A stretch of 64,000 bases of DNA from Bifidobacterium bohemicum DSM 22767 (GTDB taxonomy: Bacteria; Actinomycetota; Actinomycetes; Actinomycetales; Bifidobacteriaceae), in NCBI RefSeq assembly GCF_000741525.1, contig NZ_JGYP01000002.1, positions 682,001-746,000 on the forward strand. The letters run 5' to 3'. A program made the translations under genes and the position numbers. A model generated the notes under the pieces. The model was not told the origin of the DNA. It did no database searches and saw only the letters and a list, made by a program, of their open reading frames with translations. Every line of letters starts with the position of its first letter. Positions within the stretch are counted from its first letter, which is position 1. This document shows, piece by piece, positions 1-64,000 of the stretch.

Positions 1-261
1 GATACGTCCGTAGACCGGCATCATCACGGTCATGGCCAGCGCGTAGCCGGTGACGACCCATGTCATGCGGTCGACGCCGCCGAGGTCTCCGACGATGGTC
101 GGCATGGCAGTGGAGAGCACGGTCTGGCTGAGCGAAGACATGAGCATGGTGACCATAAGGCCGATGAAGACGAAGAGCACGTCGCGCTTCGAAGGTGTTC
201 GCGGCTGCGTCTGACCGGCGTCAGGCGTCGCGCCCGTTGTCTGAACCACGGTTGTTGGCAT
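1..261 (-). CDS. MFS drug:H+ antiporter, DHA2 family (N-terminal part, runs off the window)
   Basis: The first 87 codons of a multidrug efflux transporter are visible. The protein starts MPTTVVQTTG, has a hydrophilic lead of about 27 residues, then a first membrane helix (VLFVFIGLMVTMLMSSL) followed by SQTVLSTAMPTIVGDLGG. That segment is typical of helix 1 in the 14-helix EmrB/QacA group. The ATG at 261 is preceded by AAGGAAAG, a good ribosome binding site. The gene faces the same way as the second DHA2 transporter at 911-2626. A 17-bp-arm inverted repeat lies about 70 bases upstream (334-384). The rest of the gene is outside the window, so substrate and length are unknown. Confidence 0.85.
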   Translation of the reverse strand, partial: MPTTVVQTTGATPDAGQTQPRTPSKRDVLFVFIGLMVTMLMSSLSQTVLSTAMPTIVGDLGGVDRMTWVVTGYALAMTVMMPVYGRI

Positions 262-910
262 TTGACTTTCCTTTTGCGAAATAGCGTATCGGACCACCGC
301 CACAATCCTTCGGGCCGTCAATATAAGACAGAAAGGCCGGTGCCGCGTCATGCGAATGAATCCTCTTTGACGCGACACCGGCCTCGAATCAAAACGGCGG
401 GTCTGATTTTTTTATCCTTTGCACATTATCCGTCGCGCAACCGCTACGCAAGCTCGTTCACTGTGATATGCCATACAATGATATTGGTTACATTCATTTA
501 GTTTGCCCACATCCGGGAGATCCAAGCCGTCACATGAGGCACAACTGGCATCCCGACTGCCGCGGGGAATAGCAAAAGGCTCCCCATCCAATCGGTTTAG
601 GATTGACGGGAAGCCGGTATATTCATTAGGCTTTCGGGAACCGGTGGCGCGGGTGCAGCACACCGCGGAATTCAGCGAGTAAACGGAACCTGAATGGAAA
701 TCAGAATCCGTTTATTCGCAGACACCACAGGACTTAGTATAGGAATGGAATCTTAGCCAGCCGCAGGTTCCGTTTTTTAACGACCGATGCGCAATCGGGT
801 CAACAGCCGGAATCGGATCAACAGTCGAAATCGAGCCGATAGGCCCACGGTGGACGGCCGACGGCCTGAGGCCCCGCCGGAAGCGACGGGAGCCTCACAG
901 CCCGCAGAAG
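262..910. other. Intergenic region, no gene recognised; second inverted repeat with T-run
   Basis: No frame here reads like a protein. Besides the repeat at 334-384, AACGGAACCTG (682-692) is complementary to CAGGTTCCGTT (764-774), and T773-T778 continue as a T-run on the plus strand. This resembles a terminator or attenuator with a large (about 70-nt) internal segment, so a short plus-strand RNA is possible. Nothing else is supported. Confidence 0.4.
334..384. promoter_or_regulatory. 17-bp inverted repeat upstream of the MFS gene at 1-261
   Basis: Arms AGGCCGGTGCCGCGTCA (334-350) and TGACGCGACACCGGCCT (368-384) pair over 17 bp with one mismatch around a 17-nt loop. The element sits in the likely 5' leader of the minus-strand transporter. 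It could be an operator or a structured mRNA leader. No T-run follows it on the minus strand, so a simple terminator is less likely. Confidence 0.5.
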
Positions 911-2626
911 TTATTCGACGTGGTCGCGCTTGACCGCACGGGCCACCCAAACGGAAGCGATCAGGCCGATGGCGAGCATGACGATGGCAACCACGAGGGT
1001 CCATTGCCCCGAGGTGGTAAAGGAGGCCGACATGGCGTCGACCACCTGCGGACCGAGCGCGCCGAGTTTGCCGGTCGTGCCTTGAGCGCGGATGCCCACG
1101 ATGGCGGAACCGGCCGACGCGTCGAGCGAGGTGGTCAGACCGTCAATAACCTGGGAGGGTAGTTCCTTGACGCCCGCAAGCGCACCCGGTGCGGTGTGCG
1201 TGACCATGACGGAGAGCACCATGCCCGCGACAGCCGAGCCGATGCCCGTACCCAGCTGACGAATGGTGGACTGCGTGGCGGAGCCTTCGCCGGATTGCGC
1301 GACGGGCACTTCGGCGAGCACAAGGCTGGTCAGCTGCGCGGCGGCGAAGCCAAGGCCGAAGCCATACAGGACCATCGGCACGAGCATCCACGCGACGGAA
1401 ATGCCGGGGCTCATCAGGAACATGATGCCGAAAACGCTCAGGATTTCAATGACCAGACCCAATTGCACGGTGTGCGTGGAACCGATTCTTGCGGTGACCA
1501 AGCGCGCCAGCCCACCGGAGACGATGGCGCCCAAGCCCATGGTGGCGATCAGCGCACCGGTCGGAATCATCTTCAGACCACGCACGTTAATCAGGTAGAG
1601 CGGCAGCACGAACATGATGGCGAATTCGCCGGCCTGAATGGCTCCGGCCGCAGTAAGGCCCAACGAGAAGGTGGGGATGCGGAAGAGGGTCAGGTCGAGC
1701 ATGACGGGCTTGCCGTTGCGGGCGCGGCTGGTTTCGGTGAGGATGAACAGAACGAAGGAGACGATGCCGAACACGATGCAGAACGGGATGACCGAGACAG
1801 GCCAGTTCCTGCCCCATGCGAAACCGCCGATGCCGAACTCGCCCTTGGGCTTGAGCCAACCGTAGGTCTGACCTTCGATCAGGCCGAAGATGAGGAACGC
1901 GGAGCCGAGGGCGGACAGGACAACGCCGAGCGGATCGAAGCCTTCGGGCTTAGGCTGGCCGGACTTGGCGGCGGCCTGGGCGGCTGCGCCCATCGCCGAG
2001 GCGCCGGCCTTGCCGCCGGTTTGCGGCACGAACGGAATCGCGCACAGGAAGACGATCAGGCCCAGCGGCACGTTGACCAGGAAGATCCAACGCCAGCCGA
2101 TGGTCTGGGTGAACAAACCGCCGAGGAACGGGCCGACTGCCGCGGCCGCGCTCATGACCGAACCCCAGACGCCGAATGCGATGGCGCGGTTCTTGCCGCG
2201 GAACGAGGCCGAGACGATGGAAAGCGTGGACGGCATCACCAGCGCGCCGCCGACGGCCTGCACCGCGCGCGCCGTGAGCAACAGCGCCGCACCGTTGGAG
2301 GAAGCGGCGAGCACGGAGCCGGCCACGAAGATGACCACGCCGACCTGCAACGTGGCCTTGCGGCCCTTCATGTCACCGAGTTTGCCAAAAGGCAGCAGCA
2401 ACGCGGCCAAAAGAATGTTGTAGAGCGAGGTCACCCACTGGGCGTCGGTGAGGGTGAGGTTGATCTTCTGGATCATCACCGGAATGGAGACGTTGACGAT
2501 CGAGCCGTCGAGCACGATCATGGAAAGCGCCAACGCAAGGACCCATAGGGCGTTCCATGGCGGTTTGCCCGCGCCATCCTCGGTTTTAGTGGCGACTTTT
2601 TGGCCACCGTTCATTGTTTCAGCCAT
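911..2626 (-). CDS. MFS drug:H+ antiporter, DHA2 (EmrB/QacA) family
   Basis: A full-length 14-helix efflux transporter of about 571 residues starting MAETMNGG. Helix 1 contains WVLALALSMIVLDGSIVNVSIPVM, and the early motifs TDAQWVTSLYNI, LPFGKLGDMKGRK and GGALVMPSTLS match the DHA2 pattern. A hydrophilic Ala/Gly/Lys-rich loop (near residues 215-235) splits the two halves, as usual for QacA-like proteins. The ATG at 2626 is chosen, but GTG at 2632 has better spacing from GGGGAAAG (7 nt) and may be the true start. The divergent TetR gene at 2864 and an operator at the promoter suggest drug- or ligand-induced expression. Substrate cannot be told from sequence. Confidence 0.9.
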   Translation of the reverse strand: MAETMNGGQKVATKTEDGAGKPPWNALWVLALALSMIVLDGSIVNVSIPVMIQKINLTLTDAQWVTSLYNILLAALLLPFGKLGDMKGRKATLQVGVVIFVAGSVLAASSNGAALLLTARAVQAVGGALVMPSTLSIVSASFRGKNRAIAFGVWGSVMSAAAAVGPFLGGLFTQTIGWRWIFLVNVPLGLIVFLCAIPFVPQTGGKAGASAMGAAAQAAAKSGQPKPEGFDPLGVVLSALGSAFLIFGLIEGQTYGWLKPKGEFGIGGFAWGRNWPVSVIPFCIVFGIVSFVLFILTETSRARNGKPVMLDLTLFRIPTFSLGLTAAGAIQAGEFAIMFVLPLYLINVRGLKMIPTGALIATMGLGAIVSGGLARLVTARIGSTHTVQLGLVIEILSVFGIMFLMSPGISVAWMLVPMVLYGFGLGFAAAQLTSLVLAEVPVAQSGEGSATQSTIRQLGTGIGSAVAGMVLSVMVTHTAPGALAGVKELPSQVIDGLTTSLDASAGSAIVGIRAQGTTGKLGALGPQVVDAMSASFTTSGQWTLVVAIVMLAIGLIASVWVARAVKRDHVE

Positions 2627-2671
2627 AATCACATGGACGCTTTCCCCGTCGTTCGGACGGATCGATATTTT

Positions 2672-2729
2672 TCGCGACACACCGTCGCGACCTTTTTGAG
2701 ACTATACGTCGCTAAAATGGATTGCGCAA
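2672..2729 (-). promoter_or_regulatory. Promoter and TetR-type operator of the DHA2 transporter
   Basis: On the minus strand, TTGCGC (complement of 2724-2729) and TATAGT (complement of 2701-2706) are separated by 17 bp, a good sigma-70 promoter. Just downstream, around the expected transcription start, a perfect inverted repeat TCGCGAC-ACACC-GTCGCGA occupies 2672-2690. Its size and position fit a TetR-family operator blocking initiation. The repressor is probably the divergent gene at 2864. Confidence 0.65.
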
Positions 2730-2863
2730 GCCGACATGCGGCAAATCGTATAAATTTATTACAATGCACAAACGTGCAGCGACCGATATGTGCATATGTA
2801 CGACAATACGCGCCACGACTCATACGGCGTACCGCGAATAAGCCCACGGCCGAAAGGAACACC

Positions 2864-3742
2864 ATGCCACGCATCAAGGAGGCGACGCTCGAGGAGCACC
2901 GCCGCAACACGATGAACGCCCTGCTCGACTCCGCCGAAGCCATCATGCGCGAGCAGGGCGCCGACGGCCTGACCCCCGCAGCCGTCAGCCGCGGGGCCGG
3001 TATCGCGCGCAATTCGATATACCGCTACGTCCACGACATGAAGGACCTGCGGCGAGGTCTGATGAAGCGCCATCTGCCGGAGTGGATCGACACGCTGAAC
3101 AACGCGCTCGACGGACTCGACGATCCAGTCGAGGTAATCGCCACATGGGTCCGGGTCAACCTCGAACAATCCGTGATACATGGACATGAGTGGCTTATGC
3201 GCTTGCCGGTGGACGATGCGGAGGAATACGCGAAAAGACAGCGCGAAAACGACGATTCGAAGGACGGAAGGGGCAACCCCGTCGGCTCCGGCGCCATCAC
3301 CGGCGACGACAAGGATCCGCACGACACCGACGGCGACCCGGATTTTTCGATACCTTATGTCGACCCTTACTGCGGCAAGTCGCTCAAAGCACGCCAGACG
3401 CGGATCCGGCAATCCGACAAGGAGGATTGCGCCCCCGGTGCCGTCAACGGGGGCGACCAGCGCCAGGAACAAGATGCCCCCGAACATGGCGCAGGCACCG
3501 GCGAGCAGCCTCTGCAACCAGGTCAACCCAGCCTCCACGAGCAGGTGAACGCCCCAATCGTTCAGGCATGGGAGCGGCTGAAGCCCTCCGCCCCGGAAGT
3601 GGGTGTGGCACTGACCAAGGGACTGGTTTCCAGCGGGATGCGGCTGTTGAGCGAGACCACCCAAGCCGAACAGTCCCAGCAAGCCATCATCGCGGACATC
3701 GACCGTGCGACCCGCGCCCTGATCGGGGTCCTGCGCGAATAG
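2864..3742 (+). CDS. TetR-family transcriptional regulator with a long acidic insert
   Basis: A 292-residue protein. Residues 1-70 form a TetR DNA-binding domain: MNALLDSAEAIMREQGADGL, then LTPAAVSRGAGIARNSIYRY as the helix-turn-helix. The ligand domain begins normally (residues 75-118). Residues about 118-225 are a hydrophilic, Asp/Gly/Gln-rich stretch (DDSKDGRGNPVGSGAITGDD, DPHDTDGDPD, QEQDAPEHGAGTGEQP), after which helical sequence returns. Typical TetR proteins are 190-220 residues, so the insert explains the extra length. The ATG at 2864 has GAAAGGA 5 nt upstream. It is divergent from the DHA2 transporter and likely represses it through the 2672-2690 repeat (inference). Confidence 0.85.
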   Translation: MPRIKEATLEEHRRNTMNALLDSAEAIMREQGADGLTPAAVSRGAGIARNSIYRYVHDMKDLRRGLMKRHLPEWIDTLNNALDGLDDPVEVIATWVRVNLEQSVIHGHEWLMRLPVDDAEEYAKRQRENDDSKDGRGNPVGSGAITGDDKDPHDTDGDPDFSIPYVDPYCGKSLKARQTRIRQSDKEDCAPGAVNGGDQRQEQDAPEHGAGTGEQPLQPGQPSLHEQVNAPIVQAWERLKPSAPEVGVALTKGLVSSGMRLLSETTQAEQSQQAIIADIDRATRALIGVLRE

Positions 3743-3855
3743 GCCACGGTGCCACCGACAGCCACCTTCCGCAATCGACGGATCGGCATAGCCAAAGACC
3801 ATCGGTTCCGAGCGGAGCCCCTTGGCAAACCTTCTTTCCCCCATCCACAGCCAAG

Positions 3856-3876
3856 TTATCCACCGAATTATCCACA
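3856..3876 (+). promoter_or_regulatory. Two DnaA-box-like sequences upstream of nrdHIE
   Basis: TTATCCACC (3856-3864) and TTATCCACA (3868-3876) lie in tandem with starts 12 bp apart. The second is a perfect match to the DnaA box TTATNCACA. DnaA control of ribonucleotide reductase genes is known in E. coli (nrdAB); its role here is inferred from position only. Confidence 0.6.
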
Positions 3877-4007
3877 ATTGTGCACACTTCAGGAAGCATC
3901 CAGTGGATGATTCGAGCCATCTAATGTGAAGTCGCTAACACTAGCGAAGCCATTTTTGCAATACTCAAAATACGCAACCCATGCGTAAGTAGTCATTTCA
4001 GCGCAAA

Positions 4008-4023
4008 TCACTATATCTAGTGT
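4008..4023 (+). promoter_or_regulatory. NrdR box
   Basis: TCACTATATCTAGTGT agrees with the 16-bp NrdR consensus acaCwAtATaTwGtgt at 14 positions. It lies 104 bases before nrdH. NrdR is the ATP/dATP-sensing zinc-finger repressor of ribonucleotide reductase operons. A clear second box at the usual 31-32 bp spacing is not visible; the sequence at 4035-4050 is at best a weak match. Confidence 0.75.
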
Positions 4024-4126
4024 TTGAAAATACGACACGCTACTATCTCTTGGGGTTCCCTTTGGAACTATGTGCCTGTAATCTGGCCATATCAGGCAAC
4101 AGGAAACGAAAACCCAGGAGGCACAG

Positions 4127-4429
4127 ATGACGGTAACCGTCTTCACGAAACAACACTGCCCGCAATGCATGGCGACCGAACGCCAGCTCAAGCGCCAGGG
4201 CATTGCATTCGAACAGGTCGATCTGACCAATAACCCTTCGACCGTGCAACAACTGATCGAGGCAGGGTTCAAGCAGACACCGGTGGTCATTACGCCCGAC
4301 GCATCCTGGAGCGGCTACCGCCCCGACCTTATCAAGGCACTCGGCAACGGGCATCCGGCCGAGGCCGAGGAACGGAATGTGACCGAAGCGGCAACACAAG
4401 ACGCAAGCGTCAGCGAGGTTATGGCGTGA
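4127..4429 (+). CDS. nrdH: NrdH glutaredoxin-like protein
   Basis: NrdH is the thioredoxin-like electron donor to class Ib ribonucleotide reductase. The protein starts MTVTVFTKQHCPQC, with the redox pair CPQC at residues 11-14. RQGIAFEQVDLTNNPSTVQQL and TPVVITPDASWSGYRPD are the family's conserved segments. The domain ends near residue 80; a further 20-residue acidic/Ala-rich tail makes it longer than usual. AGGAGG stands upstream of the ATG. It is first in the nrdHIE operon, and its stop overlaps the GTG start of nrdI, implying translational coupling. Confidence 0.95.
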   Translation: MTVTVFTKQHCPQCMATERQLKRQGIAFEQVDLTNNPSTVQQLIEAGFKQTPVVITPDASWSGYRPDLIKALGNGHPAEAEERNVTEAATQDASVSEVMA

Positions 4430-5130
4430 CGACGATTGCATCCGCGATCCAGACCACGCCGCAGAACGGGCGACCGGCATCCGGCAAGCGACTGAACCCC
4501 GCGCCGGAACCGGCGGAACCGTGCGCCGGAAAGACAACCCCGGTTGGCGTCGAGGCGGAACCGGAGTCAGGCGAATCCGCCATCGTAAACGATTCCGCCA
4601 ACGCCGATGCGCCCGCAATTCGAGCAACCGGCACACAGTCGCCCTACGATGACGAATGCGAATCGCCAAGCGCGCCCGAAACCCGCGTGCCACAAGGCGT
4701 CGAGCACATCGGGGCGGTCGTCTATTTCTCCTCCGTCTCGAACAACACGGCGCGCTTCATCGAAGCCTGCGATTTTCCATCCGAAGGCATCAACGTCTAT
4801 CGCATACCGTTGCGCCCCAAAGATCCGCCGCTGCAGGTGCGCGAGCCGTACATCCTTATCGTGCCCACCTACGGCGGAGGCAACATCGCCAAGGCCATAC
4901 TGCCTCAAATCAAGAAGTTCCTCAACGGACACAGGAACCGTGGCTTCATCCGCGGGGTCATCTCCTCCGGCAACCGGAACTTTGCCACGGCCTTTTGCGC
5001 GGCGGGCGACATCATCGCCCAAAAGTGCCATGTGCCGTTCATGTACAATTTCGAGCTTCTGGGAACCCCGCACGATCAGCAGCAGGTACGCGACGGCGTC
5101 AAACAGTTTTTCATCGACAACCAGGGTTAG
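4426..5130 (+). CDS. nrdI: NrdI flavodoxin-like protein with N-terminal extension
   Basis: NrdI is an FMN flavoprotein that supplies oxidant for assembly of the Mn cofactor of the class Ib small subunit. The flavodoxin-like domain starts near residue 95 ([20 protein letters not shown]) and continues through [11 protein letters not shown] and [22 protein letters not shown] at 4426 overlaps the nrdH stop and gives 234 residues. Residues 1-90 are Pro/Ala/Glu-rich and low in complexity, unlike typical NrdI (about 130-150 residues). An internal GTG near 4688 would give a standard-length protein but lacks an obvious ribosome binding site. The extension may therefore be real or a mis-called start. 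Confidence 0.92.
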
Positions 5131-5239
5131 TTTCTCGACGGTCATTGAAAGCGGATCATTGCGATTCCGCCATTTTGCCCGTCCACAACGAGAAGACCGA
5201 ACCGTATATCATAAACCAACAACCGAAAGGAACCCCGCA

Positions 5240-7426
5240 ATGGGTCTGACCGATTCCACGCTGAGCATGGACAACACCACCGAAGACACAGGCTTCGATC
5301 CGGAGCACGACTATCACTCGCTCAACGCCATGCTCAACCTCTACGACGAAAACGGCAACATCCAGTTCGACGCCGACAAGGAGGCCGAACGCGCCTACGT
5401 CACCGGGCATGTGGCCCAGAACACCATGAAGTTCGACTCCACCGCGGACCGACTCAAATACCTGATCGACAATCTATACTATGAAAAGGACGTCTTCGCG
5501 CAGTATTCGCCCGAATTCCTCGACAGGTTCTACGACCACGTCGAGAACTCCGGCTTCGAGTTCGAGACCTTCCTCGGCGCCTTCAAGTTCTACCGTTCCT
5601 ACGCGCTGAAGACCTTCGATGGAAAGCAGTACCTCGAGGACTTCCCCCAGCGCGCGGGCGCCGTGGCGCTGGAACTCGCGGCGGGCGACGAGAACGCCGC
5701 CATCAAGTACGTCGACGAGATCATCTCCGGCCGTTTCCAGCCGGCGACCCCGACCTTCCTGAACCTCGGCAAGGCCCAGCGCGGCGAGCCGGTATCCTGC
5801 TTCCTTGTGCGGGTCGAAGACAATATGGAGTCCATCTCCCGCGGCATCAACTCCGCTCTCCAACTTTCCAAGCGCGGCGGCGGCGTGGCGCTGCTGCTGT
5901 CCAACCTTCGCGAGCAGGGCGCCCCGATCAAGCACATCGAGAACCAGTCAAGCGGCGTGGTTCCGGTCATGAAGCTTCTGGAGGATTCGTTCTCCTACGC
6001 CAATCAGCTGGGCGCCAGGCAGGGCGCGGGCGCGGTGTACCTCAACGCCCACCACCCCGACATCCTGCGCTTCCTCGACACCAAGCGCGAAAACGCCGAC
6101 GAGAAAACCCGCATCAAGTCGCTTTCCTTGGGCGTCGTGATCCCCGACATCACCTTCGAACTGGCCAAGCGCAAGGAGAAGATGGCCCTCTTCTCCCCCT
6201 ACGACGTCGAACGCGTCTACGGCAAGCCGTTCGCGGACATTTCCGTGACCGAAAAGTACGACGAGATGGTGGCCGACGACCGCATCCACAAGACCTACAT
6301 CGACGCCCGCGAGTTCTTCATGACCCTGGGCGAGGTGCAGTTCGAGTCCGGCTACCCCTACATCCTGTTCGAAGACACGGTGAACCGCGCCAACCCGATC
6401 GACGGCCGCGTGACCATGTCGAACCTCTGCTCCGAAATCCTCCAGGTGCAGGAGGCCTCGACCTACAACGCCGACCTGAGCTACGGCCATGTGGGCAAGG
6501 ACATCTCCTGCAACCTCGGCTCCCTCAACATTGCCAAGGCGATGGACGCGGGTCTGGCGCAGCCTGTGGAGACCGCCATCCGCGCGCTCACCAGCGTCTC
6601 GGACCACACGCACATCGACTCGGTCCCATCCATCAAACGCGGCAACGAAGAAGGACATTCCATCGGCCTGGGCCAGATGAACCTGCACGGCTTCCTCGCC
6701 CGCGAACACATGCACTATGGCTCGGAGGAGGCTCTGGACTTCACCGACATGTACTTCATGACCGTGGCCTACCACGCCTACAAGGCGTCGCATGCGCTGG
6801 CCGTGGAACGCGGCACGAGGTTCGCCGACTTCGAGAAGTCCGACTACGCCAAGCCCGCAGGCCAAGGCAACTACTTCGACAAATACACCGACGGGCGCCG
6901 CTCGCTCGAACCGCGCACGGAAAAGGTCAAGGCGCTGTTCGAACGATTCGGCATCGCGATCCCGACCGTGGCCGACTGGGAGACGCTGCGTGACGAGATT
7001 CTGCGCGACGGCATCTACAATTCGTATTTGCAGGCCGTGCCGCCGACCGGTTCGATCTCCTACATCAACCACTCCACCTCCTCGATCCACCCGATCGCCT
7101 CCAAGATCGAGATCCGCAAGGAGGGCAAGACCGGCCGCGTCTACTACCCCGCGCCGTACATGACCAACGACAACCTCGAATACTTCGAGGATGCCTACGA
7201 GATCGGTTGGCAGAGGATCGTCGACACCTACGCCGAGGCCACCCAGCACGTCGATCAGGGGCTGTCGTTGACCCTCTTCTTCCCTGCGGGCGTGACCACG
7301 CGCGAGCTCAACAAGGCGCAGATCTATGCATGGCGCAAGGGCATCAAGACGCTCTACTACATCCGCATCCGCCAGCAGGCGCTCGAAGGCACCGAGGTCG
7401 AAGGTTGCGTGTCCTGCATGCTGTAA
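5240..7426 (+). CDS. nrdE: Class Ib ribonucleoside-diphosphate reductase, alpha subunit
   Basis: NrdE reduces ribonucleoside diphosphates to deoxyribonucleotides. The 728-residue length is normal. Visible family features are the substrate-site cysteine in [38 protein letters not shown], the active-site [17 protein letters not shown], and the C-terminal redox pair in EGCVSCML that NrdH re-reduces. The ATG at 5240 follows GAAAGGA; the frame stays open far upstream, but that part is the shadow of nrdI. It is third in the nrdHIE operon. The radical-bearing small subunit gene nrdF, usually next, is absent here, so it must lie elsewhere in the genome. Confidence 0.96.
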
Positions 7427-7443
7427 ACGCCGCATAAACCACG

Positions 7444-7504
7444 ATAGCGCCGGGGCGTTTCGGCTCAGAGGACATCAGTCTGAGCCGAAACGCCCCGGCG
7501 CTAT
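7444..7504. terminator. Perfect 26-bp palindrome between convergent genes (bidirectional terminator)
   Basis: Arms 7444-7469 and 7479-7504 are perfectly complementary over 26 bp (ATAGCGCCGGGGCG... against ...CGCCCCGGCGCTAT) with a 9-nt loop. It lies between the nrdE stop (7426) and the stop of the minus-strand gene at 7549, so a bidirectional terminator is the natural reading. There is no long T-run on either side. Confidence 0.75.
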
Positions 7505-7548
7505 TGTCATGAACGCACGAGCAACCCCCTACAAAAGCGGAAAGGCCA

Positions 7549-8799
7549 CTACTGCCGACCCGACCACTTCGGGTTCATCGTCATCGTCTGGAAACGATGC
7601 TGCATTACATCATTGCCGTAATGCTGATCGAAGAATTGGGTGACGGGGGCCGTCTGAGGCATCCCGGCAAGACGCCCGTACCAGCAATCAAGCGCCATCA
7701 GCGTAAAGGCCATGTCCACGATCATGAACGCGAGCGCCACAGCGGTCGCAGCATAACGCCACTTCCATGGGATCAGGTTAATGAATTTCAGGAGCGGCGG
7801 CAGCAGCTTCCGTATCCATATCAGCCCGCCGAGCCCCCAGAAAATCATGTATTTGCCGCTTGTGCGCCCGCCGAACAACGCAAGCCAGTCATTCGAGTAG
7901 TTCCAGGCGATCACGCCGAACGCGACTTGCATGAACCAGCTGACGAACGCTTCGAATGCGCCGCCGATGACCGCGCTGGCGCAGAAAATCACCGCCCAAT
8001 TCGCATTCCACAACCGGTTGAGGAACATGGTGACAATAACTACGCCGAACCCGTAAATCGGTGAGAATGGCCCCCAAAGCAGGCCGGCTCTATTCTGCCA
8101 TTCGTTGTAGAACACCAGATGGTAAATCTCTTCGACCAGAAGTCCCACGACGCAGCCGACGAAGAAGAGCCAGAACACGTTGAACACGTCGAGCTTGATA
8201 TAGCCCTTGCCGCTGGGGTCGCGGCCAAGCGTTCCCGATTCGCGAGCCTCGAAGTACTCATCGCGCTCGTCCATACGCTTCAATGCATGTTGCAGCATAC
8301 GTTCCTCAACCAGCGCCGGGTCCAGCCCGATGGCAAGCACCACCAGTATCGCCACTTGAGCCGTGGACACCAGGACGCCGGGCCCAAGCCCCTGCAACGC
8401 CAGCGACAACAGGGCTTGGGCCACCGTCACCGCCATGAGCGCATACGCCCAACGAGCCGCATAGTGTCGCTTGTCTCGCAGCAGAACGACGCCGAAAACG
8501 GTAAGCCCCAGGGCATTGGCGAAGGAGACCAGGCCATTGGCGCACGTCAGCAGGAAAGTCAGATCAAGCGGGTCGGCGTGAATGCGCCCGATGAGGAAGA
8601 GACGTATGCCCTCGATGATCTGGTAGCCCACATAAGGCACGCCGATCAAGCCGATCAACAGAACAAGTGTCCCATAAACGCGGGCGGCGATGACGCCGGG
8701 TCCACGAACTCGCTCGACAGCGCTGTTCACGGCCCGCCACCGAGCGCCATGCGGCGTGACGATGTCGTTGTCCTGCTTCTCTTCCGTCGTTTCCGTCAT
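7549..8799 (-). CDS. Polytopic membrane protein, ABC-transporter type IV (CmpB-like) family
   Basis: A 416-residue integral membrane protein. After a hydrophilic N terminus (MTETTEEKQDNDI), helices include IAARVYGTLVLLIGLIGVPYVGYQI, LDLTFLLTCANGLVSFANAL and, in the second half, FNVFWLFFVGCVVGLLVEEIYHLV, LWGPFSPIYGFGVVIVTMFL and IFWGLGGLIWIRKLLPPLL. The motif W-G-P-F-S-P-I-Y-G-F is characteristic of the PF06541 group of putative ABC-type permeases. Its function is not established. The start at 8799 is preceded by a weak GGA. No ATPase gene is adjacent, so its partner, if any, is elsewhere. Confidence 0.7.
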   Translation of the reverse strand: MTETTEEKQDNDIVTPHGARWRAVNSAVERVRGPGVIAARVYGTLVLLIGLIGVPYVGYQIIEGIRLFLIGRIHADPLDLTFLLTCANGLVSFANALGLTVFGVVLLRDKRHYAARWAYALMAVTVAQALLSLALQGLGPGVLVSTAQVAILVVLAIGLDPALVEERMLQHALKRMDERDEYFEARESGTLGRDPSGKGYIKLDVFNVFWLFFVGCVVGLLVEEIYHLVFYNEWQNRAGLLWGPFSPIYGFGVVIVTMFLNRLWNANWAVIFCASAVIGGAFEAFVSWFMQVAFGVIAWNYSNDWLALFGGRTSGKYMIFWGLGGLIWIRKLLPPLLKFINLIPWKWRYAATAVALAFMIVDMAFTLMALDCWYGRLAGMPQTAPVTQFFDQHYGNDVMQHRFQTMTMNPKWSGRQ

Positions 8800-9157
8800 G
8801 TATTCCAAGGTTACCCTACACCATTCTCTCAAACGCCTAGCGCCGGACCGTCTGCTTGAACACCCGGCTCGACCAGCCCACACCCGTTTAAGGATATCTT
8901 CTGCCCCCAAATTCCAATCGGCGTACGGGATTCCGCCGACCCGGCCACAACACGCCGAACCACCTTGCCGCCAATAACCCGGTCACAGGCGCACGAACCA
9001 CGGATACGGCCGCGACCGCACCCCACGCCCGATCAACGGAGAGCAAGATCATCACTATACGTGCATGCACGATCGGTGTATGCCCTCAGCTATAGGTTCA
9101 TAGTCTCGAATAGGCTGAATGCCTTGTGGACAGCGGTCATCCAGACGGAGGGGGATT
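8800..9157. other. Divergent intergenic region, nothing recognised
   Basis: This 358-base gap separates the minus-strand CmpB-like gene from the plus-strand YhgE/Pip pair and must hold both promoters. Open frames here are short and do not read like proteins. Confidence 0.4.
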
Positions 9158-12064
9158 ATGCGCAACGTTATGGCCATCGCCCGACGCGACATTCTGCGCG
9201 TGCTACGAGTACCGGCGGCTTGGATCGTACTGGTGGGACTCATCATCATCCCGCCGCTCTATGCATGGTTCAACATCGCGGGTTTCTGGAACCCGTACGG
9301 CAACACGCAGGGCATAAAGGTCACCGTGGTCAACAATGACCGGGAAGCCGACTCGAAGCTTGCCGGCAAACTCAGGATGGGCGATCAGATCGTCGACCAG
9401 CTCAGGACGAACAAGAAGATGGGCTGGAATTTCGCCGACTCGAGCGAAGCCCGGCGACGCGTCGAGTCCGGGGAGAGCTACGCCTCGATCGTCATCCCAC
9501 CTGATTTCAGCCGCAAGGTCGCCGGAATCCTCGAGGGAAAGACGGCACAGCCGACACTGGAATATTATGTCAACGAAAAGGCCAATGCCCTGGCAACCCG
9601 CATGACGGATAGCGGCGCCTCCACCGTCGACGACCAAGTCAACGAGACCTTCGTGTCCACGGTGAGCAAGGCGGTGGCGAGCACGCTGAACAAGGCCGGC
9701 GCCAAGGTCGATTCCCGCACCGAAGCCGCCACGGCCGAAACCATCGCAAGCCTTAATCGGACCCAAGCCACCACGGCGAGCATTCGCCAATCGGTAGGCG
9801 AGTTGAACGCGCGGCTGACGCAGATGCCCGACAAAATCAAGAAGGCTCGGACGCTGCTGGCCAACGTGCAGCAGGACGGCAAGCTCGCCGCCAATGAGCT
9901 GAAATCCGCCTCGGTTTCCCTGACGGATACGCAAGCGGGTCTCAATACGTTCGTCGGTCAGGCCAATACCACCCTCGACCAAGGCGCCGGCGACATCTCG
10001 CAGTCCAGCGCAAAAGCGAGCCTGGCAATCAGCTCCATCGCCGCAGGGCTCACTCAGGCCAATGGTCAGGTCGGCCTGGCACTGTCCACAGCCAAAAGCA
10101 TCAACCAGAACAACAACACTCTGATCGACCAACTGGGGGCGATGCACCCGACAGACCCCGCGACCCAGCAGGCCGTCCAGGACCTCAAGGCCGAAAACAA
10201 GCGGCTTGACGACTCCATCAAAAGTCTCCAGAACCTCAATTCCAGCGAAAATCTCGGGCGGCTGGTCTCCGGTGTCACCGCGAGCGCCACAGGCGTGGAT
10301 AAGGCGACCCAAGGCGCGCTGGCGAATTCCGGGGCCGCGCGCAACAGCCTGGCCGGCGGAGCGCTGCCGCAGCTAAATACCGGGCTGAATTCACTGGCGT
10401 CGGCGAGCGCGACGACCAGCGCCGGGTTGGCAACCCAAAACGCGCTGGTCGCGCAGGCCAACTCCGTCCTCGACCAGCTCGACCAGACGACAGCGGCCAT
10501 GCAACAGGCTTTGGGCGGCACTGACGAGGGACTGGCGGCATTGCAGAACCGCCTGTCCACACTCACCACGGATCTGGGCGCATTGAACGGCTCGGCCCTT
10601 CTGAACACGTCGGACGTTTTGAAGAAGGAAACCGGCAATCCCCGGCTCGACGCTTCGAAAATCGCGGATTTCATGCTTTCTCCCACCGTGCTGGACACCA
10701 AGGTCGTCTACCCGGTGTCCACTTACGGTTCCGGCATGGCTCCGCTGTTCACCAATCTGACGCTGTGGGTGGGCGCGTTCATGCTGGTGGTGCTGATGAA
10801 GCTGGAAGTCGACGACGAGGGCATCGACAGCCCCACGCCGGGCGAACGCTACTGGGGGCGCGGGCTCGTGCTCATGCTCATCGGCGTGCTGCAGGCCGTC
10901 GCGGCCGTCACCGGCGACCTGATCATCGGCGTGCAGTGCCACAACATCCCGGTTTTCTACCTCACGGCGGTGCTGGCGTCAATCGTGTACGTGAGCATCG
11001 CATACGCCCTGTCGACGGCGTTCATGCACGTCGGCAAGGCATTGTGCATCGCGTTTGTCATCGTGCAGATCCCCGGTTCCTCAGGCCTCTACCCCATCGA
11101 GATGATGCCGAGGTTCTTCCGTTCGATGTACCCCTACTTCCCCTTCACCTACGGCATCAAGGCGCTGCGCGAGGCCATCGCGGGCTTCTACCGGGCGGAC
11201 TGGTTCGTGGACATCGGCAAGCTGGCGATTTTCGCGCTGGTGTTCTCCGCCATCGGGCTGGCTTTCAAACCGCATAACGGCGGTCTGAGACGGTTTGTTG
11301 ACCGTCAGCTTGCGGAAAGCGATATCATCGTCAACGAGCCGGCCCTGCACATCGGCCACGAATTCAAGCTGGCCCAGGCTCTGAGCGTGCTGGCGGACAA
11401 GAGGGAATTCCACGACGCGCTTCAGGAACGCACCACTCATTTCGCCGGGCTCTACCCATGGCTGACGCGCGGTGGTGTCGTACTCGGGTTCGTCGTGCCG
11501 GTCATCTTCGCCGTCACCTTCTCCCTGGCGCCCGGCGTGAAGGACGTGGCGCTGGCCGCATGGATCATTTGGTACCTGATACTGATCGTCTTCTTCGTCG
11601 GTGTCGAGCTCTACCGCGACAACCTTGCGCGGCAGGCCGAGCTGGGCAATCTGGACGACGAGGCCGTGCACGCTCTGCTGCGGACCTACGACAAGCCACG
11701 CGTGACGCGAAGACGGAACCGACAGGCCAGGGCTTTGGGGGCGGCGGGACCGACCGGCGACGCCGGCCTGCCGGCCTTCACGGCCGCCCAACCGAACGAC
11801 GCCGATGACACGGTGCGCATCGAAAACGGCGACATCGCCATGCTGCGCAACGTGCTCAATGATTCCGTGCAGACCGCCGACGCCATCGGGCTCGACGACA
11901 CCATCGGCCGGTCCGACAGCTCCGGCCGCCAGAGCGGTCCGGCTGAACCCACAGCCGGACCGGCGGCCGGAAACACGCCCGGCGCCGGATCACGCGATGA
12001 TCCAAAGGGCGGGACAACGGAACAACCCGGCGATGAAGGAGCGACGGAGGGAGGACTGCGATGA
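9158..12064 (+). CDS. YhgE/Pip-family giant membrane protein (first of a pair)
   Basis: A 968-residue protein of the YhgE/phage-infection-protein family. The start MRNVMAIARRDILRVLRVPA, the first helix (residues 20-36) and PLYAWFNIAGFWNPYGNTQG match the family N terminus. Residues 40-520 form a long extracellular Ala/Asn/Gln-rich helical domain (repeated LNTGLNSLASASATTSAG-like heptads). A cluster of helices starts near residue 527. Unusually there are two more helices (about 771-820) and a disordered, charged tail to residue 968. ATG at 9158 follows GGAGGGGG. The stop overlaps the start of the next gene (ATGA). Family members relate to ABC-2-type permeases; bacterial roles proposed include phage receptors and secretion, none proven here. 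Confidence 0.88.
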   Translation: MRNVMAIARRDILRVLRVPAAWIVLVGLIIIPPLYAWFNIAGFWNPYGNTQGIKVTVVNNDREADSKLAGKLRMGDQIVDQLRTNKKMGWNFADSSEARRRVESGESYASIVIPPDFSRKVAGILEGKTAQPTLEYYVNEKANALATRMTDSGASTVDDQVNETFVSTVSKAVASTLNKAGAKVDSRTEAATAETIASLNRTQATTASIRQSVGELNARLTQMPDKIKKARTLLANVQQDGKLAANELKSASVSLTDTQAGLNTFVGQANTTLDQGAGDISQSSAKASLAISSIAAGLTQANGQVGLALSTAKSINQNNNTLIDQLGAMHPTDPATQQAVQDLKAENKRLDDSIKSLQNLNSSENLGRLVSGVTASATGVDKATQGALANSGAARNSLAGGALPQLNTGLNSLASASATTSAGLATQNALVAQANSVLDQLDQTTAAMQQALGGTDEGLAALQNRLSTLTTDLGALNGSALLNTSDVLKKETGNPRLDASKIADFMLSPTVLDTKVVYPVSTYGSGMAPLFTNLTLWVGAFMLVVLMKLEVDDEGIDSPTPGERYWGRGLVLMLIGVLQAVAAVTGDLIIGVQCHNIPVFYLTAVLASIVYVSIAYALSTAFMHVGKALCIAFVIVQIPGSSGLYPIEMMPRFFRSMYPYFPFTYGIKALREAIAGFYRADWFVDIGKLAIFALVFSAIGLAFKPHNGGLRRFVDRQLAESDIIVNEPALHIGHEFKLAQALSVLADKREFHDALQERTTHFAGLYPWLTRGGVVLGFVVPVIFAVTFSLAPGVKDVALAAWIIWYLILIVFFVGVELYRDNLARQAELGNLDDEAVHALLRTYDKPRVTRRRNRQARALGAAGPTGDAGLPAFTAAQPNDADDTVRIENGDIAMLRNVLNDSVQTADAIGLDDTIGRSDSSGRQSGPAEPTAGPAAGNTPGAGSRDDPKGGTTEQPGDEGATEGGLR

Positions 12065-14370
12065 ACACAATATGGAAACTGTTCAAGGGCGACGTCAGGC
12101 GCATGACATCCAATATCATTTCAATTATCATCATGATCGGTCTGGTGGTGATTCCGGCGATCTTCACCTGGTTCAACGTGACGGCGAGCTGGGATCCGTT
12201 CGGCAACACGCGCAATCTGAAATTCGCCGTCGCCAGCGTCGACAAGGGCTACAAAAGCGACCTCATGCCCATCAAAACCGACATCGGCGACCAGGTGATC
12301 AACCGGCTGCGCGCCAACAGCAAACTCGACTGGACCTTCACCACAAAGGACAAAGCCATCGAGGGCACGAAATCCGGCGAGTACTATGCCGCGGTCATCA
12401 TTCCGGAGGATTTCAGCCGCGACATGATGACCTTCTTCTCACCGGACTCCAGGCACGCGACGCTTGAGTACTACACGAACGAGAAGAAGAACGCGGTCGC
12501 CCCGAAGGTCACGGGCGCCGGGGCGGATCAGATCGCCACCCAGGTCAACAAAACCTTCGCCAGCACCATATCCGCCACCGCGCTGAGCGTCGCCTCGGGT
12601 CTTTCCGACCATCTGGACGACCCCGCGTCGCGCGCGCGGCTCAGCACCTTCGCCGGCAACATCGACAACCTCGCCAACCAACTCGGCGAACAATCGAATA
12701 CCTTGGGCACTTACAGCGCCTTGGTGACCGCTTCGCAGTCGCTGCTGACCAGTTCTTCGGCTTTGCTCGGCGGCACCGCGAAATCCGCCTCAGACTCGGC
12801 CAAGGACATCGACACGGCCGGCAAAGGCGTGTCCGACGTGTCGGAGGCGCTCGGAGCGACGGTCGCGACGCTTTCGACGGCGCTGAAACAGAGCGCCGCC
12901 AGCTATGGCTCGGTTGGCGACACCATCGACGGAGCTTTCGCCAGCGCGGGCAAGTCCTCGGCCGACGTGTCCAAAACGATGCGGGACGAAGCCTCCACCG
13001 TCGGTCAGCAGGTCGCCAATTACCAGCAGATCTACGACAGGCTCAACGCGGTGAACGCATCGGGCCAGCTCAACGACGCCCTGGCCCAACTTCAGGCGAT
13101 CATCCAGCAGCAGAAGGCGCTACAGGCCACCCTGAACGTCGCGGCCGCCCAGCTGGACTCCGGCACCGCGGCGGCCGAAGGCCAACGTCAGGAGGCCAAG
13201 CAGCTCGCGGATCAGACCAAGAAGTCCATCCAAGGCCTCAACTCGAACCTCGACGCGACCCTCAAGCCGCAGATCAACGCACTGACCTCGTCGCTGACGG
13301 AGGCGACGAACTCGCTCAAATCCGGAGCCTCGAACCTGAACACGGCCATTGGAGGGATCGACGGCGCCGCAGACGGCATGGGAACGAAGCTCGATGATAC
13401 GCGCAAGCAGCTGGCGCAATCACAGGACCTGCTGAACAGAAGTTCGAAGCGGCTCAGGAACTTCAGCAAGGAACTGAGTTCCGCTTTGAACAGCGGGGAC
13501 ATGGCACAGGTCAAACGGCTGCTGGCCGGCGATCCGGGCGAACTTTCGGAGGTCCTGGCGACCCCCGTGAAGCTCAAACGCACGGCCGTCTTCCCCGTCG
13601 AGAACTTCGGCACCGCGCTCACCCCGTTCTACACCTTCATTCCGCTGTGGGTGGGTTCGGTGCTCATCGCGCTGACGGTCAAGACCGAGGTGTCGGACAG
13701 GGTGCGGCGCCAGCTTGGCGAAGCCAGCCGAGGATGGGGTTGGGACCGTGCGGGCGACGGAGGCAGGGGACGCGCCAGACCGCTGAGGCGGGGCGCCGCC
13801 GTCGGCGAAGCCCAAGACGACACCCGGAAGGCGACTCCGATCGCCGAAGCCGGGCGAATCACCGTCAATCCCGGCACGAACACGCTGTATCTCGGACGTT
13901 TCGGCATTTTCGCCCTCATCAGTCTTATGCAGAGTACGTTCTCGTGCGCCGGAACCCTTCTGTTCCTTCGGGTCCATGCGGTGCATCCGATGCTCTTCAT
14001 GCTCGCCGGCTGGCTGTCGGGCCTGACCTACGCCTTTGTCGTCTACACGCTGGTCGCCTGCTTTGGCACGGTCGGCAAGGCGATTGCGGTAATCGTTCTG
14101 GTCATGCAGATTTCCGGCTCATCCGGTTCGTATCCGCTCCAGGTGCTGCCCAGGTTCGTCAGCGCCGTCAACCCGTTCCTGCCGGCCGCACACTCGATTC
14201 AGGCGGCGCGCGCGGCCATCGCGGGCATCTATCAGGGGGACTACTGGATGCAGATGGGCATTGTGCTGATCTATGCCGCCATTGCGCTGGCCGTCGGACT
14301 GATCGTGCACAAGCCGAGCCGGTTCTCTCGTTGGTTCAGCCAGCAGCTCGAACGCACCAAGGTGCTGTAG
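12061..14370 (+). CDS. YhgE/Pip-family membrane protein (second of a pair)
   Basis: A 769-residue paralogue of the upstream gene, starting MNTIWKLFKGDVRRMTSNII with first helix IISIIIMIGLVVIPAIFTWF and the same WDPFGNTRNLKFAVASVDKG pattern. Residues 60-515 are an extracellular coiled-coil-like domain. The C-terminal helices begin near residue 519 (TFIPLWVGSVLIALTVKTE) and are interrupted at about 540-600 by an Arg/Gly-rich insert (GWGWDRAGDGGRGRARPLRR). Translation is coupled to the first gene by ATGA overlap, so the two probably assemble in equimolar amounts as a heteromeric complex (inference). An inverted repeat at 14383-14414 ends the operon. Confidence 0.88.
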   Translation: MNTIWKLFKGDVRRMTSNIISIIIMIGLVVIPAIFTWFNVTASWDPFGNTRNLKFAVASVDKGYKSDLMPIKTDIGDQVINRLRANSKLDWTFTTKDKAIEGTKSGEYYAAVIIPEDFSRDMMTFFSPDSRHATLEYYTNEKKNAVAPKVTGAGADQIATQVNKTFASTISATALSVASGLSDHLDDPASRARLSTFAGNIDNLANQLGEQSNTLGTYSALVTASQSLLTSSSALLGGTAKSASDSAKDIDTAGKGVSDVSEALGATVATLSTALKQSAASYGSVGDTIDGAFASAGKSSADVSKTMRDEASTVGQQVANYQQIYDRLNAVNASGQLNDALAQLQAIIQQQKALQATLNVAAAQLDSGTAAAEGQRQEAKQLADQTKKSIQGLNSNLDATLKPQINALTSSLTEATNSLKSGASNLNTAIGGIDGAADGMGTKLDDTRKQLAQSQDLLNRSSKRLRNFSKELSSALNSGDMAQVKRLLAGDPGELSEVLATPVKLKRTAVFPVENFGTALTPFYTFIPLWVGSVLIALTVKTEVSDRVRRQLGEASRGWGWDRAGDGGRGRARPLRRGAAVGEAQDDTRKATPIAEAGRITVNPGTNTLYLGRFGIFALISLMQSTFSCAGTLLFLRVHAVHPMLFMLAGWLSGLTYAFVVYTLVACFGTVGKAIAVIVLVMQISGSSGSYPLQVLPRFVSAVNPFLPAAHSIQAARAAIAGIYQGDYWMQMGIVLIYAAIALAVGLIVHKPSRFSRWFSQQLERTKVL

Positions 14371-14382
14371 TCCGGAACGAAC

Positions 14383-14414
14383 GGGAAGCCGAGCAGGCGG
14401 CCGGTCGGCTTCCC
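14383..14414. terminator. Terminator of the YhgE/Pip operon
   Basis: GGGAAGCCGA (14383-14392) and TCGGCTTCCC (14405-14414) are a perfect 10-bp inverted repeat with a 12-nt loop, starting 12 bases after the stop codon at 14370. No T-run follows. Confidence 0.65.
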
Positions 14415-14456
14415 GCATTCGCGGACCCGACCGGCCGTACCATATCTGTGGTCAAT

Positions 14457-14466
14457 CCCCCCCCCC
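14457..14466. repeat. Homopolymer tract, C10
   Basis: Ten consecutive C in a non-coding region. It is one of five G/C tracts of 10-11 bp in this window; such tracts are prone to slipped-strand length change. Confidence 0.9.
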
Positions 14467-14752
14467 ATACCGGGAAGAGTTCGACCATGCGGCAGCAGTC
14501 CCGTCGCCCGGTCTCACCCGCATATCCGGCGGCATTCCACCCTACGACCCAAAACACGTCACGTCGCGATTCATTTCTCCTCGCATCCGGTAGAATTCGA
14601 CTCCAGGAACCCCGTAACGTCCCGAATCACCCGAATGTCAGGCGGAAGAACGAGACAGTCGAGACAGTAACGGCAGAGACGGCAAAGCGTCGTGTTCCGC
14701 GCCCATATGAGGCGATACGCGACGCTTAAGTCCGTGCAGGCCTATATGCGGT

Positions 14753-16615
14753 CTACGCGACCAGGCTGGTGAACTGGCTGTTGTAAAGGTCGGCGTAGAA
14801 ACCGCCCCGCCTGAGCAGCTCCTCGTGCGTGCCCCGCTCGACGACGTCGCCGTGGTTCATCACCAGGATCATGTCCGCGTCGCGGATCGTGGATAGACGG
14901 TGCGCGATCACGAAGCTGGTGCGCCCCACGGTAAGCTCGTCCATCGCCTTCTGGATGAGTTCCTCGGTGCGGGTGTCGACCGAGGAGGTCGCCTCGTCGA
15001 GGATCAGGATCGGCGCATCCTGCACCATCGCGCGGGCGATGGTCAGCAACTGGCGCTGGCCCTGCGAAAGCGACGAATTATCGTCCAGCACGGTGTCGTA
15101 GCCCTGTGGCAGCGAGCGCACGTAATGATCGAGCCCCACGGCCTTGCAGGCGTCCTCGATCTGCTTGTCAGTGACGCCTTTCTTGTCGTATGCCACGTTC
15201 TCCTTGACGGTGCCGCGGAAGACCCACGTGTCCTGCAGAACCATCGAGAACTGTTCGTGTACGTTGGCGCGCGGCACGGTCGAGGTGTCGATGCCGTCGA
15301 TGGTCATGGACCCGCCGTCGATGTCGTAGAAGCGCATGAGCAGGTTGACCATGGTGGACTTGCCGGCGCCGGTGGGGCCCACGATGGCGATCTTCTGCCC
15401 GGCCTTGACCGAGGCGGAGAAGTCGTGGATGATCGGCCTGCCCGGCTCGTAGCCGAAGCTCACGTGTCTGAACTCGACGTCGCCGCGCACGCGTTCGGCC
15501 TTGCCGGTCTTGGGGTCGCGGCCAAGCAGCGCGGGCTTGTCGGTCTCGTCGCTCATCTCGGGCTCCTCCAGGAAGCCGAAGACGCGCTCGGAGGCGGCGG
15601 CGCAGCGCTGCAGGTTCTGGAACGCCTGGGCGAACTGAGAAAGCGGTTGGGTGAACAGGCGCACGTACATCATGAACGCCACGATCACGCCGAACTCGAT
15701 CTTGCCGTTGATGGCCAAGGCCCCGCCGGCGATGCAGACGGCCACGAAGCCGAGATTGCCGATGAGGTTCATCAGCGGGTTCATCAGTCCCGAAAGGAAC
15801 TGGCTCCTCCATGCGGAGTCGTACAGGTCGTTGTTGTACCGCTCGAAGCGGCGGATGGAGTCGGCCTCGCCGTTATATGCCTTGACCACGATGTGGCCGG
15901 AGTACATCTCCTCGACATGGCCGTTGACGTTGCCCAGCGCGAGCTGCTGGGCCACGAAGTACTTCTGGGAGAAGTGCATGATGACGGTCATGATGACCAT
16001 GCCCAGCAGGGAGGCGACCACGGCGCACAGCGTCATGATGACGTTGTTGTAGAGCATCATCGCCAGCGACCCGATGAACAGTGTCGTGGAGGTGATGAGC
16101 ATGCCGAGGGACTGGCCCAGCGTCTGGCCGATGGCGTCCACGTCGTTGGTGATGCGGCTGAGCACGTCGCCGAAGCTGGTCCTGTCGAAGTACTTGAGCG
16201 GCAGCCTGTTGATCTTCCTTGAGATCGACTCGCGCAGGCTCTGACCCACCCTCTGGGTGACGGTGGCGATCATCCAGTGCTGGACGTAGCCGAGGATCGC
16301 GTACGCGGCGTACAGGCACACCAGGATCCATGCGATGCGCGTGACCTGGTCCATGTCCACGGACGCGAGCACCGGCGCGCCGTTGACGATGACCGGCTTG
16401 CCGCCCGCCATCCTGGGTTTCAGCCCGTCGACGATGGCGTTGGTCATGTTCTTCAGCTCGTTCGGACCCGCGATCTGGCAGATCGTGGCCACCGCGCCGA
16501 GCACGAGCGCGACGACGACCGCGGGGACCCACCTGCGGCAATACCGCATGAGCTTTTTCATCACCCCGCCGAAATCTGCCGGTTTCTCCACCGGCCCCCT
16601 CATTCTTTTCGCCAT
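14753..16615 (-). CDS. ABC exporter subunit, fused membrane and ATPase domains (second of pair)
   Basis: A 620-residue half-transporter exporter. Six membrane helices occupy residues 20-330, and the nucleotide-binding domain holds Walker A GPTGAGKS (about residues 413-420), signature LSQGQRQ (about 517) and Walker B ILILDEATSSVD, with the H-loop in VIAHRLSTIRDADMI. All catalytic residues are present. AAGGAACTATC precedes the ATG at 16615. It lies 114 bases downstream of a second exporter gene in the same orientation, so the two probably form a heterodimeric multidrug-type exporter. A MarR gene upstream suggests drug-responsive control. Substrate unknown. Confidence 0.92.
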   Translation of the reverse strand: MAKRMRGPVEKPADFGGVMKKLMRYCRRWVPAVVVALVLGAVATICQIAGPNELKNMTNAIVDGLKPRMAGGKPVIVNGAPVLASVDMDQVTRIAWILVCLYAAYAILGYVQHWMIATVTQRVGQSLRESISRKINRLPLKYFDRTSFGDVLSRITNDVDAIGQTLGQSLGMLITSTTLFIGSLAMMLYNNVIMTLCAVVASLLGMVIMTVIMHFSQKYFVAQQLALGNVNGHVEEMYSGHIVVKAYNGEADSIRRFERYNNDLYDSAWRSQFLSGLMNPLMNLIGNLGFVAVCIAGGALAINGKIEFGVIVAFMMYVRLFTQPLSQFAQAFQNLQRCAAASERVFGFLEEPEMSDETDKPALLGRDPKTGKAERVRGDVEFRHVSFGYEPGRPIIHDFSASVKAGQKIAIVGPTGAGKSTMVNLLMRFYDIDGGSMTIDGIDTSTVPRANVHEQFSMVLQDTWVFRGTVKENVAYDKKGVTDKQIEDACKAVGLDHYVRSLPQGYDTVLDDNSSLSQGQRQLLTIARAMVQDAPILILDEATSSVDTRTEELIQKAMDELTVGRTSFVIAHRLSTIRDADMILVMNHGDVVERGTHEELLRRGGFYADLYNSQFTSLVA

Positions 16616-16729
16616 GATAGTTCCTTATATGATTGTCGTTCTAACGTCTCAGGATTCGCGCTCCGGCGGGACGCCTTCCGGCCAACGGGGTCGATGCCCC
16701 CGGGCACGCCCGTCGAAAGCGTTTGCGGC

Positions 16730-18604
16730 CTATCCGGCCAGCTCGTCCGGGGTCAGCTGGGACTGGGCGATCTGCCTGTAGACCTCGCAGGTGTCCAGCA
16801 GCTCCTTATGGGTTCCCTCGCCCACGACCCTGCCGTCGTCGAGCACGACGATGGTGTCCGCGTCCATGATCGTGCCCACGCGCTGAGCCACGATGAGCCT
16901 AGTGGCGTCGCCGGCCTCGCGTTTCAGGGCGTCGCGCACGGCCCGGTCCGTCTTGAAATCGAGCGCGCTGAACGAGTCGTCGAAAATCATGATTTCAGGG
17001 TGGCGGTACACGGCCCGGGCGATGGAAAGACGCTGTTTCTGACCGCCGGAGACGTTCGAGCCGCCCTGGGCGATCGGCGCGTCGTAGCCGCCGTCCATCC
17101 GATCGACGAACTCGTCGGCCTGCGCCACCTCGCTGGCGATGCGAACGTTCGAACGCTGCTCGGGGGTCAGATCGAGGCCTTCGGCGGCGCCGCTTGCGGC
17201 GATCAGGGCCGCTTCGCGCTTACGCCCCTTGGCCGTCGACGTGTCGGCGAGTTCAAGCTCCTTGGGGTCGTCCTTGTCGCCCGGCCGGTCGCCGTAGGTC
17301 ACATTCGATGCCACGGTGCCTTTGAACATCACGGACTGCTGCGGCACATAGCCGATCTTGTCGCGCAGCGCCTTCAGGTCGTAGTCCCTGACGTTGACGC
17401 CGTCCACGAGCACCTGCCCGTCGGTGACGTCGTAGAAACGCGGCACCAGATTGACCAGGGTCGACTTGCCGGAACCGGTGGAGCCGATGAAGGCGACCGT
17501 CTGGCCTTTCCGCGCCTTGAAACTAACGTCGGAGAGCATCGTGTCGCGGGTGCCGGGGTACGCGAAGCTCACGTCGCGGAACTCCACCTCGCCGGCGTGC
17601 CCCGGCAGGCCGGCCTCCTGCGAGCCGGAGATGACGGACGGCTCGGTGCCGAGCACCTCAAGCACGCGCTGGGCCGAAACATCGGCACGCGGCCAGAGCA
17701 CGAACACCATGCTCAGCAGCAGAAAGGCCATGATCACCTGCATGGCGTAGCTGGAGAACACCACCATGTTCGAGAAGTGCGTGAGCTTGTCCGCGGGAAG
17801 CATCGCGTCCTTGATCAGGTACGCGCCGATCCAGTAGATCGACAGACCCAGGCCGTTCATCACCGAGCTCATCACCGGATTCATCGCGGCCATGGCGCGC
17901 GTGGTGAACAGCTGCGTGTTCGTCAGTTCGTCGTTGACCTTGGAGAACTTGTTCTCCTGGTAGGCTTCGGCGTTGTAGGCGCGCACCACGCGCAGACCGG
18001 TCAGGTTCTCACGGGCCACGGCGTTGATGTTGTCGGTCAGCCGCTGCATGGAGCGGAACTTCGGCATCACCAACGCCATGACGATGATCACGAACAGCAG
18101 CACGATCACCGTGGCAATCGCCGTGGCCGCCGTCCATTCGAAGCCTTTGCCCGCGATCTTCACGATCGCCCACACCGCCATGATCGGCGCGCGGAAAATC
18201 AAGAGCACGCCCATGGTGATGAACATCTGGATCTGCGTGACGTCGTTGGTGGAGCGGGTGATCAGGGAGGCGGTGGAGAACCTGTGCATCTCGGCCGGCC
18301 CGAAGGACTCGACCTTGCGGAACTCGAGCGAGCGCAGACGCTGGCTGAACGAGGCCCCCACGCGCGCCGTCAGATAGCCCACGATGATGGCGCACACGAC
18401 CGATCCCAGCGAGACGAGCAGCATCTTGCCGCCCTCCTTGAAGATGTCGGCCATTCTGCTGCCGGGGGTCTCGACCAGTTTGGTGACGCTGGACATGTAA
18501 TCGGGCAGCTTCAGATCGAAGAACACCTGTCCCGCTATGAACGCGAGGCTCAGGATAAGCTGCCCTATCTCCGTTTTCGAGAGATATCTACTGATGCGAA
18601 ACAT
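16730..18604 (-). CDS. ABC exporter subunit, fused membrane and ATPase domains (first of pair)
   Basis: A 624-residue half-transporter starting MFRISRYLSKTEIGQ. GGAAGGAAG just before the ATG at 18604 decides this start over an upstream in-frame ATG at 18664. Walker A is GSTGSGKS (about residue 376), signature VSGGQKQ (about 516) and Walker B IMIFDDSFSALD. The D-S in place of D-E after Walker B marks the catalytically degenerate ATP site usual in one subunit of heterodimeric exporters. About 40 extra residues (GDKDDPKELELADTSTAKGR region) are inserted between Walker A and the signature. It is read before the 14753 gene. Confidence 0.92.
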   Translation of the reverse strand: MFRISRYLSKTEIGQLILSLAFIAGQVFFDLKLPDYMSSVTKLVETPGSRMADIFKEGGKMLLVSLGSVVCAIIVGYLTARVGASFSQRLRSLEFRKVESFGPAEMHRFSTASLITRSTNDVTQIQMFITMGVLLIFRAPIMAVWAIVKIAGKGFEWTAATAIATVIVLLFVIIVMALVMPKFRSMQRLTDNINAVARENLTGLRVVRAYNAEAYQENKFSKVNDELTNTQLFTTRAMAAMNPVMSSVMNGLGLSIYWIGAYLIKDAMLPADKLTHFSNMVVFSSYAMQVIMAFLLLSMVFVLWPRADVSAQRVLEVLGTEPSVISGSQEAGLPGHAGEVEFRDVSFAYPGTRDTMLSDVSFKARKGQTVAFIGSTGSGKSTLVNLVPRFYDVTDGQVLVDGVNVRDYDLKALRDKIGYVPQQSVMFKGTVASNVTYGDRPGDKDDPKELELADTSTAKGRKREAALIAASGAAEGLDLTPEQRSNVRIASEVAQADEFVDRMDGGYDAPIAQGGSNVSGGQKQRLSIARAVYRHPEIMIFDDSFSALDFKTDRAVRDALKREAGDATRLIVAQRVGTIMDADTIVVLDDGRVVGEGTHKELLDTCEVYRQIAQSQLTPDELAG

Positions 18605-18681
18605 GGCTTCCTTCCATATCGCGATAAGGAATACGCGGGTTTCGGAGCCTGGACTACCGAACACCCTTGGTTGTTAATAGT

Positions 18682-18693
18682 GTTAGATATTTG
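18682..18693. promoter_or_regulatory. Candidate MarR-binding motif ahead of the ABC exporter
   Basis: GTTAGATATTTG here resembles GGTAAGATATTC read on the minus strand at 19412-19423 ahead of the MarR gene. Sharing a motif between regulator and target promoters suggests a common operator. Based on two sites only. Confidence 0.35.
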
Positions 18694-18808
18694 AACGTTG
18701 CATGGAATGATGCTCCTGGCCTACGGGATTGCGATTCGTTTCACCGGACTCGCAGAGGGCCGCCGCCCCAACCGATCCCGAAAGAACCTCCGGCAGCGAC
18801 CCGTGCAA

Positions 18809-19366
18809 TCACCACGAAGCCCCGCCCGGCTTGGACCCACGGCCCACCTCACCGTCCGACGCATCGGATTCCTTGGCTTCGGCGCGCACGGCACGTTCGG
18901 CAAAGGCCTGTTCGATCACCTTCGGATCCGGACGAGGCTCGCCCGGCCGGCACACCGACATGTACGTCATGAACTCCTGCGTCAGGCCGACGTACTCACG
19001 CGTGCGGCGCTCCCCCATCTGGGAGAAGATCCAGCGAACCGCCGAATCGATGTCATCCCTGTCGTGCCGCGCCTGCGCGGCACCTGCATCGGTGAGGGAA
19101 ACCAGAATGTTGCGCCGGTCGTTCTCGTTGATCTGACGAGTGACATACCCCTTCTTCTCAAGCGCCCCCAAAAGCGCCGAGACCCGACCCGAACTGGCAT
19201 GCAGGGCTTGGGCCAGGCGGGAGGGGGTCTGCGTGCCGTGCCTCAACAGCTGACGGAGCACGAACGGCTCGCCTTTGCTGGCACCCTCCACCTGACGCCA
19301 CATGGTCGACCTTCCGTTATGCATCTCCTCGCGCATCGCCTGCATCGCTTCCTGTTCGAATCCCAT
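18809..19366 (-). CDS. MarR-family transcriptional regulator
   Basis: A 185-residue winged-helix regulator. PFVLRQLLRHGTQTPSRLAQ, ALHASSGRVSALLGALEKKG and YVTRQINENDRRNILVSLTD give the helix-turn-helix and wing, with the conserved D-R-R of MarR proteins. The C-terminal 30 residues are charged and low in complexity. GAGGGG stands upstream of the ATG at 19366. It is encoded upstream of, and in the same orientation as, the two ABC exporter genes, with about 200 bases between, and is likely their regulator (inference from position and a shared promoter motif). Confidence 0.88.
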   Translation of the reverse strand: MGFEQEAMQAMREEMHNGRSTMWRQVEGASKGEPFVLRQLLRHGTQTPSRLAQALHASSGRVSALLGALEKKGYVTRQINENDRRNILVSLTDAGAAQARHDRDDIDSAVRWIFSQMGERRTREYVGLTQEFMTYMSVCRPGEPRPDPKVIEQAFAERAVRAEAKESDASDGEVGRGSKPGGASW

Positions 19367-19411
19367 GCCGAGCCCCTCTCGCCCTCAAACGTAATTAAAA
19401 GCTATCCTACT

Positions 19412-19423
19412 GAATATCTTACC
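19412..19423. promoter_or_regulatory. Candidate MarR autoregulatory motif
   Basis: GAATATCTTACC (complement GGTAAGATATTC) lies 46 bases upstream of the MarR start and resembles the motif at 18682-18693 before the exporter. Confidence 0.35.
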
Positions 19424-19632
19424 CTATGAGCATTTAATCAGATGCAGCATTCATCACATTTCTGCATCGGCTTAATCCACGGCCCGCGTCTTATCGTTCG
19501 ACGTCAATCACACACAAACCGCTTGCGAAGATTGCCCGACAAACCCCCGATCCGCCCCACACAAACCAAGGCAAACGATCGACTTACACGCCCTGAAACC
19601 AGCCAACCTCCGCGAACCCGTTCCCCCGCTCA

Positions 19633-19642
19633 CCCCCCCCCC
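19633..19642. repeat. Homopolymer tract, C10
   Basis: Ten consecutive C in non-coding DNA between the MarR gene and the small RHH-like gene. Confidence 0.9.
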
Positions 19643-19855
19643 ACCGCACCGCCACGCCTATCCTCCATCGAGCACACGCGGCCGCAGAAACGCGGCACGA
19701 CGAGGCACAACAGACAACACGGGGCAGAACCGGCCAAAAATGGAGTCCAAGAATGCCGGGGCAATCAACACAAGGCGGGCAGCGTAGGCAGAACCGACCG
19801 GAAACGAACTCCAAAAACACCCCTCCACCGCAAACGAAAACCACCATAAGCAAAG

Positions 19856-19899
19856 AAAAAGGCGGAGCCCCTCGTCCCTGACGAAAGACCCCGCCTGTC
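19856..19899 (-). terminator. Intrinsic terminator of the small RHH-like gene
   Basis: On the minus strand GGCGGGGT near 19890-19898 can pair with the GC-rich segment ending CTCCGCC at 19861-19867, followed by a TTTTT run (19856-19860), about 20 bases after the stop codon at 19921. Confidence 0.6.
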
Positions 19900-19920
19900 A
19901 CAGCTCAAAACCGCAGAAAA

Positions 19921-20130
19921 TCAATCCTTGTCCTCATAGACAGGACGCAGATCAGCATGATGATTGCCAAGATATTCACCCACGGCCTCACGAATGACGA
20001 CGGACGGACGAACCTGCTCATAATCCGCACTCGCCAGCACCCAATCAGCCAGCTCGGTCGTGGCACGGACGCACCAAGTCCTCTCCTGACGCTGATGAGC
20101 CCCGCTCTGAGCTTTCACACCATTCAACAT
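19921..20130 (-). CDS. Small ribbon-helix-helix-like protein
   Basis: A 69-residue protein starting MLNGVKAQSG; the upstream ATG at 20136 is only 1 nt from GGAG, while the ATG at 20130 has proper spacing, so the latter is chosen. The body TWCVRATTELADWVLASADY and SVVIREAVGEYLGNHHADLRP resembles the basic-strand-plus-two-helices layout of Arc/CopG-type DNA-binding proteins, including antitoxins. Its C terminus matches that of the small protein at 59560-59820 (LIRKAVAEYLGRHHFSARP). No toxin-like partner is adjacent. It has its own terminator. Function is inferred from appearance only. Confidence 0.6.
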   Translation of the reverse strand: MLNGVKAQSGAHQRQERTWCVRATTELADWVLASADYEQVRPSVVIREAVGEYLGNHHADLRPVYEDKD

Positions 20131-20538
20131 TTTCATACTCCGAATTCTCTATTAACTATTACGTAAATCAACAACAATTACCTAGAAATACCGTTCAACC
20201 ATCCGGCGACGCTCTTTCCAAGGCACATGTGCACGGGGTCTCGTACATGCCCTGCATCACAACCATGCAAAAGATATGATACACACGTCTTCATCCCATT
20301 GCCACTGTATTACCTTATGAGCGAACGTACGCTTGCCCGAAGCGTCAATTCGTCGCCTTCTTTTGCCGGAGGCGATAATCCCACCAGAAACACCGAGAAT
20401 GCATACATCGTTCTACCCCTAACTGCAACTGACATCGTATCATGCTTTTGCCGCTCGCAGACACCAAACAAATCGCATAACGTCAAAAAGCGGCGGTAGG
20501 GTTGTAAATATACTCGATTCAACTCAACACAGCGCGCG
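20131..20538. other. Intergenic region, nothing recognised
   Basis: This 408-base, relatively A+T-rich stretch separates the small RHH-like gene from the amino-acid permease. Its open frames do not read like proteins. Confidence 0.4.
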
Positions 20539-22065
20539 TCAAACGCGCCGTTCGCGCATAACGTTGTACCCTCCGAACACGAAAAGCCAGATGAGGGCGA
20601 TGGCCGCAGGCAGTCTCGTATCAGAAGCAATGAACAGCGTGAGATAAATAAAGACGAAGAACGCGACGGTGACGGCGCCGGTGGCCTTGTATGCCGGCAT
20701 CACGAACCCGTCCGGGTCGAAATCCGCCGAACGACGGTAACCACGATGCGCAAGCATGATCAGGACGTAGACGAAGATGATGACGGCGCTTGACGCCGAC
20801 GTGAACAGCATGAACGCATTGGAAACCTGGGGAACCAGATTGATCAGCGGAGCCAGCAGGATGAGCGCCGCGGACAGGATGATGCCACGCGCCGGCACCT
20901 TGCGCGAGGAGACGACGCCGAGTTTGCGCACCAGGGGCGAGCCGGACTCCTGCGACAGCTGCAACAGATTGCGCCCCGCGGAGTAGAGCAGGGAGTTGAG
21001 CGCGGACGACGCGGCGGTCAGGACCACGAAGAAGACGAGCGCCGACGCCCAGTTCAGACCCACGTACTGGAAGACCATGATGAAGGGGGAGGCGAAGGAG
21101 CCGTCCTTGTTCGGCTGGAACACGCGCCACGGCACGATTAGCATGATGGCCACGAGCGCGCCCACATAGAAGATGAGGATCCGCATGATGATCTCGTTGA
21201 TCGCCTTGGGCAGAACATTACGCGGGTTTTTGGTCTCCGAGACGGTCACGCCCACGAACTCGATCATCTCGTAGGCGAAGAAAACCATCTGAAAGCTCAT
21301 CAGGAACGCAAGCCAGCCGTTCGGGGCAAGGGAGAACCCCTTGACCAGATTGTCGAAACCGGCATGACCGGCGGGGACGACGTGATCCACGCCATTGATG
21401 TGCGCAGCAGGATAATGGTAGCCGATCACGACCATCACGATTGCCGTGACGATCATGGCCACGATGAGCGTGATCTTGATCATCGAGAACCAGAATTCGG
21501 TCTCGCCGAACGCCTTGACCGCGATCAGGTTAATCAGCGAAAGAGCCAGCAGGAAGCAGATCTCGATAAGCCACTGCCAATGGTGCAGGTCTATGCCGAA
21601 ACTCCTGAAAAAGCTGACGAAGTATATGCCCACGGCGGTGATTTCGGAAAGCCCCATGAGAATGAGGACGATCCAATAGCTCCAGCCGGCGAAACGGCCC
21701 CAGCCAGGGCTGACATACTTGCCGATGAAGCCGATGAAGGTGTGCTGGTTCGGGTCGTGATACATCAGCTCGCCGATGGCGCGCATGAGCAGGAACATCA
21801 CCAGACCCACCAAAATATAGACAAAGATGATGCTCGGGCCGGTCAACGCGATTGACTTGCCGGAGCCGAGAAACAGGCCGGTGCCGATGGTGCCGCCGAT
21901 GGCGATGAACTGGATATGTCTGTTACTCAGACTGCGTTCGAGCTGGTTGCCGCCGCCGGCGTCGCCGCTGGGAGAAGCCGATGCATCGTACGACGAATCG
22001 CGGGAGGCCGCCGCCCCATCACCACCTCTGTTCACACCGCCCGGTTTCATCGTTTCGTCGACCAT
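20539..22065 (-). CDS. Amino-acid permease, APC superfamily
   Basis: A 508-residue, 12-helix transporter. After a 40-residue Gly/Ser/Asp-rich cytoplasmic tail comes LSNRHIQFIAIGGTIGTGLF, the substrate-binding unwound helix motif of amino acid:proton symporters, then GELMYHDPNQHTFIGF and FVGVTVSETKNPRNVLPKAI. It most resembles the D-serine/D-alanine/glycine or aromatic group of the amino-acid transporter family, but substrate cannot be fixed by eye. AGGAGGGGG precedes the ATG at 22065. It is divergent from a second permease of the same superfamily at 22295, and the two share a 229-base promoter region. Confidence 0.88.
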   Translation of the reverse strand: MVDETMKPGGVNRGGDGAAASRDSSYDASASPSGDAGGGNQLERSLSNRHIQFIAIGGTIGTGLFLGSGKSIALTGPSIIFVYILVGLVMFLLMRAIGELMYHDPNQHTFIGFIGKYVSPGWGRFAGWSYWIVLILMGLSEITAVGIYFVSFFRSFGIDLHHWQWLIEICFLLALSLINLIAVKAFGETEFWFSMIKITLIVAMIVTAIVMVVIGYHYPAAHINGVDHVVPAGHAGFDNLVKGFSLAPNGWLAFLMSFQMVFFAYEMIEFVGVTVSETKNPRNVLPKAINEIIMRILIFYVGALVAIMLIVPWRVFQPNKDGSFASPFIMVFQYVGLNWASALVFFVVLTAASSALNSLLYSAGRNLLQLSQESGSPLVRKLGVVSSRKVPARGIILSAALILLAPLINLVPQVSNAFMLFTSASSAVIIFVYVLIMLAHRGYRRSADFDPDGFVMPAYKATGAVTVAFFVFIYLTLFIASDTRLPAAIALIWLFVFGGYNVMRERRV

Positions 22066-22173
22066 ATGCCCCCTCCTGAATCCGTCATATCGGTAAATCC
22101 ACCATACGCCATGCCATGATTAGACACCGGGAGCCCCGCACGATATGGACAGATTCACAAATCGCACTTCGGT

Positions 22174-22194
22174 GCCGGGTCATCAAGACCCGGC
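22174..22194. promoter_or_regulatory. 8-bp inverted repeat between the divergent permeases
   Basis: GCCGGGTC-ATCAA-GACCCGGC is a perfect hairpin or operator in the shared promoter region. Which gene it controls is not clear. Confidence 0.45.
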
Positions 22195-22294
22195 GACGAC
22201 ATCGACACCCGCTCCTAGACTGTAGGCAGCCGCACCACATAACCTGGTGTCGCGGCATATTACGAGCAGGGAATCCCGTATTGAGGAGCGCCAC

Positions 22295-23842
22295 ATGACC
22301 GGTCAGTCAGACAAGACAACAGACAACAGCAACACCACCGCCAGCGGCGCAACCGCAGCCGTTCCGAAAAGACGCGACCGCAACGCCCTTGTCCGCAAAC
22401 TCAAGACCCGCCACATCTCCATGATCGCCCTCGGAGGGTGCATCGGCACCGGGCTTTTCATGACCTCCGGCGGCACCATCGCGCAGGCCGGACCCGGCGG
22501 CGGACTCGTGGCCTACGCGGCCATGGGCGTCATGATCTACTTTTTGATGACCAGCCTCGGCGAGCTGGCCACGAACATGCCCGTCTCCGGCTCGTTCGCC
22601 GTCTACAGCACCAAATACGTCGACCCGGCCCTAGGGTTCGCGATGGGCTGGGATTACTGGCTCAACTGGGCGATCGCCGGCGCCACCGACATCTCCACGG
22701 CTGCCCTGCTGATGCAGTTCTGGTTCCCGAAATCGCCGGGCTGGGTGTGGAGCCTGACCATGCTCGTCATCATCTTCTGCCTGAACGCATTCGTGGTCTC
22801 GGCATTCGGCGAGACGGAATTCTGGCTCGCGCTGATCAAAGTGGTCACCATCATCGTCTTCATCGTCATGGGCCTGCTGATGATCTGCGGCATCATGTTC
22901 CAGCCGGCGGTCGGCCTGAGGAACTTCACCTACAAGGGCGGCCCGTTCATCGGCGGTCTGCCCGCGATTATGGGCGTCTTTCTGATCGCCGGATACTCGT
23001 TCCAAGGCACCGAGGTCGTAGGCGTCACCGCCGGCGAGTCGGAAAACCCAAGTCAGGCCGTGCCGAAGGCGATCAACAACGTCTTCTGGCGGATCGTGCT
23101 GTTCTACCTACTGTCGATTTTCGTCATCGCCGCGATCATCCCGTACACGGACCCGAACCTGCTGGGCGCCTCCGACAGCAACGTCGCAATGTCACCGTTC
23201 ACCATCGTCTTCGAAAAGGCCGGCCTGGCCGCCGCCGCGAGCGTGATGAACGCGGTGGTGCTCACCTCGATCCTTTCGGCCGTCAACACGGGTGCCTACG
23301 CCTCCAGCCGCATGCTGTACGGCATGGCCAAGGACGGCTACGCCCCCAGATTCCTAGGCACCACCACCAAACGCGGCGTACCGCTGGCGGCGTTGATCAC
23401 CACACTGTGCATCGAGGCGCTTGCCTTCTCGTCAAGCATCTTCGGACCGAAATTCTACATGTGGCTCGTCACCGCCACCGGCCTGACCGGCTTCATCTCA
23501 TGGATCGGCATCGCGCTGAGCCATCTGCGCTTCCGCCTGGCCTTCAAACGGCAGGGCCACGACCTTTCCGAGCTCAAATACCATGCCAGGCTCTTCCCGT
23601 TCGGCCCGGTCCTGGCCATCGCGGTCTGTCTGATCGTGATCTGCGGCCAGGATATCCCGGCCTTCGCCTCCGGCGACTGGGGCAAGCTGCTGATGACCTA
23701 TTTCAGCGTCATCCTCGTGGCCGTCCTCTACTTCGGCTATAAATTCACTCACCGCACCCACATCGTCAAGCTCGACGAGATGGACGTCATGCCCGAACGG
23801 CCTGAACAGGCGCACGGGCAGCCAACGAAGCAGAGCCGATAA
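22295..23842 (+). CDS. Amino-acid permease, lysine-permease-like
   Basis: A 515-residue, 12-helix APC transporter. RHISMIALGGCIGTGLFMTS and PVSGSFAVYSTKYVDPALGFA are typical of the LysP branch, as are GYSFQGTEVVGVTAGESENP and SAVNTGAYASSRMLYGMAKDG. GAGGAG precedes the ATG at 22295; an upstream in-frame ATG at 22247 has no such site. The C-terminal 30 residues are cytoplasmic and charged. Lysine is the best substrate guess from the family; other basic or neutral amino acids remain possible. Confidence 0.88.
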   Translation: MTGQSDKTTDNSNTTASGATAAVPKRRDRNALVRKLKTRHISMIALGGCIGTGLFMTSGGTIAQAGPGGGLVAYAAMGVMIYFLMTSLGELATNMPVSGSFAVYSTKYVDPALGFAMGWDYWLNWAIAGATDISTAALLMQFWFPKSPGWVWSLTMLVIIFCLNAFVVSAFGETEFWLALIKVVTIIVFIVMGLLMICGIMFQPAVGLRNFTYKGGPFIGGLPAIMGVFLIAGYSFQGTEVVGVTAGESENPSQAVPKAINNVFWRIVLFYLLSIFVIAAIIPYTDPNLLGASDSNVAMSPFTIVFEKAGLAAAASVMNAVVLTSILSAVNTGAYASSRMLYGMAKDGYAPRFLGTTTKRGVPLAALITTLCIEALAFSSSIFGPKFYMWLVTATGLTGFISWIGIALSHLRFRLAFKRQGHDLSELKYHARLFPFGPVLAIAVCLIVICGQDIPAFASGDWGKLLMTYFSVILVAVLYFGYKFTHRTHIVKLDEMDVMPERPEQAHGQPTKQSR

Positions 23843-23960
23843 AGACCGCGAGCAGGCAATTCCAACCGGGATTATCCGGCGACTCTTCCCCATCAAGGAA
23901 ATCAGTCATTCCGATATTTACCGGCATTCTACCTAACGCCTCCACCTTACCAAAACATTC

Positions 23961-24058
23961 GGTCAATAGATTGACCAAAATACCCAGCGATATAAAATTC
24001 GGTCAGTCTGATGACGGTTTTTCAATAATTTCTGCTAAACCTGTCAATAGACCGACAG
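23961..24058. promoter_or_regulatory. Inverted repeats upstream of the broken AAA ATPase
   Basis: GGTCAATAGATTGACC (23961-23976) is a 6-bp-arm palindrome; CTGTCAATAGACCGACAG (24041-24058) is a related imperfect one. They share TCAATAGA and lie 30-130 bases ahead of the ATPase remnant, in A+T-rich DNA. They look like a paired operator. Confidence 0.45.
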
Positions 24059-24088
24059 TTCTAATAACGAGTGGCGCAAAGGGTTCAT

Positions 24089-24962
24089 ATGATCAACCGT
24101 CCGTACTGTCTGTCTTGGCTCGAATGTGAAGCTGCTCTCAAACGAGCTTGCGACGACTGCCGACTGGACGGTACGTGGAGCTGACCATGTTCCCGCTTTC
24201 CTTCGCCGAATATCGCACCACGCGGCCGGAGTCCAAGACCGCCGACCAGACGTTCCAACGGTACCTCACTTACGGCGGAATGCCCTACACGACCCATCTG
24301 AACGACGAACAGAGCATTGACGACTACCTTGGAGGCGTGTTCAACACGATCCTGGTGAAAGGCATCGTGGCAAGACGTCCCAAAATAGACATGCCGGCGT
24401 TCAATGAAGTTGCCGCATTCCTTGCGGACAACGCAGGGAATCTCACCTCGATAACCGACATCGCGAACCGTATGAAACAAGCGCATACCGCGGTTTCACG
24501 CAACACCATACGCGAATACATATCCGCCCTTTGCGACAATTACCTGCTGTTCCGCGCCGACAGATACGACATCAAGGGTAAATCCTATTTGCAAACAACG
24601 GGAAAATACTGCCTCGGCGACCCCGGCTTCAGATTCTGTTTCTTGGCAAATCGGTCGGCGACACCGGTCATCGCATCGAGAACGTGGTCTAGCTTGAACT
24701 GTTGCGCCGCTACCCGACAGTCTCCGTCGGCAAGGCAGGCAATAAGGAGATCGATTTCTGCGCAACCGATGCCGACGGAGTGCACTACTACCAAGTCTCG
24801 CAAACCGTTCTCGACAGCGCGACACTGACCCGCGAGCTTGAGCCGCTGCAAAGCATCAACGACAACCACCAAAAGACCCTGCTGACTCTTGACCGAATCG
24901 GCAATGGCGACCATAACGGCATCAAACAAATCAACCTACTCGACTGGCTGTTGGAGGTTTAA
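24089..24962 (+). pseudogene. Broken DUF4143-type AAA ATPase (internal deletion and frameshifts)
   Basis: The ATG at 24089 begins MINRPYCLSWLECE, the usual N-terminal start of this ATPase family. The next recognisable segment, KLLSNELATT (from about 24127), normally lies after the Walker B region, so about 100 residues holding the nucleotide-binding core are missing. A frameshift near 24155 leads to TGRYVELTMFPLSFAEYRTT, then the DUF4143 region (FQRYLTYGGMPYTTHL, NTIREYISALCDNYLLFRAD). A second frameshift near 24680-24710 leads to RRYPTVSVGKAGNKEIDFCA and the nuclease-like C terminus ending LLDWLLEV. Without Walker motifs the product cannot be an active ATPase. Low-complexity flanks and operator-like repeats upstream mark an accessory insertion. 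Confidence 0.8.
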
Positions 24963-25119
24963 GCTCGCTTCGGGATGGGACATGCGGAAGATTGGAACCC
25001 CCGACGTTCGCCCTTTGGCACAGTGACGACGAAACGCGCACCACCTGCCGATTGATACGGTAAACAAACAGCCCACAAAACCACCACGCACGAACGTGCC
25101 GCGACGGGGCGGGCGATGG

Positions 25120-26769
25120 TCACGCCAACGACATGCCGGGCGTATGACACCGCCCGAGCAGGAAACGGCGAATCTTGCCAGTGCTGGTGCGGGGCAGGGT
25201 CTCTACAAGGTAGAAACGGTGCGGAACCTTATAATGCGGAAGCCGCTCACGACCGAAATCACGCAGGCGGGCGGTAAGCGACCCGTCGGCTCCATGCGCC
25301 ACCACATACGCCACCGGCACCTCGCCCCAAGTCTCGTCCGTTTCGGCGGTTACGGCGATCTCATCCACATACGGACAATCCGCGTAGATGCGCTCGATCT
25401 CCTCCGGGAATACGTGCTCACCGCCGGAAATCAGCATGTTGTCGAGCCGGCCGTCAACATAAAGATAGCCATCCTCGTCGAAATGGCCAACATCGCCCGT
25501 GCGGTACCATCCATCAGTGGTTTTCTTGGCCTCAAGCGCGCCCGGTCTGTTGATGTAGCCGGGGGTGAGCGCGCCGGTTTTGACCAGTATCTCACCGCTC
25601 GACTCATCCAGCTTCAACGACGTGGTGAAGTAGGGTTTGCCGCTGGAAAGGGGCTTGCGAAGGCCGTCGGCAATGGCGGTGCCGACGATTTGCGAGCATG
25701 TTTCGGTCATCCCGTACGAACGCACCACCACCATGCCCAACCGATCGCAACGTTCCAGCAACGAGGAGTCACTCTTCTCTCCACCGAGGATGAAACCCTT
25801 GAACGACGGCGAGTAGCCCAGGCCTGAAGCTGCCCGGCGCTCGCGTTCTGACACCAATTGCTTGAGCATCGTGGGCACCACGGATATCCACGTCACCGGC
25901 TCGTCCGTAAGAATTCGTTCCATTTCGGCGGCATCGAAATGCCCCATCAGGCGCACCGTCACACCGAAAATCAGGCCACGCAAGATAATGGAATATCCGC
26001 TGATATGGAAAATCGGGACGGCGCAGAGCCACTCATCGGCCGGGTCGGCGCCCAGATTCAGCGCCACGCCCGTGGCCGAGACGAAGTGGTTGCGCACCGT
26101 CTGCTGCACGCCTTTTGCTGGGCCGGTGGAACCGGAGGTGAACATGATACTCACCACGTGGTCGTCGTCGAATTCCCGCGGAATCAGCGGACTCGGCAGG
26201 GTTGACGGTGTTGACAGGCTCGGCTGGATTGACGGGGACACCGAATCCGACAGGACCGAGACGACCGACACGTCGGAGTCGCCATCGATACTCCCATCGT
26301 CCTTCTGCCGAACCTCACCTTTACTGGCGGCGACCCTGCCGTCACCCGTCAACCGGCCACCTTCACGCTGACCCGCTCGCCCGAAAATCTCATCGAAACC
26401 TATGACACGGACCTCACCTAACGCAGGAGCATCGCCCAGCAATCGCGGAGAAAGGCCGTCGTCCTTAAGACAGCTGACCACGCCGGCGTCGTGCATCTGC
26501 TGACGCAACTCGTCGTCGGTCAGACGCTTGTTGAGCCACACCACCGTCTTGCCGTATAGCAGCAGCGTGACGGCGAGCAGATAGCCACGCATGGTGTTGT
26601 TGGAGACCATTGCGACGCGTTGCGCGGCGAATGCACCGTACTCGTCGAGCACCGCGCCCAATCGTTGCGCCTGCTTGAACACGTCGGCGAACGTATAACG
26701 CACCTCGCCGTCGTCCACGGCCACACGCTCCGGGGTAAGCATCACGCGTCTCAACACCCAGTTATCCAT
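25120..26769 (-). CDS. menE: O-succinylbenzoate--CoA ligase (MenE-like), AMP-binding family
   Basis: A 549-residue acyl-CoA ligase. The AMP-binding signature SIMFTSGSTGPAKGVQQTVR, the motif RSYGMTETCSQI, WYRTGDVGHFDEDGYLYVDGR and the C-terminal catalytic lysine in TSTGKIRRF are present. MenE joins CoA to o-succinylbenzoate in menaquinone synthesis; assignment rests on the short N terminus and the menB neighbour. Residues about 130-190 carry a Ser/Gly/Asp-rich insert (ASKGEVRQKDDGSIDGDSDV) not expected in the family. It lies 193 bases downstream of menB in the same orientation. Other acyl-CoA ligase roles are possible. Confidence 0.78.
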   Translation of the reverse strand: MDNWVLRRVMLTPERVAVDDGEVRYTFADVFKQAQRLGAVLDEYGAFAAQRVAMVSNNTMRGYLLAVTLLLYGKTVVWLNKRLTDDELRQQMHDAGVVSCLKDDGLSPRLLGDAPALGEVRVIGFDEIFGRAGQREGGRLTGDGRVAASKGEVRQKDDGSIDGDSDVSVVSVLSDSVSPSIQPSLSTPSTLPSPLIPREFDDDHVVSIMFTSGSTGPAKGVQQTVRNHFVSATGVALNLGADPADEWLCAVPIFHISGYSIILRGLIFGVTVRLMGHFDAAEMERILTDEPVTWISVVPTMLKQLVSERERRAASGLGYSPSFKGFILGGEKSDSSLLERCDRLGMVVVRSYGMTETCSQIVGTAIADGLRKPLSSGKPYFTTSLKLDESSGEILVKTGALTPGYINRPGALEAKKTTDGWYRTGDVGHFDEDGYLYVDGRLDNMLISGGEHVFPEEIERIYADCPYVDEIAVTAETDETWGEVPVAYVVAHGADGSLTARLRDFGRERLPHYKVPHRFYLVETLPRTSTGKIRRFLLGRCHTPGMSLA

Positions 26770-26962
26770 AGCAACTCCCCAACTCGTCGCACCCGCAACT
26801 CAATTCCAGGAACCTGTCACGAAACGGCACCTCACACCATCACAGAGTCCGTTCCATCACCGGACCCTCAACAACCGGCGAACAAACGACACTTGTCCAC
26901 ATCTGAAAGCCAGTTCATTCGCAGGACTCCGCGCGACCAAAGCGACCCACGGCAACCGACGA

Positions 26963-27787
26963 TCACGGGAATTTCGGGAACTGGTCGAAATCAGGCTCGC
27001 GCTTCTGGTTGAAGGCGTCACGCCCCTCCTTGGCCTCATCGGTGGTGTAGAAGAGCATCGTCGCGTCGCCGCCGAACTGTTGCAGACCCGCGAGCCCGTC
27101 GGTCGCCGCGTTCATGGAAGCCTTGATGAAGCGCAAGGCCATCGGCGACTTGGTCAACAGCTCATCGCACCATTTGAGGGTCTCCTCCTCGATGTCCGCG
27201 AGCGGGACGACCTTGTTGATCCAGCCCATTTGCAACGCTTCTTCGGCGCTGTAGAAGTGGCCGAGGAACCACACCTCCTTCGCCCGCTTCTGACCGATGA
27301 CATCCGCCAATAGGCCTGAACCATAGCCGGCGTCGAAGCTGCCGACCTTCGGACCGGTCTGACCGAATTTGGCGTTGTCCGCGGCGATGGTCAGGTCGCA
27401 AACCAGCTGCAGCACGTTGCCGCCGCCGACCGACCAGCCCTTGACCATCGCGATGACGGGCTTAGGGATGATGCGGATGAGGTGCTGCAGGTCGAGCACG
27501 TTGAGGCGCGGAACCTGGTCACTGCCGACGTACCCGCCGTTGCCGCGCACGCCTTGGTCTCCACCGGAGGAGAAGGCGAGGTCGCCCGCGCCGGTGAAGA
27601 TGATGACGCCGATCGTCGCGTCGTCGCGGCAGATGGTGAAGGCGTCGATCAGCTCCTCGATCGTTTTAGGCGTGAACGCGTTGCGCTTTCCCGGACGATT
27701 GATGGTAATTTTGGCTATATGCTCGGACCTGTCGAACAGTATTTCATCGTACTGTTTGACAATCCGAAAAACGTGGCTGTCGGTCAT
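26963..27787 (-). CDS. menB: 1,4-dihydroxy-2-naphthoyl-CoA synthase
   Basis: MenB closes the second ring in menaquinone synthesis. The 274-residue crotonase-fold protein starts [25 protein letters not shown] decides ATG 27787 over an upstream ATG. Family-specific segments include [79 protein letters not shown] and a C terminus ending [12 protein letters not shown], which is diagnostic of MenB. It precedes menE in a likely operon and is divergent from a hot-dog thioesterase. No other men genes are in the window. Confidence 0.92.
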
Positions 27788-27907
27788 TGTCCCCCTCCTT
27801 TGCCTTTGCATGAATCCAACACTACATCACCCGCCGCACGCTATGCTATATATGAACGTCCAGGCCACCGGCCACGCAAACACTTTATGGGAGTGAGGTT
27901 CAGCGTC

Positions 27908-28273
27908 ATGTCGCTTGCAGACTGTCTTGGGATCAGCCGGCAGGAGGTCTCCAGAACGAAAGTCATCCTGTCCCTGCCCGTCACCGAAAACCTGTTGCAG
28001 CCTTTCGGCGTCCTTCACGGAGGCGTCAACGCGGCTTTGGCCGAGGAGGCCGCCAGCCTGGGAGCCTTGGAGTGGCTTGACGCCTCTCACCTGGCCGTCG
28101 GCGTGGACATCGGCACACATCATTTCCGGCCGGTCGCGTCAGGAACCTTGACCGCCACCGCAACCCCCGAACATGTCGGCAAAACCCTGCAGACGTGGCG
28201 CGTCGAGGTGTGCGCGGAAAACAAGCTCACCAGTGTTTCGACAGTCACATTAGCCGTCCGCGAACGTCAGTAG
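27908..28273 (+). CDS. Hot-dog-fold thioesterase, candidate DHNA-CoA hydrolase
   Basis: A 121-residue PaaI/4-hydroxybenzoyl-CoA-type thioesterase. LLQPFGVLHGGVNAALAEEA carries the HGG motif and the catalytic acidic residue, and HLAVGVDIGTHHFRPVASG and RVEVCAENKLTSVSTVTLAV complete the fold. ATG 27908 is preceded by GGAGTGAGG with 9-nt spacing. It is divergent from menB-menE, which makes hydrolysis of 1,4-dihydroxy-2-naphthoyl-CoA (MenI activity) a good guess; sequence alone does not fix the substrate. Confidence 0.78.
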   Translation: MSLADCLGISRQEVSRTKVILSLPVTENLLQPFGVLHGGVNAALAEEAASLGALEWLDASHLAVGVDIGTHHFRPVASGTLTATATPEHVGKTLQTWRVEVCAENKLTSVSTVTLAVRERQ

Positions 28274-28379
28274 CCCAGCCCGAATATCGGAAAAATACTC
28301 CAACGGCCAAGCCAATCGGGCAATAAACCAAATATTCCGGCCTGTAACCCGTTTTTAATACCGCACCCCATACAATAGA

Positions 28380-28399
28380 CGTATACGTTTTCATATACG
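28380..28399. promoter_or_regulatory. Inverted repeat ahead of a small broken gene
   Basis: CGTATA (28380-28385) and TATACG (28394-28399) form an inverted repeat with an 8-bp spacer, 5 bases upstream of the first ATG of the small gene that follows. Possible operator. Confidence 0.35.
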
Positions 28400-28403
28400 T
28401 TTA

Positions 28404-28745
28404 ATGATGGAGGCGGAGATGGCTGACAAACCTTCCAATGAAGTGCCACGGCAACCTACGCAGCAAATCGCGCTTTCAAAACCGTCAGAAAAGGATACTA
28501 TGACAGCGCTGGTTAAAAACTTCCTACAGTAAAGAAGCGAATTGTCGCTCAACATGAACATGACGTTCGACGCGAGCACATACAACCACGCTGTCGAGCA
28601 AAAGAACCGTGCCAGAGATAATCCCCTCGCCGAAATCCGCGAATATGTGCAGGAATTTGTCCCCCGCTCCGCCGAAGGTGACGACATGCACACCCACAAG
28701 GAACTCCAAACCGGTCATTCCCATAAGTACCGGCCCAGAGATTGA
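28404..28745 (+). pseudogene. Small hypothetical gene interrupted by a stop codon
   Basis: The frame opens at 28404 (the best start is ATG 28419 with GGAGGCGGAG just ahead) and reads MADKPSNEVPRQPTQQIALS...VKNFLQ, then TAA at 28530-28532. The same frame continues RSELSLNMNMTFDASTYNHA...PLAEIREYVQEFVPRSAEGD to 28745. Because both parts are in one frame and look protein-like, a single nonsense change in a gene of about 109 codons is the simplest view. Two separate tiny genes are the alternative. No family is recognised. It lies in an A+T-rich accessory patch. Confidence 0.4.
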
Positions 28746-28880
28746 AGGCAGATTCCTCCCATACTTTTATGTATCTTCATGCCTGGCACAACGATATAAT
28801 GACGGATTCTTATATTCCAGTTTTCGATAGGCCGACGCAGAAACACCACGAGTTCTAAATAGAATTCGGGCCATACTTAG

Positions 28881-28911
28881 CATAACTACGGTTATCTTAA
28901 GTGTGGTTATG
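28881..28911. promoter_or_regulatory. Operator-like repeat, copy 1
   Basis: CATAACTAC (28881-28889) and TTAAGTGTGGTTATG (28897-28911) match the operator-like repeat ahead of the DUF234 ATPase (30742-30787). Here no intact gene adjoins it. Confidence 0.45.
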
Positions 28912-28940
28912 TTATTTATCTGCGAACCGCAAATAATCCT

Positions 28941-28950
28941 GGGGGGGGGG
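28941..28950. repeat. Homopolymer tract, G10
   Basis: Ten consecutive G at the edge of an ATPase gene remnant read on the minus strand. Confidence 0.9.
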
Positions 28951-29127
28951 ACGACTTTAAGCCTGCGCACCATCCGCGACGCGTCAACGCGGTAGATGAT
29001 CAGCCGGCTGGAATCCGGCACGTCCAGCGCGTCGCCGATAGCCGTCAGGACCTTGCCCTGTCGCCTAAGGAAATCGCCGGAAGCCTTGACCTCCACGATC
29101 CGGCATTGGAAGCATCGATAATCCTAC
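28951..29127 (-). pseudogene. C-terminal remnant of a DUF4143-type AAA ATPase
   Basis: The minus-strand reading RIVEVKASGDFLRRQGKVLT, AIGDALDVPDSSRLIIYRVD, ASRMVRRLK looks like the end of an AAA/DUF4143 ATPase, where a nuclease-like E-V-K is followed by the last helices. Stop codons just upstream (near 29128) and the lack of any ATPase core show it is a fragment. The frame then runs into the tract at 28941-28950. Confidence 0.6.
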
Positions 29128-29253
29128 ATTATCTTTACTGCGGCGCAACAATCCCAAATCAAAGCAAACGAATAATCGCAATCATCCGAATTTGCAAACG
29201 ACTTGCGCCGCCCTTACCGATTCGACCCGGATTGCGCCGAAGAGCTCCGCGAT

Positions 29254-30684
29254 TCACCGGTATAGATCATCCGTGGCGACGAACCGCATGCGACGATCGT
29301 CCCGATAACACTCCAACGTCCCTTTGCTGACACGGTTTTTGCTGAAAAGCAAAAACTCCGTCTTCCCGATGGGGAACCCCTTGACCAGCCCGGCACGCGC
29401 CTGTAGTTTGTCGATCGCCTCGACCTCGTTGAAGGAATTCCTCCACTTGCATTCGCCCAGCAGAATCCGCTGCTCCTCGTCGTTGGCGACCACCACGTCG
29501 ATATCCGTCTGCTCACGCGCCTGCGGGTCGTTGCCCCACCACTTGCCGAACCCTGTCGCCGGAAACGGCAGGTCGCCGGCCACGTTCTGCCGTACCAGCC
29601 ATTGCCGGCAGATATTCTCAAACCGGCCTCCCACATACGTTTCGAACACCTCGCCAAATGCGGAAGACTTGGCCAACCCCGGCCCTCCGCCTGACTCGAT
29701 GACGGCCAGTTTCCGCGCAACGAATCGGAACCAATAAGCAAAAAACGGATCGCCGATGGCATACCTGCTTTTCCGCGACGTCAAGACGTTCTCGCCGAAC
29801 GGCACCATGCGCTCGACCAGCCCCAGATCCATCAGCGTCTTCAGATAATTACTGATAGCCGAAGTCTCGAGTCCAGCATGTTCGGCAATGAGTTTCGGCG
29901 TATTGCTGCCTGCCGCGATGGCCTGTAGCACAGAATAATAAATCGCGGGGTCGCGCGTCTCCTCCCTCAGCAACATCATGGGTTCTTCACCGAGCATTCC
30001 GAGTTTGGAATATATCAGATCGACGACGTTCTCACGGTAGCTTTTCTTGGGATCGATACGCTCGAGGTAATACGGCGTGCCGCCAAAGGTCGCATAGTAA
30101 TCCACACGCTCTTCGGAACCGGCATCCCCTAGAAAACCCGCAGCGTCGTAATAATCGAGAGGCTGCAGCCTGATCTGGGCGGTCCGTCTGCCGAACAAGG
30201 GACTCTTTGAGCCGAGCACCTCACTTTCCATGAAACCTTGGTTGCTGCCGGAAAGGATAATCATCACCGGGGTGTTTTTGAACCCGTGATCGATGGCCAC
30301 TTGCAGCAAAGAAGGCAACGCGCGATTCGCTTCAGCGGCATACGGAAACTCGTCAAAGACAAAGACGAACGGTTTGCGTTCACCGGACTTCGCCTCTTTT
30401 GCGCGGTCGACCAGATAGTCCAGCGCCGAACGCCAATCCGGAAACCCCGGCGTACCTTCGGGGATGCCGAAACAACGATAGACCTCGTGGGAGAAAAGCT
30501 CGAGATTCAGCTTTGAACTTTGCTGCAACGCCGAAATGTAAACAACCGGCTTGCCACGCACGAATTCATCGATCAAGGCAGTCTTGCCGACCCGCCTACG
30601 GCCATATAGCACCACCATCTCATAGTCATGTCGCGCATACAGCGCCTCCAGCGCTTGCAATTCCTGCTTTCTGCCAATGAACAT
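29254..30684 (-). CDS. AAA ATPase with DUF234-type nuclease-like C terminus
   Basis: A 476-residue intact protein. MFIGRKQELQALEALYAR and VVLYGRRRVGKTALIDEFVR give the family start and Walker A; PFVFVFDEFPYAAEANRALP is Walker B; LSGSNQGFMESEVLGSKSPL, GRRTAQIRLQPLDYYDAAGF and FGGTPYYLERIDP follow. A winged helix (SNTPKLIAEHAGLETSAISN) comes next. The C terminus, with QTDIDVVVANDEEQRILLGECKW, keeps the D...E-x-K spacing of PD-(D/E)XK nucleases. Biological role is not established for this archaeal/bacterial family. It has repeated operator-like sequences 58 bases upstream and lies among ATPase debris. Confidence 0.85.
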   Translation of the reverse strand: MFIGRKQELQALEALYARHDYEMVVLYGRRRVGKTALIDEFVRGKPVVYISALQQSSKLNLELFSHEVYRCFGIPEGTPGFPDWRSALDYLVDRAKEAKSGERKPFVFVFDEFPYAAEANRALPSLLQVAIDHGFKNTPVMIILSGSNQGFMESEVLGSKSPLFGRRTAQIRLQPLDYYDAAGFLGDAGSEERVDYYATFGGTPYYLERIDPKKSYRENVVDLIYSKLGMLGEEPMMLLREETRDPAIYYSVLQAIAAGSNTPKLIAEHAGLETSAISNYLKTLMDLGLVERMVPFGENVLTSRKSRYAIGDPFFAYWFRFVARKLAVIESGGGPGLAKSSAFGEVFETYVGGRFENICRQWLVRQNVAGDLPFPATGFGKWWGNDPQAREQTDIDVVVANDEEQRILLGECKWRNSFNEVEAIDKLQARAGLVKGFPIGKTEFLLFSKNRVSKGTLECYRDDRRMRFVATDDLYR

Positions 30685-30741
30685 GCCAGCCCTCCGGTTC
30701 GCTTCGGCCCTAACATCGATGATGCAACTAGTCTATCGCAA

Positions 30742-30787
30742 CATAACTACACTTAACATAAGTATAGTTAGCTTAAGTATAGTTATG
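30742..30787. promoter_or_regulatory. Operator-like repeat, copy 2, ahead of the DUF234 ATPase
   Basis: CATAACTACACTTAA (30742-30756) is complementary to TTAAGTATAGTTATG (30773-30787) at 14 of 15 positions, and a third half-site AAGTATAGTTA (30760-30770) lies between them. It is 58 bases upstream of the minus-strand ATPase start. A related set is at 28881-28911. Confidence 0.55.
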
Positions 30788-30852
30788 CTATTCGTTGCCG
30801 TCAGGGAAAACAACAACATGCGAAATTTGCACCAACTGCACCAGACGGTAAA

Positions 30853-31257
30853 ACATATCAAGCAACCAAAGTCACCCTCGAAGCGATGCGATACGCACAG
30901 GAAAGAGCGAACGGCAAGGTGCCCGACGATTCACCGACGTTCGGCAACGTCACCGACATGCAATTCCTCTTCGCCAACAACACCAGCTTCGCCACGTTCG
31001 ACCTCAACGGCTGGGACGCCGGCAACGCCGCGTTCGCCGGCGTCACTCAAACCGGCACCTGGGTCGACAAGAGCGGCATCACCAGCCCCGCATGGAACGG
31101 CAGCACCAGCGACCTGGCCGCGCGCCGTCGGCGCCGGCCCAGCAGGAGCGTACGTCGTGGACGGATCCGGAGTGACTTTCCCGCCACTGGCGGTAGAGCC
31201 CGTCTCCGCGCTGCACTAAAGGCGCGGAAACGCTACCTGTCCAGTTATAATCCCAGC
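30853..31257 (+). pseudogene. Fragment of a BspA-like (DUF285) surface protein
   Basis: The reading FGNVTDMQFLFANNTSFATF, DLNGWDAGNAAFAGV matches one BspA/DUF285 leucine-rich repeat (N-V-T-D-M...L-F...L-N-G-W-D). Full proteins of this class carry many repeats and a sortase signal; here only one is left and the frame then becomes Arg-rich and meaningless. No start signal or secretion signal is present. It is a remnant. Confidence 0.55.
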
Positions 31258-31307
31258 TAGCCACAACAGTGTGCTACACCATGTTCCGAAAGGACCGAAC
31301 CGCCATT

Positions 31308-32738
31308 ATGTCTTCAGCACTTACCAAGAAAAAAATTCCGTTAGCCCTGTTCCTACTATGTTGCGTGGGCCTGATTGCGATGTGGTTCACGCCCGCCCCG
31401 GCGCACGTACAACCCGCCGGCTGGCACAGCTTCGCAATCGTCCTGTTCTTCCTCGCAGGTTGCGTGTTCAACGTCGCCCCGCTTTCGATTCTTTCGCTGA
31501 CGATGATGTCGCTGCTGGGCCTGACCGCGACGATGCCCGCCGCAACGCTGATCTCGTTCTTCGGATCGGCCCCGGTGTGGCTCGTGTTGTTCGCATTCTT
31601 CATGGCCATCGGTTTTCGCAAGACGAACCTCGGCGCGCGCATGGCCTACTGGCTCATCGCCCATTTCGGCCGTAGCCCACTGGCATTGGCATACGTCATG
31701 GCCATCTGCGACCTGATTCTGGCCCCGGTCATCCCCAACACCAACGCGCGCGGCGCCGGCATCCTTTTCCCCATCAACCAATCGCTGGTCGAGGCGTTGA
31801 ACGAGCCGAAGGACCAAAGCAAACGCTCGGTCAGCTCGTTCCTCACCCTGGCCACGTTCCACCTGAACCTCATCATCGGCGGGCTTTTCCTGACCTCGAT
31901 GGCCACCAACCCGCTGGTTGCGAGCATGGCCGCCAGCACATTCCACATCAAAATCTCGTGGTTCCAATGGTTCGCGTACGCCAGCGTACCGACGCTGCTG
32001 GCCGCGGCGATCGTACCCATCGTCATCCTCGCCATCCACCATCCGCAGGACCAGAGTGCCGACATGACCGTCGTACGCACGGCCGCACGGGACGCATTGA
32101 AGAAGATGCCAAAAATGGCGTTGAACGAATACCTGATGATCGCCGTGTTCGTGGTGGTCGTCGCGCTGTGGGGCACCTCTTCGCTCACCAAGCTCGACAA
32201 CACCCTGATCGCGATGCTTGGCCTGACCGTGCTGCTCATCCTGCGCATCATCGATTTGGACGATGTGTTCGCGGAAAAGCAGGGCTGGAACATTCTGCTC
32301 TGGCTCGGGCCACTGATCGGCGTGACCGAATATCTCAACAAGACGGGCGTCGTCGGCTGGATCAAGCAGTGCCTGACCTCAAGCGTGCGCGGCATCCCCG
32401 CATGGCTCGCCGTTGCGGTGCTCGTCCTGCTGTATCTGTATGTGCACTACCTGCTCACCAGCGTGCTGGTGCACGTGCAGACGTTCTTCATCCCGTTCGC
32501 GCTTATTCTGGTCTCGCTCGGCGTGCCGCCGATCGTGGCGACCATGCTGCTCGGTCTGCTCACCTGCGTCTCCCCCGGCATGACCCATTACGGCACCGGA
32601 ACCGCGTCCATCTACTACTCGACCGGCTATATCAGCCAGAAGGAATGGTGGAAGGTCGGCTTCATCGTCAGCCTCGTCAACCTCGTCGTCTACGCGGGCG
32701 CAGGCACGCTCTGGTGGAAGCTCATCGGCCTGTGGTGA
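31308..32738 (+). CDS. Anion permease, DASS (SLC13/CitT) family
   Basis: A 476-residue transporter with about 12-14 helices. FNVAPLSILSLTMMSLLGLT, SAPVWLVLFAFFMAIGFRKT and LILAPVIPNTNARGAGILFP (the S/N-x-x-x-N-A-type substrate site of the family), plus HYLLTSVLVHVQTFFIPFAL and SPGMTHYGTGTASIYYSTGY near the end, are typical of divalent-anion symporters for dicarboxylates, citrate or 2-oxoglutarate. ATG 31308 is chosen with AAGGA 13 nt upstream; an in-frame ATG at 31281 has no ribosome binding site. No neighbouring enzyme points to a specific acid. It ends in strong terminators. Confidence 0.88.
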   Translation: MSSALTKKKIPLALFLLCCVGLIAMWFTPAPAHVQPAGWHSFAIVLFFLAGCVFNVAPLSILSLTMMSLLGLTATMPAATLISFFGSAPVWLVLFAFFMAIGFRKTNLGARMAYWLIAHFGRSPLALAYVMAICDLILAPVIPNTNARGAGILFPINQSLVEALNEPKDQSKRSVSSFLTLATFHLNLIIGGLFLTSMATNPLVASMAASTFHIKISWFQWFAYASVPTLLAAAIVPIVILAIHHPQDQSADMTVVRTAARDALKKMPKMALNEYLMIAVFVVVVALWGTSSLTKLDNTLIAMLGLTVLLILRIIDLDDVFAEKQGWNILLWLGPLIGVTEYLNKTGVVGWIKQCLTSSVRGIPAWLAVAVLVLLYLYVHYLLTSVLVHVQTFFIPFALILVSLGVPPIVATMLLGLLTCVSPGMTHYGTGTASIYYSTGYISQKEWWKVGFIVSLVNLVVYAGAGTLWWKLIGLW

Positions 32739-32770
32739 CGCCGATTCCAGTGGTCTGACCGCACCCGCCC

Positions 32771-32795
32771 GCATGGTTCGGCGGCCGAACCATGC
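32771..32795 (+). terminator. Hairpin after the anion permease
   Basis: GCATGGTTCGG (32771-32781) and CCGAACCATGC (32785-32795) are perfectly complementary, with a 3-nt loop, 32 bases after the stop codon. Confidence 0.6.
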
Positions 32796-32836
32796 GGTTT
32801 GCGGGCGCGGGACGCCAAGAAGCCTATGAAACCGTA

Positions 32837-32904
32837 TGAGGGCCGGGCCGCCGGTTGGGGATGCGACAACCATCCAGCATCCCCAACCGGCGGCCCGGCC
32901 CTCA
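32837..32904. terminator. Perfect 28-bp palindrome between convergent genes
   Basis: Arms 32837-32864 and 32877-32904 are perfectly complementary over 28 bp (TGAGGGCCGGGCCGCCGG... against its complement), loop 12 nt. It lies between the convergent anion permease (ends 32738) and the surface-protein gene (ends 33002), so it can terminate both. Confidence 0.75.
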
Positions 32905-33001
32905 CGCCATTGCAAGGCAACGCACCCCGAAACCGGATTTATCCCCGGACGGGTAGCGTGGCGCCATCACAAGCCACACCGCGAATCACGCGGCAGGTCA
33001 G

Positions 33002-34653
33002 TCACGCCCTGTGACGACGCAGCACCAACGCACCGGCCGCGGCCACCAACGATGCCACACCGGCGATCACCACGACGGCCACGGAAGCGCCCGTGCTTGC
33101 GAGCTCGCCACCATTCGCGGCGGCCTTCGGGTCCGTTTTCACATCCGAGGCCTTGTTCGCCGAGGTCGGCGGTGCCGCAGGCTTGGCGGCGATGTTCACC
33201 GCGGTCCACCCGGCAAGATCACCGTTCTGGTCCAGCAGCGCGATCTTGTGCTCGCCGGTCTTGTCGGCGGGCAGCAGCGGCTCGACATAATAACCCTTGT
33301 CATCCTTCTTGACCGTAAGGAACGGCGCGCCGGTCGGATCGGTGAGTTGCGTCGGACTGGAATAGATATAACCCGACCAGAAGCAATCCGGGGTATTTTC
33401 GCCGTCCACATTGGCCTTGCACTGGTCGATGAGCTGCTTGATGTAGATGCGGGAGGGCGAATCGGCCACCGGATTGGAGGGGGCCACCACGTCCCCTTTG
33501 TTGCCGGTATTCAAATCACTATCGGAAGGAGCCTTTGGCTCCGCCTTCGTCGTGAAAGCTGGAATATCGACAAAATGTCCCTCCGTACCGCTCTCAGTTC
33601 CAAAGCCATTAGCAGTACCAGTCCATGATTCCTCGTCGGTCTGGAAGCCAACTCGCATCATCATGATATCAGTATTGATCTTCTGCCCGGCCTTGCCCTG
33701 CTTAACCAGCTCCTGAGCATGAGCCGCGACGATACTGGAAGCGCCTGCCTTGTCCAAGACCTCACCATTTGCGTTGACATTATGATTGTCATAAACTTTG
33801 GATGGTTCCAAACCAACCAAAGTCATATGTTTGGTTCCACTAATATCTCCATCAACTTTCTTGGTATCGCTGAAACGATAGAAGTTCTTATTCTGAACGG
33901 CTGATGCTACCTTGACGCTTTTACTGCCATCAGGAACATAGTGATACCAATTTTGAGAATGCCATCCATAGATTCGCCGATACGCAGTAGCATCGAGCTT
34001 GTCGTCTGAAACACTCCCGGGGTCGGACGAACCTCCAAAATAGTCCGGACTATTCCCCGCGTATGCTTCAGTCGCTGTCGTCTCCGGTGTCATGCTAGTG
34101 ACTTGAAGGAAGTCGACTACTGGCATGTAGGATTTAATTTCCCTGCCGTCTGGATTAAGCATGCCAGGCCGCTTCTGCTCAATCTTATGCTTAATTGTAT
34201 AGTCAAAGGCGATGTCAGCCGTATGAGCGCCAATATCACTGACACGCACATTCGATATGACGACAGAATCCGGCAAGGCAGCGTCTTCGCCGGACTGCGG
34301 ACCGACAGGAACTGACTTGGTCGACGAATCCTTCGCTTGTGGAGATGGGGTTGGAACGGCGGGCTTCTCAGACTTGTTAACCGCGGCGGGCTTGCCGGCA
34401 TCCGTTGCCGTGCCCCCTCTGATTGTCGTGCATGTCGAGGACGATCTTCTGCCCGTCGGACTTGTCGGCCTGGCCCTGCGTGTTCCCGTCGGACTTGTCG
34501 GCCGTCTTAGCGGACGAGGCTACTGGGGGGGGGGGTCACGGAAGAAGGAGAGTTTGGAGCCTCCTCGGCGTTCGCTGCACCCACACCGGCGCCCGCGAAC
34601 ATCATGCACGCCGCCGCAAGAAAGGCGGCGACCGCATAGCGTTTCTTTAACAT
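33002..34653 (-). pseudogene. Sortase-anchored surface protein, out of frame at a C11 tract and at a second site
   Basis: ATG 34653, preceded by AAAGGAAAGGG, starts a signal peptide MLKKRYAVAAFLAAACMMFA then GAGVGAANAEEAPNSPSSVT. A run of eleven C (minus strand, 34535-34525) follows and this frame stops at 34507. Removing one C continues as PVASSAKTADKSDGNTQGQADKSDG... but stops at about 34379. Only a second shift near the five-G run (minus strand, 34417-34413) joins GGTATDAGKPAAVNKSEKP and the long frame to 33002. That frame ends with LASTG, a hydrophobic helix (VAVVVIAGVASLVAAAGALV) and RRHRA: a sorting signal. The body has no pilin motif I can name. As read it is locked off by two shifts: phase-variable, decayed, or mis-assembled at homopolymers. 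Confidence 0.75.
34525..34535. repeat. Homopolymer tract, G11 (C11 in the surface-protein reading strand)
   Basis: Eleven G on the plus strand, 40 codons after the start of the secreted protein. Length changes by one shift the frame. Confidence 0.92.
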
Positions 34654-35083
34654 ACCCTTTCCTTTCTCTCCAGACACACACGGTCTGGAACAGACGATAA
34701 TACGCATTGCGTGTTAACGCATCACACGGACCAATGCGACACCGGCCCATACAACGGAAACCCAAGGGCCAGCAGTCCGACGGTTTTAGGCCGACACGAG
34801 AAAGGTTGTAGATCAGAGGCGACTCCTACGCCCTCTTTACAAAGACTGCGCACACCTGACATCACACGTCTACCGAATAAAGCAACGTCGTTAAAAGACA
34901 AATACTTCATACTCATATACAGTACTAGTACCGTATATAAACCTATAGATATATACAACTTATCGTTACAAAAGAAGGTCTTTTTTTATTGAATACAGGA
35001 GATATCGAAATTGATAATGTACTAGCACACTATCAATGTTACTATTCTTTGTCAAATCATTCGGCGTGTGATACCGTTGAGTG
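34654..35083. other. A+T-rich divergent intergenic region
   Basis: This 430-base gap holds the promoters of the surface-protein gene and the AbiE operon. An inverted repeat at 35010-35037 is listed separately. No gene is recognised; base composition is clearly more A+T-rich than the backbone. Confidence 0.45.
35010..35037. promoter_or_regulatory. Candidate AbiEi operator
   Basis: ATTGATA (35010-35016) and TATCAAT (35031-35037) form a perfect 7-bp inverted repeat with a 14-bp spacer, 47 bases before the AbiEi-like start. AbiEi antitoxins are known to repress their own operon through inverted repeats. Confidence 0.5.
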
Positions 35084-36034
35084 ATGATTCCTTCGTATGT
35101 TTTTTACAAAAAACTGAATAAGGACAATGTCGTCGACGAGGTGATGGCGGAAAGCGCCGTCTTTAACAACGTTTTGAATCAGACCGTTATCAAGTCAATC
35201 TACAAAACCCTCAACGAAAAGCGCCTTCTGCTCCAACGCACCACGCTCACCGATTTCAGGAATTATCTAAGCTCATCCGAAACAGACCTGTTCGAAGAGA
35301 TCTCAATAACCTGCAAAAAAGACGGTAAGACAACAACCAGGCTGGTTACTCGACATAAGGAGGTTTCGCCTTATGCCATAGCGCTCTCCTTGGCCCCACA
35401 CACCTATGCATCGCACTATTCGGCCCTCTACTTGCAGAATCTAACGTTGAACATTCCGAAACCCATCTATGTCAAAAAGAAGGCAACTCGGCCGAAGGCT
35501 ATGCCGGAACCGGAAAAACTGTCTCAAGCGCAACTGGAGAAGACGTTCGCGGTTCCCGCCAAAACAACGAACAGCATATACACGTTCCGTTACAAAGGTG
35601 TCACACGCGAGGTCTATCTTCTCGAAAAATCAGCGACGGTCGATAACGGAATCACGCGAATCTCTGCGCCTCATGCTCCCGCTGGCATCGCGATAAGCGG
35701 CGTGGAGAAAACACTGATCGAATGCGTACTCAAACCGAATTATGCAGGTGGCGCGCAAGAAGTCCTGAACGCATTTTACGCGGCCAAGGATCGCCTGAAG
35801 ATACTGCGGATGATGCAGCTACTTGAAGAAGGCCGCTACTCGCTACCTTACGGCAAAAACATCTTGTTTTACATGGATCGCGCAGGTTACAGCGAACGTC
35901 AGAAGGACTTGGTACGCCAACGCATGAGCCCTGCGACACAAGAGCTCATCACTTATCTTGAAAAAAATATGCATAACCCGGCACTCGACGCGAATATTGG
36001 AATCTACTACCCCGAAAGGATTGCCGTACAATGA
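35084..36034 (+). CDS. AbiEi-like antitoxin / transcriptional regulator
   Basis: A 316-residue protein in the antitoxin position of a type IV AbiE toxin-antitoxin operon. The segment ISAPHAPAGIAISGVEKTLI, ECVLKPNYAGGAQEVLNAFY resembles the conserved core of AbiEi (a short motif near V-E-K-T-L-I-E-C before P-x-Y-A-G-G), and LEEGRYSLPYGKNILFYMDR follows. The N-terminal DNA-binding part (residues 1-90) is less typical. ATG 35084 follows an alternative GTG at 35081. Its stop overlaps the next ATG (ATGA), implying coupling to the toxin gene. The gene is intact although the toxin is frameshifted. Family call is by context as much as by sequence. Confidence 0.7.
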   Translation: MIPSYVFYKKLNKDNVVDEVMAESAVFNNVLNQTVIKSIYKTLNEKRLLLQRTTLTDFRNYLSSSETDLFEEISITCKKDGKTTTRLVTRHKEVSPYAIALSLAPHTYASHYSALYLQNLTLNIPKPIYVKKKATRPKAMPEPEKLSQAQLEKTFAVPAKTTNSIYTFRYKGVTREVYLLEKSATVDNGITRISAPHAPAGIAISGVEKTLIECVLKPNYAGGAQEVLNAFYAAKDRLKILRMMQLLEEGRYSLPYGKNILFYMDRAGYSERQKDLVRQRMSPATQELITYLEKNMHNPALDANIGIYYPERIAVQ

Positions 36035-36875
36035 CGAACGGTCAGCTAACCCACCAAGAAATCATCGAGAGAACTCTCGCGGCGCTCTTTTCAATCGACG
36101 AGTTCGCCGGGAGAATCGCTCTACGCGGCGGACAAGCATTGATCGCATATGGCATAACCACCCGTGCTTCCCAAGACATTGACCTGTTCGTGGAAGAAAA
36201 TACCATCACGGAGGATGAACGTCTTCTCATACAAACTGCACTCGAAGAGCAGTTCGCCGATGTGGACATGGAAGTCAGGCAGTGCAAACTGATACCTCTG
36301 CCAGCCAAGTCTGAGCCAAAAAGCTGGCCAGAATCATAGTCCACGTCGCGCCTCGGAGCAATTCGACCAAAAGCAACCAACAAACACCATGGCAAAGTAT
36401 CACCATAGAGATCTCGTTATCGAATCGAATGTTCTCCCTCGACAGAATCAACTCGGACGGCGTAGGCATTGAAGCCTCTTTGCTCGCGAGACTCGTTGAC
36501 GAAAAACTTCTGTCATTGTGCCAGCACTGCCCAAGCTACACCAAGATACATCCCCGAAGGGGCGAGCAAGGCAATAGCTACCGAGCCAAAGATATGTTCG
36601 ACATATCCTCGATACTAAAAGCAGATCACCAAACACGAGCCCGGATGCTATCCAATGAAGAAATTGAGCATCTTCGACTTTTAATGGGCGATATTGATTT
36701 GACGGCCGGCGATCTTGCCGCTCTCGCCGGGGACATCAGCAATCACGGCGATGAATACGCAACCGAATACGACATGATGAACAGGGATCTTGTTCTCACG
36801 GAGGAACGCATCGCCTTCACCACCGCGAAGAAGGATGTGCTGGACACGCTCCAGGCGGTCTGCGACAAGCTGTGA
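36031..36875 (+). pseudogene. AbiEii/AbiGii-type nucleotidyltransferase toxin, frameshifted
   Basis: MTNGQLTHQEIIERTLAALF, then FAGRIALRGGQALIAYGITT and RASQDIDLFVEE: the G-G and D-I-D residues of the nucleotidyltransferase active site are present. The frame reaches PAKSEPKSWPES and a stop at 36337-36339. Shifting back one base in the A5 run (36318-36322) gives KLARIIVHVAPRSNSTKSNQ...IEISLSNRMFSLDRINSDGV and runs cleanly to 36875 (AKDMFDISSILKADHQTRAR). So one A was lost, or a -1 ribosomal slip at CAAAAAG is used. The toxin is probably inactive, leaving an intact antitoxin partner. Confidence 0.75.
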
Positions 36876-37081
36876 CCGGAAGAACGCTATTGTCTGAGCT
36901 AACGATGGCGCGACCGGCAAGAGCGCGTTAACGAGGAGGCACGCTACGAACGCGAGCCGACACTTGCACGACCGACGTTCTGAGACAGGAGCGAAAGAGA
37001 CCCAGCAACTTCCCCAATCAGCCCGACTGCCGAATCGGTCGGCGGGTACGCCGATCACCGCCCGACCATTCAGCCTCGCGC

Positions 37082-38383
37082 TCAGTCCACCAGCGAGCGC
37101 ACTTGAATGATGTGGTCGCGCTGCGGGCCGGTGCCGATGGCGGAGATGCGGCAGTTGGAAAGCTCCTCGAGCCGCTTGACGTAAGCCTGGGTGGCAGCGG
37201 GGAGGTCCTCGAAACGGTGGGCGTGGGAGATATCCTCGGTCCAGCCGGGCATGGTTTCGTAGACCGGCGTGGCCTTGGCGAACGCGGCCTGGTCGACGGG
37301 CATGTCCTCGTAACGGGTGTGTGTGCCGTCGCCGTTGTCCACGTCGTAGGCGACGCAGATCGGTATTTCGTTCAGACCGGTGAGCACGTCGAGCTTGGTG
37401 AGCACGATGTCGGTCAGACCGTTGACCTGCGTGGCGTAGCGCGTCACGACGGTGTCGAACCAGCCGCAGCGGCGCGGGCGGCCGGTGGTCACGCCGAACT
37501 CGTGGCCTTGGTTGCGCAGCCATTCGCCGGCATCGTCGTTAAGCTCGGTGGGGAACGGACCTTCGCCCACACGCGTGACGTACGCCTTGGCTATGCCGAT
37601 GACGCGGCCGATCTTGGTCGGCCCCACGCCGGTTCCGGTGCATGCTCCGCCGGCGGTGGGGTTTGATGAAGTGACGTACGGGTAGGTGCCGTGGTCGACG
37701 TCGAGCATGGTGGCCTGGCCGCCTTCGAACAGGACCGTCTTGCCTTCGTCAAGCGCACGGTTGAGCAGCAGTGACGTGTTGGCGATGTAGGGTTTCAGCC
37801 GCTCACCGAGTTTGAGAAGCTCGTCGGTGGTTTCGTCTACGTCGATTGGGCTGGAGTCGTAGATTTTGACGAGCATCTGGTTCTTCTGGTGCAGGCTTGC
37901 CTCGACCTTGTCGCGCAGGCGTTCGGCGTCCAACAGGTCGTGCACACGGATACCTACGCGGTTGATCTTGTCCGCGTATGCCGGGCCGATGCCGCGGCCG
38001 GTGGTGCCGATCTTGTGCTTGCCTAGGAACCGCTCGGTCACCCGGTCGAGGACACGGTGATACGGGGCGATAATCTGGGCGGACTCGCTCACCCGCAGCC
38101 GCGAACAATCGACGCCACGGGATTCAAGGCCGTCAATCTCCTTGAACAGCACCTCAGGGTCGACCACCACGCCGTTGCCGATGACGGGGGTGACCTGTGG
38201 GTTGACGATGCCGCTGGGCAGCAGGTGCAGCGCGTAGGTCTCGTCACCGACCACCACCGTATGGCCTGCGTTGTTGCCGCCGTTGAACCGTGCGACATAA
38301 TCGACCTTCGTGCCGATAAGGTCGGTCGCCTTGCCTTTGCCTTCGTCCCCCCATTGGGTACCGATAAGAATGATTCCGGGCAT
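37082..38383 (-). CDS. purA: Adenylosuccinate synthetase
   Basis: PurA joins IMP and aspartate with GTP hydrolysis, the first committed step to AMP. The 433-residue length is normal. [20 protein letters not shown] is the P-loop-like start, [20 protein letters not shown] follows, [20 protein letters not shown] is the IMP site, and [20 protein letters not shown] carries the aspartate-binding loop. All are intact. ATG 38383 is preceded by GGAGGTCG. It is a housekeeping gene marking the left edge of the sugar island. Confidence 0.97.
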
Positions 38384-38564
38384 AATCGACCTCCGAATTC
38401 GCGTTATTTCACCATTATTAGAATACCCGCACGCCTATACTGCCCTATTCTGCATCATCGGATGACGCCGCAAAGAGGCAAGCGTCCCTCTCATCGACCG
38501 CTTACGCGAAGAATAAGAGGAACGCCTTATTATTTGGTGCGTTAAGAAGCACGTAGACAAGGTC

Positions 38565-39470
38565 TCATCGCATTTCGTCAGAAGTGGGGAACGCGAAATG
38601 GTTACCGACACGGCTTACTTTCAGTGCAGCAGCACGGTTGGCGAAATTCACCGCCGCCAGAAAATCCTTATGCTGCGAATAGTGCACCGCCAGCGCTCCG
38701 GCGAACACGTCTCCAGCGCACACGCTATCGACCGCGTTGACCTTCACGGCATCGATCTCGTAAACCTGGCCCTCATGATAAACTACGCTCCCAGCGTCGC
38801 CCATCTTGACGATAGCGGTTTTGGGACCAAGCTCGACAATCGCTTTCGCGGCATTGAGGGCATCCACACGGTTATTGACCTTGATGCCGGTAATCCTCTC
38901 AGTTTCCTGCTGGTTCGGTGTCACACAATCGGCATATCGCATCGCTTCACGGAAGTAATTATCTGCCGGAGCCGGGTCTAGAATGATGTACATGCCCTTT
39001 TTGCGCCCCTCTTCCAGGGCAGTCATAATGGATTCCTTGCATGTTTCTAGCTGCAGGTCGAGCACAGGCGCGTCGATCTGGCTCATCGCCGTCTTGATGT
39101 CTTGCTCCGTTGTGGAATTATCGGCGCCCATCGTCCCGACCATCGTGTTCTCGGAGCTATCATCAATCTCGACGATGAACGTACCGGTGCCCAAATCTTC
39201 CGATCGTCTGACGAACCGGGTGTCCACGTTCCAAGAATCGAGATCGTCAAGTATCTGCTTGCCTGCGCCATCGTTGCCAACGCTGCCGAGCATCGCCACC
39301 TTGCCGCCAAGTTTAGCTGCGGCGACCGCCTGATTGGCTCCCTTGCCTCCCGGAATCATCGTTATACTTTTCGCGGTGGCGGTATCACCGTGCTTGGGAT
39401 AGGTTGCGGTGAAGGCTTTGATGTCAAGATGCATGCTGCCAAGGACCACTACGTCATATTTCGTGCTCAT
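38565..39470 (-). CDS. PfkB-family sugar kinase, ribokinase-like
   Basis: A 301-residue kinase. DVVVLGSMHLDIKAFTATYP, the first signature GGKGANQAVAAAKLGGKV with GSVGNDGAGKQIL, and the ATP-side segment NAVDSVCAGDVFAGALAVHY are all RbsK-like. The usual anion-hole motif G-A-G-D is C-A-G-D here; the catalytic Asp is kept. AAGGAACAAACA precedes ATG 39470. A perfect 20-bp palindrome (39510-39529) lies 39 bases upstream, the likely operator for the LacI protein of the same locus. Probable role: phosphorylation of ribose or another pentose/ketohexose entering through the neighbouring permease (inference). Confidence 0.85.
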   Translation of the reverse strand: MSTKYDVVVLGSMHLDIKAFTATYPKHGDTATAKSITMIPGGKGANQAVAAAKLGGKVAMLGSVGNDGAGKQILDDLDSWNVDTRFVRRSEDLGTGTFIVEIDDSSENTMVGTMGADNSTTEQDIKTAMSQIDAPVLDLQLETCKESIMTALEEGRKKGMYIILDPAPADNYFREAMRYADCVTPNQQETERITGIKVNNRVDALNAAKAIVELGPKTAIVKMGDAGSVVYHEGQVYEIDAVKVNAVDSVCAGDVFAGALAVHYSQHKDFLAAVNFANRAAALKVSRVGNHFAFPTSDEMR

Positions 39471-39811
39471 TGTTTGTTCCTTTTTGTTTAGGGCATCATC
39501 GGACGCCGATTACGTAACCGGTTACGTAAAGGGGCGTATGAGTCGCGAGAGGCGTAAAAGGTACAGTTAACTCTCGCAGCCACCTTACGAACAGCGGTAT
39601 CACGCGCTTGATGACGCTTAGTTATGGTGATGAATTATGGCTGATTGATAATGAATTACCGATTATGAATATATGAATGCTTGTCCGTATGACGCGATTT
39701 GGACACGGGACCGAACCTTTCGGCTAACGAAGTCAAGAGACTTTGCCATTCCAGCCCCAACAGCCCCGACCGGAGCCTTAATCTTTTCAGATAAGCGTCC
39801 ATGCCGTCAGA
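39471..39811. other. Control region of the sugar kinase; no gene
   Basis: A 341-base gap between the epimerase-like gene and the kinase. It holds the LacI-type palindrome at 39510-39529. The rest is A+T-rich and has no plausible coding frame. Confidence 0.5.
39510..39529. promoter_or_regulatory. LacI-type operator ahead of the sugar kinase
   Basis: TTACGTAACCGGTTACGTAA is a perfect 20-bp palindrome with the central CG typical of LacI-family operators. Close matches lie upstream of the PTS IIC gene (43349-43368 and half-sites). Confidence 0.8.
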
Positions 39812-40477
39812 CTACGCTTGATCGAACAACAGCCGCGTATTTCTGACATTGTCGGCCAACGAAGAGCCCTGGCGGAAAATCGCACTGGTGCCACCGATGA
39901 ACCTCGTGGCCCCACGTCGTGCGCACTCGGGAATGGTCCCGGCGCCGATATTGCCATCGACTTCAATGGGAATATCGCGCCCCCTGCTCCTGATTCGCCC
40001 AGCAAGGTTTTCAATCTTATCATACATTGGCTCGATAAATTTTTGTCCCGCAAACCCGGGATTGACAGTCATGACAATAACGTAATCAGTTACGTCATAC
40101 ACATAATCCAATGCCTCAAGCGGAGTCGCCGGACTGATCGCCACACCGGCTTCCGCACCGGCCCGGCGAATCTGGCTCAGCGTTCCTTGCAGGCTATTTG
40201 TCGATTCGGCATGGACGGCAATTCTATCCGCCCCGGCGTTAACGAACATCGAGACATACCGCTCAGGCTTATCCACCATCAGATGCATGTCCAACGGCCT
40301 GTCCGTCATATTTCTTACGCTTCGCACCAAATCAGGCCCAAGCGTGAAATTGGGGACAAAAGAACCATCCATGATATCTATGTGGTAGAAATCAACCCCC
40401 GCAGCATCCAACTGCTTGACATCCCGTTCCAGATTTCCCAAGTCCGCACACATCAACGAGGGACCTATCTCATACAT
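39812..40477 (-). CDS. Ribulose-phosphate 3-epimerase family protein
   Basis: A 221-residue TIM-barrel epimerase. IGPSLMCADLGNLERDVKQL, DFYHIDIMDGSFVPNFTLGP, DMHLMVDKPERYV, VIVMTVNPGFAGQKF and IPIEVDGNIGAGTIPE keep the metal-binding His/Asp pairs of the family. It may be a pentose-5-phosphate or an allulose-6-phosphate 3-epimerase (AlsE-like); the co-located sugar kinase and LacI regulator favour a catabolic rather than housekeeping role. AAGGAG precedes ATG 40477. It starts 14 bases after the lacI stop and is surely co-transcribed. Confidence 0.85.
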   Translation of the reverse strand: MYEIGPSLMCADLGNLERDVKQLDAAGVDFYHIDIMDGSFVPNFTLGPDLVRSVRNMTDRPLDMHLMVDKPERYVSMFVNAGADRIAVHAESTNSLQGTLSQIRRAGAEAGVAISPATPLEALDYVYDVTDYVIVMTVNPGFAGQKFIEPMYDKIENLAGRIRSRGRDIPIEVDGNIGAGTIPECARRGATRFIGGTSAIFRQGSSLADNVRNTRLLFDQA

Positions 40478-40491
40478 TTACAACACTCCTT

Positions 40492-41490
40492 CTATACGCT
40501 CCTTGTCTGCGAAGTGTCACGTATGACAAGGTGCGGATCAATCATCTTTTTTTGCGGCTCGCTTCCAGCCTTGCTGCTTTGTTCGAATATGTCCAGCACC
40601 ATATCCCCGATATTTTCGGGAAGCTGGTTGACTGTGCTCAGACGCGGGACCGAATATTTACTCATGTCGATATTGTCGTAACCGATGACCCTCATATCCT
40701 CAGGAACCTTCAAACCAGCATCGGAAATCGCCCGGAGCACGCCGAGAGCAATGGCATCATCCGAACAAACGACACCGTCGAAGTCACTGCGTTCCCTGAA
40801 TAACGAGCGCATTGCCTCATAGCCGCCGGAAATCGAAAAATCACTGTATAGCTTCGTCACATGCCTCACACCAGCTTCGCTGATGGCACGCATGTAACCC
40901 TCATATCGATCCTCGGAGCTTTTTTCGGCGCTCGGACCCGAAACGAAGACAAGTCTCGAACATCGACCTTGCTGAATCAGATATTTTGTCGCTTGATAGG
41001 AACCGTTTACGTGATCGACCGACATCGCCGCGTATGGATGTGAGAAACACGCCCTGTCAATCGTCAGCGGCACAATCCCCTTACGATTCAGCGCTTCGAG
41101 GTCTCGCTCAGTGACATACAGCGAGTCAATAATCGCTCCCCGAACCCGGATATTCTCCATGAACTTCAGATAATATTCGACCTTGGTCCGATCATCCTCA
41201 CTGTTGCACAGATATACGTGGTAACCTCTTAAAGCCGCCGCCTGTTCAATGCGACTCACCAGCTCGGCAAAGAACTGGTTGGTCAGATTCGGCACGAGCA
41301 AAGCGATGAGGTTGGATTCTTGCTGCGACAACGTCTTCGCCACGAAATTCGGCTCATAATCAAGCTCATCGATTATGGCATTGACCTTTTTTATGGTCTT
41401 TTTGCTTGCGCCTCCTCTCTGGTTGATGATTCGCGACACGGTTGCGGTGGATACTCCACTCATCTTCGCGATGTCTTTAATCGTTGCCAT
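40492..41490 (-). CDS. LacI-family transcriptional regulator of the sugar island
   Basis: A 332-residue repressor. The helix-turn-helix MATIKDIAKMSGVSTATVSR, IINQRGGASKKTIKKV and hinge LDYEPNFVAKTLSQQ are typical; the periplasmic-binding-like ligand domain follows (NLIALLVPNLTNQFFAELVS, FDGVVCSDDAIALGVLRAIS, VIGYDNIDMSKYSVPRLSTV). It lies between the PTS IIC and epimerase genes in one orientation. Palindromes with core TTACGTAACCGGTTACGTAA before the kinase and the IIC gene are the likely binding sites, so the repressor probably controls the whole locus and itself. Confidence 0.92.
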   Translation of the reverse strand: MATIKDIAKMSGVSTATVSRIINQRGGASKKTIKKVNAIIDELDYEPNFVAKTLSQQESNLIALLVPNLTNQFFAELVSRIEQAAALRGYHVYLCNSEDDRTKVEYYLKFMENIRVRGAIIDSLYVTERDLEALNRKGIVPLTIDRACFSHPYAAMSVDHVNGSYQATKYLIQQGRCSRLVFVSGPSAEKSSEDRYEGYMRAISEAGVRHVTKLYSDFSISGGYEAMRSLFRERSDFDGVVCSDDAIALGVLRAISDAGLKVPEDMRVIGYDNIDMSKYSVPRLSTVNQLPENIGDMVLDIFEQSSKAGSEPQKKMIDPHLVIRDTSQTRSV

Positions 41491-41629
41491 CTGTGACCTT
41501 CCAGTCCCGTTATCAGATAGAGCTCAATATCTTTCAGACTAAACCGGAGGGATGATTTGGCAAGTATTCACTAGGATGACATGGTCGCAGTATGCATACT
41601 CGCAAACCCGACCATGCCCCCGGCCGCAA

Positions 41630-43285
41630 TCAACCAATCGTGGTCATTGCAGGAGTTCGGGACGAACGTAAACGATTACGCAGTGACGCCTTCACCGAAC
41701 AAGAAGATTGCGGCAGCAGACTCCGGGCCTTCGACTTCAACCGAGCCTGCACGCTTGCTTTCATTCCAGACTGCGACGCGGAATCTGCCGCGCCTTGTTC
41801 ACGATGCTCGACAACCTCACCATCACGATTCTGAATGGCTGCATTCCCGAGGTTCTCTTGGGTTGATGCCGCACCCGATTTGCCATCGCCGAGCGTAAGA
41901 GCCTCTTTGCGAAGCGTGCGGACATACCAGACGAACAGCGCGACATAGACGACCAAAGCCACAATGGAACCCAAGATGAGCTTCCAGTCCAAAGTCTTCG
42001 CCGCATTGCCAAAAAGCAAGGCGAGCATTTTCTCAATTGGGTCGGAATCCACAGCGCTGAACATTTCGTTCTTACTAAGGCCGGCAGGGAAGACACCCAT
42101 CACCTTCGACGTCTGGGTGAGGAATGGCGCAATCAGGGTGGCCGCCCACAGGAAAAGCGGAATCATGATGACACCGATGATAGTCATGCGCATCACCTTT
42201 CCACGCGTACCGATAAGGAGTGCGGGCGCAAGCACGGTGAGTATGATTCCACCGAGCGGCAAGACGTTGTTGCCGGGAAGCACCATTGCAATAATCAACA
42301 GTATCGGCGCAAGAATGTTGGCCACGGCCCAGATTTCAGCGCGTGAGGCGAGAATCGGCCAATCAATGGCTACATACAGTTTACGGCCATGCATCCTGCG
42401 TTCCATGAATGAGCTGATGCCCTCAGACAAGGGCTCAATCGCGGGCCCGAACCAATCACCAACGATGCCGAACAGTTCCAGGGCGACTCCCGCGGTGAAC
42501 GCCAATGTGAAGATATGCGGTGCGTCCTGCCTACCAAGCAAACCGACGAACACGCCAAGGTAAGCGCCGATCGCTCCCTTGCTGCCGAGGAAGCCGATCT
42601 TCTTGTTCAGAGTTTCGGCATCGAAGTCGTATTTGTCAATGATGGGGAAGATTCTGCTGATCAGCCTGTCAAGCAACACCACCACTGGCGTAACCAACAA
42701 CTCGGGATGCGCGGTTGTGGTGATATTGGTCTCGTCATAGCCCAATAAATCGTTGATGGTTGGCTTCATCGCGTCGGCGTTGAACAGCATGAGGGCGTAG
42801 ATGAAGACGACGAAAACCGACATCAGGAAGAAATTGCCGCCCGAACTCCAGTTGATCAGAAGCCCGAGAATCGAAACGTTCCAGATATTGAATAAATCGA
42901 CGTTCAAGGTATTTGTGACCTTCAACGCCAGCATAACCAGATTGGTGACGATGCAGATGAATGCGAAATAGAGCGTATATAAGGAACTCCACGTAATCAC
43001 GGCGATAGGAGCCCAGCCAAGATCGCTGATGGACAGATGCAGACCCGTGAACGAAACGAACGACTTCAACGCCGGTCCGAACGCTGTGGTCAGCAAAGAG
43101 ATGACCGCACTCATGCCGGTCAAGGCCATTGCCATGCGAAGACCGCCCTCGAACGCCCGGCTCAGCTTGACACCGAACGCCAGCGAGAGCAACGTAATGA
43201 TGACAAACATCATCGCCGCACCGCCCAAGCCGATAAACCAATTAAACCCCTGATCCAAGGTTCCCACAACTTTGGAGAAATCCAT
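41630..43285 (-). CDS. PTS galactitol-type EIIC family permease, without adjacent IIA/IIB
   Basis: A 551-residue membrane protein of the GatC group. QGFNWFIGLGGAAMMFVIIT, LSLAFGVKLSRAFEGGLRMA, NADAMKPTINDLLGYDETNI, KKIGFLGSKGAIGAYLGVFV and DWFGPAIEPLSEGISSFMER are characteristic. The C-terminal 85 residues are hydrophilic (KSGAASTQENLGNAAIQNRD and a Ser/Arg-rich end) and contain no IIB active-site Cys loop. No IIA or IIB gene is in the locus, while a sugar kinase is, so it may work as a facilitator or symporter for free sugar (inference). Likely first gene of the IIC-lacI-epimerase operon. Confidence 0.85.
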   Translation of the reverse strand: MDFSKVVGTLDQGFNWFIGLGGAAMMFVIITLLSLAFGVKLSRAFEGGLRMAMALTGMSAVISLLTTAFGPALKSFVSFTGLHLSISDLGWAPIAVITWSSLYTLYFAFICIVTNLVMLALKVTNTLNVDLFNIWNVSILGLLINWSSGGNFFLMSVFVVFIYALMLFNADAMKPTINDLLGYDETNITTTAHPELLVTPVVVLLDRLISRIFPIIDKYDFDAETLNKKIGFLGSKGAIGAYLGVFVGLLGRQDAPHIFTLAFTAGVALELFGIVGDWFGPAIEPLSEGISSFMERRMHGRKLYVAIDWPILASRAEIWAVANILAPILLIIAMVLPGNNVLPLGGIILTVLAPALLIGTRGKVMRMTIIGVIMIPLFLWAATLIAPFLTQTSKVMGVFPAGLSKNEMFSAVDSDPIEKMLALLFGNAAKTLDWKLILGSIVALVVYVALFVWYVRTLRKEALTLGDGKSGAASTQENLGNAAIQNRDGEVVEHREQGAADSASQSGMKASVQARLKSKARSLLPQSSCSVKASLRNRLRSSRTPAMTTIG

Positions 43286-43337
43286 TGGTACACACCTTCC
43301 TGTGTCTAGTCTATGTCACTTCGTCGATGAATCATAT

Positions 43338-43368
43338 CCGGTTACGGAATACGTAACCGATTACGTAA
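43338..43368. promoter_or_regulatory. LacI-type operator ahead of the PTS IIC gene
   Basis: ATACGTAACCGATTACGTAA (43349-43368) differs little from the perfect palindrome at 39510-39529, and a half-site CCGGTTACG (43338-43346) adjoins it, about 53-83 bases upstream of the ATG at 43285. A further half-site CCGATTACGTA is at 43517-43527. Confidence 0.75.
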
Positions 43369-43745
43369 ATAGACTATAGATGTCTTTGATGAAAAATGCA
43401 AGTTTGTATGGGAACACTTTCAATCATACTTGAAATTGAGCGGTTTTCAACCTATTCTCCCGTGCAAAAATGCACATTCCAATTTTTCGGCGTCTCATAA
43501 CTTGTTTTTTTAAAAACCGATTACGTACATTATCGTTTTAAAATTCCGCATGACGACGAACAAAAATATCACCGCCGGAATCGGCCATTAGTTCATGCTT
43601 GCGATCAAAAAGCCCCATTCAAGCTTCCACTGACACCTTCCATCAACGCCTTACCGGCGCAGCTAACAACATCATCTCTCACCAACATTTCATCTGGTAC
43701 CTGCACATTACAACCACCGGCAAAAAGATTCGACGATGGAGAATT

Positions 43746-43755
43746 GGGGGGGGGG
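43746..43755. repeat. Homopolymer tract, G10
   Basis: Ten consecutive G in non-coding DNA, 90 bases downstream of the fba stop. Confidence 0.9.
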
Positions 43756-43844
43756 TAGAACCCCGAAGACTTTCTGTCCCACACGCATCCTGCAGCAACG
43801 GTTGTCGTCCCATCCACAGGCGCGCTTTCAAACCAACGTAATCA

Positions 43845-44972
<1,128 letters not shown>

Positions 44973-45189
44973 GGCTTCATTATCCCCTCAACATGCAACA
45001 AGCGCACCAGGGTGCGGAACGTAAGCCCGGACTCGGCTTTCGGGCCTTGCATTGACGACGATGCCGCGTGCCCTCATCGGGATGACGGAAAGAACGGAAC
45101 GCGGCCGTGCCCAACCGCCGAGCGTGCACCTATGCCCCGCCGAGGCACCAAAAGCGTAGACCGTACTTGTCGGGTGATGGCGGACTTTC

Positions 45190-47907
45190 CTATCCCTTGC
45201 GGTCGCGCAATGCAGTCAAGGCCCAAAGTATCGAAACCACGTCAATACCTTCCTGCATAAAAGCGCCGACGACCACGGGAATGAGATTGAACGCGGCCAG
45301 CACCATGCACACAATCGCCAGGCCCAAGCCGGCGATCACCGACTGCAAAAGCACGCGCTTGGTTTCACGGGCGATGACGATCGCCTGCGGCACGTCACCG
45401 ATGTCGTCGTTCATGATGACGAGTTCCGCCGACTGAGCCGCGGCTGTGGAGGTACCGTCGGTCACCGCGACGCCGATATCGGCCGCGGCGAGAACGGGCG
45501 CGTCATTCACGCCGTCGCCGACCATCATCGAAACGGGACGCGGGGTGGGCTGGCCGGAAATCGTGCGCAGCAAGGCCGCGACCTTCGCGGTAACGCCGGA
45601 GGCCTTCTCCTGCGGCTCGGAGGCGACTGCTTCGACTGCGGCCAGTTTATCTTGTGGAAGCATGTCGGCACGTACATCGGCAATGCCGACCTCGGCGGCG
45701 ATGACTTCGGCCGAGGCGCGTCCGTCACCGGTGAGCATGGTGATCTGCCGCACGCCAAGTGCCTTCAGGCGTTGCAGCGATTCCTTGGCATTGTGACGAG
45801 GCACATCACGCAATACAATACGGGCGACGATTTCACCGTCCACCGAAACGTATGTCACCATTTCGTCGGCGGCGCGTTCGCCGAACCGCGAGACCGGGAA
45901 AAGGCCGTCGCCGCTGGAAGCCGCCGGCGAACTTGCTGGGCCGGAATGAACCGGCTGACCGGACGCGCTGGTTCGAGTGGGCACGTCCGATTCACCGGAT
46001 ATGCCCGACCGGTTCGACGAATCGGATGGCCTCGGCGCCCCAGAAAAGACCGTTGAGTTCCTCGCCCCGCCCGAAGAGCCCGTCGACGTATCGGAAACGT
46101 TAGAAACTTTGGAAGCGTCGGAAACGCCTGAAGCGCCAAACGATGCTTGCGAACCCAATGATCCCGCAGCGCCTGGTTGTTCCTGTGATTGAGATTGCCC
46201 CAACGGAGCCGACACATAGTCGAAACGTCCCACGCGGATGAGACTTCCGTCGACCATGCCCTCGACGCCCTGCCCCACCTGCTCGTGCACACCGCGCACC
46301 ACGGGGTGGGTGCCGAACGGGAAATCCTTGGAACGCTGATGTGGCTGAGTGGACTTGGCAGCGGAAACGGAAGCCGTCCTCGGTCGTACGACGCCATTCG
46401 AGACACCGGCTCCGGGGCCGAATTCCTCGCTTAAACGCCGCGCGACGGCGCGACCGGCCTCAACGATTCCGTGTCCAAGAATATGGACGGAATACGTCTC
46501 CACGATAGCCGCCATGGCAATGACATAATCCTCGAGCATCTGAGAGGTAAAGCCCGAATCGGGGCGCCGAGCGACAGCCGCGTACCCCTCAAGGTCGGCG
46601 GCCGCGCGGATCTTGCCCATCAAGGTGTCTCGCATATCATCCCGCACTTCGACGCGTGCGACCTGCGGACGCGACACGGTGAGCGTGCCGGTTTTGTCAA
46701 AGAAGATATGCCTCACACGGCCAAGGCTTTCGAGCACGGCCTGCGTTTTGATGAAGACGCCGGACTTGGCCAGCCGGGCGGTGCCGGCCACATACGCCAC
46801 CGGAGCGGCAATGAGCAGGGGGCACGGGGTGGCCAATACGAGCACTTGGGCAAAACGCATGGGCGTGCCGCTGGCAATCCAAGCCACGATGGCGATGGCG
46901 AGGGAGACGACGGTGAACGGCACCGCGAGCACATCCGCCGTTCTGACCACTGGGGCACGGGAGGTCTGGGCGGCAGCGACCAGCCCCATCGTCTTTTGGT
47001 ACTGCGAATCCTTCGCCAACTGCGTGGCACGCATAACCAGTGCGCCAGAGCCGTTGACCGCGCCGGACATGATGCGCGCCCCGGCAAAAACCGTGCGGGG
47101 CAGGGGTTCGCCGTTGATCGCGCTCAGATCAAGGGTGGCCGAGCCGCCCAGCAATGTGCCATCCACCGGCACCGTCTCGCCGGGCAGCACCACGAGCACG
47201 TCGTCCAGCGCAACCTCCTCGGCCGGGATGGTGCGGAAATGTGATGCGGCGCGCGCGGCGGTCGCGGAGGCGGCTTGCGAAGCGGAAGTGGGGTCGGAAC
47301 CGGAAACAGGATGTGCAGCGGAACCCGATTCCGGTCGGGTTGCGCGACCTGATTCGGAACCGGCGTGAACCACGCCAACCGGAGCAGAACCGGTGGCCCG
47401 GAATCCGTCCGCTCTCTGCCGATCCTCCTGCGCGGCCCCCTGCCGGGCCTCCTGCGCGCGTAAGTCCCTACTGATTCCAGGGACGGTGGAGATATGTGCC
47501 ATGCGGGGCGCGGCGTCAACCAGCGCGTTCAGGTTGCCTGCTGCCTTGCCTTGCGCGAAGGACTCGATGGCCTCACCGGACCAGATCATGAGCACCACGG
47601 CCCAACTGGCCCAGTACGCCCCGACTGCGAGGGTGGAAAGCAGTGCCAGAATGGCGAGAACATCAACGCCAACATGCCCTTGGCGTATGGACTCAACCAT
47701 GCCGCGAACCGCGTCGACCACGGAAACGAGCACCAGCGCGACCACTATCAGCTGGCCCGCCGAGGGGCTGATGAACCACGAGGGCGAACCGGCCCACAAG
47801 CGCACGCGCCACAGGAGCGCGACGAACACGGCCGCCACGATGGTAACGGGAAGCATGGGGACCTGCCGGCAGATTTCGGCGGTCTTGCGAAGAATTCGCT
47901 TAATCAC
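45190..47907 (-). CDS. P1-type heavy-metal/cation-translocating ATPase
   Basis: A 905-residue P-type ATPase. ATPCPLLIAAPVAYVAGTAR is the transmembrane ion site (TPC rather than CPC), FFDKTGTLTVSRPQV the phosphorylated Asp, and MMVGDGVNDAPVLAAADIGV the hinge. No N-terminal metal-binding domain is seen. Two low-complexity inserts stand out: AGSESGRATRPESGSAAHPV in the actuator region and a stretch of about 90 residues rich in Ser/Gly/Val-Ser-Asp (SDASKVSNVSDTSTGSSGG) in the nucleotide-binding region. GTG at 47907 with AAGGAG is preferred over an ATG at 47946. Substrate metal cannot be told. Confidence 0.88.
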   Translation of the reverse strand: MIKRILRKTAEICRQVPMLPVTIVAAVFVALLWRVRLWAGSPSWFISPSAGQLIVVALVLVSVVDAVRGMVESIRQGHVGVDVLAILALLSTLAVGAYWASWAVVLMIWSGEAIESFAQGKAAGNLNALVDAAPRMAHISTVPGISRDLRAQEARQGAAQEDRQRADGFRATGSAPVGVVHAGSESGRATRPESGSAAHPVSGSDPTSASQAASATAARAASHFRTIPAEEVALDDVLVVLPGETVPVDGTLLGGSATLDLSAINGEPLPRTVFAGARIMSGAVNGSGALVMRATQLAKDSQYQKTMGLVAAAQTSRAPVVRTADVLAVPFTVVSLAIAIVAWIASGTPMRFAQVLVLATPCPLLIAAPVAYVAGTARLAKSGVFIKTQAVLESLGRVRHIFFDKTGTLTVSRPQVARVEVRDDMRDTLMGKIRAAADLEGYAAVARRPDSGFTSQMLEDYVIAMAAIVETYSVHILGHGIVEAGRAVARRLSEEFGPGAGVSNGVVRPRTASVSAAKSTQPHQRSKDFPFGTHPVVRGVHEQVGQGVEGMVDGSLIRVGRFDYVSAPLGQSQSQEQPGAAGSLGSQASFGASGVSDASKVSNVSDTSTGSSGGARNSTVFSGAPRPSDSSNRSGISGESDVPTRTSASGQPVHSGPASSPAASSGDGLFPVSRFGERAADEMVTYVSVDGEIVARIVLRDVPRHNAKESLQRLKALGVRQITMLTGDGRASAEVIAAEVGIADVRADMLPQDKLAAVEAVASEPQEKASGVTAKVAALLRTISGQPTPRPVSMMVGDGVNDAPVLAAADIGVAVTDGTSTAAAQSAELVIMNDDIGDVPQAIVIARETKRVLLQSVIAGLGLAIVCMVLAAFNLIPVVVGAFMQEGIDVVSILWALTALRDRKG

Positions 47908-48640
47908 AACAACTCCTTGCGCTGTGTCGGGTCGGCCACGGCACAAGGTGCGCGACCGTCATACGGTCACGCCTTGTTAACCCATCGAAGGCTCGGCGCA
48001 ACAGCGCAAAGCCACCGATACACGGCGTAAAGATATCACTTATGATAGCAGCTCGTGTGCCCTACGAGCCATGCTTTTTCGAGGTTGGCTCAAATCCAGT
48101 CCGTTTCCACATCAACACCGGGTTCCAAGCCGCCCGTAAATCGCTACCCTGATCGGCTGCCGTCACCTCGCAATGGGGGTGGCCCGCCCAGAAGCGACGC
48201 GATTGGTCCAGGACATTGCGGTTGCCGCATCAAGCTCATATCAGTGTTGCATCGAACTGAACTGAATTGCTCAAAAGGCTTGAAATCATTGGAGAACTGA
48301 GGGAATGCCGAAAAGCGGATGACGAGAGTCAAACTCACGATATTTAAAAGACCACGCATAGAAATATCGTTAGAATTCCAACGTTTTATTGGTTCTTTAG
48401 AAGTCGTTTTTAGTATCCCATGTAACAGCCATGTAACATTCTTCAAAAAACCTCGACCCCAGTGCTTGTTTCCAAACATCGGGGCCAGCGGCATAATCAG
48501 CGGGATGTAACAGACACCCCATCCGTTGCGGCCTCTCTGAGTAAAAGCTTTAATGGCCGGCTGAAATCCCAGCGAGTTACCCTGCCGCAACTGATACTGG
48601 CATCATATCACAGACGCTAATATTCCTTTTCTCGGATAGA
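47908..48640. other. Intergenic region, no gene; contains a tRNA-Gly-end copy
   Basis: About 730 bases, A+T-rich after 48230. Nothing codes convincingly. A degenerate copy of the tRNA-Gly 3' end lies at 48313-48335 and is listed separately. Confidence 0.5.
48313..48335. repeat. Degenerate copy of the tRNA-Gly 3' end (possible attachment site)
   Basis: AAGCGGATGACGAGAGTCAA (from 48313) continues to AACTC and matches the 3' end of tRNA-Gly at 49594-49616 (GAGCGGATGACGGGAGTCGA, AACCC) at about 19 of 23 positions, in direct orientation. Together with the tRNA it brackets about 1.3 kb of transposase and resolvase debris. Confidence 0.55.
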
Positions 48641-48715
48641 ATGAAACCGTCGTCAACGCCTTTTACCCGGGTGGAGGCGGCCGTGCGGTCTTCCGGCCGT
48701 ATCGACCTCGCCGCG

Positions 48716-48810
48716 CTCGTCGTCATCTGGAGGCATCGCAGGCGCTAGCTAGGGCAGGCCCGGCGCGGGGCGACCCGCGTCGGACACTTCCTCCTTCGGT
48801 CCTTTGACTG
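48716..48810. repeat. 95-bp repeat, copy A (inverted copy at 57968-58062)
   Basis: CTCGTCGTCATCTGGAGG... to ...GGTCCTTTGACTG here matches, on the opposite strand, 57968-58062 with roughly 85-88% identity by eye. In both copies a small membrane-protein-like reading frame (ending V-V-I-W-R-x-R-R-R) meets a resolvase C terminus head-on at TAGCTAGGGC. Confidence 0.75.
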
Positions 48811-48950
48811 TTCGGTTTCATTCTTCGTGTTGTCGAGCGTGCGGTGGATGGCGGCGCGACCGACGTCAAATCGGGCGGCGATCTCGTTGACGGTGACGGT
48901 GCCGGACCCGTAGAACTCAGGGACCCCGCCCAGCGTGGGCCCGGGTGAGT
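48748..48950 (-). pseudogene. C-terminal remnant of a serine resolvase
   Basis: The minus strand reads PEFYGSGTVTVNEIAARFDV, GRAAIHRTLDNTKNETEQSK, DRRRKCPTRVAPRRACPS. The segment T-V-N-E-I-A-A-R-F-x-V-G-R-A-x-I-x-R-x-L-D is the C-terminal helix-turn-helix of serine resolvases/invertases. The catalytic N-terminal domain (with Y-A-R-V-S) is missing here. It belongs to the debris next to tRNA-Gly; a detached resolvase N terminus occurs at 58842. Confidence 0.75.
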
Positions 48951-49020
48951 TTGGGCTTGCGCCCGCCCTTATGTCCTCGGCGACGTGCGAGCTGGAGGCC
49001 GGTGCGCGCCCGCGCCATGA

Positions 49021-49293
49021 TCCCAGGAGGATCTCCGAGCACGTCATGGACGCGTTCATCACCATGCAGGGGGAGTGCGCGGAGCCGATACCGCACACCA
49101 ACAGCCTCGTCGAGTCAAGGAACCGCCGGCCGCGCGACATGCCCCACAGCCACAAGGCCCATCGACGTTGCACAAGATCAAGGCCATCCGCCGGTGGTGC
49201 CACATGCACACCCCGGCACCGGAATCCTGCGCATGGCTCGCCACCCACGCCATCACCGACGAACAGATCGAACGGCTCAACGAACAGGCATGA
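49021..49293 (+). pseudogene. C-terminal remnant of an insertion-sequence transposase
   Basis: The plus strand reads EPIPHTNSLVESRNRRPRDM, then after a frameshift near 49165 LHKIKAIRRWCHMHTPAPES, AWLATHAITDEQIERLNEQA and a stop at 49293. The patterns P-H-T-N-x-x-E and I-K-A-x-x-W-W-C-x-M-H-x-P resemble the end of IS1249-like transposases known from actinobacteria. Only the last quarter remains and it is frameshifted. Family assignment is tentative. Confidence 0.55.
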
Positions 49294-49549
49294 CAACACT
49301 CGCCCAAAGGCGCGGCACGCACCCTCGGCACACCGGAGAACTGGGGCACCGGCATCGATCGGAACGAAATTCCACACCCCCAACCAGATACCCCAATGCC
49401 ACCGACTAGAGACACGTTTTTTGGCCTATAACCCCGGTAACGCGCATGAGCAAGGAGATAGAAAAGGCGGAGACGATTAGCCACCAACAAAACCGGCAAC
49501 AATTTATCAAAATCGCAGTGATGTACGTGATTTTCCTGAATCACAGAAA

Positions 49550-49565
49550 CGTTGATAAATCAACG
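49550..49565 (-). terminator. Hairpin downstream of tRNA-Gly
   Basis: CGTTGATAAATCAACG is a perfect inverted repeat 30 bases beyond the tRNA 3' end on the minus strand, followed there by TTT. A likely tRNA terminator. Confidence 0.5.
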
Positions 49566-49594
49566 ATTTTGGTAGACTTCGTTGATACCCAAAG

Positions 49595-49665
49595 AGCGGA
49601 TGACGGGAGTCGAACCCGCCTCTGAAGCTTGGGAAGCTTCCATTCTACCGATGAACTACATCCGC
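49595..49665 (-). tRNA. tRNA-Gly, anticodon CCC
   Basis: The minus strand folds as a full cloverleaf of 71 nt: acceptor GCGGATG/CATCCGC, D arm with AGTTCATCGGTAGAAT, anticodon stem GAAGC/GCTTC around loop TTCCCAA (anticodon CCC), and T arm with GGTTCGACTCC. Discriminator base is T and CCA is not encoded. Element debris lies against its 3' end. Confidence 0.93.
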
Positions 49666-49852
49666 AATCGTACGCACACGACACATACGCTTAGTTATTC
49701 TACCACAGGCCGTCGGCAACCGTGCCGAACCCGTGTCCTACTTACGAGTGCAACATCCTTCCAGGCAATGGAATCCGAATAATTCCGTCATCCCGCGGAT
49801 GTCGCACATCTCAATTGAACTCGGGCGCAATCGACGAATCATTATCGGATTC

Positions 49853-50788
49853 TTAACGACTCCGAGGCGCTGTTGACGAGCCCTCGACCGCATCCATCTG
49901 GCGCGCCATCTGCATCAGGCGCGCGATGCGCTCGGAGGTCGGCGGGTGCGTGGAGAACAGTCGGCTGAAACCTTCGGATCGGAACGGGTTCTGAATCATC
50001 ATGGCGGCGGCTGATTGCGTGCCGGCGGTCTGCGGGAGCGGATCGGCGGCCGCGCCGTGTTCGATCTTGTTGAGCGCCGAAGCCAACGCCTCCGGGTCGC
50101 CCGTAAGTCTGCTGCCGTCCTCGTCCGCGTCATACTCGCGCGTGCGGGAAATGGCCAGCTGGATCAGCGAGGCGCCGATCGGCGCAAGAACCGAACTGAT
50201 CAGCACTCCAAGCAGTCCGGAAATTCCAGAAGCTCCGTTCCGGTCATCGTCGCGCGCGCCACCGCCGAAATACATGAGCGAATAGCCCAGATACGTAATC
50301 ACCGTCGCCATCGCGGAAGCCACGGCAGAGGTGAGGATGTCGTGATTGTAGACGTGCATCAACTCGTGGCCCAGAACTCCTCGAACTTCGCGTTCGTTCA
50401 GAATCCGCAAAATGCCCTGCGTGCAGCAGACGGCCGCGTGCCGCTCGTTGCGCCCGGTTGCGAAAGCGTTCGGACTGGTGGTCGGCGCGATGTAGATGCG
50501 CGGCATCGGCTTACCTGCCCGACCCGAAAGCTCACGAACGATGCGATAGAGTTCGGGTGCCTCGGCTTCCGACACCTGTTGTGCCCCCATCGAGGCAATC
50601 GCGACGCGATCCGAGAACCAGTATGATCCGAACGTCATCGCAAGCCCGATGACGACGTACACCCCCAATGTGCCGCTACTGGCCCCGGTCAACCACCAAA
50701 TGACCATGATGACGGCCCACATCAGCCCGAAGAGCAGTGTGGTCTTAAGTCCGTTCCAATGCCCGTGTACCTTAAACGTGCTGTCCAT
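49853..50788 (-). CDS. htpX: HtpX-like membrane zinc protease
   Basis: A 311-residue membrane metalloprotease. Two helices (LKTTLLFGLMWAVIMVIWWL and LGVYVVIGLAMTFGSYWFSD) precede the catalytic domain with GVLGHELMHVYNHD, where HELMH is the zinc HExxH motif (about residues 139-143), and the third ligand Glu in REYDADEDGSRLTG. Helices SAVASAMATVITYLGYSLMY and ISGLLGVLISSVLAPIGASL follow. HtpX acts in quality control of membrane proteins. MDSTFKVHG at 50788 matches the usual start, though its ribosome site is weak and an in-frame ATG at 50809 is possible. Confidence 0.9.
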   Translation of the reverse strand: MDSTFKVHGHWNGLKTTLLFGLMWAVIMVIWWLTGASSGTLGVYVVIGLAMTFGSYWFSDRVAIASMGAQQVSEAEAPELYRIVRELSGRAGKPMPRIYIAPTTSPNAFATGRNERHAAVCCTQGILRILNEREVRGVLGHELMHVYNHDILTSAVASAMATVITYLGYSLMYFGGGARDDDRNGASGISGLLGVLISSVLAPIGASLIQLAISRTREYDADEDGSRLTGDPEALASALNKIEHGAAADPLPQTAGTQSAAAMMIQNPFRSEGFSRLFSTHPPTSERIARLMQMARQMDAVEGSSTAPRSR

Positions 50789-51096
50789 AACCCAGATTCT
50801 AGTCGTCATATCTGTACTTTTGCTGTGAAGTACCCGAACGGAATGGAGACACGGCAAACGGGCACACAGTACGACCTGAGCACTGCGAACACACCGCCAG
50901 GCCAATAATCACGACAGAATCGCTACTTCGTCAACACCGATCAATTACGCTGCCGATGTACCCTTGCCACAAAGTCGTTTCAGACCAATGATCGACAAAA
51001 CCGGTTTCCCGCGAGCCTTGAAGTCACCGCCGTTGCTTACGACGAAAACAAAGCGACCACCCGCCGAAAACTCCGACGGTGGCCGCTTCTATGATG
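50789..51096. other. Intergenic region, nothing recognised
   Basis: About 308 bases between fpr and htpX, both on the minus strand. It must contain the htpX promoter. No coding frame is convincing. Confidence 0.4.
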
Positions 51097-52554
51097 TCAG
51101 CCTAAGGCCAGGGACCGCATCTGGTCCGGGTCGATCACCTTTTTGTGATCGCGACCCTCCTTGGCGCCCTCGGCGCGCTCGTAGGCGTCAACGCGCTTCC
51201 ATCCGGCGAAGTCGATCGGCCTGACGCCACGTTCGTCGAGCAGACGGTCGATGGACCCGGGGTCGCGGTCCTTCGCAGGCAGCCCACCCTGAGCCAAATC
51301 CTCAAGCATGTTTCCGACGATCGCCAACGCATCGGATTTGGTGGAGCCGATCAGCCCGACCGGCCCCCGCTTTGCCCAGCCCGTTGCATACAGTCGCGGG
51401 CACACAGCCGCATCCCCCGTCTCGTCGGAGCTTGCGGGATTGTCGATGATGCGCCCGTCCACGTTCGCCAGCACGCTGCGACGCTCGTCATAGGCCACCC
51501 CCGGCACGCTCGCGGGTTTGTATCCGATGGCATGATAGACCGCCCCGACCGGATAGTCCACAAACTCACCGGTGTGGCGCATCACGCCGTCAGCTCCGGT
51601 CTGCGTGTGCTCGACTCGCAGCCCGACGACGTGGCCGTCCTGCCCCAGAACCTCAGTGGGCGCGGCGTTGAAGTGGAGATAGTACTTTCGTGGTGCGGGG
51701 TTTCCTTCGAAATCGACACCCCCGGCATCTTCCATGTCCTCGGCCATTTCGCGAATCACGAAAAGCTCCTCGACCATCTGTCGCGTGAGCTTGTCCTGTC
51801 CGGCGACCTCGATGGTCTGATCATCCAGTTCGAAGTCGTCCTCGTTGATGATCAGCTGCACGCCCGGCAGCTTCTCCATCTCGCGCAGCTCCTGCACGCT
51901 GAACTTGGCCTGCGCCACTCCACGCCGGATGAACAGGTGCAGTTCACGCGCCTTGTTTTGCGCGATTCCCTCGTAAACGTTGTCGGGGATATCGGTGCGT
52001 TCCTTCAAGTCGTCGGCGTTGCGCACCAGCTCGCGCGCCACGTCCATCGCCACATTGCCTCCGCCGATCACCGCCACGCTTTCGGCATCGAGCGGCCATG
52101 TGCGGGCGCCGGTCGGATAGCCGTCGTACCATTCCACGAACCGCGCGGCGCCGTGGACTCCGTCGAGGTCCGCGCCCGGAATCGTCAACAGCTTGTCGGC
52201 CACCGCACCCGTGGCGAACAGCACCTCGTCGTAGCGCGCCAGCAGGTCGTCCAGCGTCACGTCGCGTCCGAATTCAACATCGCAGTACAGGTGAATGTCG
52301 GGGTTGTCCAGCGTCTTCTCAAGCGCGTCCGCAATGAATTTGATGGCCGGGTGGTCGGGCGCCACACCGTAACGCACAAGCCCGAACGGCACCGGCAGCT
52401 TCTCGAACAGGTCGATACGCGCATGGCCTGGAAGGCCAAGGTCCGCTCCGCGCTTGGCCAGTTCACGCAGGAAAATATCGGAGGAGTACACACCTGCGGG
52501 GCCGGCCCCGACGACGGCGATACGCAGTTCGTTGTCATTATCGTTTTCAGTCAT
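51097..52554 (-). CDS. Ferredoxin/adrenodoxin-type NADP+ reductase (FprA-like)
   Basis: A 485-residue FAD/NADP flavoprotein. The FAD-binding Rossmann motif VVGAGPAGVYSSDIFLREL is at residues 12-30; LPVPFGLVRYGVAPDHPAIK is a hallmark of the FprA group; the NADP motif VIGGGNVAMDVARELVRNAD and LYATGWAKRGPVGLIGSTKS complete it. It moves electrons between NADPH and ferredoxin-type carriers. ATG 52554 (MTENDND) gives the family's usual length; the frame is open further upstream without a start signal. It lies downstream of htrA in the same orientation but separated by 298 bases. Confidence 0.92.
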   Translation of the reverse strand: MTENDNDNELRIAVVGAGPAGVYSSDIFLRELAKRGADLGLPGHARIDLFEKLPVPFGLVRYGVAPDHPAIKFIADALEKTLDNPDIHLYCDVEFGRDVTLDDLLARYDEVLFATGAVADKLLTIPGADLDGVHGAARFVEWYDGYPTGARTWPLDAESVAVIGGGNVAMDVARELVRNADDLKERTDIPDNVYEGIAQNKARELHLFIRRGVAQAKFSVQELREMEKLPGVQLIINEDDFELDDQTIEVAGQDKLTRQMVEELFVIREMAEDMEDAGGVDFEGNPAPRKYYLHFNAAPTEVLGQDGHVVGLRVEHTQTGADGVMRHTGEFVDYPVGAVYHAIGYKPASVPGVAYDERRSVLANVDGRIIDNPASSDETGDAAVCPRLYATGWAKRGPVGLIGSTKSDALAIVGNMLEDLAQGGLPAKDRDPGSIDRLLDERGVRPIDFAGWKRVDAYERAEGAKEGRDHKKVIDPDQMRSLALG

Positions 52555-52747
52555 AGCTTCTAGATTATCGCAACGGGAAGGATTACGGAAAATTATTGCT
52601 CCCGGAACAAGCCCCATACATGACCAGAACAGATGGCTCGACCAAAGCACCGGGCCACCACCGTGCAGGCGCAACCAATCCGGTGGAACACCCCGCAAAC
52701 CGGCGCATCGCCAGCAAATTCACGACAGAAAACCCAAGAGAATAGAC

Positions 52748-52808
52748 TCGGCGGGCGAGGCTCCGAACGACATGGACCATATGCCGTTCCAGCGCCCCCG
52801 CCCGCCGA
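52748..52808 (-). terminator. Inverted repeat after htrA
   Basis: TCGGCGGGCG (52748-52757) and CGCCCGCCGA (52799-52808) are perfectly complementary 10-bp arms, 45 bases past the htrA stop; the loop is long (41 nt) and there is no T-run. Confidence 0.35.
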
Positions 52809-52852
52809 ATCGTTACCTCCGAAATCCGTTCAACGATTCCGGTTTCACCGAT

Positions 52853-54751
52853 TTACCAAAGGCCGAAGGGATCGAACAGGCCGCCGCCACCGTTGCCGTC
52901 CGAACCGTCACTGCCGGAACCGTTGCCGTTGTTGCTCTTGCCCTTATTCCCGTTCTGCTTCGGCGTTTCGGAACGGTTGGAGCCGCTGACCTTCGACTCC
53001 TGCTGGTCAAGCGTGACGTCCACCTCAATGGTCTTGCCGTCACGAACGACCGTCAGTTTCGCCTTGTCGCCCAGGGAGGCCGCACGTACGTACCCGAGCA
53101 GCGCGGAATTCGAACCCACCGCGTTGCCGTCGAAGGCGACGATCGTGTCGTTGGCCTTGATGCCGGCCTTCGCCGCCGGGCTACCTGGCGAAACGGCGGC
53201 GCCGCCATTGGAAGGAGTGGTCACCTGCGCGCCGCCGCGAGTGATGCCGTCGGCCTCGACCGTCGCGCTCTTGATTGCGACGCCAAGCACGGCGTGCTTG
53301 ACCGAACCGTTTTCCAGAATCTCGTTGGAAATGCGCTTGACGAGATTCGAGGGGATGGCGAAACCGATGCCGATGGAACCCGACTGTCCACCAGAGGAGG
53401 ACGCGGAGGCGATCGAGGAGTTGATGCCGATGACCTGTCCGGCCGCGTTGAAGGTCGGCCCGCCTGAATTGCCCGGATTAATCGCCGCATCGATCTGGAC
53501 CGCGTTGGTGACGATCTCGGATTGCTGATTGTCGTCCATCACCGAAACCGGACGTTCCAACGCTGAAACGATGCCGGTGGTGGCGGTGTCGTCGTAACCG
53601 AGCGGATTGCCCACGGCCATCACGTTCTCGCCGACCGCAAGCTTGTCCGAATCCGCGAACGCCACAGGCCTCAGATCACTGGGCGGGTTCTGCAGCTTGA
53701 TGACCGCCAGATCCGTGGAAGGATCGGCACCTACCACGTCGGCCTTGTACATCTGACCGTTCGAAAGAGTCACGGTAATGTCTGTGCTGCCGGAGATGAC
53801 GTGGTTGTTGGTCACGACATGCCCTTTGTCGTCGAGCACCGCACCGGAGCCCTTCGCGACGCCTTGGCTCACCGTTGACTGAATCGAAACAACCGACCCC
53901 TGCACATTCTGCGCGACCGACTGCCAGTCCGGGGCCTGACCTCCCTTGACCGAAGCGGAGCCGGAGCCGGATTTGTTCGACGAGATGCCCGACATCGAAC
54001 CGGAGGAAGGCACCTTGATCCAACCATTCGAAATGCCGGCCCAGCCAAGGCCGAGGCACAGGAAGGCCGCGACCAAGGCGGCCACCACCGCGGTGATGAC
54101 ATTGCTCGACGTCATACCGGACTGCCTTGCCGCGCCTGGCGCACCGTTCGGCCCCTGCGGGACATTTGGATCTTGCGGAACGTTGGGGCCATAGAAACCA
54201 CCACCATTGGCTCCGGCACCCGCGCCGTTGAATTGACCCTGCGCATAGTACGGGTTGGCCTGGGGCGAACCGTTCCGGGATTCGGAAGAACCCCGGTTGC
54301 CTTCAAAGCCGCGGAAGATGCCGTTCCAAGGCATGCCTTTGGCAAAATCATCGCCCGGGTTGGACGGATTGCCTTGGTCCTTGGGGGTCTGACCATACTG
54401 CGGATTCGCGCCTGCCGCATTTTGCGTTGGAACCGTGCCGTACGCACCGTATTCCGGAGCGGGACGATATTGAGCCGTCGCGGATGCGGATGGTTCAGTC
54501 CCCGCATCGGCATCGGCCTGCTCGGAATCCCGGGTAGGCCGTGAAGACGCGCCATCAGGCCGATAAGTCGTGTGGAAAGTCTCGGTTGGAGCGGTGCCGG
54601 TATCCTGTGTCGCATTTACGCCATTCGGAATCACTTCGGTCGGAATCTGACCACTCGCATCGTCGCGGACATTCGAAGATGTCGTCTGCGTATCCTCATT
54701 AGGACGCGGGCGCTGGCTTGAACCCCACTCGTCCTTGTTATCTTCAGCCAT
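52853..54751 (-). CDS. HtrA/DegP-like membrane-anchored serine protease with PDZ domain
   Basis: A 632-residue protein. Residues 1-210 are a cytoplasmic, disordered Asn/Gln/Pro/Gly-rich region; a single membrane helix (ITAVVAALVAAFLCLGLGWA) spans about 213-238; the trypsin-like domain has His in VVTNNHVISGST (about 313), Asp in GADPSTDLAVIKL (about 344) and Ser in NPGNSGGPTFNAAGQVIGIN (about 427). One PDZ domain follows (GSPAAKAGIKANDTIVAFDG) and a Gly/Ser/Asn-rich tail ends in FDPFGLW. The catalytic triad is intact. It degrades misfolded proteins outside the membrane. AAGGAG precedes ATG 54751. Confidence 0.93.
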   Translation of the reverse strand: MAEDNKDEWGSSQRPRPNEDTQTTSSNVRDDASGQIPTEVIPNGVNATQDTGTAPTETFHTTYRPDGASSRPTRDSEQADADAGTEPSASATAQYRPAPEYGAYGTVPTQNAAGANPQYGQTPKDQGNPSNPGDDFAKGMPWNGIFRGFEGNRGSSESRNGSPQANPYYAQGQFNGAGAGANGGGFYGPNVPQDPNVPQGPNGAPGAARQSGMTSSNVITAVVAALVAAFLCLGLGWAGISNGWIKVPSSGSMSGISSNKSGSGSASVKGGQAPDWQSVAQNVQGSVVSIQSTVSQGVAKGSGAVLDDKGHVVTNNHVISGSTDITVTLSNGQMYKADVVGADPSTDLAVIKLQNPPSDLRPVAFADSDKLAVGENVMAVGNPLGYDDTATTGIVSALERPVSVMDDNQQSEIVTNAVQIDAAINPGNSGGPTFNAAGQVIGINSSIASASSSGGQSGSIGIGFAIPSNLVKRISNEILENGSVKHAVLGVAIKSATVEADGITRGGAQVTTPSNGGAAVSPGSPAAKAGIKANDTIVAFDGNAVGSNSALLGYVRAASLGDKAKLTVVRDGKTIEVDVTLDQQESKVSGSNRSETPKQNGNKGKSNNGNGSGSDGSDGNGGGGLFDPFGLW

Positions 54752-54993
54752 TGCTGCTCCTTATGTACGGTTGTACGGTCTCAATAAACAGTCTTACCAA
54801 GCGTTCGACACCGCGTCATATTATGACACCACCGCAGAACGTGATACCTATAGTAAAGCACCCGTTCTCAACGTTTGCTGAATGTTTCTTGAAAGAAATA
54901 CCTCAACCCCTTACGATATTACTTAGCACCACCGATTGCCACGAATGGCCTACTTGCGCTTATTTGAGACCGCCTTCGCCTAGAGTGAATGCC

Positions 54994-56508
54994 ATGAGCA
55001 CTTTTGACATTGACAGACCGGCAGCAGGCAACGACGAGAGTCCGTCCGCCCTGAACGAGGGCAACACGCACGATGTGTCGCGCGAGTCCAAGCTTTCTCG
55101 CAACACCGATACCGTCATGCGTCGGGGGACGCCGAATGTGGCCTCCGAAGCGACTCTACACGCGCAAACACATTCCGGCACGAACAGCTGGAACCCGGCA
55201 CCAAGCGCTTCGGGACTTCTCGAACACCCGCTTGGGGCCGTCAAAGGCAAGCCCGCGGACCGCAGCAAGTTCTGGTTCGAACAGAAGACGCGGCTGGCGG
55301 ACTCGGCCAAAGGACTTGGACGCGGCGGAGCCCGATACGGACGCACCGGTGTTCTGCACACTCCGCACGGCGATATTCGCACGCCGGTGTTCGTGCCGGT
55401 GGCCACGCAGGCCGCAATGAAGGGCGTTCTGCCGGAGATGATGAAGGATATGGGCGCGCAATGCCTGCTATCCAACGCATTCCACCTGTTCGAACGTCCC
55501 GGCGAGAACATCCTTGACGAGGCCGGCGGGCTGGCACGATTCGAGAATTGGGACGGACCGACCTTCACCGATTCGGGTGGGTTTCAAGTGCTTTCGCTGG
55601 GAGCCGGGTTCAAAAAGACGCTTGCGATGGACGTCACCGACATGAAGTCCGACGACGTGATCGCTCCAGGACGCGAGCGTAAGGCGTTCGTGGACGAGGA
55701 CGGCGTGACGTTCAAATCCCCGCTCAACGGGGCGGAGCACCGTTTTTCCGCCGAAATCTCGATGGGCATCCAGCATAAGATCGGTGCGGACATCATGTTC
55801 GCCTTCGACGAGCTGACCACGTTGATGAACACGCGCGGCTATCAGGAGCAATCGGTCGAGCGCACCTTCCGCTGGGCGAAACGTTGCGTGACGGAGCACC
55901 AGCGGCTTACGGAGGCGCGGCTGGGCAAACCGTACCAGGCGCTTTACGGTGTGGTGCAGGGTGCGAATTACGAGGACCTGCGGCGTAAAGCGGCTTCCCA
56001 GATCGCCTCGCTCGATTTCGACGGCGTGGGTATCGGCGGGGCCATCGAGAAGCGCATCATCGGCGACATATGTGCGTGGATCTGCGATGAGATGCCTGAA
56101 AGCCGGCCTCGGCATGTCCTTGGAATCGCGGCGGTGGATGACATCTTCGCCTGTGCGGAGAACGGCGGCGACACCTTCGACTGCGTGGCTCCGGCCCGTT
56201 GTGCCCGCAACGGCGCCATCTACACGCGCGACGGCCGGTACAACATCAAACGTGTGGCGAACAAGCGCGATTTCGGACCGCTTGAGGAAGGCTGCGACTG
56301 CTACACATGCACGCACTACTCGCGCGCCTACGTCGATCATCTGCTCCGCGCGCACGAAATCAACGGGGCCACCTTGGCCACCATCCATAATGAGCGCTTC
56401 TTCATCAAGCTGCTCGACGACATCCGGGACTCGATCGACGGCGGTTACTTCGATGAATTCCGCGACGAGACCCTCGCCCGCTACTATGCGCACGGATCCA
56501 AGGGGTGA
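54994..56508 (+). CDS. tgt: Queuine tRNA-ribosyltransferase
   Basis: TGT swaps the wobble guanine of GUN-anticodon tRNAs for queuine or preQ1. The catalytic domain starts near residue 105 (GRTGVLHTPHGDIRTPVFVP) and contains FTDSGGFQVLSLGAGFKK, SMGIQHKIGADIMFAFDELT with the catalytic Asp, GVGIGGAIEKRI, and the zinc site C-D-C-Y-T-C with a later His. The first 95 residues are Ser/Asn/Thr-rich and not part of the family. ATG 54994 (MSTFDIDRP) has only a weak ribosome site, so a later start is possible; ATG MRRGTPNVAS is an alternative. It is divergent from htrA. No queuosine-synthesis gene is nearby. Confidence 0.93.
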   Translation: MSTFDIDRPAAGNDESPSALNEGNTHDVSRESKLSRNTDTVMRRGTPNVASEATLHAQTHSGTNSWNPAPSASGLLEHPLGAVKGKPADRSKFWFEQKTRLADSAKGLGRGGARYGRTGVLHTPHGDIRTPVFVPVATQAAMKGVLPEMMKDMGAQCLLSNAFHLFERPGENILDEAGGLARFENWDGPTFTDSGGFQVLSLGAGFKKTLAMDVTDMKSDDVIAPGRERKAFVDEDGVTFKSPLNGAEHRFSAEISMGIQHKIGADIMFAFDELTTLMNTRGYQEQSVERTFRWAKRCVTEHQRLTEARLGKPYQALYGVVQGANYEDLRRKAASQIASLDFDGVGIGGAIEKRIIGDICAWICDEMPESRPRHVLGIAAVDDIFACAENGGDTFDCVAPARCARNGAIYTRDGRYNIKRVANKRDFGPLEEGCDCYTCTHYSRAYVDHLLRAHEINGATLATIHNERFFIKLLDDIRDSIDGGYFDEFRDETLARYYAHGSKG

Positions 56509-56636
56509 ACGGACGTTCCGGCCCGGCTCACACATAATAGGTGACGTATATCACACATGGGGCCTCCCCGCAGACTTCCTCTGCCGTCGTTCAGGTACGA
56601 TGGGAGACGCTCACCAGCGGCCACGAAAGGGTTGAC

Positions 56637-57476
56637 ATGGATTTGCATGAAGCGATGCTGCAACGGCATTCCGTAAGAATGTATACGGACGAGGCGGTCA
56701 AAGCCGATGCCCTACAAGCCATCGAAACGCAGATAACGAGTTGCAATGCGGCTTCGGGCCTTCACATCCAGATGGCAAGCGGGTTGGACGACGCGTTTTG
56801 CGGATATAAGACGCATTACGGTCGCTTTGCTGGGGTCCACAACGCCATCGCTCTGATAGCCGACATCCCATTGCCTTATGATTTGCAGCCAGGAAAGACG
56901 GGCAACGGCGCCGCGGACCACATTCCGAGGCAGGAGGCCTCGATTGAGGAAGCCGTGGGCTGGTACGGGGAGCGGCTGGCGTTGACGCTGACGCAGCTTG
57001 GTCTCGCCTGCTCGTGGGCGGTGCTCGACGACGCGACGAATGGTTGGTGGGACCTCGATGGCACCGAACGCGTCATGTGGGTGATCGCGTTCGGTCACGC
57101 GGCACGCCCCGGGGCCAGGCATCACAGCAAACCGCTGGAATCATTGTGCTCGTTGACCGCCAGTCTAGGGGCAAACGCGACACTGGCCGACGCGCCCGAG
57201 TGGTTCCGGCGCGGCGTCGAGGCGGCCTCGCTCGCCCCCACGTCCCTCGGCCAGCAACCATTTATTTTCGAACTTGCCTCTCGATCGTCCACTGAGCCCG
57301 CATCGGCGTCTGTCGCGGATCAAGAACCGTACGGAGCCGGTTCAAGAAGCAAGTCGGCAACCGCCGAGGTAATCGCGCGCGCCACGCCCGGCCTTTTCGC
57401 CCACGTAGGGCTCGGCTGCGCCAAGTGCCACTTCGAGATCGGAGCCGGCGCCGAGCATTTTGTTTGGAAGCGCTAA
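56637..57476 (+). CDS. Nitroreductase-family FMN protein
   Basis: A 279-residue two-lobed nitroreductase-like protein starting MDLHEAMLQRHSVRMYTDE, the typical R-H-S-V-R FMN-phosphate site. VGWYGERLALTLTQLGLACS and SLAPTSLGQQPFIFELA provide the second part of the flavin site; the C terminus GLFAHVGLGCAKCHFEIGAG is that of the TM-nitroreductase group. Such enzymes reduce nitro compounds, quinones or flavins with NAD(P)H; substrate unknown. GAAAGGG upstream fixes ATG 56637. It follows tgt by 128 bases in the same orientation and may be co-transcribed. Confidence 0.85.
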   Translation: MDLHEAMLQRHSVRMYTDEAVKADALQAIETQITSCNAASGLHIQMASGLDDAFCGYKTHYGRFAGVHNAIALIADIPLPYDLQPGKTGNGAADHIPRQEASIEEAVGWYGERLALTLTQLGLACSWAVLDDATNGWWDLDGTERVMWVIAFGHAARPGARHHSKPLESLCSLTASLGANATLADAPEWFRRGVEAASLAPTSLGQQPFIFELASRSSTEPASASVADQEPYGAGSRSKSATAEVIARATPGLFAHVGLGCAKCHFEIGAGAEHFVWKR

Positions 57477-57739
57477 AGCAGTATCTTCACCCCTCCCACC
57501 GCCTTTCATTCCACAGGCGCCTTACGACGGGGAAAGCCGCACGAAATGGCACGCAATGGGTTTGTTCCAACGCGGCTATGCTCCATCATCGCCGGTTCTC
57601 TCACTCCACCGTGCGTCCCGGGAACGGGATTCGACCGGATGTTTGCGGCGACGATGGCAGGCAGAGGCCCACTAACTCAACACGCCGTTTGCCCTCGGTT
57701 GCATTCGTCCTTGGGCGGCGGTAATCTTGTCCCTTGTCT

Positions 57740-57825
57740 GCGAGTATGGCGGAATGGTAGACGCGCTGTCTTCAGGTGGCAGTGAGCGAATGCTCGTGGG
57801 GGTTCAACTCCCCCTACTCGCACCA
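57740..57825 (+). tRNA. tRNA-Leu, anticodon CAG, with encoded CCA
   Basis: Acceptor GCGAGTA/TACTCGC, D arm GGCGGAATGGTAGACGC, anticodon stem CTGTC/GGCAG around TTCAGGT (anticodon CAG), a long variable arm GTGAGCGAATGCTCGT typical of leucine tRNAs, T arm GGGGGTTCAACTCCCCC, discriminator A and CCA at 57823-57825. A strong terminator follows. Mobile-element debris begins about 140 bases downstream. Confidence 0.95.
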
Positions 57826-57830
57826 CAGTT

Positions 57831-57881
57831 TGAGGCTTCGGGAACGTTGAATTGCAGTGGTTCCGAAGCCTCAGTTTTTTA
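57831..57881 (+). terminator. Intrinsic terminator of tRNA-Leu
   Basis: TGAGGCTTCGG (from 57831) pairs with CCGAAGCCTCA (to about 57873), followed by GTTTTTT. A textbook terminator directly after the tRNA. Confidence 0.85.
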
Positions 57882-57967
57882 CGAAAAACCCGGAACACAA
57901 CAGGAAATATAACGCTTTTCCGATAACTCACGTGATTCAGAGCCATTCAAACGGCCTTATCGGCAAT

Positions 57968-58062
57968 CAGTCAAAAGACCGAAGGAGGAAGTGCCCGGCA
58001 CGGGTCGCCCCGCGCCGGTCCGGCCCTAGCTAACGCCTGCGCCACCTCCAGATGACGACCAG
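57968..58062. repeat. 95-bp repeat, copy B (inverted copy of 48716-48810)
   Basis: This segment holds the last codons of a resolvase reading on the plus strand (QSKDRRRKCPARVAPRRSGP, stop) and, on the minus strand, the end of the small membrane-protein gene. It is the inverted counterpart of copy A near tRNA-Gly. Confidence 0.75.
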
Positions 58063-58194
58063 CCCGCAACCGACAACGATCGTGAGCAGCACGTCAACCA
58101 CCGCGTTGTCCGCGTTGGCCGCCGGCACGACGACAAGCGCCGTGATGGCCTGGATGATCTCAGGCTCGTCAGAACCCTTCCTATCATTCGGCAT
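58030..58194 (-). CDS. Small single-pass membrane protein (54 aa)
   Basis: A compact gene, ATG 58194 with AAAGGG 7 nt upstream, reading MPNDRKGSDEPEIIQAITAL, VVVPAANADNAVVDVLLTIV, VGCGLVVIWRWRRR. A hydrophobic helix (about residues 31-49) is followed by a positively charged end, so the C terminus should face the cytoplasm. The last ten codons also occur, as a remnant, in the inverted copy at 48716-48750. Four 11-bp repeats lie upstream at 58281-58324. No family is recognised; possible roles include a toxin-like or element-borne membrane peptide (speculative). Confidence 0.55.
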   Translation of the reverse strand: MPNDRKGSDEPEIIQAITALVVVPAANADNAVVDVLLTIVVGCGLVVIWRWRRR

Positions 58195-58280
58195 ATCAAT
58201 ACCCTTTTATACGAGCCGTCGGCCCCGGAACCTGGGAACAGGAACCGGGGCCGAGGCATACTTGGTCTCCTTAAAATCTC

Positions 58281-58324
58281 TGCCCACTTTCTGCCCACAG
58301 ATTGCCCACAGATTGCCCACAATT
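58281..58324. repeat. Four 11-bp tandem repeats (iteron-like)
   Basis: TGCCCAC begins at 58281, 58292, 58303 and 58314, exactly 11 bp apart; the full units are TGCCCACTTTC, TGCCCACAGAT (twice) and TGCCCACAATT. Such regular spacing places every site on one face of the helix, as in plasmid iterons or multi-site operators. They lie 87-130 bases upstream of the small membrane-protein gene, in element debris. Confidence 0.8.
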
Positions 58325-58418
58325 TACTGAAAACACGATAATTTTTGGTGAATCGCAGCAATGACAGCAATCACATAATCGTTGGAATTGCAACGTTTCT
58401 GCGCCGAACCCTATAACG

Positions 58419-58808
58419 TTGGTCTTTGGGGACATTCCTAAAGAGAATAAGTCTATTCAATGGTTCGGGAAAGATCCTGTTTTGGTCGGAGCCAGATGGC
58501 CGGTACATAAAGAGGGTGCTTTGAGTGAGGATGCCGGCAAAGAGGCGATGCTTCAGCAAGGAAAAGATTTTGTGCTCAATGAGCTTTCAGAACAAATGTC
58601 CACAGACATGTTGGCGGTTGGCGCGAAGTTTGAGGAAACGCAGAAGCGGCACCAGGGCGAGCTCGAGAATGAGGTATTGTCTTTGAAGCGGAAGATTGAC
58701 AGAGTTGTCGATACTTCGGAAGAACAGAATCACGAAGAATCGTGTTCGACCGTCCCGCAGTCGCAACCGGGAACCGGGGAACGAACTGATTCGATATGCC
58801 GAAACTGA
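58419..58808 (+). CDS. Hypothetical coiled-coil protein, probably truncated
   Basis: A frame open for 130 codons. It reads IPKENKSIQWFGKDPVLVGA, RWPVHKEGALSEDAGKEAML, DFVLNELSEQMSTDMLAVGA, KFEETQKRHQGELENEVLSL, KRKIDRVVDTSEEQNHEES. The second half is a heptad-patterned charged helix. There is no ATG or ribosome binding site at the start (TTG at 58419), so the 5' end may be lost. No family is recognised. It lies in the debris downstream of tRNA-Leu, between the iterons and a resolvase fragment. Confidence 0.4.
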   Translation: MVFGDIPKENKSIQWFGKDPVLVGARWPVHKEGALSEDAGKEAMLQQGKDFVLNELSEQMSTDMLAVGAKFEETQKRHQGELENEVLSLKRKIDRVVDTSEEQNHEESCSTVPQSQPGTGERTDSICRN

Positions 58809-58841
58809 ATATGGGCTACAAAAGATGAGGGGTTGACCCTG

Positions 58842-58940
58842 ATGCTGTTGAGTTACGCGCGCGTGAGTACGTTGGAGCAGAGCGAGGATCTTCAGACCAA
58901 AGCACTTAAGCGTCGGGCGCAACGGACGCTCCGAAGATGA
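58842..58940 (+). pseudogene. N-terminal remnant of a serine resolvase
   Basis: Thirty-two codons read MLLSYARVSTLEQSEDLQTK, ALKRRAQRTLRR and stop. Y-A-R-V-S-T is the catalytic N-terminal motif of serine resolvases (the Ser is the nucleophile) and D-L-Q-T-K-A-L the usual continuation. The rest of the enzyme is missing; a resolvase C-terminal end lies upstream at 57968-58027 in the same strand, so the pieces are not from one simple split gene. Confidence 0.75.
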
Positions 58941-58959
58941 TGAGATAAGGATATATCTG

Positions 58960-59202
58960 ATGACAAGTTCACAGGACGAAAAGGAATTCCAGGAATACAA
59001 GAATTACCTAGCCCAACCGTCACGACCCCTGCAAAGCGACCCTCTGGGGGAGACCAAAGGGGAGGACGCCCGCAGGTTCGGGGCGGCGTTGGCCGACCCC
59101 GCCACCAACAAACGGCAGTTGTTCGCCACCCTTATGGGACACCCAAGCCTCGAACAGCAGACGAAGGGCCGTGGCGAAAGTGTGCAGTACACCTACGCGT
59201 GA
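58960..59202 (+). CDS. Small hypothetical protein (80 aa)
   Basis: Starts MTSSQDEKEFQEYKNYLAQP with AAGGA 9 nt upstream of the ATG. It continues SRPLQSDPLGETKGEDARRF, GAALADPATNKRQLFATLMG, HPSLEQQTKGRGESVQYTYA. It is hydrophilic and polar, with no membrane segment. The layout recalls small regulatory or antitoxin-like proteins of integrated elements, but no family is recognised. It follows the resolvase remnant by 19 bases. Confidence 0.5.
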   Translation: MTSSQDEKEFQEYKNYLAQPSRPLQSDPLGETKGEDARRFGAALADPATNKRQLFATLMGHPSLEQQTKGRGESVQYTYA

Positions 59203-59559
59203 CCCCGCAATTCAATGCATACATTAAAGAGGCCGTCAAACGAGAGAAGCTGAAAACCGTAGCGAATATATTCGAATGCTTATCGCCCGCGACGCCGAGA
59301 TGCACCATATTGATCTGGCTGGCTCGCTGGTTTAATATAAGTCTGGTGGCTGATATGCCCGAGGGTATTTGATGTCAGTGAATCGAAACAATATGAGCTT
59401 CGCAGCTCATATTGTGTGCGTGAATGGGGAGGAACCTGTCCGATAAGGGGTTTCGCCCCATCCGGTCTTCCGAGTTGTTATGTCTTTAATGCGATACTCC
59501 GCAAGTGCCGACAACTGGCCACACCTCATCGCGAAATAATCTTCGAAAGGTAGGACTAG
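59203..59559. other. Element debris, no gene recognised
   Basis: About 357 bases between two small genes. A short frame after 59202 (TPQFNAYIKEAVKREKLKTV) looks faintly protein-like but is not supported by a start signal. AATATGAGCTTCGCAGCTCATATTG at about 59389-59414 is a palindromic segment (AATATGAGCT / AGCTCATATT). Confidence 0.4.
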
Positions 59560-59820
59560 ATGAACAGGACACAAAAAGAACAGGATGAGATCCGTGATTG
59601 GGCCGCCGACCTCAACCGTCAGGTCGAGCTTGGCGAGATCAGGCCCGTTCCCGGCGCCAAGGTGTATCGGGGCGAACACGCGGAGGCGATGACCGGCGAT
59701 GATCTGCTGGCGATATTCGAGGGTCGTCCGCGCGAGGAGCATCTGAACACTTCCGCACTGATCCGCAAAGCTGTGGCCGAGTATCTTGGCAGGCACCACT
59801 TTTCCGCACGGCCGGCCTGA
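59560..59820 (+). CDS. Small ribbon-helix-helix-like protein, antitoxin-like
   Basis: An 86-residue protein starting MNRTQKEQDEIRDWAADLNR with GAAAGGTAGG ahead of the ATG. The N terminus is acidic-helical; the C terminus HLNTSALIRKAVAEYLGRHH looks like the two helices of an Arc/CopG-type domain and matches the end of the protein at 19921-20130 (VIREAVGEYLGNHH). Antitoxins often have this layout, but no toxin-like gene is intact beside it. Part of the element debris downstream of tRNA-Leu. Confidence 0.6.
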   Translation: MNRTQKEQDEIRDWAADLNRQVELGEIRPVPGAKVYRGEHAEAMTGDDLLAIFEGRPREEHLNTSALIRKAVAEYLGRHHFSARPA

Positions 59821-59980
59821 GATGAAGGCAGCAGGGTGCATTTTGAGAACTAAGGGACCCGAACGCCGCGAAACATCCAGTCGCATATGGGATTCGGTAG
59901 GCTTTAGGGACTGCGTGCATCCCGCGTTGTTCGCCTCGTGGTCCGAACCGATAATTGTGACGAGTTTCCGGGAGGATGAA

Positions 59981-60166
59981 ATGAACGACGACATGACCGA
60001 ATATGAGAAGGCGCTGGACGAGCTGCATCACACGCCCTCGAAACCGCCGCTGGCATCCTGGTCGGTCGACCGGGACATTCCTTTCCAATGCGCGTGCCCC
60101 CGGTCGTCGACCCTCGAGGTCGAAGGCGCACGCACCGTCACGTCCAGACTCCACTCGAACGTGTGA
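59981..60166 (+). CDS. Short open frame with good start signal, probably truncated
   Basis: GGGAGGATGAA stands right before ATG 59981; the product reads MNDDMTEYEKALDELHHTPS, KPPLASWSVDRDIPFQCACP and more. The first 20 residues look like a real N terminus. From about 60028 the DNA is also the antisense of the C-terminal codons of the secreted protein on the minus strand, so the later residues are probably meaningless and the gene is cut at the element junction. Confidence 0.35.
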   Translation: MNDDMTEYEKALDELHHTPSKPPLASWSVDRDIPFQCACPRSSTLEVEGARTVTSRLHSNV

Positions 60167-61065
60167 CCGTCGGGCAGGGCGCCGCCCCTCCACGTCGCAT
60201 GCGCCACATCCCCCGCCGGCGTCGCGCCGTCCTTGGTGTCGAACGCGAACTGGCCGCTCACGTCATGGTTCGCGGTCGCGTCGAACACCCGCTGGTTAGA
60301 CACCGTATAATGCTGGCCATGCGGGTCGAACCGGTCGCTGAACGTCATCTGGCTGCCCATGCGGCCCGTATGCGACGAGATCACGGTCGTGTTCGTCATG
60401 CCGTCCGCGCTCACGCCCGGCTCGATGCCCTTCTCCGGCGGCGCCGGCGGCACATCCGCGACCGGCTCGTACTTGTTGAGCATAATCACCACGATCGAGA
60501 CGTCGGCCGAGGCATACTGGTCCACGAGGGAATTCACCGAGGTACCCGGCTGATCCTGGAAAGGGTCACCAGTCCCGTAAGTAGTGCCGTTGTTGGCGTA
60601 GGTTCCGCCTGCCACCTGCTTTATCCAGTTGTCGATCCATATCTGCTTGGAGTCGTGGGACAGGCCGAGGTACCGCTTGTCCGTGCCGGTCATGGTGCCC
60701 ACGCCGACCACGCGGCAGTCGGCCGTGCCGTCGCCGGGATGCGCCTCGTTGTAACGGGCCACGCAGTTCGTGTTCGCCTCGTCCAGCGCCTGCCGGGCCG
60801 AGGCCCGGCCCGCGTCGGCCATCGTCACGCCCGACGCGCCGAACGCCGCCAGGATCGAATCCATCGAATACCCGCCGAACCCGCCGTCGTTGTCGTCCCG
60901 ATAGGCCCACTGCTGGACCATGTCGCCCGGAAGGGTGCCGCCGCCGCCCGCCGCGCCCGCTCCGCCGCCGGCATACGCCACGCCCGGCAGCAGGCCCGAC
61001 AGGGCCGCAACCGCGGCCACCGAGGCGGCCGCCAGCCTTCCCGCTCTCTTTCCGTTCATCCTCAT
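60028..61065 (-). CDS. Secreted protein, probably C-terminally truncated
   Basis: A 345-residue exported protein. The signal peptide MRMNGKRAGRLAAASVAAVA, ALSGLLPGVAYA is followed by a Gly-rich linker and MVQQWAYRDDNDGGFGGYSM, a start often seen in large bifidobacterial surface proteins. Next come NTNCVARYNEAHPGDGTADC (a Cys pair) and YASADVSIVVIMLNKYEPVA. The protein ends ARGHAHW-like sequence then SRSTDQDASGGFEGV with no anchor, transmembrane helix or sorting signal, and its last 46 codons overlap a plus-strand frame from the neighbouring element. A cut by the element is likely. GGAGGAG precedes ATG 61065. Confidence 0.6.
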   Translation of the reverse strand: MRMNGKRAGRLAAASVAAVAALSGLLPGVAYAGGGAGAAGGGGTLPGDMVQQWAYRDDNDGGFGGYSMDSILAAFGASGVTMADAGRASARQALDEANTNCVARYNEAHPGDGTADCRVVGVGTMTGTDKRYLGLSHDSKQIWIDNWIKQVAGGTYANNGTTYGTGDPFQDQPGTSVNSLVDQYASADVSIVVIMLNKYEPVADVPPAPPEKGIEPGVSADGMTNTTVISSHTGRMGSQMTFSDRFDPHGQHYTVSNQRVFDATANHDVSGQFAFDTKDGATPAGDVAHATWRGGALPDGHTFEWSLDVTVRAPSTSRVDDRGHAHWKGMSRSTDQDASGGFEGV

Positions 61066-61187
61066 ATAGCTCCTCCGCTATCATTGAGGAAGAGGACACC
61101 ATGCCCTCTTCCAAATATATGGAGCCGTCGCCCCCCGTTCCGATCCGCCAAGAAAGAGACGGGGGACGACAGCAAAACCCTCAAAAA

Positions 61188-62207
61188 TCAGCCAATACCA
61201 CAAGCAGCACCATGCTGACAAACAGGTGCACCTCCATTAGTAACTCCAGTATGGCTAACCCAGTCCGGGTCATACCCGGGATTCGATGGCGCGGCCGGGG
61301 CCGCCGGGGCCGGACGCGCGGCGGGCGCGGGCGCCACGGGACGGTAGGACTGGCCGCCGCCCGAATAGCGGGCGCCGCCCGAACCGCCACCCGTGTATCC
61401 GCCACCCGAATAGCCTCCGGACGACGACGATCCGGTCGAAGCCGACACCTGCGCCTGCGCCTGCGCCGCGGCCTGCGCGTCCGCGTCGGCCTTCGCCTGC
61501 ACGCTCGCGTTCACGGCCGACATCGCGTCGTCCAGCGCCTTGCCCGCGGCCCGCACGTCCTTCAGCGTCGAACCCTTGCCATCAAGCAGCCCGCCCGCAC
61601 GGTCCACCGCGCCCGACAACACATCGCGCGTGCTCTCGTCCGCCACGCTCCCCGCCGACGAATCCAGCAACGCCCTGCCCGCGTCACGCCTCGAACCAAG
61701 CGAGGCACGCGCGTCGGCCAGCATCTTCGCGTCACGCGACGCCAACACACGCCTCGCCCGACGCACGACCTCCGACCGGGCCCCACGCAGCGAATCCACG
61801 GCCCTCGCGGCGCCATCCGACTCCGCCCGCGCCGCACCCGGCGAACCCGCCGAACACGACGGCAACGGGGCCTTCACCGCCTTCGACAGTTTCGCGTCCG
61901 CCCCGGCGAACGCGTCCACCGTGCCCGCATCCGCCACATCCGCCCGCGCCACCCTACGCGCCGAACCCACCCCGGCACCCAAACCACGCGAACGCAACAA
62001 GCGAACCTCCGACACACTCCCACGACACGAACCATTCGCCGAACCCACGGCCGAACGCCACCACCACCCGACACCCGCCGCCACGGCCACCAACACCAGC
62101 ACCACCACACCGACAACCCAGACACGACGCCCACGCCACCAACGCCGAGGCAGCACACCGGGCTCGGGAGTCGCATCCGGAGCATCTATCTCACTTCGCC
62201 TATTCAC
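61188..62207 (-). CDS. Membrane-anchored, Ala-rich extracytoplasmic protein
   Basis: A 339-residue protein from GTG 62207, chosen because AAAGGAG lies 4 nt upstream; the frame is open to 62309 without such a site. Residues 1-20 are cytoplasmic, a helix (VWVVGVVVLVLVAVAAGVGW) spans about 24-46, and the rest should be outside. The outer part is an Ala/Arg/Asp-rich helical region (ARRVLASRDAKMLADARASL, KALDDAMSAVNASVQAKADA), then a Gly/Ser/Tyr stretch (GGYSGGGYTGGGSGGARYSG) and a Pro/Ala run ending in two Cys-containing segments. Function unknown; it lies upstream of the secreted protein in one orientation, 122 bases apart, and may work with it. Confidence 0.65.
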   Translation of the reverse strand: MNRRSEIDAPDATPEPGVLPRRWWRGRRVWVVGVVVLVLVAVAAGVGWWWRSAVGSANGSCRGSVSEVRLLRSRGLGAGVGSARRVARADVADAGTVDAFAGADAKLSKAVKAPLPSCSAGSPGAARAESDGAARAVDSLRGARSEVVRRARRVLASRDAKMLADARASLGSRRDAGRALLDSSAGSVADESTRDVLSGAVDRAGGLLDGKGSTLKDVRAAGKALDDAMSAVNASVQAKADADAQAAAQAQAQVSASTGSSSSGGYSGGGYTGGGSGGARYSGGGQSYRPVAPAPAARPAPAAPAAPSNPGYDPDWVSHTGVTNGGAPVCQHGAACGIG

Positions 62208-62694
62208 ACCACTCCTTTCCTTGTGGTCAGATACACATACAAGTCTATCAAAGGCAATACAAAATAACGCTTTATCGTCAGTCCCCTTCAATACCTCCGA
62301 CCTGGTCATGCATCATGTACACATCCCCTTCTTCATCACCCCTGCTCGATTTGATGAACTCCGCTCGATACGTCGACATTGCTTGTTCCGGCAGCTATCT
62401 TTGATATTCACAGATTGACTCGTACAAGTAAAGTCGAACAGGGGTATGTGACCTAAATCGAAAGGCTTCCGGCGTGTTGTGGATAACTCAATATGCGACT
62501 ATCCACATTCCGCCAATTCGAGCATTTCAACTGCATATCTATCCACCTAATTACTCTCAAAGAAGGCATTCACCATTCCGCTATCCACATTTTCAAAATC
62601 AAATTCCCCTCAACATCTCCGATATTTCTTTTTCGACCCTGACCTGCGATAAGCTGGTAGGGAACATATCTGACAACCATTTCAAGGAGCAACC
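62208..62694. other. Divergent intergenic region with DnaA-like box ladder
   Basis: About 487 bases between the membrane-protein gene and ppa; no gene is recognised. The right part carries the boxes at 62478-62589. Confidence 0.5.
62478..62589. promoter_or_regulatory. Cluster of four DnaA-box-like sequences upstream of ppa
   Basis: TGTGGATAA (62478-62486, complement of the perfect box TTATCCACA) is followed by CTATCCACA (62499-62507), CTATCCACC (62539-62547) and CTATCCACA (62581-62589). The last three are 40 and 42 bp apart in one orientation, close to four helical turns. They end about 105 bases before the ppa ATG. Confidence 0.6.
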
Positions 62695-63183
62695 ATGGCA
62701 GAGACATTCAACGTCGTCGTCGAGATTCCGCGCGGGTCAAAGAACAAGTACGAGGTGGATCAGGAGACGGGTCGCATCATGCTCGACCGCACCCTGTTCA
62801 CCGCGATGGGATACCCGGACGACTACGGCTACATCGAGGGAACACTGGGCGAAGACGGCGATCCGCTCGATGCTCTCGTGATGATTCCGAATTCGGTATT
62901 CCCCGGCTGCGTCATCGAGTGCCGCGCCGTGGGGCTGTACCACATGGAAGACGAAGAGGGCGGCGACGACAAGGTACTGTGCGTGCCTGCCGACGTACGC
63001 TTTGACGATATCAAGGACGTGAACGACGTCAACGAATATCACAAAGCCGAAATCAAGCACTTCTTCGAGCAGTACAAGGCTCTGGAGCCTGGCAAGGAAG
63101 TCATGCCCGGCGATTATTGGACCGGTGTCGAAGAGGCGGAGAAGCAGATCAAGGCCTCCCGCGAGCGCCTCGCACAAAAGTGA
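62695..63183 (+). CDS. ppa: Inorganic pyrophosphatase
   Basis: A 162-residue family I pyrophosphatase. VVVEIPRGSKNKYEVDQETG, LDRTLFTAMGYPDDYGYIEG, TLGEDGDPLDALVMI (the D-x-x-D-P-x-D metal site) and the acidic DVRFDDIKDVNDV segment are complete. AAGGAG precedes ATG 62695. It hydrolyses pyrophosphate from biosynthetic reactions in the cytoplasm. Length is somewhat shorter than the E. coli enzyme, as usual in actinobacteria. Confidence 0.97.
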   Translation: MAETFNVVVEIPRGSKNKYEVDQETGRIMLDRTLFTAMGYPDDYGYIEGTLGEDGDPLDALVMIPNSVFPGCVIECRAVGLYHMEDEEGGDDKVLCVPADVRFDDIKDVNDVNEYHKAEIKHFFEQYKALEPGKEVMPGDYWTGVEEAEKQIKASRERLAQK

Positions 63184-63215
63184 CGCCTAGCGTCCAATAT
63201 GATGTACAATAGACG

Positions 63216-63247
63216 GAACCCCGACCGGCAATACCCGATCGAGGTTC
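63216..63247 (+). terminator. Imperfect hairpin after ppa
   Basis: AACCCCGACCGG and CCGATCGAGGTT pair with two mismatches around a short loop, 33 bases after the ppa stop; no T-run follows. Confidence 0.35.
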
Positions 63248-63366
63248 TGTTGATTACCATTTCGTTGGCTACCGTTCCTGCCCAGCCAAGCCTTTTGCTA
63301 AGAATCATAAAATTCGGAATATGAGTTAGGCTGATACACACACCCGGATCAAGCGAAAGCGATATC

Positions 63367-63924
63367 ATGAACGTTGAAATACTGCTCATTGCGATTTCCT
63401 TATCGATGGACGCTTTTGCTGTCTCCATTTCCAAAGGCCTGGCCGTGCGCCACGTACGCGCGCTTGACGTGGTGATGTCAGCACTATGGATGGGCGGATT
63501 TCAGGCGCTTTTCCCGCTGATCGGCTACTTTTTCGCGTCTTTGTTCGGTCAATATTTCAACGCTTTCGGCCACTGGATTGTTTTCGCGCTTCTCGCAATA
63601 ATCGGCGGGAACATGATTCGTGAGGCTTTTGGCGACAACGAAAACGATGACGCCGGCAGTTTCGACTGGCGGCATATGGCTCCATTGGCGGTGGCATGCA
63701 GCATTGACGCCTTCGCAATAGGCGTCAGCTTCCAATTCATGACCGTGAATATCTGGATGGCAGTTGCAGCCATAGGCGTAGTCTGCGCGGCATTCACCAT
63801 AGCAGGCCTTTATCTTGGGCATCTTATCGGCAAACGCTTCCAGAAGCCCGCTGAAATCCTAGGCGGCATCATCCTTATTTTGCTCGGCGTCAAAGCCGTC
63901 CTCAATCATTACAGAATCCTATAG
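63367..63924 (+). CDS. mntP: Manganese efflux pump, MntP family
   Basis: A 185-residue, six-helix protein. MNVEILLIAISLSMDAFAVS and ACSIDAFAIGVSFQFMTVNI contain the paired D-A-F-A-(V/I) metal-site motifs of both internal repeats, and LGGIILILLGVKAVLNH is the typical end. It exports Mn(II). The 183-base leader was checked for a yybP-ykoY manganese riboswitch and no match to its conserved core is visible. Possible promoter elements precede the gene but are not assigned. Confidence 0.92.
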   Translation: MNVEILLIAISLSMDAFAVSISKGLAVRHVRALDVVMSALWMGGFQALFPLIGYFFASLFGQYFNAFGHWIVFALLAIIGGNMIREAFGDNENDDAGSFDWRHMAPLAVACSIDAFAIGVSFQFMTVNIWMAVAAIGVVCAAFTIAGLYLGHLIGKRFQKPAEILGGIILILLGVKAVLNHYRIL

Positions 63925-64000
63925 AAGCAGCATGAAAGCGCCTGAGAACTAGATATCTTTTGAGACCGCGTATCATATCAACTATCAACGGCAGATACCG

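Follow-up and report, generated by a model that had tools for sequence, protein, structure and literature searches.

A minus-strand gene of Bifidobacterium bohemicum DSM 22767 carries a run of eleven C residues between its signal peptide and the remainder of the protein, and a second frame break lies a short distance downstream. It occupies positions 33002-34653 of the 64,000-nucleotide stretch analysed here (the window; C2:682001-746000 of the genome, G000). The explanation that we prefer, with about an even chance of being right as a whole, is that the gene is this genome's copy of a conserved protein that is encoded by a single gene, sortase-anchored and predicted to be exposed at the cell surface. 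A poly-C tract would have arisen in the lineage, separating the signal peptide from the exported part, and changes in tract length by replication slippage would connect the signal peptide to the rest of the protein or disconnect it, as in the pilus switches of Bifidobacterium breve. At the assembled length the two parts would be disconnected. An independent and presumably recent second break, probably a product of decay, would cut the linker from the body, so that only a short stub could be made at any tract length. The switch principle is known from B. breve pili, and what is modestly new is that the gene is not a pilus gene and that its coding strand carries C. We regard the feature as a variant of a known switch type, found here in a decaying copy or in one that has been misread, and the pattern across the wider family as the part most worth attention.

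The 5' end of the gene (34536..34653, minus strand) comprises the start codon, a Sec signal peptide (MLKKRYAVAAFLAAACMMFAGAGVGAANA) and the first mature residues; the signal peptide at 34653 was judged by eye and by its resemblance to the N-termini of intact orthologues. The open reading frame that begins at 34653 runs through the C11 tract (34525..34535; G11 on the plus strand) and stops five codons past it, at 34507-34509. Beyond the tract, the codon score identifies a linker of 36 codons in another frame (KTADKSDGNTQGQADKSDGQK..., 34415..34522, minus strand), scoring +16.1 in its own frame versus -30.5 and -24.3 in the other two. The linker frame runs beyond this segment and is closed by a stop codon at 34377-34379. 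The body of the surface protein (33005..34414, minus strand) lies in yet another frame and extends over 470 codons without a stop until 33002-33004, this frame being open from just past the tract. Linker and body are separated by the second break, about 110 bases downstream of the tract. Its position can be placed only to about 34399-34424, where most of the best changepoints to the body frame fall, an interval that includes a run of five G on the coding strand (C5 on the plus strand, 34413..34417). The frames that can be reached from the tract end at 34520-34522, 34507-34509 or 34377-34379, all before the body, and because of the second break no tract length alone yields the full protein. The in-frame stop at 34520-34522 prevents a direct passage at the tract out of the signal-peptide frame into that of the body, and a body starting at an internal codon would leave out the signal peptide.

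Near its C terminus the body carries the sortase motif LASTG (33089..33103, minus strand), followed by a hydrophobic segment and a basic RRHRA tail, the arrangement of LPXTG-type anchors. The motif was located with TIGR01167 and the family alignment. The anchor scores 16.6 bits against TIGR01167 (LPXTG; cut-off 15.9, E 0.009), and the L, T and G of the motif are invariant in all seven family members, of which only one is matched by Pfam Gram_pos_anchor. The rest of the body resembles little else: a Pfam search returned no family for it and only weak matches on one or two of the seven family members, the best hit of a sequence profile search of the PDB had an E of 0.91, and a structure prediction of the body from two sequences reached a mean pLDDT of 39 and a pTM of 0.28. 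The first-pass annotation had described a C11 run directly behind a signal peptide and an out-of-frame body ending in LASTG plus an anchor, and had held that a second shift near 34413-34417 was needed besides a change in the tract; the coordinates, anchor score and changepoints given above bear out each of these points.

Matches to the family at E 0.001 or better occur in 47 of 112 genomes of the genus, the present one included, many of them covering the C-terminal part only. Orthologues beside shared neighbours were found in six relatives (G081, G082, G086, G089, G090 and G092), at 41-62% identity, and in all six the homology of the body goes together with shared neighbours, as expected for a syntenic surface-protein family. 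The nearest of the orthologues belongs to the metagenome-assembled genome Bifidobacterium sp. isolate B-bin1, one relative named in an alignment-based scan; a search of genome contigs with the body as a single sequence returned no relative. The neighbour conserved in all six relatives is a gene of the enoyl-CoA hydratase family PF00378 (26966..27787, minus strand), of which only a fragment was matched in G092. A gene of the Na/sulphate symporter family PF00939 (31365..32738, plus strand) is shared with three (G086, G089 and G092). A purA-like gene (37085..38383, minus strand; 91-94% identity), which we take from its sequence to encode adenylosuccinate synthetase, lies within a few kb of the orthologue in four (G081, G082, G086 and G090).

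All six syntenic orthologues are single open frames with a signal peptide. They read through the linker region in one frame, and their fetched loci contain no G/C run of eight or more; the comparison with intact homologues at 34413-34417 that had been proposed as a check therefore finds the relatives unbroken and without a tract. Since the relatives are intact and lack the tract, the simplest reading is that the tract and both breaks are derived in the lineage of the window. For the same reason, all six of the closest orthologues being without a tract, the switch is not conserved. The dN/dS of the body against the nearest orthologue is 0.105; for comparison, three further pairs of orthologues give 0.23-0.25 and the purA-like neighbour gives 0.055. 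Synonymous divergence in this comparison is close to saturation (dS 2.7), so the low ratio can only suggest that any loss is recent. The stop-free body and the low dN/dS together suggest that the gene, if lost, would have been lost recently.

The closest parallel comes from the same genus. In B. breve UCC2003, slippage of a G tract that separates the signal peptide from the anchored body has been demonstrated for two pilin genes, and tract lengths of 8-13 are tabulated over several species (the accessible text of PMC9187656); the earlier remark that poly-G/C switching of bifidobacterial surface genes has been reported thus agrees with the published record. As in bbr_0113a/b and bbr_1889a/b, the tract of the window lies between a Sec signal peptide and an LPXTG-anchored part, with two ORFs in place of one and a change of frame from the signal peptide on one side to the anchored body on the other. 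The B. breve pilin tracts are 10-11 long (PMC9187656), a length similar to that found here. As its position matches and its length is close, the window tract is likely to slip as well. There are also clear differences. The B. breve tracts are G within the coding sequence (PMC9187656), whereas the window gene has C on its coding strand. The B. breve pilin belongs to a cluster with its own sortase (PMC9187656); in contrast, no sortase or pilin family was matched by any of the 12 nearby ORFs examined in the 24-48 kb region (those at 37.1-38.4 and 40.5-44.9 kb excepted), and among these neighbours the gene is not the first of a pilus cluster with a sortase. Finally, one length class joins the two ORFs in B. 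breve (PMC9187656), but here the second break defeats every tract length, and for this reason the assembled copy misses a defining feature of a working switch. By analogy, the window gene would work like the start of a putative switch, and it is at most a candidate for functional membership of the class. The poly-G tracts described for pilus clusters of B. dentium and B. bifidum likewise sit at sortase-dependent surface genes (in the accessible parts of PMC12104195 and PMC10757668), while the window gene is not a pilus gene. The 5' poly(A) tract of inlA, like homopolymeric tracts at the 5' ends of genes more generally (PMC2831843, as far as accessible), also permits reversible frameshifting, but it consists of A and belongs to another phylum. 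Should the tract be a working switch, bifidobacterial phase variation would take in more than pili: it would include a solitary surface protein, and a tract on the opposite DNA strand.

Homologues of the gene in other genomes show a different placement of tracts. Taking the best match of each genome gave 29 homologous loci (17 further matching genomes yielded no locus), and 14 of these have a G8-G12 tract at the gene start, compared with 0.07 expected in a 350-nt zone. In thirteen (L040-L042, L044, L048-L051 and L054-L058) the last base of the tract lies 55-90 nt ahead of the start codon, at 55-59 nt in ten of them, the start codons having been chosen by eye. One more (L046) has its tract inside the signal peptide, and the remaining 15 have no gene-start tract. 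Like the window gene, these loci encode bifidobacterial surface proteins and carry a G/C tract at their start; they differ in that all 13 upstream tracts are G on the coding strand and lie 55-90 nt before the start. At that distance, such tracts would be expected to influence transcription or the 5' leader and to leave the reading frame unaffected. It is possible, judging from their position, that the 13 upstream tracts are promoter-type phase switches. Five of them share an arrangement of TTGAC(C/T), two bases, the G tract and a TA-box. The tracts are probably not ordinary -35/-10 spacers, since in these five loci TTGAC(C/T) and the TANNNT-like boxes would be only 10-12 nt apart, which is too close. 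A scan of the genus with GGGGGGGGTAKYGTT found 10 sites in 8 of the 112 genomes, none of them in G000, versus 4 for the reversed control, too few for a general tract signature. No report of promoter tracts outside pilus genes was found in literature searches limited to open-licence papers. We tentatively suggest, while holding it to be rather less than probable, that one anchored family has repeatedly gained homopolymer switches (promoter-like, inside the signal peptide, and behind the signal peptide as C), a case of convergent transcriptional and frame-based phase variation. With tracts at putative promoter positions in the wider family, transcriptional and frame-based switching could be compared within one protein family.

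Long G/C runs are strongly over-represented in the window, which contains five of ten or more where 0.16 are expected from base-to-base transitions (P 7.5e-7). The single run of 11 is itself only mildly unusual (P 0.04), and the number of all runs of eight or more is not (P 0.08). Counted by length, there are 268 runs of 4, 65 of 5, 2 of 6, none of 7-9, 4 of 10 and 1 of 11. The whole genome has 19, 11, 28, 44, 2 and 0 runs of 7, 8, 9, 10, 11 and 12, respectively, which makes 9-10 its modal run length. A genus-wide mode at length 10 can be dismissed, as the 111 other genomes contain runs of 8, 9 and 10 in nearly equal numbers (pooled counts of 505, 496, 443, 203 and 58 for lengths 8 to 12). The 44 runs of exactly 10 are the most in any of the 112 genomes, the next highest number being 16 and the median 3. 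Only two of the 46 runs of ten or more exceed that length, whereas a fraction of 0.37 of all runs of length 10-12 do so across the 111 further genomes (P 2e-7, a value that ignores differences between genomes). Comparable genome-specific ceilings, at 9, occur in G087 and G055. Either genomes differ in their equilibrium tract length, or the consensus caps long runs. With 44 runs of exactly 10 and so sharp a ceiling, run lengths in this genome may be artefacts of the consensus, and the excess of tracts may in part be a pile-up at the capped length. The absolute length of 11 for the tract at 34525 is accordingly uncertain, and since the ceiling at 10 suggests misread lengths, to call the gene 'off' at C11 is unsafe. 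If lengths are misread in this way, reading frames assigned across long G/C runs in other deposited sequences are not to be trusted either.

The location of the tracts calls for similar care. Of the 46 in this genome, 44 lie outside called genes, the C11 of the surface gene being counted among them (the gene caller was home-made and misses broken N-termini), and a tract in this genome therefore does not by itself imply a switch. Those upstream of a single called gene have G on the coding strand in 16 cases and C in 5 (P 0.027, without correction for replication strand). Of the others, ten are flanked by divergent genes, 13 lack a downstream gene on either side and 2 fall within genes.

These counts weigh on how the broken gene is to be understood. 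It may be an ordinary pseudogene, inactivated by two indels, its tract incidental in a genome that accumulates G/C runs in unused DNA; we consider this fairly unlikely. The 44 tracts outside called genes, with 13 that have no called gene pointing away on either side, are what such a genome would show, and three tract-bearing surface genes (C4:99405, C2:484134 and C2:498246) are indeed broken further downstream. In the window itself another gene is frame-broken and one truncated, and the called-coding fraction is only 0.76 (home-made caller). A gene merely left to decay is harder to reconcile with a body frame intact over 470 codons at low dN/dS, with a tract placed between signal peptide and body as in the proven switches, and with gene-start tracts in homologues far above chance (14/29 versus 0.07 expected); two further tract genes, at C4:99405 and C5:109284, are moreover joined in frame across their tracts. 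It is unlikely, in our estimate, that the tract length, the second break or both are errors of the consensus and that the living gene is intact or gated by the tract only. Such errors would explain the sharp ceiling at 10 and those at 9 in G087 and G055, and would match the finding that measured tract lengths differ from annotated ones (PMC9187656, in its accessible text) and the coincidence of the second break with C5. On the other side, the break elsewhere in the window at 24.6 kb lies at no long run, and 15 of the 17 window genes that match proteins of relatives are unbroken, the two exceptions being the surface gene and a DUF4143 gene. Indel errors are thus not rampant, and an assembly swamped by frame errors can be rejected.

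As to the second break, its coincidence with C5 means that slippage or a reading error at a short run is possible there. A second regulated slip site, or recoding, with full protein made from a minority of templates or transcripts, seems to us very improbable. The chance of a run of five or more in a random 26-nt interval is 0.025, a figure to be read in the knowledge that the site was chosen after it had been seen, and the low dN/dS of the body also counts in favour of this reading, but runs of five are frequent in the window (65) and the six relatives read the linker in one frame. Decay fits the second break best. Of the two options left by the first-pass annotation, a decayed phase-variable gene is hence favoured by the intact relatives and the other broken genes, while two slip sites have only a common C5 in their favour; its overall interpretation is partly supported. 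The preferred reading is accordingly that of a putative phase-variation site in a copy also damaged by a second break, to which, as stated at the outset, we attach roughly equal weight for and against.

Several other genes of the genome have similar features. Six more tracts lie in or just behind a signal peptide, as judged by eye (C4:99405, C4:212264, C5:109284, C1:12585, C2:484134 and C2:498246). By Pfam names, two of the genes are DUF285, one is DUF7927, two are related lipoprotein-like genes and one is short. In the assembly both DUF285 genes (C4:99405 and C5:109284) read in frame through the tract, which the other four do not. The two DUF285 genes (L066 and L073, respectively) encode related DUF285/List_Bact_rpt surface proteins with a G10 just behind the signal peptide, and in L066 the frame breaks again further downstream, at a point flanked on either side by DUF285. 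The lipoprotein-like genes (L089, C2:484134, and L090, C2:498246) have G10 at an equal place behind the signal peptide, and both are broken downstream in several frames. Within the window, further C10/G10 runs at 14457, 19633, 28941 and 43746 are all outside called genes, those at 14457 and 28941 lying between convergent called genes. The DUF4143 gene (24142-24956) has its frame break at about 24627-24648 relative to a relative in G081 that is about 80% identical, and its N-terminal part is unmatched; no long run occurs at this break (about 24.6 kb). At 35084-36875 an AbiEi-like gene is unbroken, and the adjoining AbiEii-like gene is cut short near 36.3 kb, about 100 codons from its start, likely by a frame break; the piece behind it matches no family, and no long tract is present at the end of the gene (about 36.3 kb). 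Two DUF7927 proteins with hydrophobic C-termini are encoded 3 kb apart (L070, offsets 3003 and 6065; C4:209202 and C4:212264), and both genes have a 10-base tract at the 5' end, one tract being G and the other C when read on the coding strand.
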